Shown here: positions 1-64,000 of the stretch, piece after piece
How the letters are laid out: every line of letters starts with the position of its first letter
Position numbering within the stretch: position 1 is the first letter of the stretch
Origin: Sulfurospirillum halorespirans DSM 13726
GTDB taxonomy: Bacteria > Campylobacterota > Campylobacteria > Campylobacterales > Sulfurospirillaceae
Length of the DNA: 64,000 nt
Assembly: GCF_001723605.1 (NCBI RefSeq)
Contig: NZ_CP017111.1
Coordinates: 682,001-746,000, forward strand
Direction of reading: 5' to 3'
The notes under the pieces: model-generated
Told to the model about the DNA's origin: nothing
What the model saw: the letters and a program-made list of their open reading frames with translations, nothing else
Database searches by the model: none
Program-made: the position numbers and the translations under genes

Positions 1-1107
1 ATTATGGCACGTAAATCCGTTCATGAGCCACTTCAAACAGGTATTAAAGCGATCGATGCGCTTGTGCCAATTGGTAGAGGTCAAAGAGAGCTTATCATTG
101 GTGATAGACAAACGGGTAAAACAACAATTGCTCTTGATACCATCATTAACCAAAAAGGTCAAAACGTTACATGTATTTATGTTGCGATTGGTCAAAAACA
201 ATCAACCGTTGCGCAAGTCGTTAAAAAACTTGAAGAACACGGCGCTATGGAATACACAATCATCGTTAATGCGGGTGCAAGTGATTCTGCTGCAATGCAA
301 TTTTTGGCTCCATACGCAGGTGTTTCTATGGGTGAGTTTTTTAGAGACAGCGGCAAACATGCGTTAATCGTGTATGATGATCTTTCAAAACATGCGGTTG
401 CTTACCGTGAGATGTCATTGATTCTCAGACGTCCTCCGGGTCGTGAAGCATACCCAGGTGATGTTTTTTATCTACACTCCAGACTTCTTGAGCGTGCAGC
501 AAAAGTCAATGATGAGTTAGGTGCAGGTTCTTTGACGGCTCTTCCAATCATTGAAACACAAGCAGGCGACGTATCTGCGTATATTCCAACCAACGTTATT
601 TCGATTACCGATGGTCAGATCTTCTTGGAATCCGATCTCTTTAACTCAGGTATTCGTCCTGCGATTAACGTCGGTCTATCGGTTTCTCGTGTTGGTGGTG
701 CGGCACAAATTAAAGCAACCAAACAAGTTGCAGGTACGATGAGACTTGACCTTGCTCAATACCGTGAGCTTCAAGCATTTGCACAGTTTGCAAGTGATCT
801 TGATGAGTCAAGCCGTAAACAATTAGAGCGTGGTCAACGTATGGTTGAACTCTTGAAACAACCTCCTTATGCACCAATTCCTGTTGAAAAACAGATTTTG
901 ATTATTTTTGCAGGTGCTAAAGGGTACTTAGACAGTATTGATGTTAAATCAGTAGGCCGTTTTGAAGCGGAACTTAACTCTTATGTTGAAGCAAAGTATG
1001 CAGATATTTTTGAACAACTTAAAGCTAAAAAAGCGATTGATAAAGAGCTTGAAGAGCTATTACATAAGGCATTGAGCGAGTTTAAAGCGACGTTTGCAGT
1101 CAAGTAA
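1..1107 (+). CDS. atpA: F1F0 ATP synthase subunit alpha (5' truncated)
   Basis: Nucleotide-binding, largely non-catalytic alpha subunit of the F1 sector, which couples proton flow to ATP synthesis on the cytoplasmic face of the inner membrane. The window opens inside the gene: the frame is open from base 1, and the first ATG (base 4) is internal, since about 130-140 N-terminal residues of a normal 500-residue alpha chain are missing. The P-loop GDRQTGKT is at about residues 33-40 of the visible part, followed by the typical alpha C-terminal domain. atpG follows after 9 bases, so this is the atp operon. Identity is certain; only the 5' end is unseen. Confidence 0.97.
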
Positions 1108-1116
1108 GGATCAGCT

Positions 1117-2001
1117 ATGGCAAACCTTAAAGAGATAAAAAGAAAAATTAAGAGTGTTCAGAATACTCAAAAAACAACACGCGCTATGAAGCTCGTTTCA
1201 ACTGCAAAGTTAAAACGTGCCGAAATGGCTGCGAAGCAATCACGTGTGTATGCCGTTAAAATTAACGAAGTGCTCTCAGAGATTGCTTATAAAATCAACC
1301 AGTACACGAACGGTGCGGTTGAGAGTCGTTTTTTTGATAAAAATGAGACACCCAGCACGATTGATGTCATTTTTGTGACCGCAGATAAAGGTTTGTGTGG
1401 TGGTTTTAATATTCAAACTATTAAAGCTGTCCGTAACCTTTTAGCTGAATATGGAAAACAAAATGTGACTGTTCGACTTCGTGCTGTCGGAAGAAAAGGT
1501 ATGGCATTTTTCAATTTCCAAGGAACTGAACTTTTGACCTCCTATGCAGGCGTAAGCTCATCTCCAAGTTATGAAAAAGCACAAGAAATTATTCAAAGTG
1601 CTATTGATGATTTTGTTGAGGGAAAAACTGACAAAGTGATCTTGATCCATAATGGATATAAAAATATGATTTCGCAAGAGTTGAAAATCGTGGATGTTGT
1701 ACCGGTACAATCTCCTCTTGAAACACTTGAAACAAGCTCTTTAATGGAATTAGAGCCTGATGAGAGTGGCGAAGAGATTTTAGATTCATTGTTGCAGAAA
1801 TATTTTGAATACAATATGTATTATGCACTCATTGATTCACTCGCAGCTGAACACAGTGCGAGAATGCAAGCAATGGAAAATGCAACCAACAATGCCAAAG
1901 AGCGTGTTGGCATTTTAACATTGGCATACAATAAAGCTAGACAAGAGTCTATTACTACTGAGCTCATTGAGATTATCAGTGGTGTAGAATCTATGAAATA
2001 A
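1117..2001 (+). CDS. atpG: F1F0 ATP synthase subunit gamma
   Basis: Central rotor shaft of F1. The 294-residue length is normal. The N-terminal helix (starting [19 protein letters not shown]) and the C-terminal helix (ending near [13 protein letters not shown]) are the two coiled-coil strands that turn inside the alpha3beta3 ring, and the central part has the family's [12 protein letters not shown] segment. The ATG has an AAGGATC ribosome site and lies 9 bases after atpA; atpD follows. Family assignment is by recognisable sequence; there is nothing unusual. Confidence 0.97.
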
Positions 2002-3432
<1,431 letters not shown>

Positions 3433-3451
3433 GAAGCGATAAGGTTAAAAA

Positions 3452-3847
3452 ATGAATACATTAAAATTGGAAATTGTGACTCCAACGGGTCAAATTTTTG
3501 CCAACGATGTAAAGAGTGTTACGCTTCCAGGTAAAGAGGGTGAGTTTGGTGTTTTACCAAACCACGCCTCCTTGGTAACGCTTTTACAAGCAGGTGTCAT
3601 TGATATTGAACTAAAAGATGGAAATCATGATGTTGTCGCTATTAATTGGGGACATGTTAAAGTCGATGAGAACTCTGTGACGGTTTTAGCTGATGGCGCA
3701 GTCTCAATTGGTGGAGCCAACGAAAGTGAAGTTGCAAAATCATTAGAAGCTGCTAAAGCACTTTTAGAGAGTATTAGTGATTCAGATATTGCTATTGCGA
3801 TTGCTACAGCAAAAATCGAGTCCATTGCAAAAACAAGGAAATTTTAA
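3452..3847 (+). CDS. atpC: F1F0 ATP synthase subunit epsilon
   Basis: Epsilon subunit of F1: an N-terminal beta-sandwich that binds gamma and the c-ring and a C-terminal helical hairpin that restrains ATP hydrolysis. At 131 residues it is full length, with the conserved N-terminal pattern LEIVTPTGQIFANDVKSVTLPGKEGEFGVLPNHA (residues about 5-38, quoted here only as its segments VTLPG, GEFGVL and PNHA). An AAGG-type ribosome site precedes the ATG. The tolQ-like gene starts only 5 bases after the stop, so the ATP synthase and Tol genes are probably co-transcribed. Confidence 0.95.
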   Translation: MNTLKLEIVTPTGQIFANDVKSVTLPGKEGEFGVLPNHASLVTLLQAGVIDIELKDGNHDVVAINWGHVKVDENSVTVLADGAVSIGGANESEVAKSLEAAKALLESISDSDIAIAIATAKIESIAKTRKF

Positions 3848-3852
3848 ATCTT

Positions 3853-4443
3853 ATGACATCTTTTGAATTGTTCTTGAATTATTTTGCAAGAAGTGGCTTT
3901 TTTACATGGGTGATTTTAATCTGGCTATCTGCCTATTTTATTATTACATGTGGTATTTTTTTTAGTAGATACTTTTATCTTGGGTATTGGCTCTCCATTG
4001 AAAAAAATTCGTTAGAGTCCATGCTGATGGGTTCAAAGAATGTACGTGATGATTCAATTTTACGAAAATGTTCAAGTACCGCAGGGGCTTCTGAAAAACT
4101 GTTAAATGTGTGTAAAAATGTTGCTGAAAAAAATGCAACGAGTGGTTTATGGATGCTCTCCATTATCGCTTCAACTGCACCTTTTATTGGTTTGTTTGGA
4201 ACCGTTGTCTCTATTTTGGAAACCTTTAGTGGTTTAGGACAATCAGGTAGCGCATCATTGGGCGTTATTGCACCTGCCATTAGTGAAGCCTTGGTCGCAA
4301 CGGCTACGGGTATTTTTGTTGCGATTCCTGCCTACAGTGCCAATCTGTTTCTTCGTAGAAAAGCGTATGAAGTGATTGTTTATGTGCAAAGAGAAGTGGA
4401 TATTTTACTTTCAGCAAATGAGACACGAAGAGATAACGCATGA
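3853..4443 (+). CDS. tolQ: TolQ/ExbB-family proton channel subunit
   Basis: MotA/TolQ/ExbB-family inner-membrane protein that with TolR forms a proton-driven motor energising TolA. It has 196 residues and three predicted membrane segments, about 13-35, 96-120 and 135-160. The last two contain the family pattern STAPFIGLFGTVVSIL and ISEALVATATGIFVAIPA. Its stop overlaps the tolR start (ATGA). Sequence alone cannot separate TolQ from ExbB, but the following tolR-tolA-tolB-pal-cpoB order makes the Tol-Pal role much more likely than TonB energisation. Confidence 0.9.
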   Translation: MTSFELFLNYFARSGFFTWVILIWLSAYFIITCGIFFSRYFYLGYWLSIEKNSLESMLMGSKNVRDDSILRKCSSTAGASEKLLNVCKNVAEKNATSGLWMLSIIASTAPFIGLFGTVVSILETFSGLGQSGSASLGVIAPAISEALVATATGIFVAIPAYSANLFLRRKAYEVIVYVQREVDILLSANETRRDNA

Positions 4444-4832
4444 TGAGTCAATTGGACGAAGTTCCTGAGTTAAATATTACACCGCTTGTCGATATTATGT
4501 TGGTATTGCTAGCCATTTTAATGGTGACAACACCAGCATTAGTTTATGAAGAGGTGATTAAACTTCCTGATGGTAGTAAGTCCTCTGTTGTGAGCAAACT
4601 CCCAGAGCTTGAGATTAGAGTTACTAAAGATAAAAAAGTCTATATCAAAAATGATAGCTTTATGCTTGCCGAATTTCCTGATAGTTTTATGATGCAAAAA
4701 AGTAAATATCCTCTTAAAAGTATTGTCTATATTAAGGCTGACGAAAGTCTCTCTTATAAAGACGTCATGTTTGTACTCAAAACAATTAAACAGGCTGGTT
4801 TTACGAACGTATCTTTAGAAACGAATGGATAA
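4440..4832 (+). CDS. tolR: TolR/ExbD-family biopolymer transport protein
   Basis: Partner of TolQ in the proton-driven motor. It has 130 residues: a short cytoplasmic N-terminus, one membrane segment (about 16-35) containing the family's essential aspartate in NITPLVDIMLVLLAILMV, then a periplasmic domain. Two adjacent ATGs (4440 and 4443) are possible; the first overlaps the tolQ stop by 4 bases and suggests translational coupling. ExbD is the alternative name, but context favours TolR. Confidence 0.9.
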   Translation: MMSQLDEVPELNITPLVDIMLVLLAILMVTTPALVYEEVIKLPDGSKSSVVSKLPELEIRVTKDKKVYIKNDSFMLAEFPDSFMMQKSKYPLKSIVYIKADESLSYKDVMFVLKTIKQAGFTNVSLETNG

Positions 4833-4837
4833 ATACT

Positions 4838-5611
4838 GTGTCGAGTGTGAATAGATACGCCTCTCTTGGATGGACATTGTCCATCCTTCTCTACATCTGC
4901 TTGCTGTTTTGTCTTGCTTATGTTTTAAGCTCGCACAAAGATACGCTTAAAAATTATACTTCTCAAAAAGATCCTATGAATGTTGCTTTGGTTGAGCGTA
5001 AGAAGAATGATTCTGAAAAGCTTAAAGAAGAACGCAAAAAAGAAGAGGTTCAAAAGCCTGTTGAAAAGCCAGTAGAAAAACCTGCAGAAGAGAAAAAAGT
5101 TGCCTCTTCGCCTAAAGAGGCGGTTAAAAGTCAATCTCTTCGTGGTCTTTTTGAAGATATTAACACCTCAAAACTTCCTACAGAAGCAAAAGAGCAAAAG
5201 AAAGATCAGACTACGCCTACACGTGTGAAGCCTAATAAAGATGAGACAAAAGAGAAGAGTGAAAGCGCTGCGTCTAAAATTGCAAACTCTTTGAATTTTT
5301 CAGAGCAAAAACATTTAGTTGACACAAAAAAAGGTGGGGAGTACGATCCATTTATTGGTAAAGTGCAGGAGATTTTAGAAGAGAATTGGCAAAAGACAGT
5401 TGATACAGAAAATGGCAATGTTGCGAAGGTTGTAATTAAAGTCAGTGACCAAGGTGTCTTTAGTTACAAAATAGCTTCGTTGTCTTATAATAACGAATTC
5501 AATACAAAACTCAAAGAGTTCTTACATGCCATGGAAAGTGTTGAATTTCCAAAATATGAAAAAGGATCCTTATTTGAGATGCCAGTTGAATTTAAAGATA
5601 TAAAGGAGTAA
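4838..5611 (+). CDS. tolA: TolA/TonB-like periplasm-spanning protein
   Basis: Likely TolA equivalent: an N-terminal inner-membrane anchor (about residues 9-31), a long Lys/Glu/Pro-rich linker (about 50-140, with repeated KPVEKP units) able to span the periplasm, and a C-terminal TonB/TolA-like domain (about 170-255) that would contact TolB, Pal or outer-membrane partners. It has 257 residues and a GTG start 5 bases after tolR with no strong ribosome site, so translation is probably coupled. The C-terminus is divergent; the TolA assignment rests on architecture and position between tolR and tolB. Confidence 0.82.
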   Translation: MSSVNRYASLGWTLSILLYICLLFCLAYVLSSHKDTLKNYTSQKDPMNVALVERKKNDSEKLKEERKKEEVQKPVEKPVEKPAEEKKVASSPKEAVKSQSLRGLFEDINTSKLPTEAKEQKKDQTTPTRVKPNKDETKEKSESAASKIANSLNFSEQKHLVDTKKGGEYDPFIGKVQEILEENWQKTVDTENGNVAKVVIKVSDQGVFSYKIASLSYNNEFNTKLKEFLHAMESVEFPKYEKGSLFEMPVEFKDIKE

Positions 5612-5614
5612 AGC

Positions 5615-6883
5615 GTGATTAAAAAAATCGTTGTTTTCTTATGTTTAGCGCTGTTTGCATATGCTGGTGACGCAACCGTAGAAATTGTCAAAAAGATAGA
5701 TGTGCTTCCAAAAATTGCTGTACAAGATGCAAGCCCAAAAAATATTGATTTAGAGTCAAGAAGAAGTTTTTTTAAGCTTATCGCAGGTGATTTACGTGTG
5801 AGTAGCCATTTTAATGTTCTTGATGATTATTTGCAAAGTAGTTATGAAGGTGGACCATTAGAGAACTTCCTTTCCGATAAAAAAGTAGACATGATTTTAC
5901 GTTTTAGTTTGACGCAAGATCTTAATGCTGCGACGGCAAATGTAAAATTGATTAATGCAAAGACGGGTGTGACAACCTTTGAGAAAGTCTATAGCATTAC
6001 GGATAAAAAAAGAAATCCTTTCTTAGCGCACAAAATTGTTGTGGATGTGAATGATCAAGTAGGGGCTCCTTCGGTTAAATGGATGGAACAATCGGTGATC
6101 TTTGCTAGATATACGGATGCTAAAAAGAGTGAGATCGTGATTTCTGACTATACTCTGAGCTATACGAAAATAGTGGTAACAGGTGGCCTTAATATCTTCC
6201 CTAAATGGGCAAATACGGATCAAAGTGCTTTTTACTATACCTCCTATAGTGGTGCTGAGCCCACAATATACCAATATGATTTAAAAACAGGTGGCAGAAA
6301 AAGTATTATTTCAAGCCCTGGCATGGTTGTCTGTTCGGATGTCTCAAAAGATGGAACAAAACTTCTTCTAACCATGGCCCCCAAAGATCAAACTGATATT
6401 TACATCTATGATATTTCAACCCGAAAAATAAGTAAAATTACAGATTATTCAGGGATTGATGTTAATGGTAACTTTATTGATGATGATAAACGCATTGCCT
6501 TTGTTTCTGATCGTTTAGGCTCTCCTGACATTTTTGCACAAGGTATTTATGATAAAAGTTTTGAAAAACTGGTCTATCATGGTAAAAATAAGAACTCTAT
6601 TTCAACGTACGATAATTATATTGTCTATTCAAGCAGAGAAGCGGACAGCGAATTTGGTAGAAACACCTTTAATCTCTATTTGATTTCAACGAAAACAGAT
6701 TATTTGCGACAATTAACGGCATCAGGCGAGAATCTTTATCCACGTTTTGCAAAAGATCCTGATACCATTATGTTCATTAAACAGTTTGGAAATCAGAGTG
6801 CATTGGGCATAATTCGCCTCAATGCAAACAAAACGTATCAATTTCAGTTAAAAACAGGCAAACTTCAGTCAATTGATTGGTGA
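5615..6883 (+). CDS. tolB: Tol-Pal system periplasmic beta-propeller protein TolB
   Basis: Periplasmic TolB, which binds Pal and links the inner-membrane motor to the outer membrane during cell division. The 422 residues open with a signal peptide (about 1-18, ending AYA), then an N-terminal alpha/beta domain and from about residue 150 a beta-propeller with TolB-type blades (for example SVKWMEQSVIFAR, VSKDGTKLLLTM, IAFVSDRLGSPDIF). The start is GTG with a strong AAAGGAG site 3 bases after tolA. Confidence 0.93.
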   Translation: MIKKIVVFLCLALFAYAGDATVEIVKKIDVLPKIAVQDASPKNIDLESRRSFFKLIAGDLRVSSHFNVLDDYLQSSYEGGPLENFLSDKKVDMILRFSLTQDLNAATANVKLINAKTGVTTFEKVYSITDKKRNPFLAHKIVVDVNDQVGAPSVKWMEQSVIFARYTDAKKSEIVISDYTLSYTKIVVTGGLNIFPKWANTDQSAFYYTSYSGAEPTIYQYDLKTGGRKSIISSPGMVVCSDVSKDGTKLLLTMAPKDQTDIYIYDISTRKISKITDYSGIDVNGNFIDDDKRIAFVSDRLGSPDIFAQGIYDKSFEKLVYHGKNKNSISTYDNYIVYSSREADSEFGRNTFNLYLISTKTDYLRQLTASGENLYPRFAKDPDTIMFIKQFGNQSALGIIRLNANKTYQFQLKTGKLQSIDW

Positions 6884-6899
6884 TTTTTTTAAAAAAATG

Positions 6900-6908
6900 T
6901 GCTATAAT
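6900..6908 (+). promoter_or_regulatory. Predicted extended -10 promoter for pal
   Basis: TGCTATAAT is a perfect extended -10 (TG, one base, TATAAT at 6903-6908) in the 66-base tolB-pal gap. It would start transcription about 40 bases before the pal ATG, giving the abundant lipoprotein its own promoter inside the operon. No clear -35 is seen, which is normal for this phylum. Predicted from sequence only. Confidence 0.6.
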
Positions 6909-6949
6909 TCCGAAGTTTTTAAATTTGAACTTTTAAAAAGGATCTAATA

Positions 6950-7453
6950 ATGGGTAAATTAGCTTTAACAAGCTTAGCGGTAGCGGTTTTGGTTTTAACA
7001 GGTTGTAGCCAAAAAAGTCCAGAAGTCGACATGACTAAAGGAACTAGTGACACAAAAGGTGCATCAACAAATGATGGTATGAGCGCTCTTCAAAAATTGA
7101 TCGCTTCTTTAGAGGCTAACTCTAAAACAATCTATTTTGATTTTGATAAATATACTGTCAGAAAAGATCAACAAGCAAACATCGATGCAAACGCTGCATT
7201 GTTCAACTCTGCAGAAGCAAAAAGTTTCTCAATCAAAGTTGAAGGTAACTGTGACGAATTCGGTACAGACGAATACAACTATGCACTTGGTCTTAAAAGA
7301 GCAAAAAGTGTTAAAGATGGTCTAGTTGCTAAAGGTATGGTTGCTGATAGAGTAACTGTTGTAAGTTATGGCGAAAGCAATCCTGCATGCACAGAGCACA
7401 ATAAAGATTGTTGGTCTAAAAACAGAAGAGCAGAATTCAAAGTTCTTCCATAA
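6950..7453 (+). CDS. pal: Peptidoglycan-associated outer-membrane lipoprotein Pal
   Basis: Lipoprotein that anchors the outer membrane to peptidoglycan and is the end partner of the Tol motor. It has 167 residues: a lipoprotein signal with lipobox LTGC (cysteine near residue 19), a low-complexity tether, then an OmpA-like peptidoglycan-binding domain (about 60-167) beginning IYFDFDKYTVR and with the family's GNCDEFGTDEYN and RAKSVKDGLV segments. An AAAAGGATC site precedes the ATG. The Campylobacter counterpart is known as Omp18. Confidence 0.95.
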   Translation: MGKLALTSLAVAVLVLTGCSQKSPEVDMTKGTSDTKGASTNDGMSALQKLIASLEANSKTIYFDFDKYTVRKDQQANIDANAALFNSAEAKSFSIKVEGNCDEFGTDEYNYALGLKRAKSVKDGLVAKGMVADRVTVVSYGESNPACTEHNKDCWSKNRRAEFKVLP

Positions 7454-7464
7454 TCTTTGTTTGA

Positions 7465-8394
7465 ATGAAAAAACAAATTTTTCTATTTTCGATAGCGTTG
7501 CTGCCTATGGCAGCGCTATCGAGTGAACCCTCAGCCTTCGGATCCAGCGATTTTAGTAGCGGAACTACCAGTACCTCTTATATCAATACTGTCAGCGTTA
7601 GTGACAGAAAACCTCAAGACAGTCAAAAAACAGCAAGCATTAATGAAACAGTTGTCAACAACAAAGCTGCTCTCAGTAATGTCTCTGAAGAGTACGAGGG
7701 AATGCGTTCAGTTATGGAAAGTTATGCGACTAAAATTGCTAAACAAGATGAGAAAATGCGTCAACTCGAAGAGGAAAATAAAAAACTTAGAGAGTATGTT
7801 GAAGAGAGTCGTAAGATTCAAACCGAAAATCAAGATAAAATTAAAGTGGTTGTTGGAGAACTTGGATCGCTCATTGATTCAATCAACAAAAACTATGTTC
7901 CAAAAGAGAAATTTGATCAGCTTGCCAATGAGCTAAGAGGTACCAAAGGCAGTGCTGCTTCTAAAACGACTACGACACCAGAGCCTGCTAAAAAAGATAC
8001 ACCAGCAGTAACTCCTGCAAAAACTATCTCTGCTAAAGAGTTAAGCACGAAAGATAGTGCAACACTGATTAAAGAAGCAGATGATCATTTTGATAAAAAA
8101 TCTTATACAGAAGCAGAAGCACTGTATTCAGAACTTCTAAATCGTAACTATAAACCAGCAAAAGTCAATTTTACGCTTGGTGAAATTGCCTATACTCAAA
8201 AGTCTTATACCAAAGCAATTGAATACTATAAATCAAGTATTTCACTTTTTGATAAGGCCGCTTATACCCCAACACTTCTTTATCACACAGGTACTTCTTT
8301 TGAAAAGCTTGGAAAAACCAAAGATGCACAAGGTTTTTACAAAGCACTGAAAGAGAATTACCCTGACTCACCTGAAGCTAAAAAAATTAAATAA
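7465..8394 (+). CDS. cpoB: Periplasmic TPR protein CpoB/YbgF-like
   Basis: Coordinator protein usually encoded last in the tol-pal operon; in enterobacteria it links Tol to septal peptidoglycan synthesis. It has 309 residues: signal peptide (about 1-18), Ser/Thr-rich segment, a coiled coil rich in E, K and Q (about 75-130), a Thr/Pro/Ala-rich linker and C-terminal TPR units (about 195-309; e.g. AEALYSELLNRNYKPAKVNF). It starts 11 bases after pal with a weak ribosome site. An A/T-rich stretch after the stop could weakly terminate the operon. Confidence 0.88.
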   Translation: MKKQIFLFSIALLPMAALSSEPSAFGSSDFSSGTTSTSYINTVSVSDRKPQDSQKTASINETVVNNKAALSNVSEEYEGMRSVMESYATKIAKQDEKMRQLEEENKKLREYVEESRKIQTENQDKIKVVVGELGSLIDSINKNYVPKEKFDQLANELRGTKGSAASKTTTTPEPAKKDTPAVTPAKTISAKELSTKDSATLIKEADDHFDKKSYTEAEALYSELLNRNYKPAKVNFTLGEIAYTQKSYTKAIEYYKSSISLFDKAAYTPTLLYHTGTSFEKLGKTKDAQGFYKALKENYPDSPEAKKIK

Positions 8395-8466
8395 CTTTTT
8401 TTATACACTTCTTTGCCCAAAAAATAGACTTAAAGCTTTCGCCTAAGGGCATATACAACAAACTTA

Positions 8467-8475
8467 TGTTAAAAT
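8467..8475 (+). promoter_or_regulatory. Predicted extended -10 promoter for slyD
   Basis: TGTTAAAAT (TG, one base, TAAAAT) lies about 29 bases before the slyD start in the 109-base gap after cpoB. No -35 is evident. This gap also holds a T-rich stretch right after the cpoB stop, and nothing else recognisable. Confidence 0.45.
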
Positions 8476-8503
8476 CCCCTGTTTATAAATTAAGGGAGAA
8501 AAT

Positions 8504-9130
8504 ATGAGTATTAGTGATAATCAAGTAGTTTCAATCCATTATGAGCTTAGAAATGTTGATAGTGGTGAAATTTTAGATAGTAATATTAATGCAGCGCCAC
8601 TCTCTTTTATTGTTGGAAAAGGTCAAATTATTCCAGGATTAGAAGAGAAAATTAAAGAGCTTAAAGCTGGTGAGAACGCTGACATTAAAGTAGTTGCAGC
8701 TGATGCCTATGGTATTTATGATGATAAAGCTGTTCAAACATTACCAAAAGAGCAATTTGCTGGACTTGAGCTTCAAGTTGGCATGACGCTTTATGGTCAA
8801 GGTGAAAATGGTGAGACGGTTCAAGTAAGTGTTAAAAGCTTTAATGACGAAACCGTTGAAATCGATTTCAACCATCCTTTAGCGGGGAAAGATCTTTTAT
8901 TTGCTATTAGCATTTTAGAAGTACGTGATGCAACAGCCGATGAGATGTTAAACGGTTATGTTGGTGGTGGACACAGTTGTGGTTGTGGATCTGGCGGATG
9001 CGGTTCCCATGAGCATGAAGATGAGAGTGAATGCTGCGGCGGACACGATCACGATCATGAGCACGGTGAAGGCGGATGCTGCGGCGGTGAAAGTCACTCC
9101 CATGGTGGCGGATGTTGTGGATCACACTAA
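8504..9130 (+). CDS. slyD: FKBP-type peptidyl-prolyl isomerase SlyD
   Basis: Cytoplasmic prolyl isomerase and nickel/metal-binding chaperone. It has 208 residues: FKBP half-domain at the N-terminus (DNQVVSIHYELRN; PLSFIVGKGQIIPGLEE), the inserted IF chaperone flap (about 70-130), then a C-terminal tail (about 155-208) very rich in His, Cys and Gly, typical of SlyD and able to bind Ni, Zn or Cu. In Helicobacter and E. coli, SlyD supplies nickel to hydrogenase or urease assembly, and a hydrogenase role is plausible here. The ribosome site is AAGGGAG. Confidence 0.95.
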   Translation: MSISDNQVVSIHYELRNVDSGEILDSNINAAPLSFIVGKGQIIPGLEEKIKELKAGENADIKVVAADAYGIYDDKAVQTLPKEQFAGLELQVGMTLYGQGENGETVQVSVKSFNDETVEIDFNHPLAGKDLLFAISILEVRDATADEMLNGYVGGGHSCGCGSGGCGSHEHEDESECCGGHDHDHEHGEGGCCGGESHSHGGGCCGSH

Positions 9131-9145
9131 TTATATAGCAAAGTC

Positions 9146-9167
9146 AAGAGCCTCTATGGAGGCTCTT
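9146..9167 (+). terminator. Perfect hairpin after slyD, enclosing a start codon
   Basis: A 9-base-pair perfect stem (AAGAGCCTC pairing with GAGGCTCTT) with the four-base loop TATG begins 15 bases after the slyD stop. It has no U-run, so it is a weak terminator at best. The loop contains the ATG at 9156 that best starts the next gene, so it may instead control translation of that gene. Confidence 0.5.
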
Positions 9168-9881
9168 AAATCAGCTAATCTTCTCAAAAGCGTTACAATT
9201 AATGCACTGATATTGGGTGAAAATGGTGCAGGCAAACAAACGCTTGCCAAACACATTGTTTCAGCTCCTATTGTCGATGCGAGTGCTTTCAATGAGCTTT
9301 TAGCGCTTATTGAAACGAACAGTAGTCTCATCGTCAAAAATTTTCATAAAATTACCAATTATAAAAAACTCAAAATCGCGTTAGATGTTCATAAAACACG
9401 CATTATTGCAACCTCTAGTTTGCCGATTGGCGAACCTTTGATGGATGAATTTTTCAGCCTTAAGATTGTCATTCCACCGCTTCGTGAACGTCTTGAAGAT
9501 GTGCCTGCATTGATGGAGAAATTTGCCTATGAAGCATGTATGATGTTTGATGGAGAGTTTGGTGCAGCACCCTCTTTAGATGAAATCACCCCTGATCTTA
9601 GCAAAAATTGTTACTCGCTTCGACGATCTGTTTACAATGCCTATCTCATGAACTCTTTTGGGGAAGAGGAAATTTTAGCGATGATGGAGCGCTTTTTGTC
9701 CCAACGTATTGGTGGGCGAAATGATTACCGCGACTTGCTCTATCTTTTTGATGTTCCTATGATCAAAAGTGGCTATACCAAATTCGGTTCCCAACTTGCC
9801 ATCAGTGAAAAATTTGGACTCAATCGAAATACCCTACGCAAAAAAATAAACGATTACAAAGACAGACTAAAAATAGACTAG
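9156..9881 (+). CDS. Degenerate NtrC/Fis-like transcription regulator
   Basis: About 241 residues resembling a cut-down sigma54 activator. There is no receiver domain. An AAA+ like region starts with a P-loop-type GENGAGKQT (about residues 25-33); its later part keeps the family pattern PPLRERLEDVPALME (about 108-122). The C-terminus is a Fis-type helix-turn-helix (SEKFGLNRNTLRKKI). The GAFTGA loop needed to contact sigma54 is absent, and the Walker B equivalent (SLIVKNFHKI) lacks the Asp-Glu pair, so ATP-driven activation is unlikely. No Shine-Dalgarno precedes 9156; the in-frame ATG at 9102 inside slyD is the alternative start. Target unknown. Confidence 0.7.
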   Translation: MEALKSANLLKSVTINALILGENGAGKQTLAKHIVSAPIVDASAFNELLALIETNSSLIVKNFHKITNYKKLKIALDVHKTRIIATSSLPIGEPLMDEFFSLKIVIPPLRERLEDVPALMEKFAYEACMMFDGEFGAAPSLDEITPDLSKNCYSLRRSVYNAYLMNSFGEEEILAMMERFLSQRIGGRNDYRDLLYLFDVPMIKSGYTKFGSQLAISEKFGLNRNTLRKKINDYKDRLKID

Positions 9882-9938
9882 ATGTGTGCATTTGTACCTG
9901 TGGCAAAAGCTTACATGTAAAACATAAAAGGTTCATCA

Positions 9939-10862
9939 ATGAATAATAGTATCTTTATATTTCCTGGACAAGGTAGCCAAAAAATTGGCATGGGAAAAGA
10001 TTTTTATGATAACGCTCCTCTTGCAAAAGAGATGATTGAAAAAGCGAGTCAGCGAGTAGGATTTGACTTTACAGCGCTTCTGTTTGAAGAAAATGATCGA
10101 TTAGATCAAACAGAGTTCGCGCAACCTGCTATCTTATTGGTCAGTCTCATCGCGCATCGCCTTTTTAGCGAGCAATGCAAAGTCCTTCCTCAATCCGTTT
10201 TGGGTCATTCTCTCGGTGAATTTTCAGCTTTAAGTGCTGCTAATGCCATGGATTATCTCGATGCGGTAGAGCTTGTACACCAACGAGGACTTCTAATGAA
10301 ACAGGCGTGCGAAGGCATTAATGCGGGTATGATGGCGCTTCTTGGCTTGGATGATGTCAGTGTTGAGAATCTTACATGTAAAGAGCGTGAGCTTGGCAAA
10401 AAAGTTTGGGCGGCGAATTACAATGGCGATGGACAGATCGTTATTGCGGGGAATAAAGATGATTTAGCTTCACTCGAGCCACTTTTTAAAGAAGCGGGTG
10501 CTAAAAAAACTGTTTTACTTCCGATGTCCGTCGCAAGCCACTGTCCACTTTTAAGCTCAGCTCAGCCAAAACTTGAAGCATACTTAGAAAAATGGCTCAA
10601 AGAGAGTTTTGCAATGCCTGTGATTTCCAATGTGACAGCAAGCGCTTATCAGAGTAAAGCAGAGGCAAAAAAGCTCCTTTCAGAGCAGTTGGTTTCACCT
10701 GTCAAATACAAACAATCCATTTTACATGTAGAAAATTCTACGGACTCATTTATTGAATTTGGAGGCTCTGTACTTAAGGGTCTTAATAAACGAATTTCTC
10801 AAAAGCCAACGCATAGTATTACCGATATGAAAAGTTTAGATGAAGTGCTCGCACTTCTGTAA
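9939..10862 (+). CDS. fabD: Malonyl-CoA:ACP transacylase
   Basis: Transfers malonyl from CoA to acyl carrier protein, supplying fatty-acid synthesis. It has 307 residues, the N-terminal FPGQGSQKIGMG motif and the nucleophile elbow GHSLGEFSAL with the catalytic serine near residue 91; the catalytic His is expected in SVASHCPLL. The gene carries one exact TTACATGTAA (10372, read T-C-K) and one near copy (10732). mtnN follows closely, as in Campylobacter. Confidence 0.95.
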   Translation: MNNSIFIFPGQGSQKIGMGKDFYDNAPLAKEMIEKASQRVGFDFTALLFEENDRLDQTEFAQPAILLVSLIAHRLFSEQCKVLPQSVLGHSLGEFSALSAANAMDYLDAVELVHQRGLLMKQACEGINAGMMALLGLDDVSVENLTCKERELGKKVWAANYNGDGQIVIAGNKDDLASLEPLFKEAGAKKTVLLPMSVASHCPLLSSAQPKLEAYLEKWLKESFAMPVISNVTASAYQSKAEAKKLLSEQLVSPVKYKQSILHVENSTDSFIEFGGSVLKGLNKRISQKPTHSITDMKSLDEVLALL

Positions 10863-10872
10863 AAGGAAAAAG

Positions 10873-11574
10873 ATGAAAATAGCCATTATGGGTGCGATGG
10901 TCGAAGAGATCACGCCACTTTTAGAGTTTTTTGGAAAATATGAAACCATTGAACATGCCAAAAATCGTTACTATACCACGTCGTATAAAGGAATGGATTT
11001 AGTCATTGCTTACAGCAAAATTGGTAAAGTCAATGCGAGCCTGACCGCATCAACCTTGATTGAAAAATTTGGAGCACAAAAGCTTCTTTTTTCAGGTGTT
11101 GCGGGCGCACTCAATCCTTCACTTAAAGTGGGTGATCTGCTTGTGGCAACCAAACTTGCTCAACACGATCTTGATATTACGGCATTTGGTCATCCTCATG
11201 GCTACGTGCCAGAGGGTTCTGTCTATGTTGAAACGGACAAGGCTTTAACCTCATTAGCTAAAAAAGTAGCCTTTGCACAAAAAATTCCATTGCTTGAGGG
11301 TATTATTGCCACAGGTGATCAATTCATCTGCGATGGTGTTAAAAAAGAGTGGATTCACACGACGTTTAATGCGGATGCAACAGAGATGGAAGGCGCTTCC
11401 GTTGCTGTGGTGTGTGACGCCCTCAATGTTCCTTTTTGTGTGCTTCGTGCTATCAGTGATGCTGCCGATATGGACGCGGGATTTAGTTTTGATGAATTTT
11501 TAGTGAGCTCCGCCAAAGAGAGTGCTCAGTTTATTATAGCGATGTTGGATGAACTCAGTCATGATCGAAATTAG
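10873..11574 (+). CDS. mtnN: 5'-methylthioadenosine/S-adenosylhomocysteine (aminofutalosine) nucleosidase
   Basis: Hydrolyses adenine from MTA and SAH; in Campylobacter and Helicobacter the same enzyme also cleaves 6-amino-6-deoxyfutalosine in the futalosine route to menaquinone. It has 233 residues, with MKIAIMGAMVEEI at the N-terminus, FSGVAGALNP and ATEMEGASVAVVC (purine-binding Met-Glu pair) and the catalytic-Asp region AISDAAD. The start is the ATG at 10873 behind AAAAGGAAAAAG; an upstream in-frame start at 10840 lies inside fabD and is not credible. The pathway role is inferred from relatives. Confidence 0.93.
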   Translation: MKIAIMGAMVEEITPLLEFFGKYETIEHAKNRYYTTSYKGMDLVIAYSKIGKVNASLTASTLIEKFGAQKLLFSGVAGALNPSLKVGDLLVATKLAQHDLDITAFGHPHGYVPEGSVYVETDKALTSLAKKVAFAQKIPLLEGIIATGDQFICDGVKKEWIHTTFNADATEMEGASVAVVCDALNVPFCVLRAISDAADMDAGFSFDEFLVSSAKESAQFIIAMLDELSHDRN

Positions 11575-12313
11575 TAAACGCCTTTTACGTATCGCTGGGC
11601 GAACCAATGCCCATTATAACCTCATAAATGAGGATGATAAGATATTGCTAGGGCTTAGTGGTGGCAAAGACTCCCTAAGCCTTGCGCATGTTTTAAAACA
11701 CATGCAACGCGTTGCACCGTTTGATTTTGAATTTAAAGCGGTTACGATTGCGTATGGCATGGGTGAAGATCTTCAAACATTGCACAATCACTGTTTGGAG
11801 CATGAGATCGATCATGAGATTGTAGATACGAAGATTTTTGAGCTTGCGCAAGATAAGATTCGTGAAAACTCCTCCTTTTGCAGCTTTTTCTCGCGTATGA
11901 GACGAGGAGCGCTTTACACCTATGCACTTGAGCATGGTTATAGTAAACTTGCTCTTGCTCACCATCTGGACGATGCTGTAGAGAGCTTTTTTATGAACTT
12001 CTCGCACAATGGAGCCCTTCGCTCAATGCCACCCATTTATAAAGCACAAAATGGCTTGTGGGTGATTCGCCCACTCATTCATGTAAGAGAGCGTCAACTA
12101 CGCGATTGTGCAATGGATGCAAAGATGCCGATCATTGGAGATGAAGCGTGTCCTGCGATGCGTTTTGATGTTAAAATGCCCGTGATGCGCGCTAAAACGA
12201 AAGAGATGCTTATTGCCATGGAAAAAGAGAATCCCGATCTTTTTATCTCACTCAAAAAAGCATTTGAAAATATCCAAACATCCAGCTTTAGTGATGCACG
12301 TTTTTTAGAGTAA
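11561..12313 (+). CDS. ttcA: TtcA-like tRNA 2-thiolation PP-loop protein
   Basis: N-type ATP pyrophosphatase of the TtcA/TilS group, probably acting on tRNA cytidine thiolation. The PP-loop is LGLSGGKDSLSL (about residues 28-39) and the segment SRMRRGALYTYALEHG...LALAHHLDDA matches TtcA closely. Classical TtcA binds an Fe-S cluster through a CxxC just before SRLRRG; here the sequence is CSFF, so the second cysteine is missing, and later only one Cys (EACPAM) is seen where TtcA has CxxC. Starts at 11549 and 11561 are both possible, overlapping mtnN; 11561 (GGATG upstream) is preferred. Confidence 0.8.
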   Translation: MIEISKRLLRIAGRTNAHYNLINEDDKILLGLSGGKDSLSLAHVLKHMQRVAPFDFEFKAVTIAYGMGEDLQTLHNHCLEHEIDHEIVDTKIFELAQDKIRENSSFCSFFSRMRRGALYTYALEHGYSKLALAHHLDDAVESFFMNFSHNGALRSMPPIYKAQNGLWVIRPLIHVRERQLRDCAMDAKMPIIGDEACPAMRFDVKMPVMRAKTKEMLIAMEKENPDLFISLKKAFENIQTSSFSDARFLE

Positions 12314-12392
12314 ATTTCTGCTTCGAAAGAAGCAAGCTTCAGTGCATAGCGCAGCGCAGGCTGTTAGGCTTTGCCTAGTAGGCGTGTAAAGA

Positions 12393-13010
12393 TCAAAATC
12401 CCTCCAATAAAATTTTCCATAGCACATCAATCTGTTCATCATCCAGTGCTATGGTGCTCTGTTCTTCAAAAAGTTGCTTTACATGTAAAAGATCAAAGGT
12501 CTGATTCCACGCGCACAGTTTATGTGCAGGTAAAAAACCTCGAATCAGTGTTAAATCATTTTCAATGCGCTCATCGCAGTTAAAACAGATAAAATCATCG
12601 TGCAATCTTCCCTCATAAATCAAAAGTTTGATATAGGCTTCAATAGCGACCCGTTTAGGGTTCTGTTTTTGCCAAATAGTAGAACATACTTCTAAAAGAT
12701 CAAAATAAAAACTATCAATCGTTGCTACCTCTTTGAGATGCGTGTAAAAAAGCCGAATAAAAGGTTGCCAAATCAGCATACGTTCGCGCTGGTTATTCCA
12801 AGGCGTTCCTAGGTGCATAATGGAGCGAAGCTGAGGAATGGATGACTTGAGAGAGGGAATTGCTTCAAAGTCAATTTTGTAGCCTAAATGAATCGTAGAG
12901 TGTCGGGCACCGTAAAATCTATAAAGAGTTTTAATGCTGGTTTGCGTTAAAATGGTGACAATTAAATCTTCGTCTTTGACGCGATTTAAATTGATGATGT
13001 ATCCTTGCAT
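12393..13010 (-). CDS. recO: DNA recombination protein RecO (epsilonproteobacterial type)
   Basis: RecO helps RecR load RecA on SSB-covered single-stranded DNA. About 205 residues: an N-terminal OB-fold beginning MQGYIINLNRVKDEDLIV and a helical domain with a CxxC (FICFNCDERIE). This short, divergent form is typical of Campylobacterota. I take the start at 13010 (MQGYII, the usual RecO N-terminus); an ATG five codons earlier (13025) cannot be excluded. It converges on ttcA across an 80-base gap and contains one TTACATGTAA (12479) read as L-H-V-K. Confidence 0.8.
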   Translation of the reverse strand: MQGYIINLNRVKDEDLIVTILTQTSIKTLYRFYGARHSTIHLGYKIDFEAIPSLKSSIPQLRSIMHLGTPWNNQRERMLIWQPFIRLFYTHLKEVATIDSFYFDLLEVCSTIWQKQNPKRVAIEAYIKLLIYEGRLHDDFICFNCDERIENDLTLIRGFLPAHKLCAWNQTFDLLHVKQLFEEQSTIALDDEQIDVLWKILLEGF

Positions 13011-13087
13011 AAAGAATTTTAGCATCTCAATATTTGACTATTATTAAAATTTAAAATTAATTATCTATATTTATTTTAATAAATTTA

Positions 13088-13116
13088 TTGACAATTAATA
13101 TGAATTAAGGTATGTA
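13088..13116 (+). promoter_or_regulatory. Predicted sigma70 promoter upstream of gltB
   Basis: TTGACA at 13088-13093, a 17-base spacer and TATGTA at 13111-13116 make a near-consensus promoter in the roughly 240-base AT-rich region between recO and gltB. A consensus -35 is unusual in this phylum. The leader to the gltB start would be about 125 bases; nothing else was recognised in it. Confidence 0.45.
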
Positions 13117-13249
13117 AATGCTATAAACATCGAAAAGTAGTGTTTAATTGAAAAATAAGCATTATTCATGTATTATCCTTCGCTTTTAGCTTAAAAATTT
13201 GTCAGATTTCGTCAGAATTTTGATGAAAATTCCACAAAAGGCTTGTGAA

Positions 13250-16200
13250 ATGGATCTTATTACAGGATTTAAAGACAACTGCGGTTTTGGATTAATCGCA
13301 AACATAAAAAACATTCCAACCCATGAAAATGTCGAAGATGCTATCACGGCATTAGAGCGAATGATGCACAGAGGTGCCATTGCTGCTGATGGTAAAAGTG
13401 GCGATGGTAGTGGACTTCTCTTTTCCATGCCTGCTGAGTTTATGAAAAAAGAGGTGCACAAATTAGGCATTGATCTTCCAAAGCAGTTTGCTGTTGCTAT
13501 GATTTTTTTAACCACCGATGAACAAAAAAGAATTTTTGAAGAGACCTGTGAACAAAACGATCTTAAAGTCCTTTTGTACCGCGATGTTCCTGTAAAAACA
13601 AAAGCCCTTGGAAAATTAGCACTCGATTCATTGCCTCAAATTGTTCAAGCCTTCGTAACATCCTCATCCTTAGTGGCAACCAAACGTTTTGAAGCACTGT
13701 TGTACTTAACACGTAAAATGGTTGAGCGAAGACTCGCCAATGAGCCTGATTTTTACATTGCCTCTTTTTCAAGTAAAGTGATTTCGTACAAAGGTTTGGT
13801 GATGCCAACCTACATCAAAACTTTTTTCCCCGACTTGAGCGATGTCGATTTTAAAGCAACCTTTGCCTTGTTTCACCAACGTTTCTCCACCAATACGCTC
13901 CCCAAATGGAAACTGGCGCAACCGTTTCGAACATTAGCTCACAATGGAGAGATTAACTCCATTTCAGCCAATCGTTTCAATACACACGTCAAAAGTGAGT
14001 GTATGAAAAGCACAATTTTCTCCGATGAAGAGTTGCAAAAATTGTATCCATTGACGACGAATGATGTGAGTGACAGTGCGAGTTTGGATAACATGTTTGA
14101 ATTTATGCTGATTAATGGATTTGATTTCTTTAAAGCCGTACGCTCACTGATTCCTGCTCCATGGCAAAATGCACCGCACATGGACTCGGAACTTCGAGCC
14201 TTTTATGAATTCTCCAGCATTAATTTTGAGCCATGGGATGGTCCAGCGGCAATTTCACTCACCGATGGTCGTCATATCGCCTGTGTACTGGATCGAAATG
14301 GGTTAAGACCTGCTAAATACATCATTACCAAAGATGATCGCATCATTATCTCTTCGGAGTATGGTGTTTTAGATATTGAAGAAGACAACATCATCGAGCG
14401 AGGCAGATTACAAAGTGGACAAATGATCGGCGTGGATCTTAAATTTGGCAAGATCATGAAAAACGACGACATCAACGACTATCTGAAAAGCTCAAATACC
14501 TATACCGAATGGTTGAACAAAGGGCTTGTTTACTTACAAGAGTTTGTGGACATTCCTTTTTCTAAAACAACGGATTATGTACGTGAAAATTTAGAACTTG
14601 AGCAACGCTACTTTAACATTACGCAAGAAGTTAAAAATATGGTCATCGAGCCAATGATGAAAGATGGCAAAGAGGGTGTTGGCTCTATGGGTGATGACAC
14701 ACCAATGGCTGCGTTTAGTAAAGTCCAACGCAATTTCAGTGATTATTTTAAACAAAAATTTGCGCAAGTGACCAATCCACCGATTGATCCGATTCGTGAA
14801 AAAGTGGTGATGAGTTTAAATACGAGCTTTGGTGAAATTCGCAACATTTTAGAAGAAGATCAAGAGCATGCGATACGCATCAAATCGATCTCTCCTATTT
14901 TAATGCAAGAAAAGTACGAAATCTTAGACTCTTTTGGCGATTCTAGTAAAGCGCGCTATAAAGATGAGTATAAGAACCGCTACTTCTCAACACTGTTTGA
15001 AGACAACCTCAAAGGCAGTCTTGAAGATTTAGCCTATGACATTGCGCAAGCGGTCAAAAATGAGGGCATTCGCATTATTTTCTTGGATGATCGTGGCATG
15101 ACGAGCAAGCTTAAACCGATGCCGATGATTATGGTGATTGGTCGAGTAAATCAAGTCCTGCTTGATGAAGGTGTTCGTTCATTGACCTCTATTATTGCCA
15201 TTTCGGGTGAAGCGATCGATACGCACTCATGTGCGTGTATGATGGGATTTGGTGCGAGTGCTATTTATCCTTATTTACTCTATGCCACCGTTTTGGATGA
15301 AGGCAAAAAGAGTGAAATGGGCGCGTATGAGATCAAAACAAAACTCAAAAATGTCAACCATGCTTTGGGGCAAGGACTTTTAAAAGTCATGTCTAAAATG
15401 GGTATTGCGACCATTGCATCGTATAAAAACTCAGCACTCTTTGATGTTTTGGGTCTTGGAAAAGACGTGGTTCATGAGTGCTTTGATGGTGCAATTTCAC
15501 TGATTCCTGGGCTTTCGTACGAAGATGTAGAAGAGCGTTTAAGTCGTAACCATCATTTAGCGTATGAGCTTAACATCAGTAAGAAGCTTTTCCCTCTTGA
15601 AATTGGTGGTTTTTATAAATACATCGATGGGCAAGAGTACCATGATTATCATCCTAATGCAATTCATGCGATTCATAAAGCAACCGTCACGGGCGATAAA
15701 AAAGATTTTCATGAATTTACGAAATTGGTGAATAATCGTGGACTCAAAATGATTAGAGATTTCTTTGAACTCAAATCCGATCGTGAGCCTATTGCGCTTG
15801 ATAAAGTTGAGTCTAAAGAGGCTATTTTTAAACGTTTTTCAACCGCAGCGATGAGTTTGGGTTCCATCTCTCCTGAAGCACATGAAGCTTTGGGTGAAGC
15901 GATGAATAAGATCGGTGGTATGAGCAACTCTGGTGAAGGTGGTGAAGCACCTGAGCGTCTTAAAAGTAACAAAAACTCACGCATCAAACAGATTGCATCG
16001 GGTCGTTTTGGTGTAACGCCTGAGTATTTGCGCTCAGCCACTGAAATTCAGATCAAAGTGGCGCAAGGTGCAAAACCAGGTGAGGGCGGTCAGCTTCCAG
16101 GGCATAAAGTAACGCCACTGATTGCCAGTCTTCGTTATACAATCCCTGGTGTTACGCTGATTTCACCTCCTCCTCATCATGATATTTATTCGATTGAGGA

Positions 16201-17674
16201 TTTGGCACAGCTTATTTTTGATATGAAACAGATCAATCCAGAAGCGATTATCACTGTTAAGCTGGTCTCAACAGCAGGTGTTGGAACGATTGCCGCAGGC
16301 GTGGCAAAAGCCTATGCCGATAAAATCATCATCTCTGGCGGTGATGGCGGTACGGGCGCAGCACCTTTAACCTCCATCAAATTTGCGGGAAATCCTTGGG
16401 AAATTGGCTTAAGTGAAGCACACAATGCCCTTAAAGCCAACCACTTAAGAGACAGTGTACATCTGCAAACCGATGGTGGACTCAAAACGGGTCTAGATGT
16501 CATTAAAGCAGCTCTTCTTGGTGCGGAGAGTTATGCGTTTGGAACACTTTCGTTAACGATCATTGGGTGTAAAGTGCTTCGTGTTTGTCACTTAAACCGC
16601 TGCTCTGTGGGTGTGGCAACACAAGATGAGAAACTGAGAGAGCATTTTGTAGGAACGGTCGATAAGCTGATTAACTTCTTTACGCTTTTAGCGGAGGATG
16701 TCAGAGAAATTCTTGCACACCTTGGGTATACGCGCATGGAAGAGATTATTGGACGCAGCGATCTTCTAAGCGTAATAGACGACGCATTTGCGAAGAAGTT
16801 TGATTTCTCTTCCGTATTGATGCGACTCGAAGGTCCTGATACGCACAATGGCAAATCGAATGATCCGTTTGATAAAAATGAATTTGAAAAAGCCATTTTA
16901 AAAGATGTCTATAAAGTCATCGAAAATCCGGATGAAAAAATAGTCTTGCATAAAAGCATTAGCAACACCAACCGTAGTTTTGGAACACTCATCAGTGGTG
17001 AAATTGCGAAGTTTTACGGCAATAAAGGGCTCAAAGATGACAGCATCGTCTTTAGACTCAACGGTGTTGCAGGTCAATCGTTGGGGGCATTTTTAGCCAA
17101 TGGGATTAATATCAACCTCAAAGGCACGGCGAATGACTATGTCGGTAAAGGTATGAATGGCGGTAAAATCGTCATTGCTCCCAAATATCAAGGCAGAGAC
17201 TACTCATGTGCGGGCAATACCTGTCTGTACGGCGCAACGGGTGGTAAGCTTTACATTGCAGGCAATGTAGGGGAGCGTTTTTGTGTCAGAAACTCTGGAG
17301 CAACGGCTGTTGTTGAAGGTACGGGAGATCATGCGTGTGAATATATGACGGGCGGTTTGGTTGCCATTCTTGGAAATACAGGCGTGAATTTTGGTGCTGG
17401 TATGACGGGTGGTGTCGCATTTGTTTATGACGAAACACGTGATTTTATTGATAAACTCAACCAAGAGTTAGTGATTGCGGAACGCATTGATACGGATGAT
17501 ATGGATGAAGCACGCCACTTCTTGAAGCGACTTTTACGAACCCATATTAACGAGACAGCAAGCTTTAAAGCAACGCATATTTTAGATGATTTCCGCCACG
17601 CGGTAAGAGATTTTTGGATGGTGAGACCTAAAGATATGACGAAGGTACCACTCAATCCTGAGCAAGGAGACTAA
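13250..17674 (+). CDS. gltB: Glutamate synthase large subunit
   Basis: Converts glutamine and 2-oxoglutarate to two glutamates with electrons relayed from GltD. It has 1474 residues: N-terminal Ntn-type glutaminase, central domain, FMN-binding synthase domain (about 830-1200, with GEGGEAPERL and SGGDGGTGAAP) and a beta-helix C-terminus. The start at 13250 places the nucleophile at Cys11 (KDNCGFGL), exposed after removal of a short propeptide, and has an AAAAGG site; the TTG/ATG codons at 13199 and 13223 would give an unlikely longer propeptide. The 3Fe-4S cysteines are visible in CKVLRVCHLNRC. No palindrome copy occurs in this 4.4-kb gene. Confidence 0.97.
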   Translation: MDLITGFKDNCGFGLIANIKNIPTHENVEDAITALERMMHRGAIAADGKSGDGSGLLFSMPAEFMKKEVHKLGIDLPKQFAVAMIFLTTDEQKRIFEETCEQNDLKVLLYRDVPVKTKALGKLALDSLPQIVQAFVTSSSLVATKRFEALLYLTRKMVERRLANEPDFYIASFSSKVISYKGLVMPTYIKTFFPDLSDVDFKATFALFHQRFSTNTLPKWKLAQPFRTLAHNGEINSISANRFNTHVKSECMKSTIFSDEELQKLYPLTTNDVSDSASLDNMFEFMLINGFDFFKAVRSLIPAPWQNAPHMDSELRAFYEFSSINFEPWDGPAAISLTDGRHIACVLDRNGLRPAKYIITKDDRIIISSEYGVLDIEEDNIIERGRLQSGQMIGVDLKFGKIMKNDDINDYLKSSNTYTEWLNKGLVYLQEFVDIPFSKTTDYVRENLELEQRYFNITQEVKNMVIEPMMKDGKEGVGSMGDDTPMAAFSKVQRNFSDYFKQKFAQVTNPPIDPIREKVVMSLNTSFGEIRNILEEDQEHAIRIKSISPILMQEKYEILDSFGDSSKARYKDEYKNRYFSTLFEDNLKGSLEDLAYDIAQAVKNEGIRIIFLDDRGMTSKLKPMPMIMVIGRVNQVLLDEGVRSLTSIIAISGEAIDTHSCACMMGFGASAIYPYLLYATVLDEGKKSEMGAYEIKTKLKNVNHALGQGLLKVMSKMGIATIASYKNSALFDVLGLGKDVVHECFDGAISLIPGLSYEDVEERLSRNHHLAYELNISKKLFPLEIGGFYKYIDGQEYHDYHPNAIHAIHKATVTGDKKDFHEFTKLVNNRGLKMIRDFFELKSDREPIALDKVESKEAIFKRFSTAAMSLGSISPEAHEALGEAMNKIGGMSNSGEGGEAPERLKSNKNSRIKQIASGRFGVTPEYLRSATEIQIKVAQGAKPGEGGQLPGHKVTPLIASLRYTIPGVTLISPPPHHDIYSIEDLAQLIFDMKQINPEAIITVKLVSTAGVGTIAAGVAKAYADKIIISGGDGGTGAAPLTSIKFAGNPWEIGLSEAHNALKANHLRDSVHLQTDGGLKTGLDVIKAALLGAESYAFGTLSLTIIGCKVLRVCHLNRCSVGVATQDEKLREHFVGTVDKLINFFTLLAEDVREILAHLGYTRMEEIIGRSDLLSVIDDAFAKKFDFSSVLMRLEGPDTHNGKSNDPFDKNEFEKAILKDVYKVIENPDEKIVLHKSISNTNRSFGTLISGEIAKFYGNKGLKDDSIVFRLNGVAGQSLGAFLANGININLKGTANDYVGKGMNGGKIVIAPKYQGRDYSCAGNTCLYGATGGKLYIAGNVGERFCVRNSGATAVVEGTGDHACEYMTGGLVAILGNTGVNFGAGMTGGVAFVYDETRDFIDKLNQELVIAERIDTDDMDEARHFLKRLLRTHINETASFKATHILDDFRHAVRDFWMVRPKDMTKVPLNPEQGD

Positions 17675-17675
17675 G

Positions 17676-19058
17676 ATGCAAAATTTTGTGAATGAAGAGA
17701 GATGTGAGCCTAGAAAACGCTCAACCGGTGATAGAGTCAAAGATTTTAGAGAAATTTATGAAATTTTGAGTAAAGAAGATGCCTCTTTGCAAGCCGATCG
17801 TTGTATTCAATGTGGCGATCCTTTTTGCCATAGCAAATGTCCTTTGCACAACTACATCCCCTTTTGGCTCAAAGCCACGAGTGCAATGAAGCGTGATTTG
17901 GCGTTTAATCTCTCCAATGAGAGCAATCCATACCCTGAGATTACAGGGCGAATTTGTCCACAAGATCGTCTTTGCGAAGGCGATTGTACGCTGAATGATG
18001 GGCATGGCGCGATCACCATTGGGGCGATTGAGACCTTTATCTCAGAAGAGGGATTTAAAAAAGGGTTGAAGCCAAGTTTTCCAGGCATTACGACGAAGAA
18101 AAAAGTCGCCATCATTGGAGCAGGCCCTGCAGGACTTGCCTGTGCAACCTACCTTTTACGTGCGGGTATTGCGGTCAGTATGTACGAGAGACAAAACAGA
18201 GCAGGTGGACTTTTAACGTACGGCATTCCTGGTTTTAAACTCGATAAAGAGGTTGTCGCACGTCGTGTCAGATGGCTTCAAGACGCGGGAATGACCTTAC
18301 ATGTAAACACCCATGTGGGTAAAGAAATGAGCTTTGATGAGATCGCACACAGCCATGATGCCCTATTTTTAGGTGTGGGTGCAGAGAGTCCTCGCAAAGC
18401 CAATATTGCCAATGAAAATGCGAATGGTGTTTTTATGGCAATTGATTTTTTACGCTCTATCCAGAAAAAACTTTTTAGTGAAAGTTACGATAAAAAGTTT
18501 GAAGTCAAAGGCAAAAACGTTGTGGTTATCGGTGGTGGTGACACGGCGATGGATTGTCTAAGAACCTCGATTCGTGAAGGGGCTAAAAGTGTCACCTGTC
18601 TTTACAGACGCGATAAATACAATATGCCAGGAAGCAAAAAAGAGTTTAAAAATGCGATCGAAGAGGGTGCAGAGTTTGTTTACAACGTAACGCCAAAAGA
18701 GATTTTGGTGAACTCTGAGGGACAAGTGATCGGCATTGATATGCACAAAACGATTTTAGGTGCGAAAGATGCGAGTTGTCGTCAATGCGTTGAGATCGTT
18801 AAAGGTGGCGATTTTAGAGTGGATGGCGATATTATCATCTTTGCCCTTGGTTTTACGCCAAGTGTTCCAACCTTCTTGGCAGAAAATGGCATTGAGGTTA
18901 ATAAATCAGGCTGCATTGTCGTCAATGCGGAGTATCAAACCAGCAAATCAGGTGTGTATGCAGGCGGCGATTGCAAACGAGGTTCTGACCTTGTGGTTAC
19001 AGCTGCAAAAGAGGGCAGAGATGCTGCGCTTAGCATCATCAAAAAATTGCTTGGATAA
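17676..19058 (+). CDS. gltD: Glutamate synthase small subunit
   Basis: FAD/NADPH-binding subunit feeding electrons to GltB. It has 460 residues: N-terminal 4Fe-4S domain with CIQCGDPFCHSKC and CPQDRLCEGDC (about 45-105), FAD-binding GAGPAGLACATYL (about 148-160), NADPH-binding GGGDTAMDC (about 287-295) and the C-terminal GDCKRGSDLVVTA. The start lies 1 base after the gltB stop behind AAGGAG. One TTACATGTAA (18297) is read L-H-V-N. Confidence 0.96.
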   Translation: MQNFVNEERCEPRKRSTGDRVKDFREIYEILSKEDASLQADRCIQCGDPFCHSKCPLHNYIPFWLKATSAMKRDLAFNLSNESNPYPEITGRICPQDRLCEGDCTLNDGHGAITIGAIETFISEEGFKKGLKPSFPGITTKKKVAIIGAGPAGLACATYLLRAGIAVSMYERQNRAGGLLTYGIPGFKLDKEVVARRVRWLQDAGMTLHVNTHVGKEMSFDEIAHSHDALFLGVGAESPRKANIANENANGVFMAIDFLRSIQKKLFSESYDKKFEVKGKNVVVIGGGDTAMDCLRTSIREGAKSVTCLYRRDKYNMPGSKKEFKNAIEEGAEFVYNVTPKEILVNSEGQVIGIDMHKTILGAKDASCRQCVEIVKGGDFRVDGDIIIFALGFTPSVPTFLAENGIEVNKSGCIVVNAEYQTSKSGVYAGGDCKRGSDLVVTAAKEGRDAALSIIKKLLG

Positions 19059-19068
19059 TGAGTCCCAT

Positions 19069-19794
19069 GTGAGCTTTTTAAACACCGCGATAAATGCCAA
19101 TGAAGAGCTGTTTGAGCTTTTACATGTAAAAGGATTAAACGCGTCGCATCACCACCTTTTTGCCGTTGGCGCGGGTGGCGATGTGAGTGCTGGCATTGAC
19201 CTCGAAGCTGAGCAGATTTTCATCAAACATCTTTTGCCTTTTGGTGAGATTGTCTCGGAAGAGAGTGGGGTGATCCCTAGCTCCAACGCTCATGCGCGCA
19301 TTATCCTAGACCCCATTGATGGCAGTGACAATCTTCTTTCACACCTTCCCTATTATGGTACCTCTATTGCCTATTTTGAAAACGAAAAATGCACGCAAGC
19401 GATCATCACCAATTTAGCCAATGGCGATGTTTTTATCAAAGATGAAACGGGTTTACGCCAAGGAAAAATAGGAAAAAAAGACTTTACATTGGTTACATAT
19501 AACGCCTTTTCAAAGGTAGGAATTTTTGAGCGTTCTTACTGTTCCAAAAAGGCACATGAGAAGCTGCACGACGCTAAAATAAAGTACCGATCCCCAGGCG
19601 CTTTTGCCCTCTCTTTAGCCTATGCCCACGATGTTTCCTTTGTGCTGTATGAAGGCGTTATGCGCTCCTACGATGTCGAAGCGGGTCTGTTTATGTGCGA
19701 GGATTTACATACCTTTTATGGGGGAGATATTTTCCTCGTAAGCAAAGATAAGGAAATTTTTGATAAAATAAAAAGTTTATTTATAAGCAATTAG
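19069..19794 (+). CDS. Inositol-monophosphatase-family phosphatase
   Basis: Mg-dependent sugar-phosphate phosphatase of the IMPase/FBPase/CysQ superfamily. About 241 residues. Metal ligands are visible: the Glu pair in VSEESG (about 64-69) and the DPIDGSDN motif (about 84-91), plus a C-terminal YDVEAG at the usual second metal-site Asp. No ATG fits; the GTG at 19069, 10 bases after the gltD stop, gives the family N-terminus (FLNTAINANEELFELL), and TTG at 19051 is the alternative. C. jejuni has a similar gene next to accD. Substrate unknown. It contains TTACATGTAA at 19120. Confidence 0.82.
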   Translation: MSFLNTAINANEELFELLHVKGLNASHHHLFAVGAGGDVSAGIDLEAEQIFIKHLLPFGEIVSEESGVIPSSNAHARIILDPIDGSDNLLSHLPYYGTSIAYFENEKCTQAIITNLANGDVFIKDETGLRQGKIGKKDFTLVTYNAFSKVGIFERSYCSKKAHEKLHDAKIKYRSPGAFALSLAYAHDVSFVLYEGVMRSYDVEAGLFMCEDLHTFYGGDIFLVSKDKEIFDKIKSLFISN

Positions 19795-19816
19795 CTTTCA
19801 AAGAGGATAAAAACCG

Positions 19817-20695
19817 ATGCGATTTGCAGAAATTTTCTCTAAAATCCGAAAAACGCAATCTGCTCCAAGTGAAGCGCCAAGCCACTGGGTCAAATGCACT
19901 GCGTGCCAATCTTTAATGTATTACAAAGAGATCGAACAACGTTTTAATGTCTGCCCAAAGTGTGGTTTTCATATGCGTATCTCTGCAAAACAACGAATTG
20001 AACAGCTCTGCGATGAGGGAAGTTTTGTTGAGTTTGACACCAATCTCATACCGATAGATCCTCTGAAATTTGTGGATAAAAAATCCTATAAAAAACGTAT
20101 CGAAGAGGCGCAAGAAAAAACAGGCAAAAACTCATCTGTCATGTGTGGCTCGTGCAGTATTGAGGGTGTGCCCGCTCAGATTGTTGTCTTTGATTTTGCT
20201 TTTATGGGCGGAAGTTTGGGCTCCGTTGAGGGTGAAAAGATTGTAAGAGCTATCAACCGCGCTATTGCCAACAAAGAGGGCGTGATTATCGTGAGTGCGA
20301 GCGGTGGTGCGCGTATGCAAGAGAGCACCTTCTCCTTGCTTCAAATGTCTAAAACATCCGCTGCTTTGACCAAACTCGCTGATGCCAAATTGCCCTATAT
20401 CTCCATTTTAACCGATCCGACGATGGGTGGAGTCAGTGCGTCTTTTGCCTTTTTGGGCGATATCATCATGGCAGAACCAGGCGCACTTGTAGGATTTGCA
20501 GGTCAGAGGGTTATTAAACAGACCATTGGTGCCGATTTACCAGAAGGGTTCCAAAAAGCGGAGTTTTTATTGGAGCACGGTTTGATTGATATGATCGTAA
20601 CGCGTACCGATATGAAAAAAGTGGTCGCAGACTTGTTGAATCTTTTAGGTGGGAGTTGCAAAAACGATGCATTTGAGTTAAGACTCAAAGCATGA
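19817..20695 (+). CDS. accD: Acetyl-CoA carboxylase carboxyltransferase subunit beta
   Basis: Beta half of the carboxyltransferase that makes malonyl-CoA, the first committed step of fatty-acid synthesis. It has 292 residues, an N-terminal zinc ribbon (CTACQSLMYY...NVCPKCG, four cysteines, about 25-48) and the crotonase-like core with SASGGARMQES and ILTDPTMGGVSASFA. Its stop overlaps the rlmH start (ATGA). Confidence 0.96.
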   Translation: MRFAEIFSKIRKTQSAPSEAPSHWVKCTACQSLMYYKEIEQRFNVCPKCGFHMRISAKQRIEQLCDEGSFVEFDTNLIPIDPLKFVDKKSYKKRIEEAQEKTGKNSSVMCGSCSIEGVPAQIVVFDFAFMGGSLGSVEGEKIVRAINRAIANKEGVIIVSASGGARMQESTFSLLQMSKTSAALTKLADAKLPYISILTDPTMGGVSASFAFLGDIIMAEPGALVGFAGQRVIKQTIGADLPEGFQKAEFLLEHGLIDMIVTRTDMKKVVADLLNLLGGSCKNDAFELRLKA

Positions 20696-21147
20696 ATGTA
20701 AAGGTCTTTACGATCGAAAAAAGCAGCGATAAGGCACTTGATGCGATCGCTGGCGAATACACTAAAATGATTTCTCGCTTTGCCAAAGTCGAAGAGATTA
20801 AGATCTTTAATAAGCAAATTGCCTCCGCTCAGATGATCGGAGAAAAAGAAGCGCGAGCTTCTTACACAAAAGCGTACGAATCCCATTTAAAAGGGTACAA
20901 TGTTGCACTTGATGTGGAAGGGGAACAGCTCAACAGTGAGCAGTTTAGTACACTTTTCGATCAAGATGTGAGCATTAATTTTTTTATTGGTGGTGCTTTT
21001 GGGTTTGAAGAGGGTTTTTTAAGCAAAACTCAAAAGATTATAAGTTTAAGTAGATTAACATATGCGCACAAAATCGCGAAAGTGGTTTTATTTGAGCAGA
21101 TTTATAGGGGATTGTGTATAAAAAACAACCATCCCTATCATAAATAG
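20692..21147 (+). CDS. rlmH: 23S rRNA (pseudouridine1915-N3)-methyltransferase RlmH
   Basis: SPOUT-class methyltransferase that modifies pseudouridine 1915 in helix 69 of 23S rRNA. 151 residues with the family's C-terminal knot: FFIGGAFGFEEGFL, ISLSRLTYAHKIAKVVLFEQIYRG and the terminal HPYHK. It overlaps accD by 4 bases, as in C. jejuni. Confidence 0.94.
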   Translation: MNVKVFTIEKSSDKALDAIAGEYTKMISRFAKVEEIKIFNKQIASAQMIGEKEARASYTKAYESHLKGYNVALDVEGEQLNSEQFSTLFDQDVSINFFIGGAFGFEEGFLSKTQKIISLSRLTYAHKIAKVVLFEQIYRGLCIKNNHPYHK

Positions 21148-21152
21148 TTGAT

Positions 21153-21158
21153 TATAAT
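21153..21158 (+). promoter_or_regulatory. Predicted -10 element for dksA
   Basis: TATAAT, an exact -10 hexamer, lies 42 bases before the dksA start in the 53-base gap after rlmH. No convincing -35 is present. The dksA ATG has AAAGGAAACAAAGG upstream. Confidence 0.5.
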
Positions 21159-21200
21159 GCAACGTTATTTCAGGTCAATTTTTTGTAAAGGAAACAAAGG

Positions 21201-21560
21201 ATGAGAGAGCACGAGCTAAAGCATTTCGAGGACATTCTCAAAGAGAGACGCGTCCAAATCAAAAAAAATATCGAAGACTCAATGCGAGAAATCGAAGATC
21301 TTAAAGATACCGATGTCGGTGATGAAGCAGATCATGCTTCCGTGAGTACCGATCGTATGATCGAGCAAGCAATTAGTGCACAACAGATGAAAGAGCTCAA
21401 CGAGATAGAGTTTGCTCTCAACAAAATTCGAAATGGCAGTTATGGCATTTGTGAAATGTGTGAAGAAGATATTGGTTTTCAACGCCTCAAAGTTAAGCCA
21501 CATGCGCGCTACTGCATTGTGTGCCGTGAGATCATTGAGAAATCAGCAAAAAATAAATAA
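21201..21560 (+). CDS. dksA: DksA/TraR-family RNA polymerase regulator
   Basis: Secondary-channel binding factor that, with ppGpp, resets transcription under stress. 119 residues: an N-terminal coiled coil (about 5-75) carrying the acidic tip DTDVGDEADHAS and a C-terminal zinc finger CEMCEEDIGF...CIVCRE with four cysteines, so the zinc site is intact. The order rlmH-dksA is conserved in Campylobacter. Confidence 0.93.
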   Translation: MREHELKHFEDILKERRVQIKKNIEDSMREIEDLKDTDVGDEADHASVSTDRMIEQAISAQQMKELNEIEFALNKIRNGSYGICEMCEEDIGFQRLKVKPHARYCIVCREIIEKSAKNK

Positions 21561-21572
21561 GTAGGAAAAGCC

Positions 21573-22583
21573 ATGGGAATCAAACGCTATATCCTTGTGA
21601 CGCTCATTTACATGTTAGCCATTGGACTGTATATCTATAGTTTTAATGGTGAAAGTTATACCCTTGAACTGTTTGGTCTCTCATTAAGCTTGCCTATAGC
21701 GTTATGGGTACTTCTCCCTGTATTCTTCTTGGCACTTGGTTCTATCGGGCACTTGGTATTTTATAATTTCAAAGATTTCCTCTACAAAAGAGCGTTGAAA
21801 AAAGACAATGAACTGTTTCAAGAGTCTGCTAAAAATCGTATTTTAGGTGAAGAGGTTACCACTTCGTATAAAACCGAGGGATTTAAATTTGCGGGAAAAG
21901 TGCTACAAAGTATGCGTTTTGATGCGACACTTCCAACATCGTTTATTGAAGAAGAGGTGGCAAAAGCATGTGCGGTTGCGGTGAGTGTGACAAACGGAAA
22001 TTACGAAGATCTAAAAAAATATAAGCTTTCTAAAACCAATCCTCTTGTGATTCAAAATAGTATCAATCGTCTTAAAATTGAGCCTCGCTTTGCACTTGAG
22101 GTGCTTAAAAATTGTAAAGAACTTAACAGTGAATTGTGCAAAAAAGCGTATGAAGCATTGCTTGATTTTGCAAGTTTTAATGAAATTAAACGGTATGACT
22201 TTCCCACCGATAAAGATGCGTTTACACGTATGATGAAGCGTTATTTGGACGCGGATGATAGTTTTGAGATGGATATTAAATCGATTGAAGATATGTGTGA
22301 ACAGTTTAAAGCCGATAGGGCTGATTATTTAGAGCTTGCGCGCGAAATGAAGATGAAATTAACACCGGACGCTTTGATTGCACTCTTTGAAAAACTTTAC
22401 AACTCCAAAGGTACCGTTGCGACGGATGCTTATTTGTATGTACTTTATGATCTTCAAATGATTGATAAAATTCGTGAACTTCTCCTCAATTCTGATGGTG
22501 AAGAGTTTGTTAAATTTAAAACCATTATGTTCTTACGCGACCATGGTAAAAGTATTGACATCGAAAAATTCTTGCACGCATGA
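21573..22583 (+). CDS. Conserved membrane-anchored protein of unknown function
   Basis: 336 residues. Two hydrophobic segments near the N-terminus (about 5-23 and 38-62) are followed by a long soluble, helix-rich cytoplasmic part (about 70-336) with no catalytic motif that I recognise. It starts 12 bases after dksA and overlaps the dus start by 4 bases; C. jejuni carries a hypothetical gene in the same place between dus and dksA, so this is a conserved epsilonproteobacterial gene. Function unknown. Confidence 0.8.
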   Translation: MGIKRYILVTLIYMLAIGLYIYSFNGESYTLELFGLSLSLPIALWVLLPVFFLALGSIGHLVFYNFKDFLYKRALKKDNELFQESAKNRILGEEVTTSYKTEGFKFAGKVLQSMRFDATLPTSFIEEEVAKACAVAVSVTNGNYEDLKKYKLSKTNPLVIQNSINRLKIEPRFALEVLKNCKELNSELCKKAYEALLDFASFNEIKRYDFPTDKDAFTRMMKRYLDADDSFEMDIKSIEDMCEQFKADRADYLELAREMKMKLTPDALIALFEKLYNSKGTVATDAYLYVLYDLQMIDKIRELLLNSDGEEFVKFKTIMFLRDHGKSIDIEKFLHA

Positions 22584-23518
22584 CTTCCGAGATAGACTTT
22601 AGTAAGGGCATTTTAGCCCTTGCACCTCTTGCTGGCTTTACCGACCTTCCTTTTCGTAGCGTTGTTAAAAAATTTGGTGCCGATGTCACCTTTTCTGAGA
22701 TGATCAGCGCGAATGCGCTGCGTTATGGTTCGGAAAAAACCTTTAAGATGATCACCAAATCGCCGTTAGAAACGCCCTACATTGTCCAAATTGCAGGATC
22801 AGACCTTGTGTCGATTAAAGAGGCGGTGTTGGCTTTAAATGACATTGAAGGCATCGATGGGATTGATCTGAATTGTGGCTGTCCTGTGCCTAAGATCATC
22901 TCTCAAGAGGCAGGTTCCTCTTTGCTTCTCAATCTTCCTCATATGCAAAAAATCATTGAGACGATTAAAACACACTCAAACAAACGCTACACCAGTGCTA
23001 AAGTACGTCTGGGATTTACCACCAAAATTCCTGAAGAGATAGCACAAGCGTGTGAGAGTGCAGGGGTTGATTTTATGAGCATGCACGGCAGGACACGTGC
23101 AGGAGCCTATAAAGCCGAAGTCGACTATCAAGCGATCGCACGAGCGCGCGCGTCTGTGAAGATTCCTCTGATTGCCAATGGCGACATCACGAGCTATGAA
23201 AAAGCGTTACATGTAAAAGAGATGACAGGATGCAATAGCCTGATGATTGGGCGAGGTGCGGTAGGTAATCCATGGATTTTTTATCAGATCAAAAATGAGC
23301 TCGTGCACGTTGAAAAAACCAAAATTTTGGAAATTGTCTTAGAACATTATGATGCGATGGTTAATTTTTACGGTCAAAAAGGGATTTCGATTTTTCGTAA
23401 ACATCTGCATACGTATTCTAAAGGGTTTCGCGAAGCGTCAGAGTTTAGGGATAAAATTAACCGCATTGAAGATGGTGTGTTGATGCGAGAGGCTATTTTA
23501 ACTTTTTTTGCTCAATAA
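22580..23518 (+). CDS. dus: tRNA-dihydrouridine synthase
   Basis: FMN-dependent reductase that makes dihydrouridine in tRNA D-loops. 312 residues, TIM-barrel with the N-terminal LAPLAGFTDLPFR, the catalytic-cysteine segment LNCGCPVPKI (about residue 95) and FMN-binding HGRTRAG and MIGRGAVGNPWIF. DusB-like, but the subclass cannot be fixed by eye. The stop overlaps the end of a convergent minus-strand gene by 7 bases. Contains TTACATGTAA at 23207 (L-H-V-K). Confidence 0.92.
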   Translation: MTSEIDFSKGILALAPLAGFTDLPFRSVVKKFGADVTFSEMISANALRYGSEKTFKMITKSPLETPYIVQIAGSDLVSIKEAVLALNDIEGIDGIDLNCGCPVPKIISQEAGSSLLLNLPHMQKIIETIKTHSNKRYTSAKVRLGFTTKIPEEIAQACESAGVDFMSMHGRTRAGAYKAEVDYQAIARARASVKIPLIANGDITSYEKALHVKEMTGCNSLMIGRGAVGNPWIFYQIKNELVHVEKTKILEIVLEHYDAMVNFYGQKGISIFRKHLHTYSKGFREASEFRDKINRIEDGVLMREAILTFFAQ

Positions 23519-23874
23519 CCGTCATCAAAGCCTTGTGCTTTGTGTTTATCTTTTTTGTAATTCCCTCGATATTTCTCTTTTTCCAGTAAATTTGCCTCTT
23601 TTAAAAGACGTTTGTGCGTCTCTTCGATGTCTATCTCTTCGAGATTAATGATGCTATTGGAAACCAAATTGACATAATTTTGCAACAAATTAGTGTAGGT
23701 CGAATCAAGTCTGACGGGATCGACTTTTCTGAGTGTCTTAAGCCCTTTTTCGGCACGTTTTACAAACAAGACAAAATCAAAATTTTCATTTTTAAGTGCA
23801 CTCACGCAACTGCCTAAAAAGCGCTCAAGAGCCCTGATATATTTAACGCGAGCGTCTTTGTCGTTGATGTTCAT
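23512..23874 (-). CDS. Conserved hypothetical protein
   Basis: 120 residues, strongly charged and predicted mostly helical, with no signal peptide or membrane segment. The N-terminus (NINDKDARVKYIRALERFLGS) looks like a regular amphipathic helix; the C-terminus is Lys/Tyr-rich. Its start overlaps the stop of the AEC transporter by 4 bases, so it is the last gene of a minus-strand operon (fliN, fliO-like, AEC, this gene). Not recognised as a known family; function unknown. Confidence 0.7.
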   Translation of the reverse strand: MNINDKDARVKYIRALERFLGSCVSALKNENFDFVLFVKRAEKGLKTLRKVDPVRLDSTYTNLLQNYVNLVSNSIINLEEIDIEETHKRLLKEANLLEKEKYRGNYKKDKHKAQGFDDGY

Positions 23875-24800
23875 GGCATGCTCACGATGTTAAGATAGTG
23901 TAAAAGGTTGCTGATAAGGATAAAAAAAGGTATAAAAACCAATGAGGTGAAAAAGACCAAGAGGGTCACATCTAAGGGCTTACACTCATACAATGCGGCC
24001 AAATTGACGTTAGTGACCGCCAGTGGCACAATGAGTTCAATAAAAATCAGGGTCGCGACCATCGGCTCTAAATCAAGCAAACCATAGAGAATCCAACCAG
24101 CAATCAGTGGCGTGATGACAAACTTAATAACGCTTACATGTAAAAGGAGTTTCGTGTTGATACTGCGAAGTTTGATGTTGTAAAGGTACATACCAAAAAT
24201 GACCAGTTGAATGACCATCGTACAATACGCTCCCATCTCTAAAGGAATACGCATCGCAGGATGAAGGTGGATCTCAAAAATATTCATTAAAAGAGCCAAG
24301 GAGGCAAACCAGATCACAGGTAATTTGATGATGTTAAAGAGGGATTGTTTGATGCTAAAGTTGCCTCTGGAGTAGAAGAAAACGCCAAGGGTATAGACGA
24401 TAAATACATTGGTGATGTTGATCATGCTCATATACAAAATAGACGCATCTCCAAAAAGCGCGATGCCCAGTGGAATGCCAAGATTTCCCGTATTGCCAAT
24501 GATCACACAGATGGTGATGATGGATTTTTCTTTAATGTCCTCTTTGAAAAAGATAAAAGCAATGAGGGAGCTTATCAGCACGCAGATCAGCGAAATCGTT
24601 AAGTACCAAAAGGGTGCTTCAAGGAGTGAAAACTCAATCGGACGGCTGGAGAGTCCCCAAAATGAGAGCATGGGTTGTAAAAAATAGATGGAGAGAAGGA
24701 TCATCCCTTTTTCATTCATCTCCTCTTTGAGCATCCGCTTTGCCATAAATCCTAGAAAGATGAAGGCGTAGATGGACAAGATCGAGATAGCGATGGTCAT
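23871..24800 (-). CDS. AEC (auxin efflux carrier)-family permease, copy 1
   Basis: 309 residues with about ten hydrophobic segments in two halves, as in the AEC/BART superfamily (MleP malate, MdcF malonate carriers). The family's NTGNLGIPLGIALFG motif lies near residues 103-117. It probably moves an organic anion; the substrate cannot be told. A clear paralogue lies at 27547-28470. It starts 6 bases after the fliO-like gene on the same strand. TTACATGTAA at 24134 is read L-H-V-S. Confidence 0.85.
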   Translation of the reverse strand: MTIAISILSIYAFIFLGFMAKRMLKEEMNEKGMILLSIYFLQPMLSFWGLSSRPIEFSLLEAPFWYLTISLICVLISSLIAFIFFKEDIKEKSIITICVIIGNTGNLGIPLGIALFGDASILYMSMINITNVFIVYTLGVFFYSRGNFSIKQSLFNIIKLPVIWFASLALLMNIFEIHLHPAMRIPLEMGAYCTMVIQLVIFGMYLYNIKLRSINTKLLLHVSVIKFVITPLIAGWILYGLLDLEPMVATLIFIELIVPLAVTNVNLAALYECKPLDVTLLVFFTSLVFIPFFILISNLLHYLNIVSMP

Positions 24801-24806
24801 AAGGTC

Positions 24807-25676
24807 TTAACGGAGCTCGTCGATAGGGGTGTAATCTGCGGAAGCCTTATTTTTATAGGTGCTGAGTTTGTTGTCTTGAAGTTTGAGGTAGTCATCCAAA
24901 CGTCTGCGATTTTCCTCAAAAACTTTTTCAAAATCGGTGTCATCTTTGACTTCGCCATTTTGAAATTTCTCTAAAAGAACGTTGGAATTTCCTGTCATCA
25001 CGAGGTATTTGATGGTGCCGTACTCAAAAAGTACCACACTGTTTTGGTTATCGATCTGTTTTTTATGCAACAGCGTTACCTCTTGTTGCGTGCCTGTTTT
25101 TGGGTTGAAAAGCCATGATTTACCACCCTTTTGAGCAGCATTGGATGGTTTGATCGTTTGAATTGCCAGTCGTTTTTTAATCCAAAACATCACGATCACC
25201 AAGAAGAGCAAAATGGCAATCACAATAATATAGCGCATGTCGATCAGATCAACCGAAGAGGAAGGTGCGGTTGGAAGGGATGAACTGACCGTCTCTGAGG
25301 AACTTTGTGTCGGTGCTTGCATCACACTACTGCGAATGCGAAGCCCAAAACCATCAACGGTTTTAGAGGCAACCACGCTCACTTTTTTATCGCTTTTAAG
25401 CACCACTTTAAGGGTATTGTTTTTTTCAGGAATGATGGTGAGTTCTTGAATGATATTAGAGTTAATACTCTTTTCGATCATCTTGTCATAGCCAAGATCG
25501 TTAATCGTAAGCGTAATGGACGTTGCATCGTTTTTTTGAGAGATACTGCCTTCATGGGGGGCATCAAACGAGAGCATCACATCAACGCGATCACTTCGCT
25601 CGTAGACATTGTAGGTCAATAAATTAGACGCATTTACCCATGAAACTAACACGAGGAGTGCGACAAAAAGTCTCAT
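24807..25676 (-). CDS. fliO: Probable flagellar export protein FliO (extended epsilonproteobacterial form)
   Basis: 289 residues: signal peptide (about 1-16, ending VNA), a beta-rich periplasmic domain (about 20-118), a Ser/Thr linker, one membrane segment (about 148-166), then a basic cytoplasmic domain with KTGTQQEVTLLHKKQ. Long periplasmic extensions are reported for FliO in Helicobacter and Campylobacter, and in both this gene sits next to fliN, as here (4-base overlap, ATGA). No strong motif defines FliO, so the call rests on architecture plus position. Confidence 0.6.
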   Translation of the reverse strand: MRLFVALLVLVSWVNASNLLTYNVYERSDRVDVMLSFDAPHEGSISQKNDATSITLTINDLGYDKMIEKSINSNIIQELTIIPEKNNTLKVVLKSDKKVSVVASKTVDGFGLRIRSSVMQAPTQSSSETVSSSLPTAPSSSVDLIDMRYIIVIAILLFLVIVMFWIKKRLAIQTIKPSNAAQKGGKSWLFNPKTGTQQEVTLLHKKQIDNQNSVVLFEYGTIKYLVMTGNSNVLLEKFQNGEVKDDTDFEKVFEENRRRLDDYLKLQDNKLSTYKNKASADYTPIDELR

Positions 25677-25984
25677 ACGTTCTCTTTTTTAAAGTATTGG
25701 ATGACGGTTTTGGAATCTAAAATTTCATTGATACGGATTGCGAGGTTTTTCTCATACACCATCACCTCTCCTTTACCAAAGATTTTGTTGTTGATGTAGA
25801 GTTCAACACTTTCACCTGCAGGTTTTTCAAGGTCGATGACGGAACCTTTTTCGAGTTTTAAAAGTTTTTGAATCGTAATATTGGTCGTGCCAAGCTCTGC
25901 CACAAAATCGACATTAATATCTAAAAGATTTTCAAATCCCGAGAGAAGTTTGCGTGCGACATACTCTTGATCGACTGCGTCCAA
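25673..25984 (-). CDS. fliN: Flagellar motor switch protein FliN
   Basis: C-ring component that takes part in motor switching and export. A SpoA domain is clear: NVDFVAELGTTNITIQKLL, GSVIDLEKPAGESVELYINNK and GKGEVMVYEKNLAIRI (quoted as segments). I place the start at the TTG at 25984, six bases after AAAGGA, giving 103 residues (usual FliN length) rather than at the TTG at 26017, which lacks a ribosome site. First gene of the minus-strand run. Confidence 0.85.
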   Translation of the reverse strand: MDAVDQEYVARKLLSGFENLLDINVDFVAELGTTNITIQKLLKLEKGSVIDLEKPAGESVELYINNKIFGKGEVMVYEKNLAIRINEILDSKTVIQYFKKENV

Positions 25985-26097
25985 TGCTATTCCTTTACAG
26001 ATGTGTTCACCTAACAAAGCAAAAACTCTTCCAAACCTTGGTGTATAGGTTTATTATAGTTTATTTTGTTTAAATTGTTTATTAAGCTAGATTTTAG

Positions 26098-26106
26098 TGG
26101 TATGAT
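26098..26106 (+). promoter_or_regulatory. Predicted extended -10 promoter for the ArsC-like gene
   Basis: TGGTATGAT (TG, one base, TATGAT) lies about 47 bases before the start at 26153, in the 168-base divergent region shared with fliN. The rest of this region is AT-rich and nothing else was recognised in it. Confidence 0.4.
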
Positions 26107-26152
26107 GTTTGGTATAGCTTTTGCATAGACCCTATCTAAACGCAAAGGAGCG

Positions 26153-26581
26153 ATGATGTTTAAAACGACACCCAATCAGGTCATTTTCTACGAAAAAACA
26201 GGCTGTAGTGGGAACGCTCGTCAAAAAGCGCTTCTTAAAGAACACGGTGTCATATTTGAAGTGCGAAGCCTTTTGGACACACGCTGGGATGTGCAAACAT
26301 TGAACGCATTTTTTGAAGGACTAAGCCTCAAAGAGATGCTCAACCCTTTTGCGCCACAGCTTAAAGATGGGACGTTTAAAGTGGACGATTACACCAAGGA
26401 AAGTCTTATCGAAAAAATGGTGCAAGAGCCCATTTTGATCCGTCGTCCGCTGATGCAAATTGGTACTGTAAAGCTCTGTGGTTTCGACATTCCAAAGCTT
26501 AATTCCCTTTTACATGTAAAGATGCCAATTCCCCAAAATATCAACGCCTGTTTAAGCAGTGACGCATGCAACAATGCTTAG
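26153..26581 (+). CDS. ArsC/Spx-like, nitrogenase-associated-type protein
   Basis: 142 residues with a thioredoxin-like ArsC/Spx fold: VIFYEKTGCSGNARQKALL (cysteine near residue 19), then LIRRPLMQIG, the ArsC-type RRPL segment. The YEK-GC-NARQK pattern fits the group annotated as nitrogenase-associated ArsC-like proteins rather than true arsenate reductases. AAAGGAGCG precedes two adjacent ATGs (26153, 26156). It overlaps the next gene by 16 bases. No nif genes are in the window, so the link to nitrogen fixation is family knowledge only. Contains TTACATGTAA at 26510 (L-H-V-K). Confidence 0.75.
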   Translation: MMFKTTPNQVIFYEKTGCSGNARQKALLKEHGVIFEVRSLLDTRWDVQTLNAFFEGLSLKEMLNPFAPQLKDGTFKVDDYTKESLIEKMVQEPILIRRPLMQIGTVKLCGFDIPKLNSLLHVKMPIPQNINACLSSDACNNA

Positions 26582-26865
26582 AATATATCTGTCGGGAGTT
26601 TGAAAAGGTCAAGGACTATTTGCATGCGCCCACACCTGCCAAAGAGCTGATCATCAACAACCTTTTTGCCAATTTTATGGACTGCTTTTCGGAGTATCCG
26701 TTTGAAAAAAAGCGCTACCCCAAAGAGTTTTTACACAGTGCCAATCTCTACAATGCAGGCGATGTGGTGATGCTAAAACGCTTTGAGGACATCGGAATGC
26801 GCTATTTGCTGCTGAGTGATTTTTACGATTATGTCAAAATCACCCATTTGTATCACAAAGTCTAA
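26566..26865 (+). CDS. Hypothetical protein coupled to the ArsC-like gene
   Basis: 99 residues, soluble, rich in aromatic residues (Phe, Tyr) and charged, with one Cys near each end of the first half (CLEYICREFE; MDCFSEY). No recognised domain. The 16-base overlap with the preceding ArsC-like gene indicates translational coupling and a shared job. Its stop nearly abuts the convergent stop of the gamma-carbonic-anhydrase-like gene (4-base overlap). Confidence 0.6.
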   Translation: MQQCLEYICREFEKVKDYLHAPTPAKELIINNLFANFMDCFSEYPFEKKRYPKEFLHSANLYNAGDVVMLKRFEDIGMRYLLLSDFYDYVKITHLYHKV

Positions 26866-27446
26866 TCTTCCTTCAAACTTGCCAGTTTCGCACAAAGCTT
26901 TTGCGTCACTTTTTTGGTCGTCGCTTCATCGCGCTCCAATCCGTAAACGCTAAGAGGAAAATTCAGAGGTTTTTGGATGCGCCAGATGCACTCGTGCTCT
27001 TCGGTTGGAAGGATGGAAGCAGGATTGCCCACGGCAACCCAACCGATGGGTACCATGCTATCAGCTTTGAGGCGTGATTTGATGTGAACCACCGCGCCAA
27101 TGCGAATTTCACTGCGAGCACCCACGTGTGAACCATGCAAAACAGAAGCATTGGTCGCCACAAAGACCTCTTCTTCCAAATGACAGCCAACGACATGCGC
27201 GTGCGGGCCGATAAGGCAGTTATTTGCGATGTTTAAAGGGTGATTATCAAGGCTTCGAAGCACCGCATTTTCCATGACAACACACTCGTCGCCAATGCAA
27301 ATCGCGCCACCTTCTGCGATAATTTGCGCCCCAAACAAAATGCGAGCGTTCGCACCAATGGTAACATTGCCATAAACCATAGCATTAGGAGCGATAAACG
27401 CGGTAGGGTCGATGCGCGGAGATACGCCTTGATGACTTGAAATCAT
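26862..27446 (-). CDS. Gamma-carbonic-anhydrase-like hexapeptide-repeat protein
   Basis: 194 residues forming a left-handed beta-helix, seen as hexapeptide repeats from about residue 14 to 145 (IAPNAMVYGNVTIGANARILFG). The PaaY/YrdA/CaiE group includes zinc gamma-carbonic anhydrases and putative acyltransferases; His residues in DNHPLNIANNCLIGPHAHVVGC could bind metal. I choose the ATG at 27446 with AAAGGAAA upstream over the ATG at 27467. Substrate and activity are not determined by sequence. Confidence 0.78.
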   Translation of the reverse strand: MISSHQGVSPRIDPTAFIAPNAMVYGNVTIGANARILFGAQIIAEGGAICIGDECVVMENAVLRSLDNHPLNIANNCLIGPHAHVVGCHLEEEVFVATNASVLHGSHVGARSEIRIGAVVHIKSRLKADSMVPIGWVAVGNPASILPTEEHECIWRIQKPLNFPLSVYGLERDEATTKKVTQKLCAKLASLKED

Positions 27447-27546
27447 AGAGTTTCCTTTTGAAAGCACAACGTGTGTGGATGAGATAAGATAGAGATGAAA
27501 TTATACTGCTAAGCGAGGCAAATAAAGCTATAAAAAAAATAAATTT

Positions 27547-28470
27547 TTAGAGTGAAACGATATGAAAATAGTTCAAAAGATAGCTAATAAACATAAGATA
27601 AGGGATGAAAATAAACGAGGTAAAAAACACCAAAGAGGCGACATCGACAGGTTTACAGCCATAAATGGCTGCAACATTGATATTATTGAGTGCCAAAGGC
27701 ATGATGAGCTGAACCAGTAAGATCGCTGCAACCATTGGCTCGATGGGAAGAAGGTAAAAGAGTATCCAAGCGCTCATCAGAGGTGCAACGATGAACTTCA
27801 CAAGGTTTACATGTAAAAGCAGTTTATAATTGAGCGTTTTGATCTTGACATTGCACAGATACATGCCAAAGACGATGAGTTGAAGCACGATCATACAGTA
27901 GGCACCCATCTCTAACGATTTAAAAATTGTCGGTGGGATTTGAACCTGTGCAAAATTCAGTGCTAGGGCGATAAAAGATGCCCAGATGACGGGAAGTTTG
28001 ATGATATTGAGCAGGGATGCTTTGAGGTTAGAGGTGCCACCTGAGTAGAAGAAAACACCTAAAGTATAGGTCATAAAGGTATTGGCAAAGCTGATCATGC
28101 TGGTGTAGATGATGGACTCCTCACCAAAGAGCGCAATGCCCAGAGGAATACCAAGATTGCCCGTATTGCCAAGGGCTACGGCGATACTCATGATCGCTTT
28201 TTCTTTATCGTCCGTAAAAAAAAGTCGCGCAAAGATGTAGCCAAGCACAATCGTCACACATGAAATCAGCACATAATACAAGGGCACTTGCAGTAAAGAA
28301 AGTGTTATAGGTCTGGTGGAAAGTCCCCAAAACGAGAAAATGGGGTGCAGAAAATAGACAGTGATGATGCTCATGCCGCGCTCTTGTATCTGCTCTTTAA
28401 AAATCTTTTTCGCGATAAATCCAAAGAGGATAAAAACATAAATCGACAAGATCGCAATGGCAATATTCAT
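27547..28470 (-). CDS. AEC (auxin efflux carrier)-family permease, copy 2
   Basis: 307 residues, about ten membrane segments, with the same NTGNLGIPLGIALFG motif as the copy at 23871-24800; the two match along their whole length (both start with AIAILSIY-type helices and end KPxDVxxLVFFTS...). They are paralogues about 2.7 kb apart on the same strand. Likely organic-anion transport; substrate unknown. TTACATGTAA at 27807 is at the same place in the protein (LLHVN) as in copy 1 (LLHVS). Confidence 0.85.
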   Translation of the reverse strand: MNIAIAILSIYVFILFGFIAKKIFKEQIQERGMSIITVYFLHPIFSFWGLSTRPITLSLLQVPLYYVLISCVTIVLGYIFARLFFTDDKEKAIMSIAVALGNTGNLGIPLGIALFGEESIIYTSMISFANTFMTYTLGVFFYSGGTSNLKASLLNIIKLPVIWASFIALALNFAQVQIPPTIFKSLEMGAYCMIVLQLIVFGMYLCNVKIKTLNYKLLLHVNLVKFIVAPLMSAWILFYLLPIEPMVAAILLVQLIMPLALNNINVAAIYGCKPVDVASLVFFTSFIFIPYLMFISYLLNYFHIVSL

Positions 28471-28601
28471 AGCAAAGACTCTTTACATGTAACGATTTTA
28501 AAAAAGAGTATTGTAACGCAAATTGAAGCAAACGGTTTAATTTTTAGGACACTTTAGCCCTTTAGTCGTCGCATGCTAAAATGAAAGTAAAAAGAGAATC
28601 C

Positions 28602-29084
28602 ATGAAAGAATTTATCAAAAATATTCAAACTGCCATCATCGGAACACTGGACAAAAACAATCTTCCTTTTTCATCCTATGCGCCGTATATTTACGATGCC
28701 AACCGTTTTTATGTCTACATCTCCGACATCGCCACACACGCCAAAAACATTCAAAAAACCCCGAAAGCCTCACTCTTTTTCGTGGAAGATGAGAGTAAAA
28801 CGGAGAATTTATTTGCCAGAAAACGCGTCTCATTGCAGTGCGATAGCCAAAAAATAGCGCGAGGCAGTGAGCGTTTTGAAGAAGTTTTAGGTTTGTTTAC
28901 TGAGAAATTTGATGCCAAAATGGTCGTAACATTGAAAAAAATGACCGACTTTAATCTGTACGAATTCAAAGTCAATTACGGCGAAGCGACCTTCGGGTTT
29001 GGCAAGGCGTATTTTATCGGTGGGGAAAATATGGACGAACTTGTCGAGCGAACAGGCGATAATCCGCATCACGAGGTGAAGTAA
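28602..29084 (+). CDS. HugZ/HutZ-family haem-degradation-like protein
   Basis: 160 residues with a split-barrel flavin/PNPOx-like fold. The segments SSYAPYIYD, ISDIATHAKNIQKTP, FARKRVSLQCDS and ATFGFGKAYFIGG match the HutZ/HugZ group, which breaks down haem to release iron in Vibrio, Helicobacter and Campylobacter. I use the ATG at 28602 (AAAAGAGAATCC upstream); 28581 is the longer option. No haem-uptake genes are adjacent, so the role is inferred from the family. Confidence 0.75.
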   Translation: MKEFIKNIQTAIIGTLDKNNLPFSSYAPYIYDANRFYVYISDIATHAKNIQKTPKASLFFVEDESKTENLFARKRVSLQCDSQKIARGSERFEEVLGLFTEKFDAKMVVTLKKMTDFNLYEFKVNYGEATFGFGKAYFIGGENMDELVERTGDNPHHEVK

Positions 29085-29106
29085 AAAGCTTTACATGTAA
29101 AGCTTT
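29085..29106. repeat. 22-base perfect palindrome built on TTACATGTAA
   Basis: AAAGCT, TTACATGTAA and AGCTTT form a perfect 22-base palindrome starting at the base after the HugZ-like stop codon. As RNA it could fold into a stem without U-run, so it may help end the transcript. It is one of the longest symmetric extensions of the iterated motif in the window. Confidence 0.8.
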
Positions 29107-29156
29107 CTATCCGAAATTTAGATAAAATTTAACGCATCAAATAAATGGGTAACGGG

Positions 29157-29182
29157 CAAAAGTTAAAAGTTTAACTCTGACC
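29157..29182 (-). repeat. Left copy of an inverted repeat around the GrpB-like gene
   Basis: Read on the minus strand this is GGTCAGAGTTAAACTTTTAA and onward; it matches 29810-29834 on the plus strand at roughly 22 of 25 positions. It also holds its own small hairpin (AGTTAAA/TTTAACT). The pair brackets the gene at 29231-29785 and looks like the ends of a former mobile unit. Confidence 0.6.
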
Positions 29183-29230
29183 TTATCTTCTTATATTAGC
29201 ATATTTTAATTTTAATAAAATGAGGGGAAC

Positions 29231-29785
29231 ATGACAAAAGAGGAACTTGGAAAACTGTATCCTATTCAATTATCTGAATATACTACAAATTGGGAACAAT
29301 TATATGAACAAGAGATCAAAGATTTACAGACAATCTTAGGAGGTAACCTTGCTCTTGGATTTGAGCATATCGGAAGTACAGCTATCCCAGGAATGCTTGC
29401 AAAACCGACAATAGATATACTCGTTGACATCCCAGAAGACACAAAACCACGTGAAATCATAGATAAAATGCCAGATAACTATATCCACATGCAAGAAGTA
29501 ACAAGCTCTATGATGTTTGTTAAGGGATATACTCCAACTGGCTTAGCAAATGAGTCGTTTCATATTCACCTAGGGCCAAAATCTAAACACTTTCTATGGG
29601 ACAGAGTGTTTTTCAGAAACTATTTAATAATGAATCCAAATGAACAGAAAGAATACATAAACCTAAAAATTAAGCTTCAGAAAAAATTCAAATATGACAG
29701 AGAAGGATATACGCATGGAAAAAGCGAATATATAAAGCGTATAACCACAAAGGCGAAAGAGATTGCCAATTCAATTCAAATATGA
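29231..29785 (+). CDS. GrpB/UPF0157-family nucleotidyltransferase-fold protein
   Basis: 184 residues. The GrpB-family pattern is clear: PIQLSEYTTNWEQLYEQE, EHIGSTAIPGMLAKPTIDILVDIP (residues about 47-71, with the GSTAIPG signature of a nucleotidyltransferase-like fold) and FHIHLG. Members are often fused to CoaE; biochemical function is unclear. It looks richer in A/T-ending codons than its neighbours and sits between inverted repeats, which suggests acquisition. AGGGGAAC precedes the ATG. Confidence 0.8.
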   Translation: MTKEELGKLYPIQLSEYTTNWEQLYEQEIKDLQTILGGNLALGFEHIGSTAIPGMLAKPTIDILVDIPEDTKPREIIDKMPDNYIHMQEVTSSMMFVKGYTPTGLANESFHIHLGPKSKHFLWDRVFFRNYLIMNPNEQKEYINLKIKLQKKFKYDREGYTHGKSEYIKRITTKAKEIANSIQI

Positions 29786-29809
29786 ATTCAATCCTTTTTG
29801 AAGTAAAAA

Positions 29810-29834
29810 GGGCAGGGTTAAACTTTAAACTTTG
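29810..29834 (+). repeat. Right copy of the inverted repeat around the GrpB-like gene
   Basis: GGGCAGGGTTAAACTTTAAA and onward, matching the reverse complement of 29157-29182 with about three mismatches over 25 bases. It lies 25 bases after the GrpB-like stop. Confidence 0.6.
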
Positions 29835-29946
29835 TGTTTGTCCGTACAAAAAAATAAAGGCTGTTTCTGGAAGATAAAATGTTTTACATGTAAAGATAAC
29901 AACTTAGAAAAAGTAGCTTCTCTCCTTTCGCATCCTTCTTAACTTT

Positions 29947-29963
29947 CCCCCCCCTTTTTTTTT
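29947..29963. repeat. C8-T9 homopolymer tract next to the GNAT stop codon
   Basis: Eight C then nine T on the plus strand (A9-G8 on the minus strand), touching the stop codon of the minus-strand GNAT gene. Poly-G runs of this length drive phase variation in Campylobacter and Helicobacter, but here no reading frame crosses the tract, so any effect would be on transcript end or on a lost gene. Confidence 0.7.
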
Positions 29964-30495
29964 ATGGCTCTTTCATCGTTTTTTCAAATCGAAAAAAATC
30001 TTCATCTTCGGGAAGGTTGTGGTCGTGTGGCGAATGTGTATCGATGTGATGTTTATTGAAGTATTCTACAATATGAAAGCCACATTTATTGACGTAAAAA
30101 TGGATGTTGCGTTTCTCAAAATAAGGCGTATGTGTTTCCCAAACTTTTGTTTTAGGGTGCCTTTCTTCGATGGCTTTCCATGCTTGCGTACCCATGCCTT
30201 TGCCGTGTGCATTGACGCAGATAAAGAAGAAAGAGAGTGCATTGTGTTGGGTAAGTTCATTGATGGTTACGACCGCACCGCCTACTTTTTCCCCGTTGGA
30301 GAGTATATGATAAATAACCGCACCCGATTCATTGAAAGAGGCTTCAATATCTTCATCTGAGGGAATCGGACCATCTAGTGTGGAGCCAAACGTTTCAACT
30401 ACTGCCACAGCAAAGGATGCTTGTAGGTCTTTTTTAAATTTGGGTAGTTCTTCTTTTTTTGCAATAGCCAATGTAACGCTATTTTCAATAGTCAT
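29962..30495 (-). CDS. GNAT-family N-acetyltransferase
   Basis: 177 residues with a GNAT fold: EKVGGAVVTI in the central strand, then HALSFFFICVNAHGKGMGTQAWKAIEE, where GKGMGTQAW is the acetyl-CoA-binding Q/RxxGxG/A motif, and THTPYFEKRNIHFYVNKCGFHIVEYF typical of small-molecule acetyltransferases. The ATG at 30495 has GAAGGG seven bases upstream; 30510 and 30501 are longer options. Substrate unknown. It is the only minus-strand gene in this accessory patch. Confidence 0.8.
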   Translation of the reverse strand: MTIENSVTLAIAKKEELPKFKKDLQASFAVAVVETFGSTLDGPIPSDEDIEASFNESGAVIYHILSNGEKVGGAVVTINELTQHNALSFFFICVNAHGKGMGTQAWKAIEERHPKTKVWETHTPYFEKRNIHFYVNKCGFHIVEYFNKHHIDTHSPHDHNLPEDEDFFRFEKTMKEP

Positions 30496-30518
30496 CTTCA
30501 TGCCCTTCATAAAACTGT

Positions 30519-30555
30519 TTTACATGTAAAGTTGTTTTAGTGGTATTATAACGCA
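30519..30555 (+). repeat. Direct repeat copy 1 beside the DUF5677-like gene
   Basis: A 37-base segment starting with TTTACATGTAAA and followed by GTTGTTTTAGTGGTATTATA. It is repeated with five substitutions at 31580-31616. It lies just upstream of the GNAT gene start. Confidence 0.65.
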
Positions 30556-30618
30556 AGAAGTGTGAGGGAGTCATTGTTTTCAAGAGCTCATTTTTTGATG
30601 CGTGAAAAAGTCAAAATC

Positions 30619-30632
30619 AAGCCCCGACCCCT
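30619..30632 (-). repeat. GGGGTCGGGGCTT REP-like sequence
   Basis: On the minus strand it reads AGGGGTCGGGGCTT followed by an A/T-rich stretch. GGGGTC-type ends like this are seen beside IS200-like (Y1) transposases and REP elements in other bacteria. No transposase is present here, so this may be a relic; the call rests on resemblance only. Confidence 0.35.
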
Positions 30633-30666
30633 AAATTTCTAAATTTTCAAATTACAAGGCATATGA

Positions 30667-31518
30667 TTGAATGATCAAGTAAAAACTTGGGCTGTAATTG
30701 CAAGTCATTATATTGGGGAATGTTTTGACCACTGTCAACATCTTCTTGATCAAGATAATTCCACTTTGGACTCTTCAGTTAGATTCATAAGTACCCAACT
30801 GTATCTTGACTGTCATTTTAGTAGCGAGAGCTCACTTATATTAATACAAGAAGGTAAAGAGTGGGATGCAGACATCATTAATAGATCAATCATCGAGGGA
30901 ACAGTTAAATATCTTTATATGATCGCATGTGATGATGTATCTAAAAAGGAAAGAGCACATGAGTATTGGTACATTCTGCCAAAATTTTCCGCTATCAAAC
31001 GACATCAAAGAGCGAAAGATCTTTTAGATGCCATTAATGGTTATGATGATTCAAATTGGCAAGCAATAAAAGAACAATTACTAAGTGAAGAGAAAATTGC
31101 TGAGTTTCGGTCTGGATTAAATAGAAATGAACGAAAAGCTATTGAGCAAAAGTGGTCGTTTAGTGAAATAGTAAACGAATTTGCAAAATCTAAGCAGGAT
31201 GGGTTAGAAATGCTTGTTCATCTTGCATACAACTATGGGATGAGTAGCCATCTTATCCATAAAGACGGCGATGGTGTAGGAATGGTATGGGATCGTTGTA
31301 TGCGTGAACCAAAAAGACAAATGGCGGTGAAATTAGGTCACAGTTCTAGAATCATCTCTGATATATGCGTATTAAGTAGATTAAGGTCAATGTACTTGAT
31401 GAAAGCTTGTAGCGAAGACTACAAGGTACTATCTGAACTTGAAACTAAATATAAGCATTTATTTAGTGAACTTGCAATGGCAATTGAGAATTTTAACAAA
31501 GTCGAATATGGAACTTAA
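30667..31518 (+). CDS. DUF5677-like protein of unknown function
   Basis: 283 residues, soluble and mainly helical. The pattern around INRSIIEGTVKYLYM (about residues 74-88) and the later DGLEMLVHLAYNYGMSSHLIHKDGDGV (in segments) recall the DUF5677 group found in variable regions of many bacteria, including defence-associated neighbourhoods. No ATG fits; the TTG at 30667 behind AAGG is the best start. Function unknown. It is flanked by imperfect direct repeats (30519, 31580), which suggests it was inserted as a unit. Confidence 0.6.
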   Translation: MNDQVKTWAVIASHYIGECFDHCQHLLDQDNSTLDSSVRFISTQLYLDCHFSSESSLILIQEGKEWDADIINRSIIEGTVKYLYMIACDDVSKKERAHEYWYILPKFSAIKRHQRAKDLLDAINGYDDSNWQAIKEQLLSEEKIAEFRSGLNRNERKAIEQKWSFSEIVNEFAKSKQDGLEMLVHLAYNYGMSSHLIHKDGDGVGMVWDRCMREPKRQMAVKLGHSSRIISDICVLSRLRSMYLMKACSEDYKVLSELETKYKHLFSELAMAIENFNKVEYGT

Positions 31519-31579
31519 CAAACTAAAGATAAAAGGGTGGGCTATTTTAAATGGTTTTTTATTTTCTCTTTCAAAATTC

Positions 31580-31616
31580 TTTACATATAAAGTTGTTTTA
31601 ATGGCATTGTAATGCA
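31580..31616 (+). repeat. Direct repeat copy 2 beside the DUF5677-like gene
   Basis: Matches 30519-30555 at 32 of 37 positions; all five differences are transitions. One of them breaks the palindrome (TTACATATAA). It lies 62 bases after the DUF5677-like stop. Confidence 0.65.
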
Positions 31617-31626
31617 GAAATGAGGA

Positions 31627-31654
31627 TTTAAGCCCTTGAACACAAGGGCTTAAA
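31627..31654 (-). terminator. Terminator-like hairpin after thiC
   Basis: TTTAAGCCCTTG pairs with CAAGGGCTTAAA in a perfect 12-base-pair stem with loop AACA (plus-strand reading). It begins five bases beyond the thiC stop on the minus strand. The T-run is short, so efficiency is uncertain. Confidence 0.7.
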
Positions 31655-31659
31655 CGGTT

Positions 31660-33540
<1,881 letters not shown>

Positions 33541-33544
33541 TTAT

Positions 33545-33636
33545 TTCCTACGCTGGCATTACCCAGATCAGGTTCGTGAAGCCACATTAATGGACTTCTT
33601 GGGGTATGATCTCAGCTTTTTGGGCACCCCCACAGA
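33545..33636 (-). promoter_or_regulatory. TPP riboswitch (THI element) controlling thiC
   Basis: On the minus strand the leader reads GGGGGTGCCC, then CTGAGATCATACCCC, then GAACCTGATCTGGGTAATG and CCAGCGTAGGAAA, the hallmark conserved pieces of the thiamine pyrophosphate aptamer in the right order. It ends about 15 bases before the thiC start, which suggests control by hiding the ribosome site rather than by a separate terminator. Confidence 0.95.
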
Positions 33637-33652
33637 CAATGGTAAGAAAGTG

Positions 33653-33658
33653 ATTATA
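33653..33658 (-). promoter_or_regulatory. Predicted -10 element for thiC
   Basis: TATAAT on the minus strand, about 17 bases before the first conserved bases of the TPP aptamer, so transcription would begin just ahead of the riboswitch. The further upstream part, to the CheX-like gene, holds one palindrome copy (33740) and nothing else recognised. Confidence 0.6.
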
Positions 33659-33752
33659 CAAAGCTATTCCCAAAAGAGACTTAAGAAAAAACGTTGGGCA
33701 GAAGAAAGGGTGTTTTTGTATAAGGGACGTTTCTTTTCTTTACATGTAAAGA

Positions 33753-34169
33753 TTATTTTGCGATAACGAAGGTGCTGTTTTTGATTTGGTAGTGTTGTGT
33801 CTCTTGGAGTGCGATGGGAAAGGGTGTGGCGACATTGCCCATGAATTCGGGCACGCTGAGGTGGTAGTCGTTGTGGGGGTATTTCTCTTCCAAGATCACT
33901 TTAGCCGAGCCGATGATTTGATTGGCGATCTCTTTGAGCAGATCGTCGAGGTCCTCTTCGCAGAGATTTTCTTCAAAAAGAAGGTTCAGCGCGATCTCAT
34001 CCAACACCTTTTTTTCAAAAAAAAGATACCACGTATGTTCCATCTCATTTTCGATGAGAGCGATCGCGGAGCCATAAAAATAGCTTCCTAATTCAGACGC
34101 TTTTTGTGGAACTTCACACAAAATGGTTGAGCAGAAATTCTCTGTCGCTTGGATCACAGCTTCTTTCAT
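33753..34169 (-). CDS. CheX-like chemotaxis phosphatase-domain protein
   Basis: 138 residues. The segment LLKEIANQIIGSAKVILEEKYP (in parts: EIANQIIGSAK) fits the ExxN...G signature of the CheC/CheX/FliY phosphatase fold that removes phosphate from CheY. The ATG at 34169 with GGAAAACCC upstream is preferred over 34247. It stands alone, with no che genes beside it, so CheY-P phosphatase activity is inferred from the family. Confidence 0.65.
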   Translation of the reverse strand: MKEAVIQATENFCSTILCEVPQKASELGSYFYGSAIALIENEMEHTWYLFFEKKVLDEIALNLLFEENLCEEDLDDLLKEIANQIIGSAKVILEEKYPHNDYHLSVPEFMGNVATPFPIALQETQHYQIKNSTFVIAK

Positions 34170-34277
34170 GGGTTTTCCCTTGACGCGAATGGATAAACAA
34201 TTATAAGTTAAACTCTTTAAATTACGGATTAAATAAAAATTGAGCACTCAAAAGCGTACTATTTTTGCTAAAAACGC

Positions 34278-34283
34278 TACAAT
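34278..34283 (+). promoter_or_regulatory. Predicted -10 element for the permease gene
   Basis: TACAAT lies 35 bases before the permease ATG in the divergent region with the CheX-like gene. No -35 is evident. AAGGGAATTTT precedes the ATG. Confidence 0.4.
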
Positions 34284-34317
34284 GGCGCTTTGATTTTTTA
34301 CAGAATAAGGGAATTTT

Positions 34318-35655
34318 ATGCACGCAAAAGGGCTTTCACGAGGTCTTAAAAATAGACACGTTCAACTTATTGCATTGGGCGGAGCTATTGGAACGGGACT
34401 TTTTTTAGGGGTTTCTACTACGGTTCAACTCACAGGTCCAGCGGTACTTTTAGGGTATGCGTTGGGGGGATTTATTGCATTTATGATTATGCGTCAACTG
34501 GGCGAAATGGTCGTCGAAGAGCCAGTTGCTGGTTCATTTAGCCATTTTGCGAACAAATACTGGCATCCGTTTGCGGGCTTTGCTTCTGGCTGGAACTACT
34601 GGATATTGTATGTTTTAGTCGGCATGGCAGAACTGACCGCCATTGGTACGTTTGTCCATTTTTGGTTGCCAAACATTCCGACATGGGCGTCGGCGGCGTT
34701 TTTCTTTGTCTTGGTTAACCTTGTAAATCTTGTGAATGTTCGCATTTACGGTGAATTTGAGTTTTGGTTTTCCATCATCAAAGTCGCGGCGATTATCGCG
34801 ATGATCGCGTTTGGTAGTTACTTGCTGATCAGTGGAAACGGTGGAGAGACGGCTCATTTTAGTAATCTTTGGGCGTTAGAGGGTGGCTTTTTCCCACATG
34901 GCATCCAAGGCTTTTTGATGGCGATGGTCTTCATCATGTTCTCCTTTGGTGGACTGGAGCTCATCGGCATTGCCGCCGCAGAGACGGACGATCCAAGCCA
35001 TACGATTCCTCGCGCTACGAACCAAGTCATTTACCGAATTTTGATCTTTTACATCGGTGCATTGGCGATCTTGCTCTCATTGATGCCATGGATGAATATG
35101 ACCAAAGACGTGACACCGTTTGTGATGGTGTTTAGCAGTCTCAATGAAAATCTCATCGCGCATGTGCTCAATGCCATCGTGTTAACAGCCGCTCTTTCGG
35201 TCTATAACAGCGGTGTTTACTCCAACTCGCGTATGCTCTTTGGCTTAGCGTCACAAGGCAATGCGCCTAAGATGCTGATGAGTTTGAACGCTAAAGGTGT
35301 GCCTGTCAATGCCGTGCTTTTTTCAGCGCTCATTACAGGAATGTGTGTTGTGCTCAACTACTTTATGCCCGAAGATGCGTTTAAGTTTTTGATGGCGTTG
35401 GTTGTTTCAGCCCTTGTCGTGAACTGGTTTATGATCAGCTTTGCGCACCTCAAATTTCGCTATGCGAAGATCAAAGAGGGAATTGAGCCCAAATTTAAAG
35501 CATTTTGGTTCCCGATTGGCAACATCATCTGCCTTCTTTTCTTTGTGATGATTTTGGTCATTATGCTTTTCATCGATGGCATTAACATCTCTGTTTATCT
35601 CATCCCAGCATGGATCGCTCTGCTTGCCGTTGGGTATAAACTCTCTCGCAAATAA
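34318..35655 (+). CDS. Aromatic amino acid permease (PheP/AroP-like)
   Basis: 445-residue APC-superfamily transporter of the AAT group with about twelve membrane segments. The N-terminal RGLKNRHVQLIALGGAIGTG and the segment MRQLGEMVVEEPVAGSF...WNYWILYVLVGMAELTA are very close to enterobacterial PheP/AroP, so proton-linked uptake of phenylalanine, tyrosine or tryptophan is likely, though other AAT members share these motifs. Neighbours give no further clue. Confidence 0.8.
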   Translation: MHAKGLSRGLKNRHVQLIALGGAIGTGLFLGVSTTVQLTGPAVLLGYALGGFIAFMIMRQLGEMVVEEPVAGSFSHFANKYWHPFAGFASGWNYWILYVLVGMAELTAIGTFVHFWLPNIPTWASAAFFFVLVNLVNLVNVRIYGEFEFWFSIIKVAAIIAMIAFGSYLLISGNGGETAHFSNLWALEGGFFPHGIQGFLMAMVFIMFSFGGLELIGIAAAETDDPSHTIPRATNQVIYRILIFYIGALAILLSLMPWMNMTKDVTPFVMVFSSLNENLIAHVLNAIVLTAALSVYNSGVYSNSRMLFGLASQGNAPKMLMSLNAKGVPVNAVLFSALITGMCVVLNYFMPEDAFKFLMALVVSALVVNWFMISFAHLKFRYAKIKEGIEPKFKAFWFPIGNIICLLFFVMILVIMLFIDGINISVYLIPAWIALLAVGYKLSRK

Positions 35656-35660
35656 CTCAA

Positions 35661-35694
35661 AACTCTTTACATGTAAAACGTTTTACATGTAAAG
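35661..35694. repeat. 34-base perfect palindrome made of two TTACATGTAA copies
   Basis: Two copies of TTACATGTAA (35665 and 35681), 6 bases apart around a central ACGT, together with flanking CTCT and AGAG, make a perfect 34-base palindrome 5 bases after the permease stop. As RNA it forms a long stem that could end permease transcription; as DNA it offers two nested dyads spaced 16 bases centre to centre. Confidence 0.85.
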
Positions 35695-35747
35695 AGCTCT
35701 TCCCTTGCTAACCCGCTCTTTAAATGGTTTATTAAGAGGGCTTCGAG

Positions 35748-35753
35748 TACAAT
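35748..35753 (+). promoter_or_regulatory. Predicted -10 element for the TauE-like gene
   Basis: TACAAT, 25 bases before the TauE-like ATG, in the 122-base gap after the permease. No -35 identified. Confidence 0.35.
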
Positions 35754-35777
35754 CTAACATCTTAATTTAAAGTTGGC

Positions 35778-36533
35778 ATGGTAATGTTGGTGGGGCTTGC
35801 GTTCTTTGGTATTTTAGTAGGATTTTCATCGGGCTTTTTTGGTATCGGCGGCGGTACCATTTTAGTACCGGCGTTAATCTATTTTGGCTATGATATCAAA
35901 ATGGCGATTGGCATCTCCGTGATGCAGATGATTTTCAGCTCCATGTTCGGCTCGTATCACAACCATAAAGCAGGAAGTTTGGCGCTCAAAAGCGGACTTA
36001 TCTTAGGGCTAGGCTCCTTTATCGGCGCTGCTTTTAGCGGTATGATCGTCGATGCAATGCCCCATTTAGCGCTTTTAATTCTCTTTGCAGTTATTTTGCT
36101 ACTCTCTATTTATAAAATGTTTACTGCAAGCCTTGAGCCGCAACTTTGCCCCAACGAATCCACTTTTTTGCTTCTGTTTATCGGAGTGTTTGTGGGCGCT
36201 ATCTCTATTAGCACGGGGACGGGTGGGGCTATTTTCCTCACCCCTGCACTGGTTGGTTTTTTGGGATGGGACATTAAAAAAGCGGTTGGAACGACCCTCT
36301 TTTTTGTGATTTTTGGCTCTATTTCAGGCTTTATTAGTCTCTCCGCACATGGTTATGTGGATTATGCGGTGGGTGCGGCGATTGGTATCGGTTCTGTTAT
36401 GGGTGTCTATTTTGGTGTAAAACTGTCGCACCGCATTGATAAAAAGATGCAAAAACGCGCATTGTTGATCTTGTATACGGTTATGTTTTTATTAACCTTC
36501 AATAAAATTTTAAGTGAGATGAATATCCTATGA
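35778..36533 (+). CDS. TauE/SafE-family sulfite/organosulfonate exporter
   Basis: 251 residues, about eight hydrophobic segments in two related halves. Both halves carry the family's Gly-rich pattern (GFFGIGGGTILVPAL near 17-31; SISTGTGGAIFLTPALV near 141-157). The group exports sulfite, sulfoacetate or related small anions; a sulfur compound would suit a sulfur-respiring organism, but the substrate is not visible. Its stop overlaps the uvrA start (ATGA). Confidence 0.85.
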   Translation: MVMLVGLAFFGILVGFSSGFFGIGGGTILVPALIYFGYDIKMAIGISVMQMIFSSMFGSYHNHKAGSLALKSGLILGLGSFIGAAFSGMIVDAMPHLALLILFAVILLLSIYKMFTASLEPQLCPNESTFLLLFIGVFVGAISISTGTGGAIFLTPALVGFLGWDIKKAVGTTLFFVIFGSISGFISLSAHGYVDYAVGAAIGIGSVMGVYFGVKLSHRIDKKMQKRALLILYTVMFLLTFNKILSEMNIL

Positions 36534-39352
36534 TAAAAATTTACGGCGCTAGAGAGAATAATCTTAAAAATATCAACCTAGAAATTCCTAAAAACAAACT
36601 CGTAGTTTTTACGGGGCTGAGCGGAAGTGGTAAAAGTACTTTGGCGTTTGATACGCTCTATGCAGAGGGACAACGTCGCTACATTGAGTCGCTTTCGTCC
36701 TATGCCAGACAGTTTTTGGACCGTGTGGGAAAACCTGATGTCGATAAAATCGAAGGCTTAACGCCTGCTATTGCAATTGATCAAAAAACAACGAGCAAAA
36801 ACCCACGCTCAACCGTGGGAACGATTACCGAAATTTATGATTATCTGCGTCTGCTTTACGCGCGTGTGGGTAAACAGCACTGCCATTTGTGTGGCAAAGA
36901 GATTTCCCAAATGTCGGTAGCTGACATTATCGAGCAGGTCTTAAAACTCCCTCCTGAAACAAAACTTTCTATCTTAGCACCCCTCGTGCGTGAGAAAAAA
37001 GGAAGCTTTGCAGACATGATCGAATCGTTGCGTCATAAAGGTTACGTGCGTGCTCTGATTGATGGCGTTATGGTACGTTTGGATGAAGAAGTTGAGCTTT
37101 TAAAAACTAAAAAGCATACGATTAAAGTCATTATTGACCGTGTGGTGGTGCGTGAAGAGAACAAAGAGCGAATCGCTACAGACATTGAAAAAGCGCTTTT
37201 GGAGAGTTATGGTGAAGTCGAACTGGATATCTCCAATGCCGAAGAAGTAGGGCTTCCAACGTCTCACATTCACTATAGCGAGCATTTAGCATGTTTTGAT
37301 TGTAAGATCAGTTTTGAACCCCTCGAGCCGCTCTCCTTTTCGTTTAACTCTCCTAAAGGTGCGTGTCCAACGTGCGATGGTTTGGGCATTCGCTACACGC
37401 TGGATTTGAAAAAAATCATCAATGAGCATGTGAGCATCGAAGAGGGTGCGATTAAAATATTTTACGGGTTTAACAAAAGCTTTTATGCCAAATTTTTACA
37501 CGCCTTTTGTGAGGGTGCGGGGATTAATACCAAGATACCGTATGAAGAGTTAGAGGAGTACCAACAAAAAGCCATTTTGCACGGTGGTGTGGAAGATGCG
37601 ACCTTCTTTTGGAAAAAACATAAACTGACCCGCAAATGGGAAGGTGTGATCAAAATCGCCTACGATATGCTCAAAGATGAAAAAGAGCTCGGTGATTATA
37701 TGAGTGAAAAGACGTGCGACACGTGTGGTGGGTACCGTCTCAAAAAAGAGAGTTTGGCGGTTCGTTTGGCAAAGAAAAATATCGCCGATATTTTGGAGCT
37801 TCCGATCGATCAGTGTTTAGCTTTTTTCAAAGACGAGAAAAACTTTGCTTCGATGAAAGCCCAACACAAGATGATTTCGGAGCCTATTTTAAAAGAGATT
37901 AAAGAGCGTCTTTACTTCTTATTTGATGTAGGTCTGGGTTATATCAGCCTTGGACGCGACGCACGGACGATCAGCGGTGGTGAGGCACAACGGATTCGCA
38001 TCGCTTCGCAGATTGGTAGTGGATTGACTGGGGTTATGTATGTTCTAGATGAGCCCAGCATTGGTTTGCACGAGCGCGATACGCTTAAACTCATCCGAAC
38101 GCTTCGCAGTTTGCAGAAAAAAGGTAACTCGGTTATTGTCGTTGAGCATGACAAAGAGACGATTAAAACCGCAGATTTTATTGTCGACATTGGTCCTGGG
38201 GCTGGAAAGTTTGGGGGTGAAGTGGTCTTTCAAGGCACCAACGAAGAGCTTTTAAAAAGCAATACGCTCACCGCGCAATACCTCAATGGCACGAAAGTGA
38301 TTAATTACCGTGAGAACCGAAAACAGACGCGTTGGATCGAGCTTAATCATGTCACGATCAACAATATTCAAAACCTTGATGTCAAAATTCCACTGGGAAA
38401 TCTTGTCGCCATTACGGGTGTGAGTGGGAGTGGTAAGAGCTCACTGATTCTTCAAACCCTGCTTCCTGTGGCAAAAGAGTATCTGAACCGTGCGAAAAAG
38501 GTGAACAAAGTTGCAGGCGTTGAGTGCATTGGACTCGATCAACTCGATAAAGTGATCTATCTGGATCAAAGCCCGATTGGAAGGACGCCTAGAAGTAATC
38601 CTGCAACGTATACAGGCGTGATGGATGAGATCAGGGCTCTGTTTGCGAAAACCAAAGAGGCGCAAATTCGTGGTTACAGTGTTGGTCGATTTTCGTTTAA
38701 CGTGAAGGGCGGACGTTGTGAGAAGTGCCAAGGTGATGGCGAAATTAAGATAGAGATGCACTTTTTACCCGACATCATGGTCAAATGTGACGTCTGTAAA
38801 GGCCATCGCTACAACGCGCAAACCTTGGAAATCAAGTACAAAGGCAAATCCATTTCGGACGTTTTAAGTATGAGTGTTGATGAAGCGTACGAGTTTTTCA
38901 AAGCAATTCCTAAAATTAACCAAAAAGTGCAAACGTTGGCAGATGTTGGTTTGGGCTACATTACCCTAGGTCAAAATGCGGTGACCCTCAGTGGTGGTGA
39001 AGCACAACGCATCAAGCTTGCCAAAGAGCTCAGCAAAAAAGATACAGGCAATACCTTGTACGTTTTGGATGAGCCAACGACAGGTTTACACTTCGCCGAT
39101 GTCGATAGATTGGTCAAAGTGTTACATCATCTCACAGATATGGGTAACTCGGTTTTGGTCATTGAACACAATATGGATGTCATCAAAAATGCAGACTATA
39201 TGATCGATATGGGACCAGAGGGCGGAAGCTACGGAGGGCGTATAATCGCGATGGGAACGCCATTTGAAGTCGCAAGAGATGCTGAGAAATCTGAAAGCTA
39301 TACGGGAAAATTTTTAGCAGTTGAATTGGAGTCAGAAAAGAAAAATCCTTAA
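36530..39352 (+). CDS. uvrA: Excinuclease ABC subunit A
   Basis: Damage-recognition ATPase of nucleotide excision repair, 940 residues. Two ABC domains are seen: Walker A GLSGSGKSTLAF (about 30-41) and GVSGSGKSSLI (about 630-640), two signature motifs (ISGGEAQRIRIA, LSGGEAQRIKLA) and zinc fingers CHLCG...CFDC...CPTCDG and CEKCQGDG...CDVCKGH. No palindrome copy lies within the gene. A 4-base overlap couples it to the TauE-like gene. Confidence 0.97.
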   Translation: MIKIYGARENNLKNINLEIPKNKLVVFTGLSGSGKSTLAFDTLYAEGQRRYIESLSSYARQFLDRVGKPDVDKIEGLTPAIAIDQKTTSKNPRSTVGTITEIYDYLRLLYARVGKQHCHLCGKEISQMSVADIIEQVLKLPPETKLSILAPLVREKKGSFADMIESLRHKGYVRALIDGVMVRLDEEVELLKTKKHTIKVIIDRVVVREENKERIATDIEKALLESYGEVELDISNAEEVGLPTSHIHYSEHLACFDCKISFEPLEPLSFSFNSPKGACPTCDGLGIRYTLDLKKIINEHVSIEEGAIKIFYGFNKSFYAKFLHAFCEGAGINTKIPYEELEEYQQKAILHGGVEDATFFWKKHKLTRKWEGVIKIAYDMLKDEKELGDYMSEKTCDTCGGYRLKKESLAVRLAKKNIADILELPIDQCLAFFKDEKNFASMKAQHKMISEPILKEIKERLYFLFDVGLGYISLGRDARTISGGEAQRIRIASQIGSGLTGVMYVLDEPSIGLHERDTLKLIRTLRSLQKKGNSVIVVEHDKETIKTADFIVDIGPGAGKFGGEVVFQGTNEELLKSNTLTAQYLNGTKVINYRENRKQTRWIELNHVTINNIQNLDVKIPLGNLVAITGVSGSGKSSLILQTLLPVAKEYLNRAKKVNKVAGVECIGLDQLDKVIYLDQSPIGRTPRSNPATYTGVMDEIRALFAKTKEAQIRGYSVGRFSFNVKGGRCEKCQGDGEIKIEMHFLPDIMVKCDVCKGHRYNAQTLEIKYKGKSISDVLSMSVDEAYEFFKAIPKINQKVQTLADVGLGYITLGQNAVTLSGGEAQRIKLAKELSKKDTGNTLYVLDEPTTGLHFADVDRLVKVLHHLTDMGNSVLVIEHNMDVIKNADYMIDMGPEGGSYGGRIIAMGTPFEVARDAEKSESYTGKFLAVELESEKKNP

Positions 39353-39440
39353 ATGTTTCATTTAGTAACGCTTTTTAAGTGAAAAAAACCTATGAATCTC
39401 TTTACATGTAAACCTACATAAGTTAGACATATCTTTTCAT

Positions 39441-39446
39441 TATAAT
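39441..39446 (+). promoter_or_regulatory. Predicted -10 element for the first DAACS symporter
   Basis: TATAAT, 31 bases before the TTG start at 39477. A palindrome copy (39402) lies about 30 bases further upstream, roughly where an activator or repressor could sit, but no function is shown. Confidence 0.5.
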
Positions 39447-39476
39447 CGCTCTATCTAAAAATTCAAAGGATGTTTC

Positions 39477-40802
39477 TTGGAACAGGTTACGAGTGTTGTA
39501 AAGAAAAAAGACTGGATGCACTACACGATTAAAAGTTTAGCGTTCTGGGTTGTATTTGCCATTATTGCAGGTATTGTTTTTGGTATGGTTGACCCGAAAA
39601 TGGCAGTTTTAGCAAAACCGGGTATTGATTGGTTTATCCAAATCCTCAAATGGCTTGTTGGTCCGATTATCTTTTTAACGATTATCTCAGGTATTGTAGG
39701 GCTTGAGAGTCTTAAAGAAGTAGGCTCTATTGGACTTAAAGCGTTTATCTATTTTGAAGTGGTCAGCACCTTTGCACTTGCGATTGGTGTACTTTTTGGT
39801 AATTGGTTTGGTCCAGGAAACGGTATGAACCTCTCGGTTGAGTCGTTAGATCCTAAGAGTGTTGCGAAATTTACCAACGTCAACCAAGATGTTGGCTCAT
39901 TTATGTCCATCCTCAAAGGCGCCATTCCTCACGATCCTATCACGCCATTTATCAATGGAAATACACTTCAAGTGCTCGTAATGGCGTTGGTTTTGGCAAT
40001 TTTAATCTCTGCTTTTGGTGGTAAACATAAACCAACCATTTTAAAGCCTCTGGAAATTGCACAAAACTTCTTTTTCAAAATTCTAACCATTTTGATGTGG
40101 TTAAGTCCTATTGCGAGCTTTAGTGCGATGGCGTTTTTGATTGGTAAATTTGGTATTGCCTCTCTCATCAATATGGCAAGTTTACTCGGGGTTATGTTTA
40201 TCTCCGTTCTTGCCTTTATCTTTGGTGTGCTTGGTATCATCATGGCAATCTTTAAGATCAACATCTTCAAATTTATGCGTTTCATCGCTAAAGAGGTCTT
40301 GATCGTTTTTGCAACCTCTTCAAGTGAATCAGCGCTCGCGCCACTCATGAAAAGACTTGAAGCAGCAGGTGTGAGCAGAGGAACGACGGGGCTGGTTATT
40401 CCTACAGGCTATTCGTTTAACCTTGATTGTACGAACATCTATCTCTCCTTGTCGATCATCTTTATCTCTCAAGCGTTTAACATTCCATTAACCCTTGCAG
40501 AAGAGCTTTCGATCATCTTCATCCTTATGGTCACTTCAAAAGGTGCTGTGGGTGTGACAGGTTCTGGCTTTATCGTGCTTGCAGGAACCTTATCAGCAAT
40601 GGGTGGCGCAATTCCTGTGGTTACCGTTGCGGTTCTTTTGGGCGTGGATAAGTTTATGAGCGAGATGAGAGCGGTTGGAAACCTGTGTGGAAACGCAGTG
40701 GCAGCCGTTGTTGTCGGTGCTTGGGATAAACAGATCGATATGGAAAAATTCAAATATTCTCTTGATCATCCAGAAACGGTTGCAGACGCGATTCCTGGTT
40801 GA
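39477..40802 (+). CDS. DAACS-family dicarboxylate/amino acid:cation symporter, copy 1
   Basis: 441 residues of the GltP/DctA family (Glt fold, eight membrane helices and two hairpins). The substrate site is intact: the serine-rich VFATSSSESALAPLM, then GYSFNLDCTNIYLSLS (NMDGT-like motif as NLDCT) and a final GNLCGNAVAAVVVGAWD. Probably takes up C4-dicarboxylates or glutamate/aspartate with protons or sodium. Start is TTG with AAAGGA upstream; no ATG fits. A close paralogue follows at 40979. Confidence 0.88.
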   Translation: MEQVTSVVKKKDWMHYTIKSLAFWVVFAIIAGIVFGMVDPKMAVLAKPGIDWFIQILKWLVGPIIFLTIISGIVGLESLKEVGSIGLKAFIYFEVVSTFALAIGVLFGNWFGPGNGMNLSVESLDPKSVAKFTNVNQDVGSFMSILKGAIPHDPITPFINGNTLQVLVMALVLAILISAFGGKHKPTILKPLEIAQNFFFKILTILMWLSPIASFSAMAFLIGKFGIASLINMASLLGVMFISVLAFIFGVLGIIMAIFKINIFKFMRFIAKEVLIVFATSSSESALAPLMKRLEAAGVSRGTTGLVIPTGYSFNLDCTNIYLSLSIIFISQAFNIPLTLAEELSIIFILMVTSKGAVGVTGSGFIVLAGTLSAMGGAIPVVTVAVLLGVDKFMSEMRAVGNLCGNAVAAVVVGAWDKQIDMEKFKYSLDHPETVADAIPG

Positions 40803-40810
40803 TACTTTTT

Positions 40811-40841
40811 GAAGCGAATGTGGATTTTCCGCATTCGCTTC
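40811..40841 (+). terminator. Terminator after DAACS copy 1
   Basis: GAAGCGAATG pairs with CATTCGCTTC, extended by TGG/CCG (one G-T pair) to a 13-base-pair stem with loop ATTTT, followed by a pyrimidine-rich CTCTCTTTC. A strong hairpin, 8 bases after the symporter stop. Confidence 0.8.
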
Positions 40842-40978
40842 CTCTCTCTTTCGCTTAAAAATCTCATTAAAATCCCCTCTGCTGTGTCATAATTAAAAAA
40901 AACGACTCTTCCCAATCTTTACATGTAAAGGGAAATCTTTGTGTGTGCTGGTTCAAAAGGGTATTAAAGGCATTTTAA

Positions 40979-42307
40979 TTGGAAACACTCACTGAAAAAA
41001 AAGTGACCCGTAAAGATTGGACACACTATACGATTAAAAGTTTGGCTTTTTGGGTGGTTGTGGCGATTATCTCCGGTGTGACGCTTGGTATGGTTGACCC
41101 TTCTCTTGCGGTAAAAGCAAAACCGGGAATTGATTGGTTTATTCAGGTTTTGAAATGGTTGGTGGGACCGATTATCTTTTTAACGATTATCTCAGGCATT
41201 GTTGGGCTTGAGAGTCTTAAAGAGGTTGGCTCTATCGGGCTTAAGGCGTTTGTCTATTTTGAAGTGGTGAGTACGTTTGCGCTTGCCATTGGCGTGCTCT
41301 TTGGAAATATTCTCAAACCAGGGCATGGAATGAACCTTAGCGTTGAGTCTTTGGACGCTTCGAGTGTGGCGAATTTCACAAAACCAGGGCAAGAGAGCGC
41401 AACGGCGTGGAGCATTTTAAAAAGTGCCATTCCACATGATCCGATTACTCCATTTTTGCATGGCAATACCCTTCAAGTTTTGGTGATGGCGCTTGTTTTA
41501 GCGATTCTGCTCTCTGCGTTTGGTGGCAAATACAAACCTATCATTTTAAAACCACTGGAGCAGGTGCAAAACGTTTTCTTTAAAATTTTAACGCTTGTCA
41601 TGTGGCTAAGCCCATTAGCGAGTTTTAGCGCGATGGCATTTTTGATCGGTAAATTTGGCATTGCTTCTTTGATTGGTATGGCAAGTTTGCTGGGCGTTAT
41701 GCTGGTTTCGGTTTTGGTCTTTTTATTTGGTGTTCTTGGCATTATCTTGTGGTTTTTCAAAATCAATGTCTTTAAATTTATGCGTTTTATCGCCAAAGAA
41801 GTTTTAATTGTCTTTGCAACCTCTTCGAGCGAATCGGCATTGGCACCGTTGATGCGCAAACTAGAAGCAGCGGGGGTGAGTCGCGGAACCACGGGACTTG
41901 TGATTCCCACGGGCTATTCGTTTAACCTTGATTGTACCAACATCTACCTCTCGCTCTCCGTCATCTTTTTAGCGCAAGCGTTTAACATTCCTCTCACGCT
42001 CTCCCACGAGCTTTCCATTATCTTTATTTTGATGGTTGCGTCTAAAGGTGCGGTGGGTGTTACGGGTTCAGGCTTTATCGTGCTTGCAGGCACGCTCTCG
42101 GCGATGGGCGATGTGATCCCTGTGGTGACAGTGGCAGTACTCCTTGGCGTTGATAAATTTATGAGCGAGATGCGCGCGGTCGGTAACCTGTGTGGTAACG
42201 CCGTGGCGGCGGTGGTCGTTGGTGCTTGGGATAAACAGATCGATATGGAAAAATTCAAATACACACTGGATCACCCCGAAAGCGTTGAAGACGTCATTCC
42301 TCTGTAG
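40979..42307 (+). CDS. DAACS-family dicarboxylate/amino acid:cation symporter, copy 2
   Basis: 442 residues, nearly the same as copy 1 along its whole length (identical or conservative at most positions; main differences in the first 30 residues, the loop near 115-140 and the extreme C-terminus). The FATSSSESALAPLM, NLDCTNIYLSLS and GNLCGNAVAA motifs are kept. It also uses a TTG start, behind AAAGG. Tandem duplication with its own leader and terminator suggests separate expression or slightly different substrates. Confidence 0.88.
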   Translation: METLTEKKVTRKDWTHYTIKSLAFWVVVAIISGVTLGMVDPSLAVKAKPGIDWFIQVLKWLVGPIIFLTIISGIVGLESLKEVGSIGLKAFVYFEVVSTFALAIGVLFGNILKPGHGMNLSVESLDASSVANFTKPGQESATAWSILKSAIPHDPITPFLHGNTLQVLVMALVLAILLSAFGGKYKPIILKPLEQVQNVFFKILTLVMWLSPLASFSAMAFLIGKFGIASLIGMASLLGVMLVSVLVFLFGVLGIILWFFKINVFKFMRFIAKEVLIVFATSSSESALAPLMRKLEAAGVSRGTTGLVIPTGYSFNLDCTNIYLSLSVIFLAQAFNIPLTLSHELSIIFILMVASKGAVGVTGSGFIVLAGTLSAMGDVIPVVTVAVLLGVDKFMSEMRAVGNLCGNAVAAVVVGAWDKQIDMEKFKYTLDHPESVEDVIPL

Positions 42308-42324
42308 TCGCATGCAACGAATTG

Positions 42325-42356
42325 GAGTTCTTGCGACGCTACGGTTGTAAGAACTC
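42325..42356 (+). terminator. Terminator after DAACS copy 2
   Basis: GAGTTCTTGCGAC pairs with the later GTTGTAAGAACTC (13 pairs, two of them G-T) around a short loop, followed by TTCT. Located 18 bases after the symporter stop. Confidence 0.65.
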
Positions 42357-42398
42357 TTCTAGGCGGCTTCTCTCATTAGCTTTTTAACTAAAGCGCGC

Positions 42399-42404
42399 TA
42401 TAAT
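42399..42404 (+). promoter_or_regulatory. Predicted -10 element for the HDOD gene
   Basis: TATAAT, 32 bases before the HDOD ATG. No -35 identified. Confidence 0.5.
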
Positions 42405-42435
42405 CTTTACAAATTCATTAAAGCGAGATGACATC

Positions 42436-43245
42436 ATGCTTGAAGAGATAGCTGAGCGCATCAAATCACTTCCACCCCTTCCAAAAAGTTTCCATCAGAT
42501 GACATTGATCTGCAAAGATCCCGATGCCAGCGTCAACGACCTTTCCCGTGTGATCGAAGAAGATCCGATGATGGTCGCGAACCTTTTAAAGGTAGCGAAT
42601 TCGCCTCTGTATGGTTTTAGACGCGAAATCAAGAGTGTGGTGCAAGCCGTCGGTCTTTTTGGCATGTCCACAACCCGTTCTTTGGTCATGGATATGTCGA
42701 TTAAAAAACTCTTACATGTAGACATGGCGCCCTATGGCATTACGCCTGAAGAGTTCGCTTCCATCTCTAGTTTGCAAAGTGCCTTGATGTTGCAGTGGTA
42801 CGGCAAAGTCGATGCAAGCAAGGTTGATCTTCTATTCCTTGCGGCGCTTTTGCAAGAGACGGGCAAAATTCTCATCGCCGATGAGATCGCCAAAAATAAT
42901 GAAACCTATCAATTTCGCTCTGAAATAGAGAGCTGTAATAATATTGCCGATGTCGAGCGTATGTTTGTGCGCATCACCAGCAGTGAAGTAACCTCACGCA
43001 TCTTCAAACACTGGAAGTTTGATAAAACGATGGTCGAAGCGATCGAATACACCGATGCGATTGGCGCAGCACCTGAGGCGATTCGTCCGTACTCTTTTGC
43101 GCTCAAAGTGGTTAAAACCGCGATTCCTCTCAACGCACCACTCAGTGAGCGCAGTGTGAATATGGCGCTGAACCTTTTAGAAAAAGAAAAATTCGACCAA
43201 ACGCTGTTTCTTGGCGTGGTTCAGTCCCTTAAAAAATCCTACTAA
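42436..43245 (+). CDS. HDOD-domain protein
   Basis: 269 residues. The HDOD domain (about 1-200) is clear from IAERIKSLPPLPKSFHQM, LSRVIEEDPMMVANLLKVANSPLYG and VVQAVGLFGMSTTRSLVMD (in segments). HDOD proteins lack the metal-binding HD residues and act as signalling scaffolds, often in chemotaxis, motility or second-messenger control. No output domain is fused. A near copy of the palindrome (42712) is read L-H-V-D. polA follows after 25 bases. Confidence 0.85.
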   Translation: MLEEIAERIKSLPPLPKSFHQMTLICKDPDASVNDLSRVIEEDPMMVANLLKVANSPLYGFRREIKSVVQAVGLFGMSTTRSLVMDMSIKKLLHVDMAPYGITPEEFASISSLQSALMLQWYGKVDASKVDLLFLAALLQETGKILIADEIAKNNETYQFRSEIESCNNIADVERMFVRITSSEVTSRIFKHWKFDKTMVEAIEYTDAIGAAPEAIRPYSFALKVVKTAIPLNAPLSERSVNMALNLLEKEKFDQTLFLGVVQSLKKSY

Positions 43246-43270
43246 ACTCTTTACATGTAAAGGCGCTTTT

Positions 43271-45928
43271 GTGAAAACACTTACCATCATTGATACTTTT
43301 GGCTTTTTTTTTAGAAACTACTTCGCACTTCCTCAACTGCGCAATTCCCAAGGCTTTCCCACAGGACTTTTGACGGGATTTGCCAATTTTATCTACGCGA
43401 TTAAAAACGAGCATGACACCGATTATCTGCTCTTTGCACTGGACAGCAAAGGCAAGAATTTTCGCCATGAGATTGATCCTAATTACAAAGCCAATCGCCC
43501 TGAAGCGCCGGAAGATTTAAGGCGCCAGCTTCCCGTTGCGATTTCGTGGATCGAGAAAATGGGCTTCAAATGCTACAACGAAGAGGGCTTTGAAGCTGAC
43601 GATGTCATTGCCTCTGCGGTACGTTTTGCCAAACACCATGACATCAAAGTGCGCATCGTCACGCACGATAAAGACCTTTATCAGCTCATCGATGATGGCA
43701 GAGTTGTCATCTACGATCCGATGAAAAAGATGGAGATCGATACCGAAAAATGTTTTGAGAAATTTGGCGTTTATCCGCATAAAATCAATGACTATCTAGC
43801 CCTCGTAGGTGATGTTGCCGACAATATCCCTGGTGTGAAAGGCATTGGACCCAAGGGTGCTAAAAAACTTTTGGATGATTATGACACGGTGGAAGGCGTG
43901 TACGAAAACTTAGAGCGGATCGGAAATCCTCGTGTGCAAGCGATGTTGGAGGAAGGGCGCGAAAATGCCTTTTTGAGCAAACAGTTGGTGCGTTTGGATA
44001 ACTCGCTTAATATCGCCGATAAGTTTGAGTCGTTTCATCTTCCATGCGATAATCCACTGCTTGGCATTGTCGATGAACTTGAAAAATACGAACTGCGCCA
44101 TATGCTCTCACGCGTACGAAATGAAGCTTTACATGTAAAACCCAAAGAAGCGGTGAAAACGGGCTTTAACGCGATTTTGCTCGATGATGCCAAGATGCTG
44201 TTTAACACCATCGAAGGCATTGAAGACGATGCTATTGTCGCCTTTGATACCGAGACCAATGCACTGGATGCGTACAATGCAAAGATCGTAGGATTCTCCT
44301 TTGCGATCAATCAGGATGAAGCGTACTACGTTCCCATCGCGCACCACTATTTGGGTGTGGGCGATCAGATCAGTTTAGAAGATGCAAAACGTGCATTGAC
44401 ACAACTCTTTACCCATAAAATCGTAGGACAAAATCTCAAATTTGATCTTGCTGTCATCGAAAACAATTTTGGCATCCGCGATGTCGCGATTTACGCCGAT
44501 ACGATGCTTTTGGCATGGTTACTCAATCCTGAAACCAATGTGGGGCTTGATACGTTGGCTCTGCGCTTTTTCAACCATGCGATGGTGAAGTTTAAAGAGG
44601 TCGTTGCCAAAGGTGAAAACTTTAGCAGCGTGCCTTTGGAAAAAGCGTGTGAATATGCCAGTGAAGATGCGTGGATGACGCTCAAACTTTACCACAAACT
44701 CCAAGAGATGTTAGAGCCGCATCTGCTTGATCTGGCAAAATCGGTGGAATTTCCGTTTATTAAGACCTTGATGAAGATGGAAAAAGAGGGCATCAAAGTC
44801 GATGCGCCTTATTTTGAGACACTCTTAAAGCGAACCGATCATGCGATTGAAGCGTTGAAAGTAGAAATATTTGCCCTGTGCGATGCCACTTTTAACCTCA
44901 ATTCTACGCAGCAACTGGGAGCTGTTTTGTTTGAACAACTGGGGCTTCCGACCGTGAAAAAGACCAAAACAGGTTACAGTACCGATGAAAATGTGCTCAA
45001 TGAACTTCTGGATAAACACCCCAGTATCGCGAAAATTTTAGAATACCGAGAGCTTTATAAATTACGTTCAACCTACATTGAACCATTGCTAAAACTCTCA
45101 AAAGAGTCCCCCGTTGGGCGCATCCACACTTCGTTTATGCAAACGGGAACCTCCACAGGAAGGCTGAGTTCTAAAGATCCCAATCTTCAAAATATTCCGG
45201 TTAAAACCGAGCTAGGACGCGAAGTGCGTGGCGGGTTTATAGCCAAAGAGGGGTATAAACTGATCGGCATCGACTACTCACAAATTGAGCTCAGGCTTTT
45301 GGCGCATTTTAGTGGCGATGAAGCAATGGTAGAAGCGTTTCGCTCCAACAAAGACATTCACAAAGAGACGGCACTCAAACTCTTTGGCGAAGAGGACGCG
45401 GCCGCCAAACGTGGTGTGGCAAAAAGCATTAACTTTGGACTCTTGTACGGCATGGGCCCCAAACGTTTGTCGGAGACGATTGGCATTAGCACCAAAGAGG
45501 CAAAGAGTTACATTGACAGCTATTTTGCGACGTTTCCAACGATCAAAAATTTTCTTACGGCGATTGCAGAAGGGGCTAAAAAAGAGGGATTTGTTCAGAC
45601 GCTGTTAGGGCGAAAACGCTATTTTGACTTTGAACACGCCAATGGCATGCAATACGCAGGCTACCTTCGCGAAGCGGTTAATACCGTTTTTCAAGGCAGT
45701 GCCGCCGATCTCATCAAGCTTTCGATGAATAAAATCATGACGACACTCGTGGATGATGAGGCAAAACTTTTGCTTCAAATTCACGATGAACTGATTTTTG
45801 AAGTCAAAGAGGAGAGGGCAGAAGCATTTGCCGAACAGGCACAAAAGGCAATGGAAGAGATTTACGCGCTTAAGGTGCCACTCAAAGTATCGATTGCCAT
45901 AGGCAATAATTGGGGAGAACTGAAATGA
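43271..45928 (+). CDS. polA: DNA polymerase I
   Basis: Repair and Okazaki-fragment-processing polymerase, 885 residues. The 5'-3' exonuclease occupies about 1-290 (VTHDKDLYQLID, GDVADNIPGVKGIGPKGA), the 3'-5' exonuclease about 300-480 with an intact DTETNALD metal site, and the polymerase domain the rest (GIDYSQIELRLLAHFSGD; QIHDELIFEV). The GTG at 43271 gives the normal N-terminus; the upstream in-frame ATG at 43211 lies in the HDOD gene. The AAAGG ribosome site is itself the tail of a TTACATGTAA copy (43251). Confidence 0.96.
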   Translation: MKTLTIIDTFGFFFRNYFALPQLRNSQGFPTGLLTGFANFIYAIKNEHDTDYLLFALDSKGKNFRHEIDPNYKANRPEAPEDLRRQLPVAISWIEKMGFKCYNEEGFEADDVIASAVRFAKHHDIKVRIVTHDKDLYQLIDDGRVVIYDPMKKMEIDTEKCFEKFGVYPHKINDYLALVGDVADNIPGVKGIGPKGAKKLLDDYDTVEGVYENLERIGNPRVQAMLEEGRENAFLSKQLVRLDNSLNIADKFESFHLPCDNPLLGIVDELEKYELRHMLSRVRNEALHVKPKEAVKTGFNAILLDDAKMLFNTIEGIEDDAIVAFDTETNALDAYNAKIVGFSFAINQDEAYYVPIAHHYLGVGDQISLEDAKRALTQLFTHKIVGQNLKFDLAVIENNFGIRDVAIYADTMLLAWLLNPETNVGLDTLALRFFNHAMVKFKEVVAKGENFSSVPLEKACEYASEDAWMTLKLYHKLQEMLEPHLLDLAKSVEFPFIKTLMKMEKEGIKVDAPYFETLLKRTDHAIEALKVEIFALCDATFNLNSTQQLGAVLFEQLGLPTVKKTKTGYSTDENVLNELLDKHPSIAKILEYRELYKLRSTYIEPLLKLSKESPVGRIHTSFMQTGTSTGRLSSKDPNLQNIPVKTELGREVRGGFIAKEGYKLIGIDYSQIELRLLAHFSGDEAMVEAFRSNKDIHKETALKLFGEEDAAAKRGVAKSINFGLLYGMGPKRLSETIGISTKEAKSYIDSYFATFPTIKNFLTAIAEGAKKEGFVQTLLGRKRYFDFEHANGMQYAGYLREAVNTVFQGSAADLIKLSMNKIMTTLVDDEAKLLLQIHDELIFEVKEERAEAFAEQAQKAMEEIYALKVPLKVSIAIGNNWGELK

Positions 45929-46467
45929 TCGAAGTTTTACTGTTAGCTTTTGCCTTAAGTATGGACGCTTTTGCGGTTTCCATCGGTCTTGGGGCAAAAC
46001 AAAATGGTCATACGACCAAAGCACTAGCCCTTAAAGCAGGGCTCTTTTTTGGCATTTTTCAAGCACTGATGCCACTCATTGGTTACGCAGGTGGAAAAGG
46101 TGTGCTTGGATTTGTAAGTGAATACGCGCACTACATTGCCTTTGGACTCCTGCTACTCATTGGTGCGAAGATGATCTACGAAGGGCTCAATGAAGGCGTT
46201 GGCGAAGAGCTTGCAAAGATTACCAATAAAATCATGCTCACCTTAGCAATTGCCACGAGCATTGACGCAATGGCGGCTGGTTTTAGTTTGATGCTTTTAG
46301 ATCTCAATCCACTGCTCGCCTGTGGCATCATCGGCTTGACCACTTTTATCATCAGCTTCATCGGTGTGCATGTGGGAAAACTAACGGGAACGTGGTTGGA
46401 GAGCAGAGCGGAGATTTTTGGTGGTGTGATTTTGGTGGCGATTGGATTTCGAATTCTGTTTTTTTAA
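45925..46467 (+). CDS. mntP: Manganese efflux pump MntP
   Basis: 180 residues, six membrane segments in two related halves, each with the family's Asp-containing motif: ALSMDAFAVSIGLGAK (about 11-26) and ATSIDAMAAGFSLML (about 110-124). This is the MntP/YebN pattern for Mn(II) export. The ATG at 45925 overlaps the polA stop (ATGA) and has GGGGAG upstream; the TTG at 45910 is less likely. Confidence 0.92.
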   Translation: MIEVLLLAFALSMDAFAVSIGLGAKQNGHTTKALALKAGLFFGIFQALMPLIGYAGGKGVLGFVSEYAHYIAFGLLLLIGAKMIYEGLNEGVGEELAKITNKIMLTLAIATSIDAMAAGFSLMLLDLNPLLACGIIGLTTFIISFIGVHVGKLTGTWLESRAEIFGGVILVAIGFRILFF

Positions 46468-47078
46468 GAGAGTGATGGCGAGTAATTTTTCAGGATTTTC
46501 TCACAACTTTTATATTCAGGCATAAACTCACCCACGCAGTTCCAAAAAGCTTTTTGGTGGTGTTTGTGTTCGATGTGTGAGAGTTCGTGAATGACGATGT
46601 ATGTGATGCACTCAAGAGGGAGTTGAGCAAGGCTTAGGTTGAAGCTAAGCTCATTGGTGTGGCTGCAACTTCCCCAGCGTCTTTTGGCTTTTCGAAAGCG
46701 GATATGTGTGGGTTTTACGCCCATTAAAAAGCTCCACTCTTCCACCAAGCGTGTCACCAAGGGGATGCTTTTTTCTCTGTAAAAGGACTCAGGTGTTTGG
46801 TTTACATGTAAAAGAATCGGCTCTCCCAAATAGAGCACTTTCCCCTCATTTTCAAACAGCGATGCGAGTGTTGTGCGCTCTTTGGCCGCTTTCATTTTTG
46901 CAAAGATCCAGAGCGCTTTTTGCATCACTAAGGTATGAATGTAGGCTGTATTGGAGGAGGGGGTTTTGACGATGACCCCTTGGATGGGGTCTATCTTGAT
47001 GTAGAAGTTTTTTAGACGCTTGTTTGTGATGATGGAGTATGAAAGTTGTTGCCCTTCATACTCTAAAATGTTAGTCAA
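46464..47078 (-). CDS. YgjP-like zinc metallopeptidase-fold protein (M48/DUF45)
   Basis: 204 residues. The zinc motif [16 protein letters not shown] (HExxH with the third ligand downstream) and [21 protein letters not shown] are the standard YgjP/DUF45 signatures. These proteins are predicted peptidases of unknown substrate. No ATG fits well; the TTG at 47078, overlapping the dnaJ stop by 8 bases, gives a sensible N-terminus, with 47120 as the next option. It contains TTACATGTAA at 46802. Confidence 0.75.
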
Positions 47079-48207
47079 ACCAGCTTTTGATTTTATCGAA
47101 GACGCTTTCAAATTTTTCATCTTTGTGTTTGGTTTCAATGCCAAATTCTGCTTGGAGTTTCTCAAGCATCTCTTTTTGCTCTTTGGTCAGCTTTTTAGGG
47201 TAGCGAATCGAAATTTGTGCGATCATGCCACCTAGTTGATGGGTATGCACATTTTTGACGCCCTCTTTTTTAAAAATAAACTGCTGTTTATCTTTCGCGC
47301 CCAAAGGAAGTTCGAGTTCGGTTTCGCCACGAATCGTTGGAATTTTGATCGTTTGACCTAGGGCTACTTGGGTGAAAAAGATGGGGACTTCGATGTAAAT
47401 ATCATCATTATGGCGTACAAAATGCTCATCTTCTTTAACATGCACTAAGATGTAAAGATCACCGCGTGTTCCACGCTCATCGATGTTCCCTTTGCCTGCT
47501 ACGCGAATGCGGTTGTTGTTATCGATGCCCTCAGGAATGTCGATGGTGACTTTATCGTCCACTTGACTAAAGCCTTTGCCGTTACAGCTTGGGCATGGAT
47601 TGGTGACAACGCTGCCTTTACCATTACACGCAGGGCAAGTTTGAGAAAAGGTCATAAACCCTTGTCGATAAAAGACTTGTCCTTTACCTTTACACTCTTT
47701 ACATGTTGCCTTAGCTTTGTCTTTGCTTCCGGTACCATCACACGTCTCGCAGGGTTTTTTATAGGAGAAACTGACCTCTTTTTTGCATCCAAAAATGGCT
47801 TCATTAAACGCTAGCGTGACTTCAGCTTCGAGGTCGAGGTTGTATTTGCGATTTTGTTTTGATCCACCGCCACCGAAACCACCGCTGCTACCAAATCCTC
47901 CGCCAAAGACAGACTCGAAGATGGAGCCAAGATCACCCATGATGTCTTCATAGCGCATATCTGAGAAGTGGCTAAAGCCTTGGGAGTCGAGTCCTGATTT
48001 ACCGTAACGATCATACGTGGAGCGTTTTTGCTCGTCACTTAAGACTTGGTAGGCTTCATTGATCGCTTTAAATTTCTCTTCAGCCTCTTTGTCACCTTGG
48101 TTGCGGTCAGGATGGAATTGCAACGCTAATTTTCGGTATGCTTTTTTAATCTCTGCAGCATCTGCAGATCTACTTATTTCCAATATTTCGTAATATTCTA
48201 GATCCAC
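47071..48207 (-). CDS. dnaJ: Chaperone protein DnaJ
   Basis: Hsp40 co-chaperone of DnaK, 378 residues: J-domain (about 1-70) with the HPD tripeptide in FHPDRN, a Gly/Phe-rich stretch, four CxxCxGxG zinc repeats ([32 protein letters not shown]) and the C-terminal substrate-binding domains. I use the GTG at 48207 (AGAGAA upstream), which gives the usual D-L-E-Y-Y-E-I-L opening; the earlier in-frame start at 48243 is unlikely. In C. jejuni dnaJ neighbours racRS-recR; here those genes are about 5.5 kb away. Confidence 0.96.
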
Positions 48208-48275
48208 TATTGTTCTCTTTACATGTAAGATTTTGAAGATCACGATTCTACCAAATTCTAGTTTAAATTTTGGTT

Positions 48276-48312
48276 GTTAAGGTAGGTTAACAAATGGTTA
48301 AAAGCTCGTTAA
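48276..48312 (+). promoter_or_regulatory. Four phased GTTAA boxes before the Spy-like gene
   Basis: GTTAA occurs at 48276, 48286, 48297 and 48308, i.e. with steps of 10, 11 and 11 bases, in the 151-base divergent region between dnaJ and the Spy-like gene. Direct repeats on one face of the helix are the usual binding pattern of OmpR-family response regulators (CpxR boxes are GTAAA repeats about 10 bases apart). The last box lies where a -35 would be. Confidence 0.55.
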
Positions 48313-48358
48313 GACCAGAGGGGTAGTATTTCATCATAAAACTTTTAAGGAGTAGATT

Positions 48359-48862
48359 ATGAAAAAAACAATCTTAACACTAGCAACGTTGGTTGCGCTT
48401 GGAACGACGGGTGCTTTTGCTTATGGCATGAGTGGTAACTGCCAAGAGATGCAGCCTGGTATGGGTATGAATGGTGGCAAAATGATGCTAGGACAAGGAA
48501 TGCGTGGTGCTAAAGGTGATATGATGGGCATACCGATGCTTGAAAAACTCAATCTTACCGATGATCAAGAGCATAAACTCGATGTTTTACGCAGTGAATT
48601 TAAACTCGAAATGACAAAATTACGTGACCCAAAAATGATGACTAAAATGCAAGATCTCATGAGTGGTGAGAGCTTCAACAAAAAAGAGTTCATTAAACTG
48701 AACAATGAAATGCACGAAAAAATGGTAGCCGTTCAAGCCGATCACATGGAAAAAGTGTTTAACATTTTAACCAAAGAACAACGTGCTGAACTTAAAACAT
48801 TGATGAGCCAAAAACCTAGCAGACCCGCTCCTGGGCAAGCACCTGCGCCTGTCAGTAAATAA
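48359..48862 (+). CDS. Spy/CpxP-like periplasmic stress protein
   Basis: 167 residues: signal peptide (about 1-20, cleavage after AFA), a Met/Gly-rich segment (GMSGNCQEMQPGMGMNGGKMM) that could bind copper or other soft metals, then a helical LTxxQ-family domain (MLEKLNLTDDQEHKLDVL; ILTKEQRAEL) and a Pro-rich tail. Relatives are the chaperone Spy, CpxP and zinc-resistance ZraP, all induced by envelope or metal stress, which fits the phased GTTAA boxes upstream. AAGGAG precedes the ATG. Confidence 0.8.
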   Translation: MKKTILTLATLVALGTTGAFAYGMSGNCQEMQPGMGMNGGKMMLGQGMRGAKGDMMGIPMLEKLNLTDDQEHKLDVLRSEFKLEMTKLRDPKMMTKMQDLMSGESFNKKEFIKLNNEMHEKMVAVQADHMEKVFNILTKEQRAELKTLMSQKPSRPAPGQAPAPVSK

Positions 48863-48883
48863 ATAGCCCTTATTAAGATCCTT

Positions 48884-48910
48884 AAGACCTCCTCCTCGGA
48901 GGTCTTTTTC
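48884..48910 (+). terminator. Rho-independent terminator after the Spy-like gene
   Basis: AAGACCTCC pairs with GGAGGTCTT around the loop TCCTC, followed by a T-run. A textbook terminator 22 bases after the stop. A palindrome copy (48921) follows 11 bases later. Confidence 0.9.
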
Positions 48911-49018
48911 TCAATCTCCTTTACATGTAAACTCCTTCTACTTCACACAATTCCTTTTTTTTACTTTAGACAAAACAATTGACTAGGATTATTTAGCTCT
49001 TTATGTCTGCCTGCTTGC

Positions 49019-49024
49019 TATAGT
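49019..49024 (+). promoter_or_regulatory. Predicted extended -10 for the SLAC1/TehA-like gene
   Basis: TATAGT preceded by TG and one base (TGCTATAGT) lies 39 bases before the ATG. No -35 at a proper distance. Confidence 0.4.
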
Positions 49025-49062
49025 TACATCAAAATTTATTAATATAATAATAAAGGATAATT

Positions 49063-50031
49063 ATGGAAGTGATGCAAGAAGTGGAGCAAAATAGGCTCAA
49101 ATTTTTCCCCATTATGATGTACGCAACGGTTATGGGTATGAGTGGTTTGACCATCATGTACCAAAAAGCTGCCCTTTGGCTAGGCTTTTCAGCGTTGATT
49201 GGCGAGGTGTTAATGGCGATCACAACACTGCTGTTTGGTGTGATCAGTGTGATTTACATCACAAAGTTTTTGAAGTACCGTGCTGCTGTTAAAAAAGAGT
49301 TTAGCCATCCGGTGCGTATTAATTTTTTTGCAGCGGTTTCAATCTCTATGCTTATGTTGGCGATTATCTACAAAGAGCATTATCCCTTTGTGGCAGCCTT
49401 GTTTTGGTACCCAGGTGCGGCGCTTCATTTTTACTTAACGATGCACACGATCTCGTTTTGGATCAACAACAACCAAGAGTTGGATCACTCCAATCCTGCG
49501 TGGTTTATCCCCATTGTGGGCAATGTCCTCATTCCTGTGGCAGGTGTTGGGTTTGCAAGCCAAGGTGTGTTGCTCTATTTCTTTAGCACGGGCATCTTCT
49601 TTTGGGTGATTTTGTTTGCTATTTTGCTCAATCGCATCATTTTTCACCACCAGATGGCAAACAAATTTATGCCAACGATGTTTATTCTTATCGCACCACC
49701 TGCGGTTGGGTTTATTGCCTATGTGAAGATTTATGAGGTGGTTGACACCTTTGCGATGATCTTATTTAATCTCGCACTTTTTTTCACCTTCTTGATCGCC
49801 TTTATGTATAAAAATTTTATCAAAATCAAGTTTTTTATCTCATGGTGGGCGTTTGTCTTCCCTGTGGCGGCAATGGCAATTAGTACGATGCTCATGTACC
49901 AACAAACGCAAGATCTGCCCTTGTTGGTGCTTGCGTATACGATGATTGCGCTCACAAGCGTTATTATCACGATCGTCATTTATCAAACGTTGATTCACAT
50001 GCAAAAAGGTGACATCTGCGTTCAAGAGTAA
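49063..50031 (+). CDS. SLAC1/TehA-family anion channel or transporter
   Basis: 322 residues with about ten membrane segments and little else. The pattern FPIMMYATVMGMSGLTIMYQKAA, FWYPGAALHFYLTMHTISFWI and PAWFIPIVGNVLIPVAGVGFAS (in segments) fits the TDT/SLAC1 group, which includes plant SLAC1, bacterial TehA (tellurite resistance when overexpressed) and Mae1 malate carriers. Substrate is an anion of unknown kind. The gene starts after an AAAGGATAATT site and is followed by a small conserved gene after 24 bases. Confidence 0.82.
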   Translation: MEVMQEVEQNRLKFFPIMMYATVMGMSGLTIMYQKAALWLGFSALIGEVLMAITTLLFGVISVIYITKFLKYRAAVKKEFSHPVRINFFAAVSISMLMLAIIYKEHYPFVAALFWYPGAALHFYLTMHTISFWINNNQELDHSNPAWFIPIVGNVLIPVAGVGFASQGVLLYFFSTGIFFWVILFAILLNRIIFHHQMANKFMPTMFILIAPPAVGFIAYVKIYEVVDTFAMILFNLALFFTFLIAFMYKNFIKIKFFISWWAFVFPVAAMAISTMLMYQQTQDLPLLVLAYTMIALTSVIITIVIYQTLIHMQKGDICVQE

Positions 50032-50055
50032 ATTAAAATTCCAAAGGAAAATTCA

Positions 50056-50448
50056 ATGCAAAAAACAATTTTTATGGACAAATACCCACTCTATTCGCTG
50101 ATCATTCAAAAAAGTGAGACGGGTTATGAAAACGTTGGGCAGATCATTGCCTATTTTAAAGAGAAGATCAGTGAGCATCCTATCGCAAAATTTATCGCGG
50201 TGTTTGACCATTATGCGCATACAAAATCCTTAGGTGGTGAGATCATGGAAGGGCTCAAAGATGCTCAAAATATCATCTTCTGCTTTGGTCCGATGATTCC
50301 TAATACCAAAATCGTCGCTGTGCGCCCTCGCAGCATTGCCGTTTGCGAATTAGAAGCCTCTTTTATCATCGAATTTTTAGAAGCACCCAAAGAGGAGATG
50401 CACGCCTTGATGGAATCTTGGACAAAAGCGCTTGTTGAAGTTAAATAG
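50056..50448 (+). CDS. DUF6858-like conserved small protein
   Basis: 130 residues, soluble, no signal peptide. Conserved-looking segments are YPLYSLIIQKSETGY, FIAVFDHYAHTKSLGG and KDAQNIIFCFGPMIPN. I recognise it as a conserved family of Campylobacterota and other Proteobacteria without known function (DUF6858 by recollection). It follows the channel gene by 24 bases and is probably in its operon. Confidence 0.65.
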   Translation: MQKTIFMDKYPLYSLIIQKSETGYENVGQIIAYFKEKISEHPIAKFIAVFDHYAHTKSLGGEIMEGLKDAQNIIFCFGPMIPNTKIVAVRPRSIAVCELEASFIIEFLEAPKEEMHALMESWTKALVEVK

Positions 50449-50470
50449 TTCTATACTCTTTTACATGTAA

Positions 50471-50500
50471 GATACAAGAGCAATCACGCGCTCTTGTATC
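50471..50500 (+). terminator. Terminator-like hairpin before the cyd operon
   Basis: GATACAAGAGC pairs perfectly with GCTCTTGTATC (11 base pairs, 8-base loop), 22 bases after the preceding stop and right behind a TTACATGTAA copy (50461). The downstream run is pyrimidine-rich but not all T. Confidence 0.65.
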
Positions 50501-50572
50501 CCTCTGGCTCTTTTCTCTCTTTGTCTCTGCTTTTATAAGCACTCCATTTATAAAATATTAACTAATAAAAAT

Positions 50573-50578
50573 TATAAT
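50573..50578 (+). promoter_or_regulatory. Predicted -10 element for the cyd operon
   Basis: TATAAT, 31 bases before the first gene of the operon (50609), in a very A/T-rich leader. AGGAAAAAACAG precedes that gene's ATG. Confidence 0.5.
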
Positions 50579-50608
50579 TCAATAAAATAAATAATCAGGA
50601 AAAAACAG

Positions 50609-50821
50609 ATGAATTTTCGATTTTGGATAGCTCTCTATAAAGAGGGTTTTAGCCATTTGAGGGTTGGAAAAACATTGTGGAAAGTGATTTTTATTAAGCT
50701 TTTGGTGATGCTAGTTCTTTTCAAAGGACTCTTCTTCAACGAAACCTTGCATACGCTCTTTGAAGATGAGACGCAAAAAAGCGAGTATGTATTAGATAAT
50801 TTAACAAAGGATATCAAGTGA
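50609..50821 (+). CDS. DUF4492-like small membrane protein
   Basis: 70 residues with one hydrophobic segment (about 24-42) and basic residues before it. Proteins of this kind (DUF4492) precede cydAB in many Campylobacterota and Bacteroidota, so it probably helps assemble or stabilise the bd oxidase; there is no direct proof here. Its stop overlaps the GTG start of cydA (GTGA), so the two are translationally coupled. Confidence 0.75.
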   Translation: MNFRFWIALYKEGFSHLRVGKTLWKVIFIKLLVMLVLFKGLFFNETLHTLFEDETQKSEYVLDNLTKDIK

Positions 50822-52347
50822 ATGAACTCGCTTCGGTGGATTGGAGTAGGGCGCAATTTGCGCTGACCGCCATCTACCATTTTTTATTTGTTCCCTTAAC
50901 ATTGGGGCTCAGTTTTTTAGTGGCAATTATGGAGACACTTTATGTCAAAACGGGTGATCTGGAGTGGAAAAAAGCAACCAAGTTTTGGATGACGCTTTTT
51001 GCCATAAACTTTGCTATCGGCGTTGCTACAGGGCTCATTATGGAGTTTGAATTTGGTACCAACTGGGCGAATTATTCGTGGTTTGTCGGTGACATCTTTG
51101 GCGCACCGCTTGCGGTAGAAGGCATTTTAGCCTTTTTTATGGAGTCCACCTTTTTTGCCGTCATGTTTTTTGGCTGGAACAAAGTCAGTAAAGGCTTTCA
51201 TCTGCTCTCGACGTGGTTGGTTGCCCTTGGCTCCAACCTCTCTGCCTTTTGGATTTTGGTGGCGAACGGTTGGATGCAGTATCCTGTTGGGATGGTGTTT
51301 AATCCAGACAGTGCGCGCAACGAGATGGCAAACTTTTTTGATGTTTTGCTCTCACCTGTGGCGATTGCAAAGTTTTTGCATACGGTTGCAAGTGGCTATG
51401 TGATTGGATCGTTGTTTGTTGTGGGCATCTGCGCATGGTTTTTACTTAAAAAACGCCATCTTCATTTTGCCAAACGCAGTATGCTTGTGGGAGCATCCTT
51501 TGGTTTACTCACCTCCCTTTTTTTAACCCTCAGTGGTGATGAGAGTGCCTATCAGGTTGCACAACATCAACCGGTTAAGCTTGCGGCGATGGAAGGGATT
51601 TATAAAGGAGAACATCGTGCGGGTCTTATTGCGTTTGCCTTTTTAAATCCTGATAAAAAAATAGGCGATGATCTACACCCTTTTATCGGTGATATTGAGA
51701 TACCGTATCTTCTCTCGTTTCTAGGATACCGCAACATTGAGGCGTTTGTACCAGGTTTAGATGATTTGGTGTATGGCAATCCCTCAAAAGGGGTCGTATC
51801 GGCAAGCGAGCGTATCGAAAGTGGCAAAATAGCGCTGAGTGCGCTTAAGAGCTATCGTGAAGCGAAAAAAGAGGGTAATGCGGCTTTAATGCAAGAATCC
51901 CACACGCTTTTAACGACGCACATGCCCAATTTTGGTTATGGTTATTTGGACAGACCTGAGCAGATCGTGCCTCCCATTGCACTAACGTTTTACACGTTCC
52001 ATCTGATGGTCAGTCTTGGTATGTGGTTTCTAGCGCTGTTTATCATTGTACTTTTTCTCTTAATGAAGCGTGAGATAATGCGTTATAAACCTATTTTGTA
52101 TGCAGCGCTTTGGAGCATTCCTTTGGGTTATATTGCCGCTGAGTGCGGCTGGATTGTGGCGGAGGTTGGCAGGCAACCGTGGGCGATTCAAGACTTGATG
52201 CCAGTCCACATTGCTGCAACGAACTTAGGCAGTGGGAATGTGATGATCTCATTTACCCTATTTGCCATACTTTTTACCCTTTTGTTGATTGCTGAGATTA
52301 AGATCATGGTGAAGCAAATCGCAATCGGCCCTGATGGAGGTCACTGA
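50818..52347 (+). CDS. cydA: Cytochrome bd quinol oxidase subunit I
   Basis: Main subunit of the high-affinity bd oxidase, which reduces oxygen to water with quinol. 509 residues, about nine membrane helices. Conserved parts visible: haem-ligand region WSRAQFALTAIYHFLF (His near residue 19), GLIMEFEFGTNWANYSWFVG, and the quinol-site GRQPW near residue 445. For an anaerobe or microaerophile it serves oxygen scavenging and defence. GTG start coupled to the DUF4492-like gene; cydB begins in the stop codon (TGATG). Confidence 0.96.
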   Translation: MNELASVDWSRAQFALTAIYHFLFVPLTLGLSFLVAIMETLYVKTGDLEWKKATKFWMTLFAINFAIGVATGLIMEFEFGTNWANYSWFVGDIFGAPLAVEGILAFFMESTFFAVMFFGWNKVSKGFHLLSTWLVALGSNLSAFWILVANGWMQYPVGMVFNPDSARNEMANFFDVLLSPVAIAKFLHTVASGYVIGSLFVVGICAWFLLKKRHLHFAKRSMLVGASFGLLTSLFLTLSGDESAYQVAQHQPVKLAAMEGIYKGEHRAGLIAFAFLNPDKKIGDDLHPFIGDIEIPYLLSFLGYRNIEAFVPGLDDLVYGNPSKGVVSASERIESGKIALSALKSYREAKKEGNAALMQESHTLLTTHMPNFGYGYLDRPEQIVPPIALTFYTFHLMVSLGMWFLALFIIVLFLLMKREIMRYKPILYAALWSIPLGYIAAECGWIVAEVGRQPWAIQDLMPVHIAATNLGSGNVMISFTLFAILFTLLLIAEIKIMVKQIAIGPDGGH

Positions 52348-53480
52348 TGTTTGAACTACTCTCTTTGCTTCAATTGCAACAGTTGTGGTGGATTATTGTA
52401 AGCCTTTTAGGAGGCATTTTTGCGTTTTTACTGTTTGTACAAGGGGGTCAAACCTTCCTGTTTTCCCTTCCTGCCAATGAAACAGAAAAAACGATGTTGG
52501 TCAACTCTTTGGGGCGAAAATGGGAGCTTGGCTTTACCACGTTGGTTCTCTTTGGCGGTGCTTTATTTGCGGCATTTCCTCTTTTTTACGCGACCAGTTT
52601 TGGGGGTGCGTATTGGGTCTGGCTTGCCATTTTGTTCTGTTTTATCATTCAAGCGGTCAGTTACGAATACCGAAAAAAGCCTGATAATTTTTTAGGAACG
52701 AAAACATACGAATGCTTTTTGTATCTCAATGGAAGCTTAGGTGTTTTACTCTTAGGTATTGCCATCAGCACCTTTTTTAGCGGAGCAGCGTTTCATCTCG
52801 ATGAGAACCGCTTTGTCTTTTGGGATAATCCTTTACGGGGGCTAGAAGCGCTACAAAATCCATTTAATTATCTTTTAGCATTCACGCTTTTCTTTCTTTC
52901 GCGCATCGGTGCAGGGCTTTATTTTATCAACACGATAGACCATGATGCTTTACATGTAAAGATCAAAACGATGCTTAGATCGCAGACGCTGCTCTTCTTA
53001 CTCTTTTTTGCAAGCTTTATGGGTTGGATTCTCACCAAAGAGGGATTTGCCTATGATCCTCTCACCAAAGTGGTGATGATCGTGCCGTACCATTATGCCA
53101 ACAATTTTGCCCAAATGCCTTGGGTCTTAGCGCTTTTTTGTCTGGGCGTTTGTTTGGTCGTTTTTGGCGTGTTGCGCACCCTTTTTAGCACCAACAAAAC
53201 AAGCATTAAGCCTTTTGGTGTGGGCGTTGTTTTTACGGTGATGGCACTGTTTCTCACGGTTGGACTGAACTATACCGTTTTTTATCCCTCTTTGAGCGAT
53301 CTTTCAAGTTCATTGCACATTGAAAATGCGAGCGGAAGCTTCTATACATTGACAACGATGAGTTATTTGGGGTTGATGATTCCGTTTGTTGTGGCATACA
53401 TTGCTTACGCGTGGTATGCTATGAATCGTGTGAAAATTACGGAAGCAGAGATGAACGACTCTAGCCAACATCACTATTAG
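52347..53480 (+). CDS. cydB: Cytochrome bd quinol oxidase subunit II
   Basis: Second membrane subunit of the bd oxidase, 377 residues, about eight helices, beginning with LQQLWWIIVSLLGGIFAFLLFVQGGQ (in segments), the usual CydB opening. The start overlaps the cydA stop by one base. A TTACATGTAA copy (52950) is read L-H-V-K in a loop. The operon continues with a very small ORF 9 bases later. Confidence 0.94.
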   Translation: MFELLSLLQLQQLWWIIVSLLGGIFAFLLFVQGGQTFLFSLPANETEKTMLVNSLGRKWELGFTTLVLFGGALFAAFPLFYATSFGGAYWVWLAILFCFIIQAVSYEYRKKPDNFLGTKTYECFLYLNGSLGVLLLGIAISTFFSGAAFHLDENRFVFWDNPLRGLEALQNPFNYLLAFTLFFLSRIGAGLYFINTIDHDALHVKIKTMLRSQTLLFLLFFASFMGWILTKEGFAYDPLTKVVMIVPYHYANNFAQMPWVLALFCLGVCLVVFGVLRTLFSTNKTSIKPFGVGVVFTVMALFLTVGLNYTVFYPSLSDLSSSLHIENASGSFYTLTTMSYLGLMIPFVVAYIAYAWYAMNRVKITEAEMNDSSQHHY

Positions 53481-53489
53481 GAGAACAGT

Positions 53490-53594
53490 ATGGATTACAC
53501 ACATTCGCTTTTATGGTTACTATCATGGCCACTGCTGATTGGATTAAGTTATGGATTTATTCGTTTAAATCTTTATATTCTTAAAGATGAGTAA
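53490..53594 (+). CDS. 34-residue CydX-like small membrane protein
   Basis: A 34-codon ORF 9 bases after cydB, with a very good AGGAGA ribosome site 5 bases before its ATG. The product starts MDYTHSLLWLLSWPLLIGLS, has one membrane-spanning helix (about 7-28) and ends in a charged LKDE. CydX, the third subunit of bd oxidases, is encoded in just this place, has a similar size (37 residues in E. coli) and one helix. Sequence identity to known CydX is not evident, so the call rests on position, size and ribosome site. Confidence 0.7.
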   Translation: MDYTHSLLWLLSWPLLIGLSYGFIRLNLYILKDE

Positions 53595-53656
53595 AGGATT
53601 TCCCTTTATTCGTCCCCTTCCGCTCGTTCTTTTAAAGAAAAGAGAGACAAATTCAG

Positions 53657-53662
53657 TATAAT
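53657..53662 (+). promoter_or_regulatory. Predicted -10 element for racR
   Basis: TATAAT, 26 bases before the racR ATG, in the 93-base gap after the CydX-like ORF. Confidence 0.5.
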
Positions 53663-53687
53663 TGTAAAAAAGCTCTAAGGTCATAGA

Positions 53688-54359
53688 ATGATTAACGTTT
53701 TGATGATAGAAGATGATGCTGAATTTGCTGAAATCTTAAGTGAATACCTCGCGAAATACAATATCAAAATCACCAATTATGAAGACCCTTATTTGGGATT
53801 AACCGCAGGCATTAAAAAGTACGATCTGCTGATTTTAGATCTGACGTTGCCGGGGATGGATGGACTTGAAGTCTGTAAAGAGATTGTGGCACAGTACGAC
53901 ATTCCCATCATTATCTCCTCAGCGCGCAGTGACATTAGCGACAAAGTGATCGGGCTTCAAATCGGGGCAGATGATTATCTGCCAAAACCGTACGATCCTA
54001 AAGAGATGTACGCGCGCATTCAAAGCTTGATCCGTCGTTACAAAAAGAGCTCCACGCTCGAAGATCAGCAAGGAGCGAGTGTCTTTTTGGTCGATGAAAA
54101 ACGCCATGAGATCTCGTTTAAAAATGAAGTTTTAAGTCTTACCCCTGCTGAGTATGAGATTCTCTCTTACATGATCAAGCAAAATGGTTTTTCGATTTCG
54201 CGCGAACAGCTGGTCTACAACTGCAAATCCCTGAAAGATAAAGGTTCTAAGAGTTTAGATGTCATCATCGGACGATTACGTGCCAAAATTGGCGATGACT
54301 CGAAGAGTCCGGAATACATCCACTCGGTTCGAGGGATTGGGTATAAGCTGGTTGGATGA
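53688..54359 (+). CDS. racR: OmpR-family response regulator (RacR-like)
   Basis: 223 residues: receiver domain (about 1-118) with acidic pocket MIEDDAEF, phosphorylation Asp in LLILDLTLPGMDGLE (about residue 51), Lys in YLPKPYDPKEM; winged-helix DNA-binding domain (about 130-223) ending SPEYIHSVRGIGYKLVG. The order response regulator-kinase-recR matches racR-racS-recR of C. jejuni, where RacRS controls temperature-related and, in later work, respiratory gene expression. ArsR of Helicobacter is the other close relative. Confidence 0.85.
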   Translation: MINVLMIEDDAEFAEILSEYLAKYNIKITNYEDPYLGLTAGIKKYDLLILDLTLPGMDGLEVCKEIVAQYDIPIIISSARSDISDKVIGLQIGADDYLPKPYDPKEMYARIQSLIRRYKKSSTLEDQQGASVFLVDEKRHEISFKNEVLSLTPAEYEILSYMIKQNGFSISREQLVYNCKSLKDKGSKSLDVIIGRLRAKIGDDSKSPEYIHSVRGIGYKLVG

Positions 54360-55603
54360 TTAAAAACTCGATTCTGAACAAGATCAGCGCGATCTTTTTT
54401 CTCTCACTTTTTTTGTTGGCGATGTTTTTTGCACTTTTATTGGAGCATCAAAGCGACAAAAACTTAGACAATATGAAACAGCGCCAAATTCAATCGGTCA
54501 ACTATCTTTTGGTGATGTACCGCAACAACGTTCAACCGCAGGATATTGAAGAGTATTTTAATAACTTTGGACTCAAAAAAGTCTCTAGCAAACACCTGCG
54601 TGATTCGGTGTTGGAGCGTGGGGTGGTCATTTTTCAAAAGCTTTCACCCATTAGTCGTTTCTCCTCCATTGTTTACAATGATCGCTACTATCTTTTCATC
54701 GACAATTTCGAATCGAGCGTGCTTTTGGAGAGTCAAGACTACAAAAATTTTAACGAGAGTTTGTGGGTTGTTTTTGTCATAGCGCTTCTGATTTTGCTTT
54801 ACATGTACATCTCCATTTTTAAAAGTATCGCTCCATTGAAAACACTCAGCTCTCAAATACGCAAGTTTGCTTCGGGCGATCTTGAGATTGAATGCAAGAG
54901 TGAATCCAACGACGAGATCGGTGAAGTCGCCAATGAGTTTGACCGAGCCGTGAAAAAAATCCACGATCTGATCAATTCACGACAGCTTTTTTTACGCACC
55001 ATTATGCACGAGCTTAAAACGCCCATTGGCAAAGGGCGTATTGTCGCGGAGATGTTAGAGGATGAAACGGCTAAAAAGCGCTTGATTGGGGTTTTTGGAA
55101 GGCTGGATCTGCTCATTTCTGAGTTTTCAAAAATCGAGCAGATTACCTCGAAGCGTTACGATTTGAGTCTGAAAGAGTATTCGCTTTTACATGTCGTCGA
55201 TCAAGCAATTGATCTGTTAATGCTGGATGATAAAAAAAGAGAAGATCAAGTAAAAGTGGAGGGCGATTTTGATTTTAAAGTCACCGTTGATTTTGATTTG
55301 ATGGCACTTGCGCTTAAAAACCTGATGGACAATGCGATGAAGCACAGTCTGAACCATAACGTTTTTGTCAAAAGTAAAGATCAAACCGTGATAATTTCCA
55401 ATGAAGGTGAACCGCTTAAAATGTCTATTGATGAGTATTTTCAACCCTTCGTTTCAGGGTCAAAAGCGTGTGGTAGTGGTCTTGGGTTAGGACTGTACAT
55501 TGTTAAAAACATCATTGCTCAACATGGTTTAGAAGTGGTTTACAGCTATGAAGGGGGATTCCATCAATTTAGTATCGATTTTTCCAAAGGGTGTGCTGTA
55601 TGA
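54356..55603 (+). CDS. racS: Sensor histidine kinase (RacS-like)
   Basis: 415 residues: membrane segments at about 9-27 and 138-158 enclosing a periplasmic sensor of some 110 residues, HAMP linker (about 160-210), HisKA with FLRTIMHELKTPIGKGR (phospho-His near 221) and HATPase (NLMDNAMKHS; GSGLGLGLYIVKNI). Starts in the racR stop (ATGA) and ends overlapping recR, so all three are coupled. One near copy (54799) and one half copy (about 55187) of the palindrome lie in the gene. Confidence 0.87.
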   Translation: MIKNSILNKISAIFFLSLFLLAMFFALLLEHQSDKNLDNMKQRQIQSVNYLLVMYRNNVQPQDIEEYFNNFGLKKVSSKHLRDSVLERGVVIFQKLSPISRFSSIVYNDRYYLFIDNFESSVLLESQDYKNFNESLWVVFVIALLILLYMYISIFKSIAPLKTLSSQIRKFASGDLEIECKSESNDEIGEVANEFDRAVKKIHDLINSRQLFLRTIMHELKTPIGKGRIVAEMLEDETAKKRLIGVFGRLDLLISEFSKIEQITSKRYDLSLKEYSLLHVVDQAIDLLMLDDKKREDQVKVEGDFDFKVTVDFDLMALALKNLMDNAMKHSLNHNVFVKSKDQTVIISNEGEPLKMSIDEYFQPFVSGSKACGSGLGLGLYIVKNIIAQHGLEVVYSYEGGFHQFSIDFSKGCAV

Positions 55604-56169
55604 TGCGAGGATTAGAGAAGTTTAATAAACTGGTTGAGGCATTTGAAAAACTCCCAACAGTAGGACGAAAGTCAGCTGTTCGGTTTGCATACCATCTTGT
55701 GTTAAACGACACTTTTTCTGCTATGAAACTGGCTAATGCGATTGAGAGTGCGATTAAAAGTATTCGAAAATGTGAACGTTGTGGTGCACTGAGCGAACAT
55801 GAAATTTGCGATATTTGTTTGGATGAAAGACGTGATGTTCAAAAACTCTGTATCGTGGAGAGTGCGAAGGACATTTTTGTTTTAGAAGAGCATAAGCTTT
55901 TTGATGGACGCTATTTTGTTTTGGGTGATTTGGAAGAGGAGACGTTGGCACAGTTAGAAACCATCGTACAAGAAGGTGTCAAAGAGATGATCTTTGCGCT
56001 TACTCCGTCATTAGCCAATGATGCACTGATTTTATTTATCGAAGATAAGCTCAAAAACCATACACTTCATTTTACCAAGATTGCACAGGGTGTGCCAACA
56101 GGTGTTCATCTTGAAAATGTCGATATGCTCTCTTTATCCAAAGCCCTTGAATCGCGCACGAAAACCTAA
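55600..56169 (+). CDS. recR: Recombination protein RecR
   Basis: Works with RecO to load RecA at gaps. 189 residues: helix-hairpin-helix KLVEAFEKLPTVGRKSAVRFA, zinc finger CERCGALSEHEICDIC (four cysteines), then a Toprim domain (CIVESAKDIFVLEE). Starts at 55600 and 55603 are both possible; the first overlaps the racS stop by 4 bases. Confidence 0.94.
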   Translation: MMRGLEKFNKLVEAFEKLPTVGRKSAVRFAYHLVLNDTFSAMKLANAIESAIKSIRKCERCGALSEHEICDICLDERRDVQKLCIVESAKDIFVLEEHKLFDGRYFVLGDLEEETLAQLETIVQEGVKEMIFALTPSLANDALILFIEDKLKNHTLHFTKIAQGVPTGVHLENVDMLSLSKALESRTKT

Positions 56170-56172
56170 AAA

Positions 56173-58368
56173 CTATTTCTCAATCTGATTGAAAAAAAAG
56201 TAACAATTTTTGCCTAATTCTTTGGCATTGTACATCGCTTTATCGGCATACAAGATGAGATCTTCTGCCTTGATGGAGTCATCGGGATAAAAACTGATGC
56301 CAATGCTGGCTGAGATGTAAAGATCAATACCATGAATGACAATAACATCACTCATCGCTTCTATGATTCGTTTCAAAATGGGTTCACATTCACGAGGCTC
56401 TTTAAGATTGGTCAAAATAGCTACAAATTCATCACCACCCAAACGTGCAACAGTCTCATTTTTACGTAACAACGAAGCAATCCGTTTAGAAACGGCAATA
56501 AGCAGTTCGTCGCCAATGCTGTGTCCATACGTGTCATTGATCTCTTTAAATCCATCTAGATCAATGTACAAAACAGCCAAATACGTGTTGTAACGTTGTG
56601 CTTCAGCGATGGCTTGGCTCAGTCTATCCCACAGTAACATACGATTTGGAAGTGAGGTGAGGGCATCATGATGGGCAAGGTGTTCAAGCTCTTTTTCATG
56701 CTCTTTGATGATGGTAATATCTGTAAAAAGCGCTACAAAATTTTGAATTTCACCTTCGCTGTCTTTGACCGCACTGATGGTTAACATCTCAGCGTAAATA
56801 CTACCATCTTTGCGACGGTTCCAAATCTCACCTTGCCAATGACCAAGGGTAAGAATACTCTCCCACATCTGTGTATAAAATATGGGCTCTTGCCTACCCG
56901 ATTTCATGATGCGTGGATTGTGCCCGATGATCTCATTCAGTAAATACCCAGAATTACGTACAAAAGCATCATTGGCCTCTATAATGGTGCCATAAGGGTC
57001 TGTGATAATAATTCTCTCTTTGGCGTGTGTAAAAACATTGGCTGCGAGCTGTAGCTTGGCATCGCTTTTACTCTTTTCAATGGCAAGGGCAATAAACTGT
57101 ACTTCATCTTCAACGAGCTTGATCTCTCTTGGCGTAAGAGGCTGCTCTTGTAAGGAGCAGATCATCAAAAGCCCCAAAGGTTTCCCAAAAGCGGAGAAAA
57201 CAGGGTTTGCAAAGCAATGTTGCCTATCTTTTAAATAGAGATTTTGTGTTTTTTCATGCCACCATGGCTCTTCATCAAGCGTGCTAAACAGTACAGGATG
57301 AGAGGGCAGTTGCATCAGATGCGCTAAAAAGTGTTTATCGTCTTCGGAAGCATCTATGAGGGTGGTGCTGAGAAGTTGAAGCTCATTTGAAGTGGCTCCC
57401 AGTATGAGTTTATGGTTGGTTTCATCAAACAGTAGCATGCTGCATCCAATGCGGTGGTGATGAATGGACTCAATGTCTCCTGTCATTACATGTAAAATGG
57501 TTGAGAGGGGTGACGTATTGGCGATCATCTGTAAAATTTGTTTATGGTGCTGTTCACATTGCTGGATGTATTTACGCTCATCAATGTCCGCAATAACGCC
57601 TACAAGGCCTATCTCTTCGCCTTTGGTATCGTAAAATCGTTTTCCTGTCAACTGTCCCCAAAAGCTACTACCATCGGTTCGGCAATAGACACGCTCCAAA
57701 TCCACCGAAGCAATTTTGCTGCTCAAAAGTGAGAGCATCTTTTGGCGTCCGATCTCTTTTTCTGAAACGTGGATAAGTTCTACATACTCTTTGTTGATAA
57801 GCTCTTCCAGTGGGTATAAAAACATCTCCGCCATACGTTGATTTGCATGCGTGATGCGACCTTCCAGATTGACCAAAAAGATGGCAACACTGGACGTGTC
57901 AAGAATCTGTTTAAAAAGAATCTCTTGTTTGGCAAGATTATCATTGACCTCGAAGAGTTCGCGTTCCACATTTTTACGATCGGTAATGTCATGAATGATG
58001 GAGAAAAGAACTCTCTTCTCTTTAAGATTGATGGGTGTTGAAAAGACTTCAACATCACGCACTTCGCCATTGGCAAGCTGATGTTGAAAGTTAAAGTAAT
58101 TACGCTCTTCCTTAAGGGCACGTTGGCGCTCTTCCCTCACTTGTTCAGCAGGAAGGGTATTGATGGTGGAAATAGACATCTGCCTGAGTTGCTCTAGGGT
58201 GTACCCATAGTAGCGTGCCGCAGCTTCATTTGCATTGAGAATTTTTCCATTTTCAGGATCAAGCAGTAACATGATAGAGCTACTTTTGTCAAAAAAACGG
58301 TACAGCGCATTGTAGTCACTATCGTCTGATGCAAATAATGTATGAAACAGCGTTGAAATTAGGTTCAT
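56173..58368 (-). CDS. PAS/GAF-domain diguanylate cyclase
   Basis: 731 residues, no membrane segment. Order: PAS (about 20-135), PAS (about 145-265), GAF-like (about 275-440), PAS with PAC (about 445-570), GGDEF (about 575-731). The active-site motif RLGGDEFVAIL is intact, so it should make cyclic di-GMP; no EAL domain follows. The ATG at 58368 (AGAGAG upstream) is preferred over 58431. The signal sensed is unknown. TTACATGTAA at 57486 is read L-H-V-M. It converges on recR with only 3 bases between stops. Confidence 0.88.
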   Translation of the reverse strand: MNLISTLFHTLFASDDSDYNALYRFFDKSSSIMLLLDPENGKILNANEAAARYYGYTLEQLRQMSISTINTLPAEQVREERQRALKEERNYFNFQHQLANGEVRDVEVFSTPINLKEKRVLFSIIHDITDRKNVERELFEVNDNLAKQEILFKQILDTSSVAIFLVNLEGRITHANQRMAEMFLYPLEELINKEYVELIHVSEKEIGRQKMLSLLSSKIASVDLERVYCRTDGSSFWGQLTGKRFYDTKGEEIGLVGVIADIDERKYIQQCEQHHKQILQMIANTSPLSTILHVMTGDIESIHHHRIGCSMLLFDETNHKLILGATSNELQLLSTTLIDASEDDKHFLAHLMQLPSHPVLFSTLDEEPWWHEKTQNLYLKDRQHCFANPVFSAFGKPLGLLMICSLQEQPLTPREIKLVEDEVQFIALAIEKSKSDAKLQLAANVFTHAKERIIITDPYGTIIEANDAFVRNSGYLLNEIIGHNPRIMKSGRQEPIFYTQMWESILTLGHWQGEIWNRRKDGSIYAEMLTISAVKDSEGEIQNFVALFTDITIIKEHEKELEHLAHHDALTSLPNRMLLWDRLSQAIAEAQRYNTYLAVLYIDLDGFKEINDTYGHSIGDELLIAVSKRIASLLRKNETVARLGGDEFVAILTNLKEPRECEPILKRIIEAMSDVIVIHGIDLYISASIGISFYPDDSIKAEDLILYADKAMYNAKELGKNCYFFFNQIEK

Positions 58369-58594
58369 GAAAACTCTCTGCTGGGGAAATGTCACATCTA
58401 TAATGGTATTAGTGTAACATAAAATTGGCAATTATAAAAACGTTTTTTTAAATAGTATAAATAGGCTAAAAATTAAGTACTTGTTCGCTTTGGTCATTAT
58501 GCGATCTAAAAGAGTCAAAAGCTCTTTCTGTTTGGCTTTCATTCTTTTAAAATGATCCAAAAAGTTTATTTAAATTTTATTTATACTTGCAAGC

Positions 58595-58600
58595 TATAAT
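58595..58600 (+). promoter_or_regulatory. Predicted -10 element for the zinc-ribbon gene
   Basis: TATAAT, 33 bases before the ATG at 58633, in the 264-base divergent region with the PAS-GGDEF gene. The remainder of that region is A/T-rich; I see nothing else in it. Confidence 0.5.
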
Positions 58601-58632
58601 CTTTAGTAATACTACAATTGAGGAGTTAGACG

Positions 58633-58917
58633 ATGAAATGCCCTGTATGTGGAACCGTTGATCTGTTAATGAGTGAGAGATCGGGAGTTGAGATAGATTA
58701 CTGCCCACAGTGTCGAGGTGTCTGGTTAGATCGTGGTGAGCTTGATAAAATCATTGAGCGCTCAAGCGCTCCCGTTGTGTCAAATCCAACGCAACAATAC
58801 TATGGAAAAGCTGAAAAGTCACATCATAAAGAGTACTCTCATGATGATAAATCGTATCAGCAACAAGGTCATTACAAGAAAAAAGAGAGTTTTCTAGGCG
58901 AGCTTTTTGATTTTTAG
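58633..58917 (+). CDS. TFIIB-type zinc-ribbon protein
   Basis: 94 residues. The N-terminal half is a zf-TFIIB ribbon: MKCPVCGT...IDYCPQCRGVWLDRGEL (four cysteines, then the conserved WLDRGEL). The rest is a His/Lys/Tyr/Gln-rich low-complexity tail. Such proteins are widespread and uncharacterised. GAGGAG precedes the ATG. Confidence 0.85.
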   Translation: MKCPVCGTVDLLMSERSGVEIDYCPQCRGVWLDRGELDKIIERSSAPVVSNPTQQYYGKAEKSHHKEYSHDDKSYQQQGHYKKKESFLGELFDF

Positions 58918-58924
58918 AGAAGGG

Positions 58925-58953
58925 AAAGGGCATTTACATGTAAACGCCCTTTT
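58925..58953. terminator. Two-way terminator containing the palindrome
   Basis: AAAGGGC, ATTTACATGTAAAC and GCCCTTTT form a hairpin (one mismatch) with A-run on one side and T-run on the other, between the convergent zinc-ribbon and acyl-CoA ligase genes. The inner part is a TTACATGTAA copy (58934). It could end transcription from both sides. Confidence 0.75.
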
Positions 58954-58959
58954 AAAACG

Positions 58960-60600
58960 CTAGAGAGCGTATTTTTGACGAAGTTCTTTTTTATTCACTT
59001 TCCCAACACTGGTTTTATCGATATTTTCAACAAATTTTATTTTGAGCAGCATTCCTTCTCGTGCCATGATACCTTTTTTAATAAACTCTTTGGCATGAAG
59101 CAGTAGCTCTTTATCGGTTACTGTCTTTTGCGGATCAACGACCACAAGTGCAAGCGGTCGCTCACCCCATCTCTCATCCTCCACACCAATAACAGCAACT
59201 TCTTTCACTTGTGGATGTTGGTTGATGATGTCTTCAAGCTCCAGCGAAGAGACCCATTCCCCGCCCACTTTGATAATGTCTTTCATGCGATCCGTGATCT
59301 TGATATAGCCTTTTTCATCCATGGTGGCGATATCGCCTGTATGCAGATAACCGCCATGCCAGAGAAGTTCAGAGTTTTTTTGATCTTTAAAATAGCCTTG
59401 TGTGAGCCACGGAGAGCGCACGACAATTTCACCCGAATGTGCACCATCTTGAGGCAATGATTGCATCGTTTCATCCACCACATGAATCTCCACGAGTGCC
59501 ATGGAACGTCCCGTTTTAATGCGAATGTCGCTTTGTGCATCATCATCCCTCTCTAACATTTCAGGCGTGAGCTGTGCAATGCTTAAAATGGGACACGTCT
59601 CGCTCATGCCGTATCCTGTAAACATATCAATGCCTCTTTTAAGGGCTTCTTGGCACATTGCTTTGGGAAGTGCCGCTCCTCCAATCATGACTTTCCAACC
59701 ACGTAGATCGACCTCATGGATTTTAGGCGAATTAAAAAGCATGTGCATAATAGTCGGAACGCAATGCGAAAAGGTGACTTTTTCTGTGTCGATCAGCTCC
59801 AAAAGCAGGTCGGGAATGTAACGCCCTGGATAGACCTGTTTGACCCCGAGCATCGTCGCAACATAGGGCAATCCCCACGCATGGACATGAAACATTGGGG
59901 TAATGGGCATATAAACATCCCCTTGGCGAAAATTGCCTTGGTGTGGGGCGCTTCCAAGTGTCGAAAGGGCTCCTAAGGTATGAAGCACCAGTTGGCGATG
60001 GGTAAAGTAGACACCTTTGGGAAATCCCGTCGTTCCTGTTGTGTAAAATGTCGTCGCACGCGTGTTTTCATCAAAGTCTGGAAAATCAAAAAAATCGGCT
60101 TCTTTGTCTAGCAATGCTTCATATTCACCTTTTACATGTAAAGAGGTGGGTGGCATTTTTTCATCATCGCATAGCACAATAAAATGCTCCACATCCAGCC
60201 TTCCTTTGATCTGCTCAAGGACCGGTAAAAAGTCGGTATGGGCTAAGATCACATCATCTTCCGCATGATCAATCGTGTAGAGAATCTGCTCAGGGCTGAG
60301 ACGAATATTGATCGTGTGTAAAATAGCTCCTAGCATAGGAATCGCAAAATAGCACTCCAAATAACGGTGCGAGTCATAATCCATCACGGCTACCGTATCG
60401 CCTTTTTTCACACCAAGAGCGCTTAGCATATGTGCGAGTTTATGCACACGTTTTTTAAATGTCGCGTAGGTAAAACGCTTCTCAGTGCGGTAGACGATCT
60501 CTTGGTTGGGATCAAAATAAATCGGAGCGTTGAGAATGTTTTTAATCAAGAGTTGATACTCATGGGCATAAGGGTTTTTCAGGGTATGTTCAAGTTGCAT
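58960..60600 (-). CDS. Acyl-CoA ligase (AMP-forming), fatty-acid type
   Basis: 546 residues of the ANL superfamily. The P-loop-like TTFYTTGTTGFPKGVYFTHRQL (about 178-199), GYGMSETCP (about 322-330), HTGDIATMDEKGYIKITDR and the C-terminal catalytic Lys in KTSVGKVNKKEL are all present, so it should be active. Closest in feel to medium/long-chain fatty-acid or DmdB-like ligases; the exact acid is not readable. The ATG at 60600 has AAGGAG upstream; 60630 is unlikely. TTACATGTAA at 60132 is read L-H-V-K. Confidence 0.87.
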   Translation of the reverse strand: MQLEHTLKNPYAHEYQLLIKNILNAPIYFDPNQEIVYRTEKRFTYATFKKRVHKLAHMLSALGVKKGDTVAVMDYDSHRYLECYFAIPMLGAILHTINIRLSPEQILYTIDHAEDDVILAHTDFLPVLEQIKGRLDVEHFIVLCDDEKMPPTSLHVKGEYEALLDKEADFFDFPDFDENTRATTFYTTGTTGFPKGVYFTHRQLVLHTLGALSTLGSAPHQGNFRQGDVYMPITPMFHVHAWGLPYVATMLGVKQVYPGRYIPDLLLELIDTEKVTFSHCVPTIMHMLFNSPKIHEVDLRGWKVMIGGAALPKAMCQEALKRGIDMFTGYGMSETCPILSIAQLTPEMLERDDDAQSDIRIKTGRSMALVEIHVVDETMQSLPQDGAHSGEIVVRSPWLTQGYFKDQKNSELLWHGGYLHTGDIATMDEKGYIKITDRMKDIIKVGGEWVSSLELEDIINQHPQVKEVAVIGVEDERWGERPLALVVVDPQKTVTDKELLLHAKEFIKKGIMAREGMLLKIKFVENIDKTSVGKVNKKELRQKYAL

Positions 60601-60619
60601 ACGCTCTCCTTGGTAAAAT

Positions 60620-61411
60620 TTAGAGATCAAACGCAGGGCGCATCAACGATTCGATCGTTTTAACGTCATAATGTTTGGAGAAGAAAAGGTTAAACGCAAG
60701 AACCCCTTGGTACAAAAGCATCTCTTTGCCATCTTTACATGTAAGCTGATGGCTTCGTGCCAGTTCTAAAAAAGGGGTTGGTTTGTTGTAGATCACATCA
60801 AACGCATATTTGGCGTCTTGAAACAGAGTCTCTAAAAGGGCTTTGTCGCACGGGTACGCTTCTTCTTTGAGTCCTGCTGAGGTGGTGTTGATGATGAGGT
60901 CATACGCTTTACATGTAAAGGTTTCCCATGTGTTACATGTAAAGCCTTTGGCTTCAAAAAAAGCGAGTCTGGAGGCGGAACGGTTGAGAATGGTGGTTTC
61001 GATTTGGTGTATTTTTAAAATCATCGCAATCGCTTTTGCCGTTCCTCCTGCTCCTAAAATCAGGGCATTGCGAAGATACCCAAACGATTTAATCGCCTCA
61101 TAAAAGCCCTCAGCATCGGTGTTGTAGCCGATGACGCGCGCTCCTTCACTGACCAGCGTATTGACCGCGCCAATCTCTTTGGCAAGCCCTCGTACTTCAT
61201 CACATTGGGCATACGCTGCCTCTTTATGGGGCACCGTGACATTTGCCCCTTGAAGATTCATCGCACGAAAGGTTGAAAGCAATTTTTCAGGCTCTTTAAT
61301 GGTTTTACGAACATAACAGCCATTGAGGTTTAAGGTGTTCAAAACGGTGTTATGGAGTCTTGGGGAGATCGAATGGGTAACAGGGTCGCCAAAAATACTA
61401 AAGAGTAACAT
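60620..61411 (-). CDS. aroE: Shikimate dehydrogenase
   Basis: NADP-dependent reduction of 3-dehydroshikimate, fourth step of the chorismate pathway. 263 residues: substrate-binding SISPRLHNTVLN (about 13-24), catalytic Lys in NVTVPHKEA (about 62), NADP site ILGAGGTAKAI. Three exact TTACATGTAA copies lie in the gene (60735, 60909, 60933), all read T-C-K or T-C-N; the last two are 24 bases apart, making a C-x-x-x-x-x-x-x-C pair. Lies directly after trpE in the same direction. Confidence 0.94.
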   Translation of the reverse strand: MLLFSIFGDPVTHSISPRLHNTVLNTLNLNGCYVRKTIKEPEKLLSTFRAMNLQGANVTVPHKEAAYAQCDEVRGLAKEIGAVNTLVSEGARVIGYNTDAEGFYEAIKSFGYLRNALILGAGGTAKAIAMILKIHQIETTILNRSASRLAFFEAKGFTCNTWETFTCKAYDLIINTTSAGLKEEAYPCDKALLETLFQDAKYAFDVIYNKPTPFLELARSHQLTCKDGKEMLLYQGVLAFNLFFSKHYDVKTIESLMRPAFDL

Positions 61412-61419
61412 AGTGGATG

Positions 61420-62832
61420 TTACTCTTTTAGATCATCAAGTGAGCTGGTCATGGCTCCTAGCTTATTGGTCACTTCGAGGTATTCAAGCTCAGGTTTACT
61501 GTCCGCCACAATGCCACCCCCTGCTTGGAAAATGATTTTTTCTTCATCGAGATACGCGGTTCGGATCATAATACAGCTGTCCATATTACCATCAAATCCA
61601 AAATAACCTGCCGCCCCACTGTAAAAGCTTCGCTTCAGCCCTTCAAAATCGCTAATAAGCTCCATCGCGCGAATTTTCGGCGTTCCTGTCATCGTCCCAG
61701 CCGTAAACGTAGCGGCAAAAAGGTCGAACATGTCGTATTTGGCATCTAAAAGAGCTTCGATGTCGCTGACCATGTGCATCACGTGGGAGTAACGCTCCAC
61801 GCGCATCATCTCTTTGACTTTCACACTGCCCACATGTGCCACGCGACCAAGATCGTTACGCCCAAGATCGATCAGCATCAAATGCTCGGCGCGCTCTTTC
61901 TCATCACTCAGCATCTCTTTTTCGTACGCCATATCTTTTTCATACGTCGAGCCACGTTTGCGTGTGCCTGCAATCGGACGAAGCGTTATGCGTCCATCTT
62001 TGAGTCCAACCATCACTTCAGGTGAACTGCCAATGATCGCAAATTTGGGATAGGAGAGATAGAACATATAGGGCGATGGATTTTTTTGACGCAAAATGCG
62101 GTAAAAGCTCAAACGATCAATCTGTGCGTATTGTGTAAAACGATTCGACATCAAAATCTGAAAAACATCCCCACTGCGAATCATCTCTTTGGCTTTAGCG
62201 ACCATATCAAAAAAGTGCTCTTTGGAAAGGGCAAACGAGCTCTTGTTTTTATCGACAACGGCTGTTTGAATTGGAATGTGAATATGTGGCTCTTTGAGTG
62301 TTGATTCAATGGCACCCAGTTGATCGGCAATATTCGGAACAAAGGTGGTTAGTATCAATGTATTGGTTTTATGCGAAAAGGTACAGACGAGTTTGGGGCG
62401 CATCAGGTCGATTTCGGGGATATGAAGCTCATCTTTAAGGTTATCCATGTGTGAGCGTAAACGTGGCTCAAAAATCTTCACGGCATCATAACCGATGTAA
62501 CCGATAAAGCCATCTACAAAGCCGACACCTAGCTCTTTGGCGTAGGTTTGGTAGAGCGTTTTATCCAGTTCTGCGTAGCGTTTTTTTAAAAATGTAAACG
62601 GATTAGCGCCTAGGTCATGTGAAATACCCTCTTCATCGATGTGTACAGCCATGTCATTTTGGTGAATGAGACGTTCACGTGCGCCAATGAAGAGAAAGCT
62701 AAAGTTGCCATCGTTGTTGTTGATGGCACTTTCAAACAAAAAGCAGAGCTCACCTTTAAAATAATCCTGCAATTTTGCAAAGATCGTAATCGGGGTGAGC
62801 TGATCGAAAAGGATTTTACGGGAGCTTAGCAC
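61420..62832 (-). CDS. trpE: Anthranilate synthase component I
   Basis: Makes anthranilate from chorismate (with glutamine amidotransferase TrpG, not in the window). 470 residues. CFLFESA near residue 30 corresponds to the LLES tryptophan-binding motif, which favours TrpE over PabB; the chorismate-binding core has PIAGTRKRG, LMLIDLGRNDLGRV and FTAGTMTGTPKIRAMELI. GTG start one base after the SPOR gene; aroE follows after 8 bases, so both chorismate-pathway genes are co-transcribed. Confidence 0.9.
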   Translation of the reverse strand: MLSSRKILFDQLTPITIFAKLQDYFKGELCFLFESAINNNDGNFSFLFIGARERLIHQNDMAVHIDEEGISHDLGANPFTFLKKRYAELDKTLYQTYAKELGVGFVDGFIGYIGYDAVKIFEPRLRSHMDNLKDELHIPEIDLMRPKLVCTFSHKTNTLILTTFVPNIADQLGAIESTLKEPHIHIPIQTAVVDKNKSSFALSKEHFFDMVAKAKEMIRSGDVFQILMSNRFTQYAQIDRLSFYRILRQKNPSPYMFYLSYPKFAIIGSSPEVMVGLKDGRITLRPIAGTRKRGSTYEKDMAYEKEMLSDEKERAEHLMLIDLGRNDLGRVAHVGSVKVKEMMRVERYSHVMHMVSDIEALLDAKYDMFDLFAATFTAGTMTGTPKIRAMELISDFEGLKRSFYSGAAGYFGFDGNMDSCIMIRTAYLDEEKIIFQAGGGIVADSKPELEYLEVTNKLGAMTSSLDDLKE

Positions 62833-62833
62833 C

Positions 62834-63571
62834 TTACTTCACCCTGTAAATAAATGCGTTTTTATTCACACTTGAGCGAATCAGTACCAAAGCACTCTCA
62901 GCATCACTTGATTTGGCATACGGTCCAATCAAGATTTTCGTTACTTTATTGCCATTTACCACCGTTGTGTAGAGCTTGTACTCAAACCCTTTAGACTTGA
63001 TGTCACTGAGTTGTTTTGCCTCAGGCGTTGTTGCAACAGCCCCTACTTGAACATAAATACCAGCATCCGCGCTTCCGCCACCGGCTGTATGGGTGTCACC
63101 CACTTCGGTACTGCGAAGCAGAGGTTGTGCTTTGGGCGCCTCTTTTTTAGTCTCTTCTTTGACTTTAGGAAGGGTCTCTTTTACAGGCGTTGTTGTCGTA
63201 GCAGGCGTGGTGGTGGACTCCTTAGGTTTAGCCTCAGCCCCTTTTGCCTCTTCTTGTTTTTGTGCTTCTTTCTCTTTGAGCGTTTTGATCATATCTTCAA
63301 AACTCTCTTTTTTAGGGTTCTCTTCAATAATTGGCACTTGTTTAAAGAGCTGGTCATCTTTAGGAACTTGCATCTCTTGGGTTGGCTCTGGTGGCAAAAT
63401 TAACTTAGAAGTGTCTTTCCCTTGATCTTTGTTTGCTACTTTCATGCTTGCGAGTGCGACTAAAAAGACAAGAATCAAAAAAGCAACTAAAATAAGGATA
63501 CGCTTCATTTTAAGGGTCTTATTATCCCCTTTTTCTAACACAATATCACTAAGCTCATTTCTATTTTCCAT
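62834..63571 (-). CDS. SPOR-domain cell-division-type membrane protein
   Basis: 245 residues: short cytoplasmic N-terminus, one membrane segment (about 25-45), a long Lys/Glu/Thr/Pro-rich periplasmic linker (about 55-165) and a C-terminal SPOR domain (about 170-245; GIYVQVGAVATTPEAKQLSD and KILIGPYAKSSDAESAL). SPOR domains bind denuded peptidoglycan at septa. The ribosome site is GGAGAA. C. jejuni has a similar transmembrane gene next to aroE. Confidence 0.85.
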   Translation of the reverse strand: MENRNELSDIVLEKGDNKTLKMKRILILVAFLILVFLVALASMKVANKDQGKDTSKLILPPEPTQEMQVPKDDQLFKQVPIIEENPKKESFEDMIKTLKEKEAQKQEEAKGAEAKPKESTTTPATTTTPVKETLPKVKEETKKEAPKAQPLLRSTEVGDTHTAGGGSADAGIYVQVGAVATTPEAKQLSDIKSKGFEYKLYTTVVNGNKVTKILIGPYAKSSDAESALVLIRSSVNKNAFIYRVK

Positions 63572-63598
63572 CGGTTCTCCTTAGAATGATGTTATACA

Positions 63599-64000
63599 CT
63601 ACATATGCTTCGACCAAGAAGCGCCTCGCTCTTTTTGGTATAAGTCATAAGGCAATGCCAAAATGTTAAACTCTTTTGGAAGCTCCTGTGTCGGGAACAT
63701 TCTCCACTCGCGCGGAAGCTTTTGGGAGAGCTTTGCTGAGAGCATTTTAGCGATCTGATACCCCTCTTGCAAGGTAGTATGGCCTTTATGAACATACAGA
63801 TGTAGATGATCTTCCGTTTTACTTTTATACGCCGTAAAATTGATAAATCCCTCTTCTCTAAGCAAAAGTTGTGCCCTATGCCAAAATCGCTCGGTGTTTC
63901 TTCCGTTATAGTCAAAAACGATGTTTTCGACTTTGTCAAAGCGGTTAATCAGCGAGTGAGCAACGGTGATTTTCCCATCAAGATGATCTTTGATGATACT
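63599..64000 (-). CDS. Conserved DUF1882-like protein (5' truncated)
   Basis: The minus-strand frame is open from base 64000 to a stop at 63599, so at least 133 residues of a gene whose start lies outside the window. It is soluble, basic and rich in aromatic residues ([39 protein letters not shown]). C. jejuni has a small conserved gene in this position beside the SPOR gene; I recall the family as DUF1882, with low certainty. Function unknown. Confidence 0.65.

Follow-up and report, generated by a model that had tools for sequence, protein, structure and literature searches.

The closest described counterpart of the gene considered here is cydY, predicted in 2014 by Allen et al. (PMC4325964) as a family of one-helix proteins that are encoded directly 3' of cydB in Epsilonproteobacteria behind a strong ribosome site and have as hallmarks a conserved tryptophan at the start of the helix and a CydA partner of the long-Q-loop type. 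The family, reported for 15 species that the paper places among the Epsilon- and Deltaproteobacteria and defined, among others, in Campylobacter concisus, was set apart from CydX and suggested to have evolved independently (PMC4325964). For Campylobacter jejuni, the report by Froschauer, Svensson et al. 2025 (PMC11955535) describes CJsORF3, a 34-aa protein of one helix encoded after cydB/cioB, detected by Ribo-seq and confirmed by western blot. Reciprocal co-immunoprecipitation showed that it binds CioA, and it was renamed CioY; its conserved residues are given as tryptophan, proline and tyrosine, and a model places it on CioA in a CydX-like way (PMC11955535). The CydX of Escherichia coli contacts CydA helices 1, 5 and 6, has its C-terminus in the cytoplasm, and clamps the helix bundles to which hemes b558 and b595 are bound (PMC6853902). 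A further one-helix subunit of the E. coli bd oxidase, CydH/YnhF, has also been called CydY (PMC6853902) and is an unrelated protein; because of this collision in nomenclature, CioY is the name that avoids confusion. CydZ (PF10617, DUF2474), also a small helix protein encoded after cydB, is reported together with short-Q-loop CydA.

Every testable characteristic of CydY/CioY is found in a 34-codon ORF of Sulfurospirillum halorespirans DSM 13726, located in the stretch of 64,000 nucleotides that was analysed as a whole and is here called the window (Table 1). We hold with high confidence that this ORF is cydY (= cioY) and closes a four-gene operon, DUF4492-cydA-cydB-cydY, and that its single-helix product most likely clamps CydA; the family itself, and CioA as its binding partner, are already published. 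The ORF lies immediately 3' of cydB on the same strand, and the ribosome site AGGAGA stands before its ATG, similarly to most Campylobacterota relatives, with TTAGGAGAACAGT preceding the start codon. The product of 34 aa, read from the sequence and the ORF list, is MDYTHSLLWLLSWPLLIGLSYGFIRLNLYILKDE. Its hydropathy is consistent with one membrane helix, and the AlphaFold2 single-sequence model comprises one helix from residue 3 to residue 33 at a mean pLDDT of 89.7, encompassing the conserved W13, P14 and Y21. Both the 34-codon frame behind a ribosome site 9 bases after cydB and the single membrane helix had been proposed in a preliminary description of this DNA, and both are borne out. The CydA encoded in the window can be aligned to E. 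coli CydA (6rko_A) along almost all of its length and is of the long-Q-loop type: measured between equivalent motifs, the spacing across the Q-loop is 138 residues here, the values for E. coli and M. smegmatis being 136 and 80. Homology with named members of the family is seen in two named loci of C. concisus (L043, L046), whose ORF belongs to one family with that of the window. No substantive difference from the CydY of Allen et al. (PMC4325964) is apparent, apart from the family extending here to loci of Bacteroidota and Chlorobiota as well; compared to CioY, the window gene is an ortholog in another genus.

Table 1. Features of the cyd operon in the window (positions counted from the first nucleotide of the window)
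Feature	Position	Strand	Remarks
Gene of a 70-aa small membrane protein with DUF4492 (PF14899)	50609..50821	+	First gene of the operon; Pfam E = 5.3e-22
cydA, bd-type oxidase subunit I, long Q-loop	50818..52347	+	PF01654, E = 1.1e-164
cydB, bd-type oxidase subunit II	52347..53480	+	PF02322, E = 1e-60; stop TAG 53478-53480
cydB stop codon and 9-nt spacer	53478..53489	+	From the sequence; AGGAGA ribosome site spans both
cydY (= cioY)	53490..53594	+	34 codons, very probably one-helix small subunit; start ATG 53490, stop TAA 53592-53594; from ORF list, conservation and predicted structure

Comparison with relatives shows that the ORF is a protein-coding gene under purifying selection. In four non-overlapping pairs of close relatives, the ORFs differ at 16, 9, 12 and 14 nt, with 5, 1, 5 and 5 amino-acid changes resulting, so that the substitutions are mostly silent relative to random placement (P = 0.0004, 0.0002, 0.016 and 0.0016, respectively). 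Conservation across the class Campylobacteria extends to the frame of the ORF, its position and the residues W13, P14 and Y21. A profile (A1) built from 14 members of Campylobacterota, in which W13-P14 is invariant and I17 and Y21 are near-invariant (Y21 in at least 90%), was searched over 200 Campylobacteria genomes, 85 of which bear cydB as judged by PF02322 at the curated cut-off. The profile matched downstream of cydB, on the same contig and strand, in 83 of these 85 genomes, a minority of the matches being non-independent of the profile, some of whose sequences came from genomes among the 200. The distance from cydB to cydY, taken between profile edges, has a median of 67 nt and is at most 500 nt in 82 of the 83. 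Among the cydB-less genomes of the same sample there was no A1 match above noise, the weak multi-copy matches in two of them (G156, G232; E = 0.004-0.005) having been set aside as such. Two cydB-bearing genomes were without a detected cydY counterpart when it was looked for. One of them has cydAB decayed and in fragments (G131); the other (G142, locus L112) has a cydA and a cydB that look intact and no cydY found downstream of cydB, and the subunit may therefore be dispensable or encoded elsewhere there. The earlier suggestion that this was a real gene of a kind easily missed agrees with these results.

As a separate observation, Sulfurospirillum genomes contain two distinct types of cydAB, both with cydY (loci L013, L016, L020 and L028 compared to L001, L023 and L024), in which CydB is 67-95% and only about 51% identical, respectively, to the CydB of the window.

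Scans of the ORF and its relatives with Pfam and NCBIfam returned noise only, no model matching any member scanned, and the family profile found no match among solved structures. Given that members scanned are without a Pfam or NCBIfam model, a family profile would recover the gene in genomes of Campylobacterota and Bacteroidota; the practical importance lies in the correction of a gene likely missed or mislabelled.

Short ORFs are common, and the window has others of them close downstream of longer genes with a ribosome-like motif: of the 83 ORFs in it that reach 100 aa or more (counted on both strands, some spurious), 4 have close behind them an ORF of 25-70 codons that carries a Shine-Dalgarno-like motif. 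Two of these 4 short ORFs are clearly hydrophobic. By this estimate of chance, drawn from the 64-kb window only, the pattern is just moderately unusual, and gene status therefore rests on the comparison with relatives. That comparison leaves hardly any probability that the ORF, in the 3' region of cydB, is there by chance or is an artefact of translation, and that any translation of it would serve only coupling or mRNA stability: this reading is opposed by the codon-level constraint and the class-wide conservation, and also by the C. jejuni ortholog, which PMC11955535 reports to be translated and to bind CioA. We consider it just as improbable that read-through of the stop codon adds the ORF to CydB as a C-terminal extension. 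The TAG and the 9 nt behind it do keep the ORF in frame with cydB in the window; however, the spacer in relatives measures 8, 11, 12 or 14 nt or is much longer, with the frame lost in many, and most Campylobacterota loci retain a ribosome site immediately ahead of the start codon. Read-through was rejected on the spacer frame in relatives.

A gene of its own being thus accepted, the question of family is between CydY/CioY and CydX, for the preliminary description had taken the ORF for a likely divergent CydX. The part of that proposal which stands is the probable one-helix subunit of a bd oxidase; the assignment to CydX gives way to CydY/CioY. Common ancestry with E. coli CydX, in the form of a highly divergent descendant of the same ancestral gene, is suggested by the operon position, the size and a single helix that has a tryptophan close to where it begins, as well as by the models of PMC11955535, which place CydX and CioY on CydA in a similar manner. 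Yet no sequence relationship with the E. coli protein was detectable. Even with E values as high as 10 allowed, the CydX model PF08173 matched neither the ORF nor any of 14 relatives, and it was found in 0 of 200 Campylobacteria genomes, whereas the E. coli and Caulobacter controls were positive. Profile comparison by hhalign returned a probability of 4%, a value of limited weight by itself, given that the CydX profile is shallow, with two sequences, and both proteins are tiny. The profile was composed of two E. coli CydX-type sequences, the second of which we take to be AppX. The first was confirmed against PDB chain 6rko_X. The CydX pattern of Y3, W6 and G9 at the helix start is absent from the ORF, which has a WP motif instead, and Allen et al. 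class CydY as a family separate from CydX (PMC4325964). Common descent with CydX is accordingly considered highly improbable, if somewhat less so than the chance-ORF and read-through readings, a length of 34 residues leaving some room for it. Two further small subunits were tried and rejected as identities for the ORF: CydZ, there being no PF10617 match and the Q-loop of CydA being long, not short; and CydH/YnhF, which is encoded outside the cyd operon, whereas the ORF sits in it. Assignment to CydY/CioY is further evidence that the one-helix subunits of bd oxidases differ between several lineages while being encoded at the same place.

By analogy with C. jejuni CioY, the window ortholog is expected to be translated and to bind CydA. 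The protein would be a single transmembrane helix, probably with its N-terminus out and its C-terminus in. This topology is suggested, indirectly, by two features, namely the more basic character of the end that follows the helix, and the signal-peptide-like N-terminal extension on CydY of two relatives (L021, gap 3, 72 aa; L027, gap 9, 70 aa), in which a short hydrophilic stretch separates the signal-peptide-like part from the WP helix. CydY most likely packs on the long-Q-loop CydA as E. coli CydX does, the two proteins probably occupying an analogous place. In doing so, it would clamp those CydA helices in which the b-type hemes are held, and would thereby help the heme site to assemble or to stay stable; such a clamp role is the most likely one by the same analogy.

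Beyond Campylobacterota, the family was recognised after cydB in 104 of 109 loci, chiefly from Campylobacterota, Bacteroidota or Chlorobiota, a count that is not an independent test because the search was iterative. A separate profile (A2), made from the loci of Bacteroidota and Chlorobiota and their like, was related to A1 in profile comparison at 99% probability (E = 1.5e-18). Two matches were obtained in a phylum-wide but thin sample of 198 Bacteroidota genomes. Among 198 genomes of one Bacteroidota order, cydB was present in 138 and an A2 match in 73 of the 138, with 71 of the 73 located downstream of cydB on the same contig and strand. Some of the cydB-bearing, A2-negative genomes of this order have a quite different cydB; others have a similar cydB and no visible small ORF downstream. 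A published absence of CydY in Porphyromonas gingivalis agrees with these A2-negative genomes, and some Bacteroidales genomes have DUF4492 kept and CydY undetectable. Loci with similar cydB and no visible CydY are L147, L148, L152, L153 and L157; at these, as at L112, CydY may have been lost, may have moved elsewhere or may have diverged extremely. Our literature search, outside which most subscription papers lay, found no description of the family's range in Bacteroidota; we regard the extension to Bacteroidota and Chlorobiota as a modest addition of uncertain novelty. We think it likely that CydY/CioY is a cross-phylum family of Campylobacterota, Bacteroidota and Chlorobiota which, in one lineage of bd oxidases with a long Q-loop, replaces CydX and co-travels with DUF4492. 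Since CydY travels with DUF4492, the bd oxidases concerned may have two extra small proteins.

Overlaps between genes and synteny support the four-gene operon DUF4492-cydA-cydB-cydY, which had been proposed earlier with a DUF4492-like first gene; the match to PF14899 confirms the identity of that gene. The stop codon of the DUF4492 gene overlaps the start of cydA (GTGA), and the start codon of cydB overlaps the stop codon of cydA. Of the 85 Campylobacteria genomes that bear cydB, 84 have DUF4492 at the curated cut-off. A search of the literature, most subscription papers aside, found no paper on DUF4492. The cydW of P. gingivalis, a small membrane-protein gene at the same position that is cotranscribed with cydAB (PMC4668044), is probably a DUF4492 gene, judging from position, size and taxonomic spread. 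A scan for terminators and promoters gave no terminator-like site in the spacer between cydB and cydY, nor one just 3' of cydY on the + strand, the counts being near the shuffled mean. Directly after the cyd operon, on the same strand, genes of a response regulator and a histidine kinase occupy 53688-55603 of the window.
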